From IMG/VR virus record IMGVR_UViG_3300010370_000297, positions 1 through 21,013 of that record: 21,013 nucleotides of DNA, one strand, 5' to 3'. How positions within the stretch are numbered: the stretch's first letter is position 1; each line of letters opens with the position of its first letter. This document shows positions 1 through 21,013 of this stretch, piece by piece. The position numbers and the translations under genes are program-made. The DNA comes from a virus. A model generated the notes under the pieces. It did not search any database. It saw only the letters and a list, made by a program, of their open reading frames with translations, and was not told the origin of the DNA.

Positions 1-213
1 AAGGATGAGCTGTATGATAATCTAATCTCAGACTATTCTGATCTCTCTAAGTGGCTAACTAAAAAGAGATTCACTCAGTGGCTGAATGCTTATGGCATCT
101 ACAAAGGAATGAAGATCCTGGAAGGTAAGACAGTCAATAGGAGATGGATAGAATATGGGGAAGCTGTGCATGATGTATGGGATGATATGTCACCAAAAGA
201 AGAAATTTTTTAA
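1..213 (+). CDS. C-terminal end of a probable phage primase/helicase (partial)
   Basis: The reading frame is open from the first base of the window and stops at TAA 211-213, so only the last 70 residues are present. The fragment is rich in charged and aromatic residues (SKWLTKKRFTQWLNAYG near residues 16-32, then GKTVNRRWIEYG). This resembles the winged-helix tail that closes D5/VapE-type phage primase-helicases, where a 'F..WL..Y....G' pattern is common. The catalytic domains would lie upstream and cannot be seen. The nuclease and recombination genes that follow fit a replication block. The open frame is certain; the product name is an inference from a short tail. Confidence 0.5.
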   Translation, partial: KDELYDNLISDYSDLSKWLTKKRFTQWLNAYGIYKGMKILEGKTVNRRWIEYGEAVHDVWDDMSPKEEIF

Positions 214-223
214 CACATATACA

Positions 224-469
224 ATGAAAACAACTGAAGAAATACTGGATCAGATGCTAGAGACATTTAAAACTACTAAGATGAAGGATACAGATCCTAA
301 AAAGCTGTGCTTTATGATGAGCTCAGATCTATATCATAGGCTGCATGATAAGAAATCCTATAAGAAATTCAAAATCTATCATTCAGATCTTCTGAAAATG
401 GATACAGCTTTCATTCTCTCTAGAAGAGATAAGGATAGATACATTAAATATTTAAACGCATTGACATGA
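224..469 (+). CDS. Hypothetical phage protein, 81 residues
   Basis: I do not recognise this gene. The frame could begin at ATG 155, but that start lies inside the upstream gene. ATG 224, eleven bases after the upstream stop and preceded by an A-rich stretch, gives a natural start (MKTTEEILDQML). The product is basic and mostly helical by composition, with many Lys, Asp and Tyr residues, one Cys (in LCFMMSS), no membrane segment and no signal peptide. The stop overlaps the start of the next gene as ATGA (466-469), suggesting translational coupling to the nuclease gene. A replication-linked role is suggested only by position. Confidence 0.6.
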   Translation: MKTTEEILDQMLETFKTTKMKDTDPKKLCFMMSSDLYHRLHDKKSYKKFKIYHSDLLKMDTAFILSRRDKDRYIKYLNALT

Positions 470-945
470 ATAAAGAAAACAAAGCCAGATTAAAGGTCCT
501 AGAGACTGCATATCTCACTAAGAAATATCCTTCAGTGCCTACATATGCTCTAGCCTATACTTCATTTAAGGATAATTCAGCTAATGAGCTTACTAAATCT
601 ATAGTAAAGTTCCTAATAATGTCAGGCTGGCAGGCTGAGAGAATAAATACGATGGGAGTATACAGGGAAGCTAAGAAAGTACAGGACATGGATGGGATCA
701 CTAGAGTAGTAGGCAAAGGAAAATATACTCCTTCTGGAAGCACTAAAGGATCTGCTGATATCTCAGCTACCATTTATGGAAGATCAGTTAAGATAGAGGT
801 CAAATATGGAAGAGATGTGCAGTCTGAAGCTCAGAAGAAATACCAGCAAGCCATTGAAGCAGCAGGTGGAATTTATCTAATCGCTAGAGAATTTGATTCA
901 TTTATTGAATGGTATGATAAATTCATATCAGAATTGAAAAAATAA
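466..945 (+). CDS. VRR-NUC-like PD-(D/E)XK nuclease
   Basis: A 159-residue protein whose second half carries a PD-(D/E)XK nuclease core: G-S-A-D98 (GSADISATIYG), then I-E111-V-K113, then Q123 and a GGIYLIAR strand near 134-141. This order (G..D, ExK, a helix with Q, then G.Y.hA) is the pattern of the VRR-NUC and related Holliday-junction-resolvase-like nucleases found in phages. The first ~85 residues are less clear and may bind DNA. It would cleave branched or other DNA during replication or recombination, with two metal ions. It starts inside the previous stop (ATGA) and lies before the ERF and exonuclease genes. The fold is well supported; the substrate is not known. Confidence 0.75.
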   Translation: MNKENKARLKVLETAYLTKKYPSVPTYALAYTSFKDNSANELTKSIVKFLIMSGWQAERINTMGVYREAKKVQDMDGITRVVGKGKYTPSGSTKGSADISATIYGRSVKIEVKYGRDVQSEAQKKYQQAIEAAGGIYLIAREFDSFIEWYDKFISELKK

Positions 946-948
946 CCT

Positions 949-956
949 TATATTTG
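949..956 (+). promoter_or_regulatory. Bacteroidota-type -7 promoter element (TATATTTG)
   Basis: TATATTTG matches the Bacteroidota -7 consensus TAnnTTTG and lies in the short gap between the nuclease and ERF genes, 21 bases before the ERF start. I do not see a -33 TTG at good spacing. It would drive the recombination genes with a short leader. The gap, A/T rich with repeated AAATA, has no Shine-Dalgarno sequence, as is usual in this phylum. Confidence 0.5.
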
Positions 957-977
957 TAAAACCTTAAATAAATAAAT

Positions 978-1514
978 ATGAAAAAAGAGAGCACTGGCAA
1001 TGTCAGTATTTACATGAAGCTATGGAAAGCTAAGCAGTCCATAGGTAAGATTCACAAGAATTCCATGAATCCACATTTTAAGAAGTCTTATGCTGATCTC
1101 ACAGCTATCCTGGAGATAGTAGAGCCTATTCTATTTGAGAATGGCTTACTATGTTTGCAGCCTGTAAAAGATAATGTAGTATGTACTCAGATAGTAGATA
1201 TAGATTCTGGAGAATATGTGGAAAGCTTTATGACTCTTCCAGTACTGACTGATCCACAGAAGATCCTGGCAGCTATCACTTACTTCAGGAGAGCAACTAT
1301 CTCCAGCTGTTTATCACTATCTGTCACTGATGATGATGATGGGAATGCAATAGCTCAGGCAGTTAAGGAATCTGCTAAGCCTAAGATGGATAATCAGATG
1401 TTTAATAACTTCCTAGAAGCTTTAAAGAAAGGTACTAATAAATGGCCAGTAGAGAAAGTAGTAGATACTTATGATCTCACTAAGGAGCAAATGGATAAAA
1501 TTATCACAGTATGA
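978..1514 (+). CDS. ERF-family single-strand annealing recombination protein
   Basis: A 178-residue protein matching the ERF (Essential Recombination Function) family of phage P22 type. The conserved N-terminal pattern is present: NPHFKKSYADLTAILEIV at residues 31-48, then EPILFENGLL, a long beta region, and KILAAITYFRRATISSCLSL at 95-114. After an acidic run (TDDDDGNA, 117-124) the C-terminal third is variable, as in other members. ERF proteins bind single-stranded DNA and anneal complementary strands, usually working with a 5'-3' exonuclease. Such an exonuclease is encoded at 1725-2369, with one small gene between. The start is set by a -7 promoter just upstream and A-rich bases before the ATG. 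Confidence 0.85.
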   Translation: MKKESTGNVSIYMKLWKAKQSIGKIHKNSMNPHFKKSYADLTAILEIVEPILFENGLLCLQPVKDNVVCTQIVDIDSGEYVESFMTLPVLTDPQKILAAITYFRRATISSCLSLSVTDDDDGNAIAQAVKESAKPKMDNQMFNNFLEALKKGTNKWPVEKVVDTYDLTKEQMDKIITV

Positions 1515-1723
1515 AACAGACTGCAATACAATGGTTACAACAAAAACTTTTAGATAATGGGGTTATATTAGTTGGTAGTGATTATGAATTAATTGAACAA
1601 GCCAAAGAAATGGAGAAAGAGCAGATATATAAAGCGTTATGTAGGGGGCATAGTGACTGCGGAGTATTCACAATGACATCTGAATGTGAACAATACTACA
1701 ACGAAACCTTTAAATCCGAATAG
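1511..1723 (+). CDS. Small conserved phage protein, 70 residues, of atypical codon use
   Basis: A 70-residue protein starting inside the ERF stop (ATGA, 1511-1514). The pattern TAIQWLQQKL...YELIEQAKEMEKEQI is one I associate with small proteins of unknown function common in phages and mobile elements of Bacteroidota. It is likely all helical and soluble. Its codon use differs from its neighbours: Leu is almost always TTA, Gln mostly CAA, Val includes GTT, and it has at least four CpG in 213 bases (AAAGCG, TGCGGA, CAACGA, TCCGAA), whereas the 1,510 bases before it have three. That suggests recent arrival from the host or another phage. No function can be assigned. Confidence 0.7.
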   Translation: MKQTAIQWLQQKLLDNGVILVGSDYELIEQAKEMEKEQIYKALCRGHSDCGVFTMTSECEQYYNETFKSE

Positions 1724-1724
1724 T

Positions 1725-2369
1725 ATGAAATTCAGAGCATCACAAATAGGAAAGCTTATGACTCTGCCTAAGAGCAAAAGCGAGAAGCTCTCAGAGGGAG
1801 CTAAAACTGAGATACTAGCACTGGCTAAACAGTACTATTTTGGATACAAGACTGATCTCAATGATAGGAAAGTGAAGAAAGGACTTCTCCAGGAGCAGGA
1901 CAGCATAGATCTGCTGAATGTAGTAAGGATAGAAGACTACCAAAAGAATGAGATCAGGCTAGAGAATGACTATCTATCTGGATGCTGTGATATCATCACT
2001 GAGAATAGTATCATAGATGTTAAGACTTCCTGGGATCTGGAGAGCTTTCCTGCTACAATTAAGGAAGCAGAGAAGAAATCTAATGCGAAGCTGTACGAAT
2101 GGCAAGGAAGAGCATATATGATGTTGTATGATAAGCCTAAATTTGAGCTGATTTATTGCATGGTGGATACTGATCCTGATCATGAGCTAGAGCTACTTAA
2201 TCCCTGGGATGATCTGTCTACTCATAGAGTATCTCACATAGAGCCTAGAAAGAGAATAACTGTGCTCACTTATGAGAGAGATCTAGAGATAGAGGAATTT
2301 ATGCAGAGCCATCTGGCAGAGTGCCATAAGTACTATTTAGAATGTATTAAAGAACTAACAAATAAATAA
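1725..2369 (+). CDS. YqaJ/lambda-exonuclease-like recombination nuclease
   Basis: A PD-(D/E)XK exonuclease-like protein of 214 residues. It opens with RASQIGKLMT, a common start of YqaJ-type recombinases. E57 lies in KGLLQEQDSI; D89 lies in SGCCDII; the core D98-V-K100 lies in SIIDVKTSWD; and YEWQGRAYMML at 124-134 matches the Q/Y helix of the family. The partner is the ERF annealing protein upstream: exonuclease plus annealing protein is a standard phage recombination pair. I chose ATG 1725, one base after the upstream stop, because it starts directly at the conserved RASQIGK. An in-frame GTG at 1686 would add 13 residues and overlap the previous gene. Confidence 0.8.
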   Translation: MKFRASQIGKLMTLPKSKSEKLSEGAKTEILALAKQYYFGYKTDLNDRKVKKGLLQEQDSIDLLNVVRIEDYQKNEIRLENDYLSGCCDIITENSIIDVKTSWDLESFPATIKEAEKKSNAKLYEWQGRAYMMLYDKPKFELIYCMVDTDPDHELELLNPWDDLSTHRVSHIEPRKRITVLTYERDLEIEEFMQSHLAECHKYYLECIKELTNK

Positions 2370-2375
2370 ATAAAC

Positions 2376-2588
2376 ATGAGTAATTATGACAATTCAGGAG
2401 CTCTATTCAAGAATTCCAAAAAAGAAAAAGAAAGCCAGCCAGATCTTACTGGGAAGATCACTGTAAATGGAGTAGACTACAATCTATCAGGATGGAATAA
2501 TACTACTAAAACAGGAGATAAATATCTAGCTATTAAAGTATCAGAATTAAAACCAAAGGAAGATGATACAGATCCTTTTAACTGGTAG
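2376..2588 (+). CDS. Small DUF736-like protein, possibly DNA-binding
   Basis: A 70-residue protein with the pattern YDNSGALFKN...PDLTGKITVNGVDYNLSGWNNTTKTGDKYLAIKV, then an acidic tail ending DTDPFNW. The order (short lead 'G.lfkn', a 'G.i.v.G..y.lsgW' strand pair, a Lys-rich turn, then a 'l.i.v' strand) resembles the small beta-rich phage and plasmid proteins grouped near DUF736. An acidic, aromatic C-terminal tail is also seen in single-strand DNA-binding proteins, and the position after the ERF and exonuclease genes would suit an SSB-like helper. That role is inference. The start ATG is seven bases after the upstream stop. Confidence 0.65.
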   Translation: MSNYDNSGALFKNSKKEKESQPDLTGKITVNGVDYNLSGWNNTTKTGDKYLAIKVSELKPKEDDTDPFNW

Positions 2589-2757
2589 TTTCTCAGAATG
2601 GCTGAGGCAGGAGATAAAGTCTAAGATCACTAAAAGATATAAGCTCTCCATGATAGCTGAGGATATGGATGTATCATATATGCAGCTCTGGAGATTTCTC
2701 AAAGGTGAAAAAGTTAACCAGGATTTCATAGACAAAGCTATGAAGTTCTTATCTTAG
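2563..2757 (+). CDS. Small helix-turn-helix DNA-binding protein
   Basis: A 64-residue protein overlapping the previous gene by 26 bases. Residues ~28-62 (LSMIAEDMDVSYMQLWRFLK, then a final helix DFIDKAMKFL) have the spacing of an XRE/Cro-like helix-turn-helix: 'lA...gvs...l.rfl.G...'. The first 12 residues (MIQILLTGSFSE) sit in the overlap and look less natural, but no other ATG lies in frame before the domain. A small Cro-like regulator is plausible and the next gene is a sigma-like factor, so this may be a control node. Targets are unknown. Confidence 0.6.
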   Translation: MIQILLTGSFSEWLRQEIKSKITKRYKLSMIAEDMDVSYMQLWRFLKGEKVNQDFIDKAMKFLS

Positions 2758-2764
2758 TCCTTTC

Positions 2765-3274
2765 ATGTTTTGGAATAGAGAAGCATATAAGATAGCAGAA
2801 AAAATCACGGGAGGGCATGAGCTTTCCTGTGATCTGGTGTCTCATGTGTTTCTCATTCTGAACAGATATACTCTATCAGAGGAAGATCTTCCTAGGACCT
2901 TTGCCAGATTCGCTTATAATCAGTGGAACTGGAGAGAGAGTGACTTCAATAAAACAATGAGAGGTAGAAATACCATAGAAATCACTGATATTATTGAAGA
3001 GGATACTATACTATCTTCTGATCTACAGGATAGATTCAGAGACTATCTAGAAAGCTCTCCTGAGAATGATAATGAGCTATTTTGTAAAGAGATAGCTAAA
3101 ATGTATATTTGTGGCATGACATATAGAGAGATACGATCTGAGACAGGGATATCTTTAGATATGATTAACAAAGCACTAAAACAATTTAAAAATGATGTAT
3201 CTAATACCATTAATAGCAGTGGGAGCAGCGAGAGCTATCTTAACTCTTCCCCTGCCAGATTTGAAACCATTTAA
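2765..3274 (+). CDS. Sigma-factor-like transcription regulator
   Basis: A 169-residue protein with a C-terminal sigma-70 region 4-like helix-turn-helix: CKEIAKMYICGMTYREIRSETGISLDMINKALKQFKNDV near residues 107-145, with 'GMTYREI' leading the first helix and 'SLDMINKAL' as recognition helix. The N-terminal half (REAYKIAEKI...DLVSHVFLIL) is helical and could stand for a divergent region 2, as in ECF-like factors; this length suits a small sigma factor. The last ~20 residues are Ser/Asn rich and overlap the next gene by 83 bases. It may redirect host RNA polymerase to phage genes, but it could also be a plain DNA-binding protein. Confidence 0.6.
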   Translation: MFWNREAYKIAEKITGGHELSCDLVSHVFLILNRYTLSEEDLPRTFARFAYNQWNWRESDFNKTMRGRNTIEITDIIEEDTILSSDLQDRFRDYLESSPENDNELFCKEIAKMYICGMTYREIRSETGISLDMINKALKQFKNDVSNTINSSGSSESYLNSSPARFETI

Positions 3275-3404
3275 CTGTATGAGCTGCTTATCCTTCTGGA
3301 TCTGTGCTATCACATGCTCATTTATTGACTTACAGCTTATTCCTTTAGGATTTCTAGCCTATTTACTATCTGATTTAATTTTGATTTATGAATATAAGCG
3401 ATGA
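3192..3404 (+). CDS. Small membrane protein with a Cys-x-x-Cys motif
   Basis: A 70-residue hydrophobic protein. A first membrane segment covers residues ~2-19 (MYLIPLIAVGAARAILTL), then PFNCMSCLSFW gives C29-x-x-C32 at the membrane edge, and one or two further hydrophobic stretches span ~34-66, ending in YEYKR. The 'PF.C..C.SFW' pattern is common in small membrane proteins of phages and mobile elements from Bacteroidota. Its function is unknown. The start lies 83 bases inside the sigma-like gene, an unusually long overlap. No later ATG before the first membrane segment is available, so the overlap appears real. Confidence 0.6.
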   Translation: MMYLIPLIAVGAARAILTLPLPDLKPFNCMSCLSFWICAITCSFIDLQLIPLGFLAYLLSDLILIYEYKR

Positions 3405-3741
3405 TTTAAGAGCTCAGGCTGATAGATTCTATAAGACTAGATCATTTAATCTTAGCCATAGACTAAAACAGGAGCTTTCTGAATGGTACCATAATAGATT
3501 TAATAAGTCTCTAAATATCAAATGTGGGACCTGTATCAGGAATGCCATGAATGATCTTCTATCTGATATGCTAGGAGATGAGCCAGCTATCAAAGCTAAG
3601 CCTCAGATCACATTTATAGGAGTAAAGCAGAAGAGACTGGATGAGATGAGCTATAGAGAGCTTAAAGATCTAGCCAAAGCTAAAGGAATAATAGGCAACT
3701 TTAAGAGAGAGAAACTAATAGAGGAGCTCACTAATGGATGA
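3388..3741 (+). CDS. Hypothetical protein with a C-terminal SAP-like motif
   Basis: A 117-residue basic protein. The N-terminal part has KCGTCIRNAMNDLLSDML (residues ~45-62), a Cys-x-x-Cys helix common in short phage proteins of this kind. The C-terminal ~30 residues (RLDEMSYRELKDLAKAKGI, then NFKREKLIEEL) look like a SAP motif, a helix-turn-helix fold that binds DNA: 'ms..eLk.lak..gi.g...r.elie.l'. It overlaps the membrane protein gene by 17 bases and the next small gene by eight. DNA binding is inferred from the SAP-like tail only. Confidence 0.6.
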   Translation: MNISDDLRAQADRFYKTRSFNLSHRLKQELSEWYHNRFNKSLNIKCGTCIRNAMNDLLSDMLGDEPAIKAKPQITFIGVKQKRLDEMSYRELKDLAKAKGIIGNFKREKLIEELTNG

Positions 3742-3880
3742 AGTACTGGCTTCTGATGATGGGATCATATTTGAGAGAGTAAAATATCTCTACTATGATG
3801 AGCATAATGATGAAGATGTGTGCATGAGTGCTAATGGAGAGGTGAAATCCTACAGATATATAAAAGATATTGAAGATTAA
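3734..3880 (+). CDS. Very small acidic hypothetical protein, 48 residues
   Basis: An open frame of 48 residues begins at ATG 3734, overlapping the previous stop by eight bases, and ends at TAA 3878-3880. The product (MDEVLASDDGIIFERVKYLY, then YDEHNDEDVCMSANGEVKSY and RYIKDIED) is acidic with alternating polar and aromatic residues, suggesting a small beta-sheet protein. Codon use (AGA for Arg, GAT, TCT, no CpG) matches the surrounding phage genes, and the position fills what would be a ~130-base gap in an otherwise tight operon. I do not recognise a family. Confidence 0.5.
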   Translation: MDEVLASDDGIIFERVKYLYYDEHNDEDVCMSANGEVKSYRYIKDIED

Positions 3881-4061
3881 CCTAGGAAAATATCGAATAA
3901 TTCTAATAGATGATATTTACTATGTCCTAGAATATAAATATAAAAGAGTGCCAGCATGGAAAATATGGAAAAAGAAGAGGAAGATCTACTACTTAATGAG
4001 CTCAGAAGGATTCAACAGCTTAAATCAGGCCGTTACATTTATAAAGAGAGAATTATTATGA
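3870..4061 (+). CDS. Small basic hypothetical protein, TTG start
   Basis: A 63-residue very basic protein (about 15 Lys/Arg, many Tyr and Trp; KYKRVPAWKIWKKKRKIYYL in the middle). It has no ATG before residue 43. An in-frame stop at 3861 leaves TTG 3870 as the only good start, overlapping the preceding small gene by 11 bases. The pattern (two strands, a basic linker with Trp, then 'FNSLNQAVTFIKREL' as a closing helix) looks like a genuine small domain. Its stop overlaps an ATG (4058-4061), continuing the coupling. The function is unknown; nucleic-acid binding is possible from the charge alone. Confidence 0.5.
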   Translation: MKINLGKYRIILIDDIYYVLEYKYKRVPAWKIWKKKRKIYYLMSSEGFNSLNQAVTFIKRELL

Positions 4062-4123
4062 TAGCTCTCTGGCTAGCAGTAGCAGCTTTATTCTGGACAT
4101 TAATCTTATCTTTAGTCCTATGA
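4058..4123 (+). CDS. Possible 21-residue membrane peptide
   Basis: Starting at ATG 4058, inside the previous stop, this frame encodes only MIALWLAVAALFWTLILSLVL: one complete hydrophobic membrane span. Its TGA (4121-4123) overlaps the next ATG (4120). The fit of both ATGA junctions suggests a translated peptide. The frame is also open upstream to ATG 3965, which would give 52 residues with a charged cytoplasmic lead (MEKEEEDLLLNELRRIQQL) but a 97-base overlap with the previous gene. Either form could be real, or it could be a chance overlap. No family is recognised. Confidence 0.35.
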   Translation: MIALWLAVAALFWTLILSLVL

Positions 4124-4812
4124 AGATAGTAGCTCCTATTCCTGTTTATGGAAGGCTTCCTCTGGTGAAGCTCACAGTATCTAGGCTGCAATCATTTGGA
4201 GTAATTCCTATAATGATAGGCCATGAGCCAGAGGCTAAGCAGTTAGCTTTAGATCTAGCCTGTGACTGGATGTCATGCTCCAATGATCCTCTAGGGAATA
4301 AATGGAATGCTGGATTCCAGGCTGCAAAGTGCTATGATCCAGATGCTGTGATATTTATGGGGAGCTCAGACTGGTGCAGTGCTCAGTATATTGAAACAGC
4401 TAAAGAGTATCTTAATCAATATGGGATGCTAGGAATGTTAGGATGTCATTTTGCTGATGTAGCAGATGAGATAAGACTAGTCAACTGGAAGGGATACGGC
4501 ACAGGGCCTAGACATAATGAGCCTATAGGGATAGGAAGAGTGCTCAATAGAGAGCTTCTACAGAAGATTAATTATACTCCTTTTGACAGCAGGCTATCAT
4601 CAGGACTAGACTGGTCCATGTGGCTCAAAGCTATAGCTGCTAAAGTAGAGATAGGAATCATTCCTCCAGAAGATATACAGCTTCTATCTATCAGCACAAA
4701 CAGATGGAATAATAAACATAAGTTCCTGGATCACTGGTCAGGTAAGCTTCCTAGTGAGAAGCTAGATCCAAAGCTTCTGGATATAAACTTCTCAGACATT
4801 TACAAGCTATGA
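4120..4812 (+). CDS. GT-A fold glycosyltransferase-like protein
   Basis: A 230-residue protein with the features of a family-2-like (GT-A) glycosyltransferase. It opens with MKIVAPIPVYGRLPLVKLTV, typical of the nucleotide-sugar-binding strand and first helix. DPLGNKWNAGFQAA (56-69) matches the usual 'G...A.N.G...A' segment, and DAVIFMGSSDW (75-85) stands where the DXD metal motif usually is; here it is S-S-D-W. A later GLDWSMWLKA (162-171) resembles the acceptor-side E/D-D-W motif. There is no membrane segment. It likely transfers a sugar from a nucleotide donor to an unknown acceptor. It forms an overlapping three-gene run with the next two genes. Confidence 0.65.
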   Translation: MKIVAPIPVYGRLPLVKLTVSRLQSFGVIPIMIGHEPEAKQLALDLACDWMSCSNDPLGNKWNAGFQAAKCYDPDAVIFMGSSDWCSAQYIETAKEYLNQYGMLGMLGCHFADVADEIRLVNWKGYGTGPRHNEPIGIGRVLNRELLQKINYTPFDSRLSSGLDWSMWLKAIAAKVEIGIIPPEDIQLLSISTNRWNNKHKFLDHWSGKLPSEKLDPKLLDINFSDIYKL

Positions 4813-5549
4813 TGCAGGGATATATAAGTGAGTCACTTCAGGGCCTAGAGACAGGATTAATCTATAAATATGAACTGATAGGATATACAGATAATCATAT
4901 GCCAGTAGTATTCATGGGTATGTATCGAGAGGATGAATTCAACCTACTAAAACAGCATGAAGGACCAGCTACTGTAGTATATTTCGGATCAGATGCACTA
5001 GATCTAGATCCTGAGTGGGTAGAGACTCTGAGACAGCATGTGAACATAGGAGTATCTGAGCAGGTAGTGAATACTCTATATTCCAAAGGTATCAGAGCTG
5101 TTCACTTTCCATTTAATGCTGTAATCCCTGATAGATGGATAAATAAACCTTTAGGAGATAAAATATTCTGGTATTCTGGGAATGCTCCAGAGTATTATGG
5201 GCAGGAGTTCATAGATCAGATCAGAGAGAGATTGCCATATACTATCATCAGAGCAGGATCAGATACATTCACTAGAGAGCAGCTGGTAGATGTTTATGCT
5301 CAGTGCTTTATAAATCTGAGACTTACTCCTCATGATGGCTGTCCCAATACTAATATAGAGATGGGCCTAATGGGCAGGAGATCTATCTACAATGGAGATC
5401 TGCCATGCAGTATCAGATGGAATACTGTAGATGATATCTGCGAAAGCATAGAGAGAGAATATCTGAGAAGAGATAAAAATAATAAACAAATAACCACTAT
5501 TTATAAACAATTCGTAAATTATGAGAGAATGTCAACGCTGTTTGTTTAA
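4809..5549 (+). CDS. GT-B (GT4-like) glycosyltransferase
   Basis: A 246-residue protein that overlaps the previous gene as ATGATG/TGA. Residues ~115-200 look like the C-terminal, donor-binding half of a GT4-type transferase: KIFWYSGNAPEYYGQEFIDQ (118-137), TIIRAG (145-150), a helix with YAQCFINLRLTPHDG (163-177), then PNTNIEMGLMGRRSIYNGD (179-197), where E184 could be the conserved acidic residue. The N-terminal half is short for a full GT-B fold, so the enzyme is compact. It probably adds a sugar in the same glycan or modification as its neighbours. The stop lies 29 bases inside the next gene. Confidence 0.6.
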   Translation: MMQGYISESLQGLETGLIYKYELIGYTDNHMPVVFMGMYREDEFNLLKQHEGPATVVYFGSDALDLDPEWVETLRQHVNIGVSEQVVNTLYSKGIRAVHFPFNAVIPDRWINKPLGDKIFWYSGNAPEYYGQEFIDQIRERLPYTIIRAGSDTFTREQLVDVYAQCFINLRLTPHDGCPNTNIEMGLMGRRSIYNGDLPCSIRWNTVDDICESIEREYLRRDKNNKQITTIYKQFVNYERMSTLFV

Positions 5550-6582
5550 CAGCAACTTTGCAACTATAGGAGATGATCAGTGTGAATACTGTGATATTCA
5601 TGATGAGCTAGAGAAGCAATCACCTGGAGAGGAAGCACTGCTCAAAGTGATAGAGCAGATTAAAAGGAAAGGATCTAAGAATAAATATGACTGCATCATG
5701 GGAATATCTGGAGGTATAGATTCTTCAGCTCTGCTTTATGCTGCTGTAAAATATTGGAAGCTTAGACCTTTAGTGATTCACTTTGATAATAACTGGAATG
5801 CTCCAGAAGCTATGAGTAATATGGCTGGATTAATAGAGAAGCTCTCAGTAGATTGCATCATCTACCAGGTTAACAAGAATGAGTATGATGCTCTGAATGA
5901 TGCTTTCCTATGGGCAGGACTTCCAGATGCTGATATCCCTAATGATATAGCTATGACTAAGCTCATGTATGATACAGCTCATAAGTATGGCATAAAGTAC
6001 ATTCTGAACGGGCATGATTTTAGAACTGAAGGAAGTACTCCCAAAGGATGGACCTACATGGATGCAAAATATATTCAGGATGTTTACTATAAGTACTCAG
6101 GGCTAAAGCTTAAAAATTATCCTTTATTCACTTTCAAAGATCAGCTATTCTATGCCTGGAAAGGAATAAAAAACATAAGACCATTTCACTACAATATTGA
6201 CAGGGTAAAACTGGAGAATGAGATGAAGGAGCTGATCCAATGGAGAGACTATGGAGGGAAGCACTGTGAGAATGTATACACTGAATTCGTTGGCAGTTTC
6301 TTGCTTCCTAATAAGTTCGGCATAGATAAGAGGATAGTATACCTATCAGCACAGGTAAGATCTGGAATGATTACAAAAGAACAGGCTAGAATAATATATG
6401 ATGAGAAGCCTAACTTTGACACAAATAAAATCCCTGATGAGATCATTCAGAAGGTGACTGTTAAGCTAGGATCTAGAGGAGACTATGAGAGATACAACTT
6501 CAAAAAATACAGATTCTTTATCTGGATACTGACAAAGCTCAAAGTAGTGCCGTATACGTTTTATATTAAATACTGTAAGTGA
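5521..6582 (+). CDS. N-acetyl sugar amidotransferase (WbpG/PseA-like)
   Basis: A 353-residue PP-loop enzyme. An N-terminal metal-binding pair C4-x-x-C7 and C21-x-x-C24 is followed by the ATP-binding PP-loop GISGGIDSS (61-69), HFDNNWN (87-93), an NGHDFRTEG segment (163-171) and the characteristic RDYGGKHCEN...NKFGIDKR...RSGMITKEQA region. This order matches the WbpG/PseA-type family, which turns an N-acetyl group on a nucleotide-linked sugar into an acetamidino group. Bacterial members use ammonia from HisH/HisF-like partners, which are absent here, so the phage enzyme may rely on host partners. The start is fixed by the conserved early cysteines even though it overlaps the glycosyltransferase by 29 bases. 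Confidence 0.8.
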   Translation: MRECQRCLFNSNFATIGDDQCEYCDIHDELEKQSPGEEALLKVIEQIKRKGSKNKYDCIMGISGGIDSSALLYAAVKYWKLRPLVIHFDNNWNAPEAMSNMAGLIEKLSVDCIIYQVNKNEYDALNDAFLWAGLPDADIPNDIAMTKLMYDTAHKYGIKYILNGHDFRTEGSTPKGWTYMDAKYIQDVYYKYSGLKLKNYPLFTFKDQLFYAWKGIKNIRPFHYNIDRVKLENEMKELIQWRDYGGKHCENVYTEFVGSFLLPNKFGIDKRIVYLSAQVRSGMITKEQARIIYDEKPNFDTNKIPDEIIQKVTVKLGSRGDYERYNFKKYRFFIWILTKLKVVPYTFYIKYCK

Positions 6583-7019
6583 TGCCAATACCTAAGCCAA
6601 AAGCAGAAGAAACAGAACAGGAGTATATCTCCAGATGCATGAGTGATGATAAACTTAAGCAAGAGTATCCAGATGATCAGAGATATGCTATATGCAAGCT
6701 CACATGGAATAGAGCAGAGCAGAAATTCCAGGATAGCTATAATGATTATCCAGATACTGTGAGAAATAATGCCAGAAGAGGAATAGAGCTAAATGAGAAG
6801 CAGGGGAATAAATGTGCAACTCAGGTAGGCAAAGTGAGAGCTCAGCAGTTAGCCAATGGAGAGAAGGTATCAATGGATACCATTAAAAGGATGTACAGCT
6901 ACTTATCCAGAGCTGAGGTATACTATGAGCAAGGAGATCCTGAGGACTGCGGATATATATCCTACTTATTATGGGGAGGGAAGGCTGCTAAAGACTGGGC
7001 AGAATCAAAGATAAAATAG
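6582..7019 (+). CDS. Conserved phage protein (MPIPKP family), probably structural or packaging-linked
   Basis: A 145-residue protein with two conserved parts. The N-terminus, MPIPKPKAEETEQEYISRCM, then EYPDDQRYAICKLTW, is a short motif I know from phage head-module proteins. The C-terminal part (FQDSYNDYPDTVRNNARRGI, then ELNEKQGNKCATQVGKVRAQ near residues 70-90, and MYSYLSRAEVYYEQGDPEDC, then GYISYLLWGGKAAKDWAESK) is a domain I associate with Bacteroidota phages, often beside or inside prohead protease genes. I know no biochemical function. ATG 6582 overlaps the upstream stop as TGATG and starts at MPIPKP; a GTG three bases earlier is less likely. Position before the terminase genes agrees with a head or packaging role. 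Confidence 0.6.
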   Translation: MPIPKPKAEETEQEYISRCMSDDKLKQEYPDDQRYAICKLTWNRAEQKFQDSYNDYPDTVRNNARRGIELNEKQGNKCATQVGKVRAQQLANGEKVSMDTIKRMYSYLSRAEVYYEQGDPEDCGYISYLLWGGKAAKDWAESKIK

Positions 7020-7049
7020 AACATTGAAATATAATAGAGTGAAACGCTT

Positions 7050-7448
7050 ATGCTACATAGTGAAGACATACCAGATAGATTAGAAGACCTTGCGTGGGAT
7101 TATGTACAGGAGTGCTTATCTCACTGCAAAGAAGTAGTAACTAATAAAGGAGAGATAGTATATGTACAGGATAGAATGATTCCTACTATAGACTACTTCC
7201 TTCATATTTGGATTCCTTTAAAGCTAGATTTGAAATTAATAGCTAGAAGGACATGGTATGATTGGCTTAGATCGAATAGGCCTCATTCGCTCACTATAAA
7301 AAACATAGATAGTGAATTTATCAGCCTCGGCAAGGATGTAGTAGCTAATGAAGGGAAAGGAATCTTCTATGCTAAGAATAAATTTGGGATGCATGATAAG
7401 CAGCATATAGAGAATAAGAATGTAGATAAATTTGATTTCGATAGTTAA
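7050..7448 (+). CDS. Terminase small subunit-like protein
   Basis: A 132-residue protein directly before the large terminase gene. RTWYDWLRSNRPHSLTIKNI (67-86) suggests a helix-turn-helix, and the C-terminal part has the pattern DVVANEGKGIFYAKNKFGMH (97-116), which resembles the end of small terminase subunits of Bacteroidota phages ('anegkgi.yAkn.lGM.dk'). It would recognise phage DNA ends or pac/cos sites and pass DNA to the large subunit. The gene begins 30 bases after the previous stop and contains a few more CpG (in TGCGTG, TCGAAT, TTCGCT, CTCGGC) than its neighbours. The role rests on motif memory and position. Confidence 0.65.
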   Translation: MLHSEDIPDRLEDLAWDYVQECLSHCKEVVTNKGEIVYVQDRMIPTIDYFLHIWIPLKLDLKLIARRTWYDWLRSNRPHSLTIKNIDSEFISLGKDVVANEGKGIFYAKNKFGMHDKQHIENKNVDKFDFDS

Positions 7449-7453
7449 TATAC

Positions 7454-7461
7454 TATATTTG
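7454..7461 (+). promoter_or_regulatory. Bacteroidota-type -7 promoter before the large terminase
   Basis: TATATTTG matches TAnnTTTG and sits just after the stop of the small terminase gene. A start site a few bases downstream would give a leader of about 65 bases before the large terminase ATG (7535). The leader holds a run of eight T (7469-7476) and a hairpin (7503-7528). This is a likely start of late (structural) transcription. Confidence 0.5.
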
Positions 7462-7502
7462 TATTCTCTTTTTTTTATAGATCACGAAAGGTTAGATTAA
7501 AC

Positions 7503-7528
7503 AAAGGGAGTCTAACTGGATTCCCTTT
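7503..7528 (+). terminator. Hairpin before the large terminase gene (terminator or attenuator)
   Basis: AAAGGGAGTC (7503-7512) pairs with GATTCCCTTT (7519-7528), giving ten base pairs with one G-T wobble and the six-base loop TAACTG. The T run is at the 3' side of the stem (TTTT 7526-7529) with an A run at the 5' side, so it could act as an intrinsic terminator in either direction. Because it lies between the promoter at 7454 and the ATG at 7535, it could also be an attenuator or an mRNA 5' stabiliser. Confidence 0.55.
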
Positions 7529-7534
7529 TGTATT

Positions 7535-8740
7535 ATGTCAAGAATCATAAAAGGATATAAACCGCATGACAATCAGAGACTGATTCATGACAGCATTAAT
7601 CATGGAGAATATAAGTACTATGCTCTGAATATAGGCAGGCAATTCGGTAAGACCATGCTGGGAATAAATCAGATGCTCTACTGGGCCATCAATGATAGAG
7701 GCTGTAATATTGCATGGGTTACTCCAGTATATAAGCAGTCAAAGAAAGTATTCGATGAGATGGAGAAAGTAACCAGGGGAAGTGGCCTATTTGAATTCCA
7801 CAGGTCTGATCTCTGGATAAAAGGATTCGGATCTACTATTCAATTCTTCTCAGGAGAGAAACCTGATAATATCAGAGGGAATACATTTGACTATCTCATA
7901 GTGGATGAGATGGCTTTCACTAGAGCTGAGCTGTGGGATGAGGTCCTATCTGCTACAGTACTAGTCAAAGGTAAGAAAGTGATTTTCATCTCTACTCCAA
8001 AAGGAAGGAATCATTTTCATAGGATCTGTATGCAGCATAACTATGATGAGAGATATAAGTACTTTCATTTCACTAGCTTTGAGAATCCTCTGATAGATCA
8101 TCAGGATCTAGAGGAGAGGAAGAGATCCCTTCCAGATCATATCTTCAGACAGGAGTATCTGGCAGAATTCATAGATAATGCTTCTGGAATATTTAGGAAT
8201 GTGAAGGAGTGCATAGGTAAAGGAGAGAAAACGGGCAGGATGTATGGAGGCCTAGACATAGGCAGGGCAGATGATTACACTGTGCTCACTATCATGAATG
8301 ATAAAGGGGAGCAGGTAGCAGTGGAGAGATGGAGGCATGAAGAGTGGAGCAGGATCATTGATAGAGTAGCTGATGCCATAAGGAAGTGGAATGCTCTCAC
8401 ATTAGTGGAAGTGAATAACCAGGGAGATGTATTCTATGAGATGCTGCAGCAAAAGTGCAGAAACCTAGTAGAGCCATGGGTAACTAGCTCAGCCAGTAAG
8501 CCTGTGCTGATAGAAGATCTAGCTGTAAGCTTTGAACAGAAGGAGATCAGAATCCTGGATCATCAGTGGCTAGTTGACGAATTAGAAGCTTTTACCTATA
8601 TTTACAATGTGAATACTAGATCAGTAAAGTACTCAGCTCCTGATGGGATGCATGATGATGGAGTCATAAGCACTGCTCTAGCATGGCACTGCAGGAAGCA
8701 CTATAGTAAGAGAGGACAATATAAAATATTAAGAGCATGA
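7535..8740 (+). CDS. terL: Terminase large subunit (packaging ATPase-nuclease)
   Basis: A 401-residue protein with the complete terminase layout. The ATPase has a Walker A-like loop GRQFGKT (34-40), Walker B FDYLIVDE (118-125) with E125 as catalytic acid, and coupling motif STPKG (153-157). The RNase H-like nuclease has D241 in GGLDIGRADDY (238-248), E292 in VEVNNQGD (291-298) and D374/D375 in GMHDDGVI (371-378). It pumps DNA into the prohead and cuts the concatemer, together with the small subunit upstream. Length is normal to short for the family. All its arginines appear to be AGA or AGG: none of the six CpG I found in the gene forms a CGN codon. Confidence 0.93.
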   Translation: MSRIIKGYKPHDNQRLIHDSINHGEYKYYALNIGRQFGKTMLGINQMLYWAINDRGCNIAWVTPVYKQSKKVFDEMEKVTRGSGLFEFHRSDLWIKGFGSTIQFFSGEKPDNIRGNTFDYLIVDEMAFTRAELWDEVLSATVLVKGKKVIFISTPKGRNHFHRICMQHNYDERYKYFHFTSFENPLIDHQDLEERKRSLPDHIFRQEYLAEFIDNASGIFRNVKECIGKGEKTGRMYGGLDIGRADDYTVLTIMNDKGEQVAVERWRHEEWSRIIDRVADAIRKWNALTLVEVNNQGDVFYEMLQQKCRNLVEPWVTSSASKPVLIEDLAVSFEQKEIRILDHQWLVDELEAFTYIYNVNTRSVKYSAPDGMHDDGVISTALAWHCRKHYSKRGQYKILRA

Positions 8741-9426
8741 AAATTAATGTACCTAGCAGCATAAAGGATTGCAGGCCAGATCAATGTGTCAAGTGGCTGT
8801 ACTTAGCTCCCTTCATTCAACAGCAGAAGGATGCCTCACTAAGTAACCTGCTAGATTTTCAGGTCCAGCTGATAAGTATCTTCTCAGATCTGCCAGTAAG
8901 CAAAGTGAAGAAAGCTCATATAGATGATGTGCTTAAGATCTCAGAGCATTTATTCAATATGCTGGCACAATATCAGAAAGCAGAGCCTGCTGAGATCGTA
9001 GTAATAGAAGGCAAGAGATATAGATTTGAGAAGGATTTCTCACTGGTCAGCACTGGACAGATCATAGATCTTAAGCTGATAGAGAATGTCAATGATTCAC
9101 CTGCAGAAGCTCTGGCCATATGCTACATAGAGGAAGGATATGAATACTGCCAGGAGGATGATAGAGGAAGAGTGCTTAATCCTAATAAAGCTAGGGAAGA
9201 GATATTTAAGAGGAGCTTTCCTGGGGATGAGTTTATGAATTTCTTTAGTTTTTTTTTGCACAGTTACAAGGAGCGGAGGCTCGCTATATTGGGGATACAG
9301 CTGATGAGGATGAAGATGCAGGAGAGGAAAATCAAAGCGAGTCTATCAGAAACTCTGAATGGTTTAACTGGACAAAGATCACGATTAACCTGGCTAAAGA
9401 ACTTAACAAGCAAGTGGAGGAAGTAA
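8737..9426 (+). CDS. Probable tail assembly chaperone, zero-frame product
   Basis: Read without a shift, this gives 229 residues, overlapping the terminase stop by four bases (ATGA). Residues 1-172 look genuine: an N-terminal helical part (CRPDQCVKWLYLAPFI, then LISIFSDLPVSKVKKAHIDD), then IEGKRYRFEKDFSLVSTGQI and a Tyr-rich helical part, similar to small proteins I take to be tail assembly chaperones of gut and marine Bacteroidota phages. From residue ~173, after a run of nine T (9249-9257), the zero-frame sequence becomes basic and repetitive (LHSYKERRLAILGIQLMRMK) and looks non-natural, while the -1 frame looks genuine. As in lambda G/GT, both a short and a longer product may be made. The chaperone label is inferred from position and the frameshift. 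Confidence 0.6.
   Translation: MKINVPSSIKDCRPDQCVKWLYLAPFIQQQKDASLSNLLDFQVQLISIFSDLPVSKVKKAHIDDVLKISEHLFNMLAQYQKAEPAEIVVIEGKRYRFEKDFSLVSTGQIIDLKLIENVNDSPAEALAICYIEEGYEYCQEDDRGRVLNPNKAREEIFKRSFPGDEFMNFFSFFLHSYKERRLAILGIQLMRMKMQERKIKASLSETLNGLTGQRSRLTWLKNLTSKWRK
9249..9258 (+). promoter_or_regulatory. Slippery run of nine T: likely -1 frameshift site
   Basis: In the zero frame the codons read AGT TTT TTT TTG. T-TTT-TTT (9249-9255) and T-TTT-TTG (9252-9258) both satisfy the X-XXY-YYZ rule for a -1 tandem slip into the open frame. RNA polymerase slippage that adds one U would give the same frame. Only a weak 4-bp hairpin (GAGC 9271-9274 with GCTC 9279-9282) is seen 13 bases downstream. Confidence 0.6.
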
Positions 9427-9515
9427 TGAGCCAGCCATACATTAAGACTCTATTCTGGATGAATTTCTTTAAGATTAAATCAGAACAAGAATACATAAAT
9501 ATTAAGCATGGCTGA
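9249..9515 (+). CDS. -1 frame extension of the tail assembly chaperone
   Basis: The -1 frame opens just after a TAG (9246-9248) and runs 88 residues to TGA 9513-9515, overlapping the next ATG by eight bases. The sequence FAQLQGAEARYIGDTADEDE, then NSEWFNWTKITINLAKELNK and QVEEVMSQPYIKTLFWMNFF, has a natural mix of acidic linker and amphipathic helices, unlike the zero-frame tail. It has no start codon near its beginning, so it should be made by a shift at the T run. The fusion from 8737 would be 259 residues. A one-base homopolymer error in the sequence is the main alternative. Confidence 0.65.
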   Translation, partial: FFFAQLQGAEARYIGDTADEDEDAGEENQSESIRNSEWFNWTKITINLAKELNKQVEEVMSQPYIKTLFWMNFFKIKSEQEYINIKHG

Positions 9516-10035
9516 TCTCGATTTCTTAGATTCTTTAGGCTTATCTGATAGTGAGCTGCAGCAGCCAGAGACTGCTTATGATAAGCTTATTCTCAATATT
9601 GCGAATCAGGTAACTCAGGAATTTAGGGAATACATTCAGGCGAATGCTTCCAATACTGGAGCACTAGCACAGTCAGTAGTATACTTTCCTACTGGAGCAC
9701 TGAGCTTTGAGATACAGGCTGATGATTACTATAAGTTCCAGGATGAAGGAGTGAGTAGTATCAGTGGGAATAAGTTTCCATCTCCATATAGTTTTAAGCT
9801 TCCATACGTGACTAAGAATCATGCTATAGCTTTGACTAAATGGAAGGGATATGATATGAGCCATGCCTATGCTTCAGCATATGTAACTAAGCATAAATAT
9901 GGAATTAAGCCTAGAAATATCACTAACTCAGTCATGACTGATGAAGTGCTGGATAAGATAGCCTCAGATCTGGCAGAAGTGACTGGCTTAATGTTTACAG
10001 TTAAATTTGAAAAAAATACTCAGCAATGGCAGTAA
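9508..10035 (+). CDS. HK97 gp10-like tail or head-tail connection protein
   Basis: A 175-residue protein. The pattern ANASNTGALAQSVVYFPTGA (45-64), then EIQADDYYKFQDEGVSS (~68-84), SPYSFKLPYVTK and a C-terminal TKHKYGIKPRNI segment matches the general plan of HK97-gp10-like/tail completion proteins: 'tGaL..Sv', then 'I.a..Ya.fqdeGv', then a 'GI.pr.fi' helix. Members join or finish the tail, often next to chaperone and tail tube genes. The first 20 residues are acidic and low in conservation signals. The start overlaps the -1 frame stop by eight bases; the stop overlaps the next start by ten bases. Confidence 0.6.
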   Translation: MADLDFLDSLGLSDSELQQPETAYDKLILNIANQVTQEFREYIQANASNTGALAQSVVYFPTGALSFEIQADDYYKFQDEGVSSISGNKFPSPYSFKLPYVTKNHAIALTKWKGYDMSHAYASAYVTKHKYGIKPRNITNSVMTDEVLDKIASDLAEVTGLMFTVKFEKNTQQWQ

Positions 10036-11204
10036 CTATATATCAGGAGCCTCAGAGAATATCTCCTGTGAATAACTTTCTCACATTCACTTTTGATAGT
10101 GATCAGACTGCTCAGGCTAACTTTAGCTTCTATGTGGAGCTATATGTTAATAGCTCATTTCATTCAGCACATACGATATTCCCTGAGAATGGTATACTCG
10201 GGAAGTTCGATGTATCTCAGCTCCTTAAGCCATATTGTGAGAGCCTGATACCTGATGGCAGCATAGAAAAGGATTATGATACTAGCTTTGTGCAGTATGC
10301 CATCATAGTATATGAGAAGTATGGCACTCCTCCAATTACTCAGGCATCAGCTACCAGTACAACTATCAGAGCTTTCAACGGATCATTAAGGTATCCTGAC
10401 TTTATTAACTGGGACTATGCAGATTATGATCCAGCTCAGACTCAGGATAGTTTATTTTTAACTAGCTTCCCTAGATCTCAGAAGGCATATGTAAGAGATG
10501 CAGAGTCATTTTATCTGGGCACATTTATATCTACTCCTGGACCTTCATTTTTAAACATTGAATTACAAGATATAAATGGATCTACTATAATCTCAGACAG
10601 TTATGGATTACTAGGTACTAACTATTTCACTTTGTTTAATGTAGGACCTGATGCAATCATAAATAATACTACCATAACTCAGAATGATTTTGATCAGTGC
10701 TATAGATATTTTGTCTATGTAGATTATGGAGGAGTTACAGGTACAGAAGCTTTTCCTATTTACTATGATCATAGCTGTACCAGATATACAGTTAATAGAC
10801 TTCACTGGCTTAATAAGTTTGGAGTGTGGGATAGTTTCAGCTTTAGCTTAGTATCTCAGGATAGTTCAGATATTACTGCTGTGAATTATAACAGGATGCC
10901 TGGACAGTGGACTGGTAATCTCTTTGAATATGCTCTCAATAATGGAGATAAAAGAACTTTGATTAAAAGAGCAGAGGATAGACTAGTGCTTAATAGTGAC
11001 TGGATGCCAGAGGCAGTACAGAACTGGCTAGTAAGAGAGCTCTATGAGTCTCCTATAGTTTACTTAGATCTAGGGAATAATGAGCTAGAGCTTCTCAATG
11101 TGACTAATAACTCAGCACTATTAAAGCAGAAGAGAAAGGATGGATTAATCCAGGAGCTAGTGACAGCAGATAGAACATATATAAGCTACTCACAATTGAC
11201 ATAG
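10026..11204 (+). CDS. Tail or baseplate structural protein
   Basis: A 392-residue, beta-rich protein with abundant Tyr, Phe, Ser and Asn, no membrane segment and no enzyme motif. It starts MAVTIYQEPQRISPVNNFLT, and has RMPGQWTGNLFEYALNNGDK in the last third. Position between the gp10-like gene and the PGT-type tail protein agrees with a tail tip, distal tail or tail tube role, and proteins of this size and style recur at this place in Bacteroidota siphophages. It ends one base before the next gene starts. The exact part cannot be named from sequence alone. Confidence 0.6.
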   Translation: MAVTIYQEPQRISPVNNFLTFTFDSDQTAQANFSFYVELYVNSSFHSAHTIFPENGILGKFDVSQLLKPYCESLIPDGSIEKDYDTSFVQYAIIVYEKYGTPPITQASATSTTIRAFNGSLRYPDFINWDYADYDPAQTQDSLFLTSFPRSQKAYVRDAESFYLGTFISTPGPSFLNIELQDINGSTIISDSYGLLGTNYFTLFNVGPDAIINNTTITQNDFDQCYRYFVYVDYGGVTGTEAFPIYYDHSCTRYTVNRLHWLNKFGVWDSFSFSLVSQDSSDITAVNYNRMPGQWTGNLFEYALNNGDKRTLIKRAEDRLVLNSDWMPEAVQNWLVRELYESPIVYLDLGNNELELLNVTNNSALLKQKRKDGLIQELVTADRTYISYSQLT

Positions 11205-13601
11205 ATGGAGCTATATATCAATAACATACCAGTAGATCTGAATGATAGAGTGCCTTTCCCATTGACATTCAACATAGCTGATGTGAAGGATCTCTCAGCT
11301 AGGAAAGGGAATAACTCTAAGACTATCTCACTGCCAGGAACTAAGAGTAACCTAGCATTAATGTTTAATGTGTTTAATATAAGCACTTCAGATCCTGCTA
11401 CTGGGAATGTATCAGCATTCGTGAACTTTGATCCTTCAGTCAAAGCTAGTGCTAGATACTATCATAATGGCCTGCTAGAGTTTCAGGGAGTATGCCAGCT
11501 TCAGGAGTGTATACTTCAGAATGGCTACTGGACATTCAATATCATAATGATATCTGAGAATATCGACTATATCAGCAGGCTAGCAAAGATTAAAATAAAT
11601 GAGCTCGGCTGGAGTGAATATGATCATAGCTATACTAGAGCGAATCAGGTAGATTCATGGGATGGCATAGTGCAGTATAATGGATCTCCAGTATCAGTAT
11701 ACACCTCTCCTAACTGGGATGGAACTGGATACTACTATGGTCTGATAGATTATGGCTTCGATCGGACTGGTCCTGATTACTTCGCAGTAGATCAGATAGC
11801 TCCACAGGTGCACTGCTATGAGATATTGAAGAAAGCTTTTGATATTGCTGGCATCAGATGGGATAGTGTATTCCTGGAATCTCAGCTCTTTAAAAAATTA
11901 CTTTTAGCCTGGGGAGGTGGAGATCTTCCAGTGATCACAGCAGCACAAAGCTTAGAGCAGAGCTCATTCACTCAGGAGCAGAATAATGCCTCTGGATTTA
12001 TCATTGAGGGATCATGTGTCATAGGACCAGCTCAGTATCAGAGTGGGAATACAGTCAATACTCAGTATCAATTCCCTTTGATGCAATTTGAGGATAATTA
12101 TGATGCTGTCATAGTACAGGATGATAATAACCAGGTGGATATCTTAGCTCCTATGAGATTCACTGCTGCTAGTGAGGGACTCTTCAATATTAATTATTAT
12201 GGAGATCATGAATTCAAGTGGGATATAACTATACCTATAGGATCACTTACTAGTATCAATGGACAGTATCAGGTATTCATACAGGTATATAAGAATAATA
12301 TTTTCATGTATCAGGAGGAAGTATACCAGGGGACCATCTCAGGTAGCACTACTTCATATACTGTAGCTTTCAATTTTGACTGGAATAGAGATATAAATCT
12401 ACTGATAAATGATACTATTAGTGTAAAGATTATTCTACAGATTCCTTCTATGTTCGTGTATCAGACTAGCACAATAGATCAGTTTATATCATATGCTACC
12501 AGCATAGAAAGTATATCTGCATTCCTGGACATAGTAAAGCTTCAGCAGAACTTGACTGCAGGAAGTACTATCTCTTTAGCTCCATTTCTTCCAGATATGG
12601 ACTGTGCTGTCTTTTTTAAGGGGATGATCACAGCTTTCAATTTATATGTTAAGCCTAATGTAGAAGATCCTAGTATATTAGAGATAGAGCCTCTGAATGA
12701 TTTCTATAATGATAGTACTGATGCATTGATCTGGACTGACATAGTAGATAGAAGCAAGTCTATTAAGGTAGTGCCTACAGTAAACTTATCTAGCAAGAAT
12801 TATAAATATAACTTTGCGAATGATGAGGATTATTTCAATACCAGATATTTTGAAGATGTGCAGAAACAGTATGGAAGTTTTCTAATAGAGTCTCAGAATC
12901 AGTTTAGTAGTGGAGATACTTCTCTGGATCTTCCTTTCTCTCAGAAGCTTCTGGTAAGAATTCCTTTCAATGAGGTAACCTTCACAGATCTCATAGTGCC
13001 TAGAGCATTCCAGATGAAAATAAATGAGGATGGTACTACTGAGATGGTAACTAAGAAAGGAAAGCCATTTATAGTACAGCTAGGTCCAATGACTACAGGA
13101 GATTGGTATCATGTGGATGAGAATGATAATGCAAACCTAGAGACTACTTATCCATATGTAGGACATCTAGACAATCTCACAGCTCCTACATTTGATTTTA
13201 ATTGGGGAGCTCCATACTATGTATTCTGGGAAACATCAGCATATACTAGCAACAATCTATATAATTATCATGAGAAATTCCTGAAGGAGATAATCTCTCC
13301 ATATGGTAAGCAGGTTACTCTATCAGTAAAGCTAGATAGTGCTTTAATTAATCAGCTGGACTTTAGGAATCTTATTAATATTGATGGAGTAGTATACAGG
13401 CTGCAGAAAGTTGCTGATTATGACAGCGGTAAAAATGAGACTACAGAAATAGAACTAATTCGCATATTAGAAGGAGAGAATATCTCTACTCATCAGATGA
13501 GCATTCCTTATGATCCATTTGGAAAGCTTAATGTGAGAGCAGTGGAAGATGGAGAATTCAGATGCCTGGAGGATGGATCAGAAAATAGAAGAATAGAATA
13601 A
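11205..13601 (+). CDS. Large tail-tip/baseplate protein (PGT motif type)
   Basis: A 798-residue beta-rich protein. The N-terminus, MELYINNIPVDLNDRVPFPL, then FNIADVKDLSARKGNNSKTI and SLPGTKSNLALMFNVFNIS, is a well-kept signature of large tail proteins in Bacteroidota phages: 'YiN..pVDL', 'iaDi...r.gn.SKTI.lPGT..N'. The middle contains beta domains; the C-terminal ~150 residues (LKEIISPYGKQVTLSVKLDS, then LDFRNLINIDGVVYRLQKVA and DYDSGKNETTEIELIRI) resemble the last domain of a baseplate hub/Tal-type protein. It likely forms the tail tip that meets the cell and carries the fibre encoded next. Its 2.4 kb contain only about 11 CpG. Confidence 0.65.
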   Translation: MELYINNIPVDLNDRVPFPLTFNIADVKDLSARKGNNSKTISLPGTKSNLALMFNVFNISTSDPATGNVSAFVNFDPSVKASARYYHNGLLEFQGVCQLQECILQNGYWTFNIIMISENIDYISRLAKIKINELGWSEYDHSYTRANQVDSWDGIVQYNGSPVSVYTSPNWDGTGYYYGLIDYGFDRTGPDYFAVDQIAPQVHCYEILKKAFDIAGIRWDSVFLESQLFKKLLLAWGGGDLPVITAAQSLEQSSFTQEQNNASGFIIEGSCVIGPAQYQSGNTVNTQYQFPLMQFEDNYDAVIVQDDNNQVDILAPMRFTAASEGLFNINYYGDHEFKWDITIPIGSLTSINGQYQVFIQVYKNNIFMYQEEVYQGTISGSTTSYTVAFNFDWNRDINLLINDTISVKIILQIPSMFVYQTSTIDQFISYATSIESISAFLDIVKLQQNLTAGSTISLAPFLPDMDCAVFFKGMITAFNLYVKPNVEDPSILEIEPLNDFYNDSTDALIWTDIVDRSKSIKVVPTVNLSSKNYKYNFANDEDYFNTRYFEDVQKQYGSFLIESQNQFSSGDTSLDLPFSQKLLVRIPFNEVTFTDLIVPRAFQMKINEDGTTEMVTKKGKPFIVQLGPMTTGDWYHVDENDNANLETTYPYVGHLDNLTAPTFDFNWGAPYYVFWETSAYTSNNLYNYHEKFLKEIISPYGKQVTLSVKLDSALINQLDFRNLINIDGVVYRLQKVADYDSGKNETTEIELIRILEGENISTHQMSIPYDPFGKLNVRAVEDGEFRCLEDGSENRRIE

Positions 13602-13602
13602 T

Positions 13603-14466
13603 ATGGCTAAGAAAATATCACAACTCACAGCGACTACAGCAGTACAGAATACAGATCTCTTTGAGATCTCAATGGATGATGGCCTAGGAGGATTCACTTC
13701 CAGGAAGATCACAGGTGCAAACATGAGGACTCAGCTAGGAGGACTTACTATAGGTACTACAGCAATAGCATCAGGTACAGTAGGAAGAGTGTTATTTCAG
13801 GGAGCTAGCAACTTACTCCAGCAAGATGCTGATTTATTCTGGGATAATACTAATAAAAGACTAGGAATAGGAGCTACTCCTGCCAGTACAGTTAAGCTAG
13901 ATGTAAGAGCACAGGGTGCATTAAGTACAGATATAGGTTTCAGAGTAAGAAATTCAGCTAATACAGCGAATCTCTTTGATGTTCAGGGTAATGGATACGC
14001 AAATGTAAGCAGTAGAATGATCTGCGGGACTTCAGGCATGACAGATACAGGAGGAGCTTTGTTTGTTTACGCTGGGAATGCAAATGATTTCGTAGCTAGA
14101 ATCTATAATACTGCAGGCACTGGGATATATTCCATTAGAACTACTGGTAATGGTAGCTATATGGAATTTAATAACAGCTCTGGGACTCCAGGAGTAACTA
14201 TAAAAGGAGGCACTACTGATTCATTAGTATTCGCAGATACTAGGGATATAGGATTCGGCACTACTACAGGTACTAAGATAGGATATGCAACTAATCAGAA
14301 GCTGGCTTTCTGGAATAAAACTCCAATAGTGCAGCCTACTACAGCAATAGCAGGAGCTACATTTGTAGCTAATTCAGGAACTGCTGTGAATGATGCCTCT
14401 ACATTTGGAGGATATACGATAAAGCAGGTAGTACAGGCCTTACAAAATGTGGGATTATTAGCTTAA
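13603..14466 (+). CDS. Tail fibre-like protein
   Basis: A 287-residue Gly/Thr/Ala-rich protein. It starts with KKISQLTATTAVQNTDLFEI, then SMDDGLGGFTSRKITGANM, a frequent N-terminal anchor in tail fibres. The shaft includes WDNTNKRLGIGATPASTVKL, then RNSANTANLFDVQGNGY, the 'nt..rlGIGt.p...ldv...g' repeats typical of phage fibre shafts, and the end has TKIGYATNQKLAFWNKTPIV and QPTTAIAGATFVANS, a motif often found near fibre tips. It probably binds the host surface, or connects a receptor-binding part encoded elsewhere. No chaperone or enzyme domain is seen. Two small genes follow at once and may be assembly partners or parts of the tip. Confidence 0.75.
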   Translation: MAKKISQLTATTAVQNTDLFEISMDDGLGGFTSRKITGANMRTQLGGLTIGTTAIASGTVGRVLFQGASNLLQQDADLFWDNTNKRLGIGATPASTVKLDVRAQGALSTDIGFRVRNSANTANLFDVQGNGYANVSSRMICGTSGMTDTGGALFVYAGNANDFVARIYNTAGTGIYSIRTTGNGSYMEFNNSSGTPGVTIKGGTTDSLVFADTRDIGFGTTTGTKIGYATNQKLAFWNKTPIVQPTTAIAGATFVANSGTAVNDASTFGGYTIKQVVQALQNVGLLA

Positions 14467-14476
14467 ATATATACAG

Positions 14477-14782
14477 ATGGGATTACTTATTAAGGCTACA
14501 GATGCTAAGCCTATAAAGATAGCAGGAACTGAAATAGATTTATTAAATGTATACGCTCGAATTGAATTTGCAGGCAGAGCAGATGGCAAAACTTTGGAGA
14601 TCGCTGTAGCTACTTATGCAAGTGAGGCTACATATGAACAAAGTATGCCGATCTATACAGATGTTCAGCAGGGTACATTCACTGCAGAGATATCTGATGG
14701 AGCTCCTCAGAGTATTGATACAGCATTAAGCTGCACAAAGGCAGTATATGAGAATTTAGGATATAACGTAGAAATAATATAA
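14477..14782 (+). CDS. Small fibre-associated hypothetical protein
   Basis: A 101-residue protein (MGLLIKATDAKPIKIAGTEI, then DLLNVYARIEFAGRADGKTL) with alternating hydrophobic and polar residues typical of a small beta-sandwich, and a final short helix with YENLGYNVEII. I do not recognise a named family. Position right after the tail fibre gene, and before another small beta-type gene, suggests a virion part or a fibre partner. Codon use is like the neighbours. Confidence 0.55.
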   Translation: MGLLIKATDAKPIKIAGTEIDLLNVYARIEFAGRADGKTLEIAVATYASEATYEQSMPIYTDVQQGTFTAEISDGAPQSIDTALSCTKAVYENLGYNVEII

Positions 14783-14784
14783 CC

Positions 14785-15030
14785 ATGGACAGAAGAAAAG
14801 GAAGTTATTCATTGAATACAGCTGGCACATTTACAGGAAGATTCACAGCTATTGAAGTAACTACTGCAGCTACAGTGACTACATTAACTGATAGTAAAAG
14901 GAATAATAAAGATTACTATATTAAAGATACTTCTAGAAGTATTCCAGCAGGGACTATATTAGTAGGCAGAGATGCTACACAATTCACAACTGTAACTATA
15001 TCAGCAGGAGCTATAGATATAATATTCTAA
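14785..15030 (+). CDS. Small beta-rich virion-like protein
   Basis: An 81-residue protein starting two bases after the previous stop (MDRRKGSYSLNTAGTFTGRF). It is Thr/Ala rich with regular short strands (TAIEVTTAATVTTL, IPAGTILVG, QFTTVTISAGAIDIIF), like a one-domain trimeric or beta-sandwich virion protein. The 'sI.aG...vgrdaT.f..vtissGai' pattern resembles small fibre or decoration proteins, but I cannot place it in a named family. It ends one base before the tape measure gene, so it is co-expressed with the tail genes. Confidence 0.55.
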   Translation: MDRRKGSYSLNTAGTFTGRFTAIEVTTAATVTTLTDSKRNNKDYYIKDTSRSIPAGTILVGRDATQFTTVTISAGAIDIIF

Positions 15031-15031
15031 G

Positions 15032-17605
15032 ATGGCAAATAAGGAGGCAGTATTCACACTAAGAGTAAACACTGGTAATAGTGTTAAGGATGTTCAGACT
15101 TTTGATCAGAGCATTCAGAATCTCAATAAGGATATTGAGCAGGTGCAAAATACTGCCTCATCTGGCACAGGTATAGATACATTTGATGCAAAGCTTCAGG
15201 AGCTTAATTCTAAAGTAGAAGCTGGAGGTCTGACTATGAGACAAATGACTCAGGTCATGAAGGAATATCAGACTATTGCAGCTCAGGCTGGAATGGATTC
15301 TCCAATAGGGCAGCAGGCCATACAGAATGCAGCACAATTAAAGGATGAGATAGGAGATCTTAAAGCAGCTACTACAGCACTATCTTCTGATTTCGTAGGC
15401 CTCGATACAGCAGTGGCTGGTATTGAAACAGGAGCAGCAGTATTCCAGGGCTTTCAATCTGCAGTAGCTTTGACTGGAGTGGAAAGTGAGGCACTGATGC
15501 AAACTATGGTAAAACTACAGGCTGTGCAAGGTCTAGCGAATGCAGCTACTCAGATAGCAAATAATCTGAACAGTGATGCAATCCTGGGAATAAAACTAAG
15601 GACCTTCTATGAGAAAGCTTATGCTACAGTAGTAGGAGAGAGCACAGGAGCTATGAAAAATTTAAAGCTGGCTTTAGCAGCTACTGGAATAGGAGCTCTA
15701 GTTGCTGGAGTGCTGGCAGCAGTAGGAGCTTTTGATTCATTGATAGGATCTACTAGTGATTTATCTGCAGCAGAGCAAGCTTTAAAAGATACTCAGGATG
15801 ATTACAAGAAAGGAGCTACAGAAGCTGCTACAGTTACTGGAGAGGTAGCTTCTCAATTTGAACTAGCTAAGCAGGGAGTGATCTCTAAAGAAGAGGCGTT
15901 ATCATATTACAATGATACTCTAGGAGATTCATTTGGAAAGGCTACAAATTTAAATGATGCTGAGAAGCTCTTTAATGATAAGACAGAAACATATGTAAAA
16001 GCTGCAGGATTAAGAGCACAAGCTCAGGCATTGATAGCTAAAGCAGCAGAGGCAGGAGCAGAGGCAGTAGTACTAGAGAGTAAAAAAGTAGAGAAGCAAT
16101 CAGGATTACTAGGAGCTATCACTAATTCAATAGGAGCAGTTAAGGATAAGGGAGTGCAAATGGTCCGAGAGCAGGAGAAAGCTTTCCAGGATCAGGCTAC
16201 AAGTTTATTAAAACAAGCTGCTAGCTTAGAGCAATCTTCTGGAGTAGTATCAGAATCTACACAAAACTATCTTAAAAAAGCTGAAGATGCAGAAGCTAAA
16301 GCAGAGAAAAATAGAAAGCAGAGAGCTGATGCTGCAAAAAAGAGAGCAGAAGATGCTAAAAAAGCAGCAGAGGAAGCAGCAAAAGTAGAGAGAGAGAGAC
16401 TAGCAAACCTATTAAAGCTGGAGCAGGACTTCAGAGTGCAGCTTCAGGATATAGAGAATACTTATTTTGATAGTTTATTAACAGCAAAGGAGAGAGAAGA
16501 GAATGCTGTATATGATAAATATTTCACATTAATTCAACAGGCTAAACAATACGGTATAGATACCAAAACTCTAGAAGCTGCCAGGACTGCAGAACTTTCT
16601 AAAATTACAGAAGAATATAATAAAAAAGATCTGGAAGCTCAGAAGGTGATAGATGATGCTAAGCTAGAAAGTGCTAAAGCTTATAGGCTTCTATTTGCGG
16701 ATGAATATGAGCAGGAACTTATAAGCTTTGAAGATACTCAAAAGGAGCAAGCTGATGCATTAAATACAGCTTTAGCAAATAAGACTATTACTGAGGAAGA
16801 ATATCTAAAAGGACAGGAGAAACTAGAGGCAGATTATGCAGCTAAGATAGTAGAGATAAATGATAAAAAGAATAAAGCTGTAGAGGACAGCAATAAGACA
16901 GCATTTGATGCTAATATAAAAAATATTCAGGGGTATATAGATCAGGCACAGATAGCTCTAGATACTCTATCAGCATTCAATGATCTAGCTAATCAACTAG
17001 GAGAAAACAGAATAGATGAAGTTAACGCTCAGGCTGAGGCACAAACAGCAGCACTAGATAAGCAGCAGGAGGAAGAGCTATCAAATGCTAACTTGACTGC
17101 AGAGCAAAAGACAGCCATTGAGAAAAAATTTAATGATCAGAAGCAGGCTGTACTCCTTAAAGCTTTCAATGAAGAGGAGAGAATAAAGAAAGCACAATTT
17201 GAAAGAGATAAGGCTTTCAAAATATCTCAGATAGCTATAGATACAGCATCTGCTATACTTAAAGCTATTGCTACATATGGGCCTCCTCCATCTCCTCTAG
17301 GGATCTTTGGAATAGCATCAGCATCAGCTATAGGAATAGCACAGGCAGCAACTGTAGCAGCTACAAAATACAAAGGAGGTACTCCTCCATCAGCTTCTAG
17401 TGCAGGAGGTGGATCAGTGAGCACTGGAGCTAGTGCTTCTCAGTTCACTGCAGCGAATACTAATACTCAGCAAACTGCTCTAGGAGATATCATAGGAGGT
17501 GGATCTGCAGGAGGTGGAACTGTTTCAAAGGTATTTGTACTGGAATCTGATATCACTAATACTCAGCAGAAGGTGGCAGTCCAGCAGCAGCTATCAACTT
17601 ATTAA
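15032..17605 (+). CDS. Tail tape measure protein
   Basis: An 857-residue protein, the longest in the window. It shows the usual tape measure build: a helical N-terminal part, then LTGVESEALMQTMVKLQAVQ, then GLANAATQIANNLNSDA, and a hydrophobic segment near residues 212-235 (ALAATGIGALVAGVLAAVGA). Long coiled coils follow (Ala/Lys/Glu heptads such as KKAEDAEAKAEKNRKQRADA, around 415-450), then a second hydrophobic part near the end (AIATYGPPPSPLGIFGIASA), and a Gly/Ser-rich tail. Tape measures set tail length at about 0.15 nm per residue, so a tail of roughly 130 nm is expected if the whole protein counts. Long-tailed siphovirus form follows from this, as no sheath protein is seen. Its last 50 bases overlap the convergent minus-strand gene. 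Confidence 0.85.
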   Translation: MANKEAVFTLRVNTGNSVKDVQTFDQSIQNLNKDIEQVQNTASSGTGIDTFDAKLQELNSKVEAGGLTMRQMTQVMKEYQTIAAQAGMDSPIGQQAIQNAAQLKDEIGDLKAATTALSSDFVGLDTAVAGIETGAAVFQGFQSAVALTGVESEALMQTMVKLQAVQGLANAATQIANNLNSDAILGIKLRTFYEKAYATVVGESTGAMKNLKLALAATGIGALVAGVLAAVGAFDSLIGSTSDLSAAEQALKDTQDDYKKGATEAATVTGEVASQFELAKQGVISKEEALSYYNDTLGDSFGKATNLNDAEKLFNDKTETYVKAAGLRAQAQALIAKAAEAGAEAVVLESKKVEKQSGLLGAITNSIGAVKDKGVQMVREQEKAFQDQATSLLKQAASLEQSSGVVSESTQNYLKKAEDAEAKAEKNRKQRADAAKKRAEDAKKAAEEAAKVERERLANLLKLEQDFRVQLQDIENTYFDSLLTAKEREENAVYDKYFTLIQQAKQYGIDTKTLEAARTAELSKITEEYNKKDLEAQKVIDDAKLESAKAYRLLFADEYEQELISFEDTQKEQADALNTALANKTITEEEYLKGQEKLEADYAAKIVEINDKKNKAVEDSNKTAFDANIKNIQGYIDQAQIALDTLSAFNDLANQLGENRIDEVNAQAEAQTAALDKQQEEELSNANLTAEQKTAIEKKFNDQKQAVLLKAFNEEERIKKAQFERDKAFKISQIAIDTASAILKAIATYGPPPSPLGIFGIASASAIGIAQAATVAATKYKGGTPPSASSAGGGSVSTGASASQFTAANTNTQQTALGDIIGGGSAGGGTVSKVFVLESDITNTQQKVAVQQQLSTY

Positions 17606-18233
17606 GATAGTTAACTCCTGTTTTCACTTTAAAACCTTCACCAATAGAGAAGCAGCCGAAATCATTTAGGAATTTATCTGCCATGGATATCTTAGGATCA
17701 TTAAGCTTTAAATTCGTTCCTGGTATAGCTGGAATATCATATACATTCCCATACAGCGACTTTATAAAATGATTATGATGCTTCCACTCAATAGCATTAA
17801 ATAAGTCTATGAGCATCTCACTATTAAAGAGCATAGGCTGATGGCATTCAAAGTTAAGAGTATTGAATTCATTAAACTCTAGGAAGTGCTTTGTATTCTG
17901 GCAGGCTTCCTGATAATGTGGAGCATGAGAAGAATTCACTTCCAGCTTTCCATTGAATAAGGTCCTATGAGGATTAAAGTTTTTAGTGATGAAGAAATCA
18001 TCATTCATATAGATGAAATCTCCTCCTATCTCACGGGCAAATGTGAGAATCTTATCAGTGACATCTGCTCCCCTGTGAAATAGTGATTTCTTATGCTTAA
18101 AATTATCAGCCAGAGTGACTCTATCTCCAATGGTCCAGAGCTCAGCATCAGGATCAGCATTAAGTACTGACTGCATAGATAGATCTATGTCATAGTTATT
18201 CGAGGCTTTAATATATGGATAGACATATACCAT
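17556..18233 (-). CDS. Stealth-like sugar (phospho)transferase, minus strand
   Basis: The only minus-strand gene, 225 residues from ATG 18233. It has GDFIYMNDDFFI (71-82) and later FECHQPMLFN (128-137), plus NPHRTLFNG, the arrangement of the Stealth/CR2-type sugar-phosphate transferase domain: the 'F.Y.NDD.F' acidic motif and a 'H.P.l' motif. Such enzymes move hexose-1-phosphate units in capsule synthesis. The frame is open back to 18326, but the longer start would overlap the protease gene by 68 bases; ATG 18233 lies four bases after a -7 promoter on the same strand and begins naturally (MVYVYPYIKASNNYDID). It looks like a cargo (moron) gene set between tail and head modules, perhaps altering host surface or virion sugars. 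Confidence 0.6.
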   Translation of the reverse strand: MVYVYPYIKASNNYDIDLSMQSVLNADPDAELWTIGDRVTLADNFKHKKSLFHRGADVTDKILTFAREIGGDFIYMNDDFFITKNFNPHRTLFNGKLEVNSSHAPHYQEACQNTKHFLEFNEFNTLNFECHQPMLFNSEMLIDLFNAIEWKHHNHFIKSLYGNVYDIPAIPGTNLKLNDPKISMADKFLNDFGCFSIGEGFKVKTGVNYLNKLIAAAGLPPSAEY

Positions 18234-18237
18234 AGAA

Positions 18238-18245
18238 CAAATATA
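18238..18245 (-). promoter_or_regulatory. -7 promoter element for the minus-strand gene
   Basis: On the minus strand TATATTTG matches TAnnTTTG and ends four bases before the proposed ATG (18233). Transcription from it would begin at or next to the start codon, giving a leaderless or near-leaderless mRNA. No -33 element at proper spacing was found. The element lies in the 25-base gap between the divergent genes. Confidence 0.45.
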
Positions 18246-18258
18246 CATATTAAATAGT

Positions 18259-19161
18259 ATGCTTAAGAATTTACCTGTATATACAATCAGCATAGATCTG
18301 GAGAATCCAGATACTACAGTATCCATGAATTCAATGGTTCTAGATCCAGCACATGAGCTCAGCTTCCAGCTATTCCATAATCAGAAGAGATTTCATTTCA
18401 ATAAAAAAGAGAATGTGATTACTGGAGTAGCAATCTCTGCAGATACTCCTATCTATAGATATGATGATAAAAGCAGAGAGGAATACTATGTAGTATTCAC
18501 AAAGCAGGCTATAAAGGATATCATTTTTGATTATGCCAGGAGAGGGAACTTTAATAATGTTAACCTGGATCATTCAGCTAGGAAGGTAATAGATGATGCC
18601 TACATGATCCACAGCTACCAGATAGATGAGGAGAAAGGATTCACAGCTCCTGAGAGATTTAAGGATGTTAATGATGGAAGCTGGATAGTGAGTTATAAAG
18701 TTTCTGATGAGATCTTCGCTAAAGCAGAAGCTGGAGAGTGGACTGGTTTCTCAGTAGAGGGAGTATTTCAGATGGAAGAATCTGATATCAGCATAGAGGA
18801 TAAGATGTGGAGTGCTATTCATAAAGAGCTCACTGAGATCTATCATGAATTCGCAGGAATGCGGATCAGCTTTGACTATGATGATACACTAACTACAGCA
18901 AAAGGGCAGCAGATGGCTGCTAGATATATAGCTGCCAGAGATAATGTATTCATCATAACAGCTAGACAGCAATCTAATGGAGGACCAGTCTATGAGATGG
19001 CTAAGAAATTAGGCATTAAAAGAGAAAATGTATACTTCACTGGTGGCCGTGACAAGTGGCAAACTATAAAGAGACTCAGAATAAACAAACATATTGATAA
19101 TAATCAGGAGCAGATCGATCTAATTAAGGAGAATACTGATGCTGAGGCTATCAAATTTTAG
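18259..19161 (+). CDS. Prohead protease (XkdF-like) fused to a HAD phosphatase-like domain
   Basis: A 300-residue two-domain protein. Residues ~1-170 resemble the XkdF-like serine protease family: LPVYTISIDLENPDTTVSMN, ENVITGVAISADTPIYR (51-67), H105 in NVNLDHS, PERFKDVNDGSWIVSYKVSD (131-150), S165 in EWTGFSVEGVF. These proteases mature capsids, and scaffold and capsid genes follow. Residues ~200-300 look like a HAD-superfamily phosphatase: motif I MRISFDYDDTLT (D206, D208, T210), motif II VFIITAR (T234), a Lys-containing motif III near DKWQTIK (265-271) and motif IV HIDNNQ (D280). All four motifs are present, so the domain could be active. The head protease is well supported; the job of the HAD part is unknown. 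Confidence 0.75.
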   Translation: MLKNLPVYTISIDLENPDTTVSMNSMVLDPAHELSFQLFHNQKRFHFNKKENVITGVAISADTPIYRYDDKSREEYYVVFTKQAIKDIIFDYARRGNFNNVNLDHSARKVIDDAYMIHSYQIDEEKGFTAPERFKDVNDGSWIVSYKVSDEIFAKAEAGEWTGFSVEGVFQMEESDISIEDKMWSAIHKELTEIYHEFAGMRISFDYDDTLTTAKGQQMAARYIAARDNVFIITARQQSNGGPVYEMAKKLGIKRENVYFTGGRDKWQTIKRLRINKHIDNNQEQIDLIKENTDAEAIKF

Positions 19162-19194
19162 AACAAGTTAGCATATTAATTAAAAACAAACATA

Positions 19195-19920
19195 ATGACT
19201 GAAAAATTCAATGAAGTTTTGAATAGAATAGCTGATATCAAAGCTCTTTTTTCTTCTAAGAAGGAAGCTTTCGGAGAGGCTATGCTTAAGGATGGCACTA
19301 TGGTAGCATATGATGGAGATTTAGCAGTAGGATCTAAGCTCTATGTAGTACAGGATGGAGAGCAGATACAAGCTCCAGAGGGTACTCATGCACTAGGAGG
19401 TGACATGGAAGGAGTATCTGTAGTAGTAGATGCTGATGGCTTTATAGTAGAGCTTATAGATGAGAGAGAAGGTGGAGATGTAGTACAAACTTCAGAAGAT
19501 TCTGAGCCAGAAGGTGCAGATTTTGAAGCTGTATCTGCTGAAGATCTTCCTGCTGTATTAGAGTCTATCACTGAAATCATAGCAAATGAGCTAGGAGTAG
19601 AGATGGGCAGAGCTTATGATGTAGCTAGTGCAGTAGTAGCAAAGATTAATGAAGAAACTGTATCAGAAGAGATGGCTTCTGAGGATCAATTCAATGCTAA
19701 GTTTGAAGCATTAAGCGAAGTAATCGGAAACTTTGCAGAGATGTTCAAAACTATATCATCTGAAAATGAAACTCTAAGAGCTGATATAGCTGCCTTAAAA
19801 GGTGAATTCGATACCTTCAAAGCAGCTCCATCTAATGATGCTAAAGAGGCAGAGAAATTTGCTAGGGTATCTAGTGGCCTGACAACTAGACAAATATTTT
19901 TAAAATCACAAATGAAATAA
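19195..19920 (+). CDS. Capsid scaffolding protein
   Basis: A 241-residue acidic protein between the protease and the major capsid gene. It has a small N-terminal beta part (AMLKDGTMVAYDGDLAVGSK, then LYVVQDGEQIQAPEGTHALG, then GVSVVVDADGFIVEL), then an acidic, Glu/Ser-rich linker (~90-120), then long helices with coiled-coil character (FNAKFEALSEVIGNFAEMFK, then TISSENETLRADIAALKGEF), and a basic tail ending QIFLKSQMK. This is the build of phage scaffolds, whose basic C-terminus binds capsid subunits, and it is probably cut by the protease upstream. It begins 33 bases after the protease stop and stops one base before the capsid gene. Confidence 0.75.
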   Translation: MTEKFNEVLNRIADIKALFSSKKEAFGEAMLKDGTMVAYDGDLAVGSKLYVVQDGEQIQAPEGTHALGGDMEGVSVVVDADGFIVELIDEREGGDVVQTSEDSEPEGADFEAVSAEDLPAVLESITEIIANELGVEMGRAYDVASAVVAKINEETVSEEMASEDQFNAKFEALSEVIGNFAEMFKTISSENETLRADIAALKGEFDTFKAAPSNDAKEAEKFARVSSGLTTRQIFLKSQMK

Positions 19921-19921
19921 A

Positions 19922-20893
19922 ATGAGCTTAAAGAAATTTATTGCAACAAAGTTCGATTATGATGTATCTGGATTAGGTGCATATGTTGACGAGCAAAGAG
20001 AGGACCTTATAGTACGTTCAGTAACTGAGGCAAAAACATTAGGATATATCACTATCCAGGAAGGTATCAAAGGATCTGAGGAATTGAAGTTAATGGATGA
20101 TTCTATCATCTATCAGGCTGGTGATTGTGAGATGACTCCAGAAGGAGATACAGTATTCACTGACCGTGCTATCGCTGTAGAGACTTTAGGATACATGAAG
20201 AGATTCTGTCAAAAGGATCTAGCTGGATTCTGGACTCAGTTAGCTTTGCGTCCTGGAGCTATGGCAGAAGATCAATCTCTTCCATTTGAAGCACAGATCA
20301 CTGACTACTTATTGAAGCTTCATGCTATCGAATTAGATAAGTTAATCTGGCAAGGTAACAAAGTTACTGGTACAGGTAACCTTCAATGGATGAACGGATT
20401 CCGTCAATTCTTGACTGTAGCTAACGGATGTGTAGACTTGAATACTTCATCTACTGCATCTATCAATGCAGGGAATGCTTTTGATGTATTCTATGAGTGT
20501 TTCATCAATACTCCAGCAAACATTGCTGAGCAAGGAGATTTCATCTGCTTCACAGGCCGTGAAAACTTCAATTATTTATTGAAGGATCTAGTAGATCAAA
20601 ACTTCTACCACTATTCTCCTGAGACTATTGCAAACTTAAATGAGTGCTTAGTGCCAGGAACTAACATGAGAGTAGTGAAAGTGCCAGGATTAAATGGATT
20701 AGATAACATCTACACAGGACGTGCTTCTCATTTCTTCTTTGGTACTGACTTATCTTCTGATTTTGAGAACTACGAATTGTGGTATTCTCAGGATGATGAT
20801 GTGATCTATATCAGATCTAAATTCAGAGCAGGTGTGCAAGTGCCTTTCTTGGATCAAATTGGAGTTTGGAACGGAACTGGATCTCCTAACTAA
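19922..20893 (+). CDS. Major capsid protein (HK97-fold)
   Basis: A 323-residue protein of normal length for an HK97-like capsid protein without a long delta domain; the scaffold is a separate gene. Position right after protease and scaffold, the hydrophobic beta-rich C-terminal half (ELWYSQDDDVIYIRSKFRAG, then VQVPFLDQIGVWNGTGSPN) and an N-terminal helix (VDEQREDLIVRSVTEAKTLG) fit this role. It uses codons unlike the rest: 6 of 11 arginines are CGT (others AGA), with frequent AAC, TTC and TTG, and 14 CpG in 972 bases. That is the expected mark of a gene tuned for very high expression in its host. A strong hairpin follows its stop. Confidence 0.85.
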   Translation: MSLKKFIATKFDYDVSGLGAYVDEQREDLIVRSVTEAKTLGYITIQEGIKGSEELKLMDDSIIYQAGDCEMTPEGDTVFTDRAIAVETLGYMKRFCQKDLAGFWTQLALRPGAMAEDQSLPFEAQITDYLLKLHAIELDKLIWQGNKVTGTGNLQWMNGFRQFLTVANGCVDLNTSSTASINAGNAFDVFYECFINTPANIAEQGDFICFTGRENFNYLLKDLVDQNFYHYSPETIANLNECLVPGTNMRVVKVPGLNGLDNIYTGRASHFFFGTDLSSDFENYELWYSQDDDVIYIRSKFRAGVQVPFLDQIGVWNGTGSPN

Positions 20894-20903
20894 GATAATC
20901 AAT

Positions 20904-20923
20904 GGGAGGAGGCAACTCCTCCC
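20904..20923 (+). terminator. Hairpin after the major capsid gene
   Basis: GGGAGGAG (20904-20911) pairs fully with CTCCTCCC (20916-20923) around a GCAA tetraloop, a GNRA loop of high stability. It is followed by TAATTTATAA rather than a clean T run, so it may work as a partial terminator or protect the 3' end of the capsid mRNA. It lies 10 bases after the capsid stop, with the next gene starting 30 bases further on. Confidence 0.65.
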
Positions 20924-20953
20924 TAATTTATAACACTAAAAAAATAGAATAAG

Positions 20954-21013
20954 ATGGCTTGTAATATGACAACAGGATACAATGACAGAACCTGTACCAA
21001 TGGAAAAGGTGGT
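20954..21013 (+). CDS. Start of a conserved head-module protein (partial)
   Basis: An open frame from ATG 20954 continues past the end of the window; 20 residues are visible (MACNMTTGYNDRTCTNGKGG). This resembles the start of a small protein found after the capsid gene in many Bacteroidota phages ('MaC.it.g....C....gGi'), with two early cysteines. Its role is not known; a virion part is likely from position. Confidence 0.6.
   Translation, partial: MACNMTTGYNDRTCTNGKGG

What the first reader, a model, noticed from the sequence alone, without database searches (positions are those of the whole stretch)
9246..9515. Nine-T run that joins two frames of a probable tail assembly chaperone
Seen: the -1 frame has a TAG at 9246-9248, then is open from 9249 to 9515 with natural protein sequence and no start codon near its beginning, while the zero frame past the T run looks like shadow sequence. 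T-TTT-TTT and T-TTT-TTG both fit a -1 slip. Known: lambda-like tail genes commonly use -1 frameshifting to make a long and short chaperone. Inferred: this is such a site, by ribosomal slip or by RNA polymerase slippage on U9. A homopolymer sequencing error is the alternative, though it too would make the -1 frame the true gene end.
Basis: partly seen in the sequence, partly recalled or inferred. Interest (0 to 1): 0.75.

Follow-up and report, generated by a model that had tools for sequence, protein, structure and literature searches.

The report
Nine-T frameshift makes two phage proteins
In a large, uncultured group of phages and in an isolated marine Nonlabens phage, a run of exactly nine T's makes one gene yield two proteins with different ends, probably forms of a tail-assembly chaperone, and natural selection appears to protect both readings of the overlapping DNA.

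Summary
The gene at 8737-9426, straight after the terminase, holds a T9 run at 9249-9257; the -1 frame is open 9249-9515 and ends inside the next gene's start. In 135 distinct relatives the run is exactly nine T every time, and the downstream domain lies in the -1 frame in 134. On a tree of 129 the nine T positions show no change, while neighbouring Phe codons change 11-19 times each. A second clade, including the isolated Nonlabens phage P12024S (about 14-16% identity), has the same T9 in another codon register. Duneviridae phages encode the fused protein as one ORF, which aligns end to end with that clade's -1 product (hhalign E 1.2e-17). So this is real recoding, not a sequencing error. For about 17-20 codons it is conserved too, so two alternative C-termini are probably both functional. 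Tail assembly chaperone is the best guess, but unproven: the gene is 5.5 kb from the tape measure gene and no known chaperone family was hit. Ribosomal slip (T TTT TTT) and RNA polymerase slippage on T9 remain about equally likely.

The parts
7535..8740 (+). terminase large subunit (TerL), overlapping the start of the frameshift gene by ATGA
   Evidence: phrog_2 E 1.5e-44 and Pfam Terminase_6N E 8e-17
8737..9426 (+). zero-frame ORF of the frameshift gene: shared N-terminal domain (about 171 aa) plus zero-frame C-terminal extension; 229 aa
   Evidence: N domain conserved in at least 280 IMG/VR contigs
9249..9257 (+). T9 run, the frame-transition site
   Evidence: exactly 9 T in 135 of 135 distinct relatives; 0 parsimony changes at all nine positions among 129
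9249..9255 (+). slippery heptamer T_TTT_TTT in the register for tandem -1 ribosomal slippage
   Evidence: sequence; the same heptamer occurs in the second clade in another T-run register
9249..9515 (+). -1-frame extension (88 codons and TGA), ending inside the start of the next gene (ATGGCTGA 9508-9515)
   Evidence: full-length homology to single-ORF proteins through the second clade
9258..9311 (+). dual-coded stretch: zero frame (LHSYKERRLAILGIQ...) and -1 frame (AQLQGAEARYIGDT...) both constrained
   Evidence: in codon columns 10-16 (9279-9299) there are 76 changes at zero-frame third positions against 14 and 14 at the other two phases; upstream 7-codon windows never have fewer than 70 third-position changes
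9351..9512 (+). C-terminal helical domain, -1 frame only ((N/D)SEWFxWT ... QPY ... WMN)
   Evidence: third-position-dominated substitution pattern in the -1 frame; helices predicted
9508..10035 (+). next gene, probable neck/tail-completion protein
   Evidence: phrog_29822 E 3.8e-4; that family's member P12024S gp42 matches 'tail completion or Neck1' at E 4.2e-4
15032..17605 (+). probable tape measure protein
   Evidence: by reading and by position: its counterpart P12024S gp49 matches tape measure family phrog_58 at E 2.2e-4; the window protein itself had no match

Best explanation
The gene at 8737-9515 is a recoded phage morphogenesis gene, most likely a tail assembly chaperone. A run of nine T's, kept at that length by selection, lets a fraction of expression move into the -1 frame. 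The un-shifted product is the N domain plus a zero-frame helical tail (229 aa). The shifted product is the same N domain plus an acidic linker and a helical, tryptophan-bearing C domain (about 260 aa). The shift is made at T9 either by RNA polymerase adding one U (U10) or by ribosomes slipping on U_UUU_UUU; both give the same protein. I put about 50% on polymerase slippage being the main route and 45% on ribosomes. By analogy with lambda gpG/gpGT, the abundant short form would coat the tape measure protein and the rare long form would recruit tail tube subunits. Shown by sequence: T9 conservation, the -1 extension, and constraint on both frames. Inferred: the mechanism, the ratio of products and the chaperone role.
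For: Exactly nine T in 135 of 135 distinct relatives, -1 domain in 134. Zero changes at T9 on a tree with 18.4 third-position changes per upstream codon. The same T9 and -1 arrangement in the homologous P12024S gene and its relatives, and 58 of 59 T9 in a sample picked without using the T run. Shifted products of the two clades align end to end: hhalign 98.5%, E 1.3e-14, 237 columns. Single-ORF homologues in Duneviridae and a Microcystis phage align with the clade-2 shifted product: 99.1%, E 1.2e-17, 238 columns. The -1 ORF runs into the next start codon in most relatives. N-domain homology between clades: E 1.4e-11. Both frames constrained after T9.
Against: No named tail assembly chaperone family is hit; the best named chaperone in the fold search is weak (E 0.12). 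The gene is not next to the tape measure gene. Duneviridae relatives make only the fused form, so two isoforms are not needed everywhere. No direct RNA or protein evidence.
Confidence: 0.75

Rival explanations
1. Pure -1 ribosomal frameshifting on T_TTT_TTT; the two further T's are kept only because both frames code there.
For: The heptamer stands in the right register in both clades although the T run starts at a different codon position. U_UU.U_UU.U is shift-prone in E. coli (PMC4066793). Lambda-type tail genes use ribosomal slips, sometimes without stimulators (PMC5009743). The flanking T's encode conserved residues in one or both frames.
Against: No conserved downstream RNA structure. Run length is nine in both clades with different flanking T's.
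Confidence: 0.45
2. Programmed RNA polymerase slippage on T9, adding one U to some transcripts.
For: Length exactly nine throughout. E. coli RNA polymerase slips on seven or more T, 5-10% insertion rescue at T7/T8 (PMC6260861). A conserved run of nine in homologues is the accepted signature of purposeful slippage (PMC1088944). No RNA stimulator found.
Against: The ribosomal heptamer is also present, and dual coding could explain the flanking T's. Slippage by the true host's or phage's polymerase is unknown.
Confidence: 0.5
3. Sequencing or assembly error: the true genome has T10 and one uninterrupted gene.
For: Homopolymers are error-prone.
Against: The same length occurs in 135 distinct relatives from many metagenomes, and in the isolate genomes of P12024S and P12024L. 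The frame beyond the run in both readings is under selection.
Confidence: 0.01
4. The -1 frame is a separate gene started internally (as annotated in P12024S gp39), not a fusion.
For: P12024S gp39 is annotated from an internal ATG at 23663.
Against: In the window the -1 frame has no ATG until about 9427, inside the C domain. -1 residues right after T9 are conserved. Homologues in other phages are single fused ORFs.
Confidence: 0.04
5. The zero-frame constraint after T9 is a nucleotide element (RNA or DNA) that tunes slippage, not a selected peptide.
For: In the second clade the 19 bases after the run (ATCATTTAGGNAACGACTT) are almost invariant.
Against: In the window's clade the changes fall on zero-frame third positions with three-base periodicity (76 against 14 and 14), and no consensus RNA fold is found.
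Confidence: 0.25

Closest known systems
Lambda gpG/gpGT tail assembly chaperones and relatives (-1 ribosomal frameshift; PMC5009743)
   Same: One gene, two products sharing an N domain; long form made by a -1 shift near the end of the short ORF; helical C extension; lies in a virion morphogenesis module.
   Different: Lies directly after TerL and 5.5 kb before the tape measure gene. The slip site is T9. The zero frame runs on for 43-84 codons in this clade with a conserved start. No sequence match to known families. Some relatives are plain single ORFs.
Programmed transcriptional slippage at nine A or T (IS elements with A9; Shigella mxiE/spa13; PMC1088944, PMC5009743)
   Same: Conserved homopolymer run of exactly nine joining two frames.
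   Different: A phage morphogenesis gene rather than a transposase or type III secretion gene; slippage not shown; a ribosomal heptamer is present too.
Nonlabens phage P12024S gp38/gp39 (JQ823122; phrog_32199 and phrog_38404)
   Same: Homologous N domain (E 1.4e-11), same place after TerL, T9, -1 C domain; full-length shifted products align.
   Different: About 14-16% identity, different codon register of T9, annotated as two unrelated hypothetical proteins.
Duneviridae single-ORF homologues (phrog_25418: Flavobacterium phages 23T and laban6-1, Cellulophaga phage Ingeline_1)
   Same: Same N-plus-C domain order over the full length.
   Different: No frame change; in-frame TTT TTT at the matching place in laban6-1 and Ingeline_1; no short isoform evident.

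Membership tests
Lambda-type tail assembly chaperone (G/GT) | Two products sharing an N domain through a conserved -1 (or +1/-2) shift | tested here: met
   At sequence level: T9 and -1 extension in 134 of 135 relatives; products themselves not observed
Lambda-type tail assembly chaperone (G/GT) | Gene lies between the major tail protein and tape measure genes, immediately upstream of the latter | tested here: not met
   Tape measure candidate at 15032, gene ends at 9515; same layout in P12024S. In Ingeline_1 the homologue is three genes upstream of the tape measure gene
Lambda-type tail assembly chaperone (G/GT) | Detectable sequence or fold similarity to a known chaperone family | tested here: inconclusive
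   No Pfam or PHROG chaperone match; PDB fold search empty; one annotated chaperone at E 0.12 in BFVD
Lambda-type tail assembly chaperone (G/GT) | Binds tape measure and tail tube proteins, absent from the virion, isoform ratio matters | not testable with these tools
   needs experiment
Programmed -1 ribosomal frameshift | X_XXY_YYZ slippery heptamer in register | tested here: met
   T_TTT_TTT at 9249-9255 and in the second clade
Programmed -1 ribosomal frameshift | Conserved downstream stimulatory RNA structure (common but not obligatory) | tested here: not met
   RNAalifold consensus of 45 sequences has no pairs
Programmed transcriptional slippage | Homopolymer run of conserved length, about 9 A or T, in homologues | tested here: met
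Programmed transcriptional slippage | Heterogeneous transcripts across the run | not testable with these tools
   needs cDNA sequencing

The most novel reading that the evidence does not exclude
A widespread lineage of tailed phages controls a tail-chaperone-like gene by RNA polymerase slippage on an exactly conserved T9. Both the un-shifted and the shifted C-termini are selected, so one stretch of DNA codes for two protein ends in overlapping frames.
Probability: 0.4. Interest if true: 0.7.

Novelty: new variant of a known kind. Interest (0 to 1): 0.55.

Why it matters
It adds a large recoded gene family, unannotated as such, to tailed phages: hundreds of IMG/VR contigs plus the isolates P12024S and P12024L, whose gp38 and gp39 should be read as one recoded gene. 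The T9 run is conserved across about 14-16% identity in two codon registers, while relatives have a plain fused ORF. That makes it a natural system for telling RNA polymerase slippage from ribosomal slippage and for asking when a phage needs two chaperone isoforms. Dual coding after the shift site means the un-shifted product is probably not just a truncated form.

Tried and rejected
PDB profile search: only short matches to repeat proteins, discarded. PDB fold search of the 229-aa model and viral fold search of the C part: nothing significant. RNA structure downstream of T9: none. tblastn of the window's N domain in cultured phages: none. Homologues in bacterial genomes: only the MAG contig L119 (59% identity) was found. 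Sequencing error rejected. Synonymous-shuffle test of zero-frame openness: only suggestive (P 0.01-0.2 per sequence), so zero-frame selection rests on the substitution-phase test. Phages RAP44, Harreka_1 and P12002S showed no clear homologue or T9.

Full report
Observation. The zero-frame ORF 8737-9426 begins in an ATGA overlap with TerL and contains nine T at 9249-9257 (AGT TTT TTT TTG). The -1 frame has TAG at 9246-9248, is then open to TGA 9513-9515, and ends inside ATGGCTGA, the start of the next gene. A first-order Markov model expects about 0.01 such T9 runs per window.

Conservation of the run. A protein search of IMG/VR gave 49 relatives, and profile searches found 280 or more contigs. 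Among 135 distinct sequences the run is exactly nine T in all, and the C-terminal domain follows in the -1 frame in 134; the exception, L218, has a further indel. Two other loci, L049 and L149, are cut by an upstream break before the run is reached. On a tree of 129 the nine T positions have zero parsimony changes. Upstream third codon positions average 18.4 changes, and other Phe codons change between TTT and TTC 11-19 times each. This rules out sequencing error and indicates strong selection.

The -1 product is the conserved protein. A fold search of the modelled 229-aa zero-frame product (mean pLDDT 74.7) found related viral proteins, including Nonlabens phage P12024S gp38. That gene also follows TerL, holds T9 at 23578-23586, and continues in the -1 frame into gp39. 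Its relatives in IMG/VR, down to 25% identity, all carry T9, except one T10 that keeps the same frame relation. In a sample drawn by the flanking DNA alone, 58 of 59 had T9. N domains of the two clades match at E 1.4e-11; full shifted products match over 237 columns at 98.5%, E 1.3e-14. Phages 23T, 2A, FPSV-D15, laban6-1, Ingeline_1, Leef_1 and a Microcystis phage encode homologues as one ORF. These align end to end with the clade-2 shifted product at 99.1%, E 1.2e-17. The match of these single ORFs to the window's own clade is weak by itself (16%, E 3.6e-4), so that link runs through clade 2. In laban6-1, Ingeline_1 and the Microcystis phage the matching place reads TTT TTT in frame.

Dual coding. 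Counting changes by phase, codon columns 10-16 after the run (window 9279-9299) have 76 changes at -1 first positions (zero-frame third positions) but only 14 and 14 at the other two. No upstream 7-codon window has fewer than 70 third-position changes. A Tyr codon in this stretch is TAT in all 129, while a Tyr codon further on switches between TAT and TAC 24 times. The zero-frame peptide (R-x-L/D-A-I-L-G-I-Q) is therefore constrained, while -1 residues such as E, R and Y are conserved too. Beyond about column 42 the pattern is that of -1 coding only. In the second clade about 20 bases after the run are nearly frozen in both frames. The un-shifted product thus probably has its own functional end; a nucleotide-level element is the alternative.

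Mechanism. Both clades contain the ribosomal heptamer T_TTT_TTT in register, and that motif is shift-prone in E. coli. Both also have a run of exactly nine, the length associated with programmed polymerase slippage, and E. coli polymerase slips measurably from seven T upward. No downstream RNA structure is conserved. The two T's outside the heptamer can be explained by coding constraints, so sequence alone does not decide; I lean slightly to polymerase slippage, possibly with both acting.

Identity. A -1 shift giving two isoforms, a helical C extension, and a place in the head-tail module next to a neck/tail-completion gene fit a tail assembly chaperone. Against it: no family match, distance from the tape measure gene, and single-ORF relatives. 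It works like a G/GT gene; membership is not established.

Prior knowledge. The searched open-access library returned no paper on a frameshifted tail chaperone in flavobacterial phages; P12024S gp38 and gp39 are annotated as separate hypothetical proteins.

Noticed in passing
window 7469-7476: A T8 run stands just upstream of TerL; G001 has a T8 run at 16811, just before its own TerL. Possibly part of a terminator or another regulatory element.
   Followed up: no
L277 (Flavobacterium phage 6H) 10352-10927: The 6H homologue is a disrupted copy of the ORF that is intact in phages 23T, 2A and FPSV-D15; sequencing error or real change not decided.
   Followed up: partly
window 18259-19161: A head maturation protease appears fused to a HAD/5'-nucleotidase-like domain; in G001 a similar HAD-like ORF is separate (L272 15842-16252).
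   Followed up: no
window 4120-6582: Two glycosyltransferase-like ORFs and an N-acetyl sugar amidotransferase-like ORF, judged by reading the translations, lie before TerL and are kept in G001; possible surface-glycan changes.
   Followed up: no
L276 23663-23830: P12024S gp39 is annotated from an internal ATG; it is the -1-frame end of gp38.
   Followed up: yes
window 17556-18326, minus strand: A 256-aa ORF on the opposite strand sits between the tape measure and protease genes; a similar minus-strand ORF is in G001 (L273 10176-10817).
   Followed up: no
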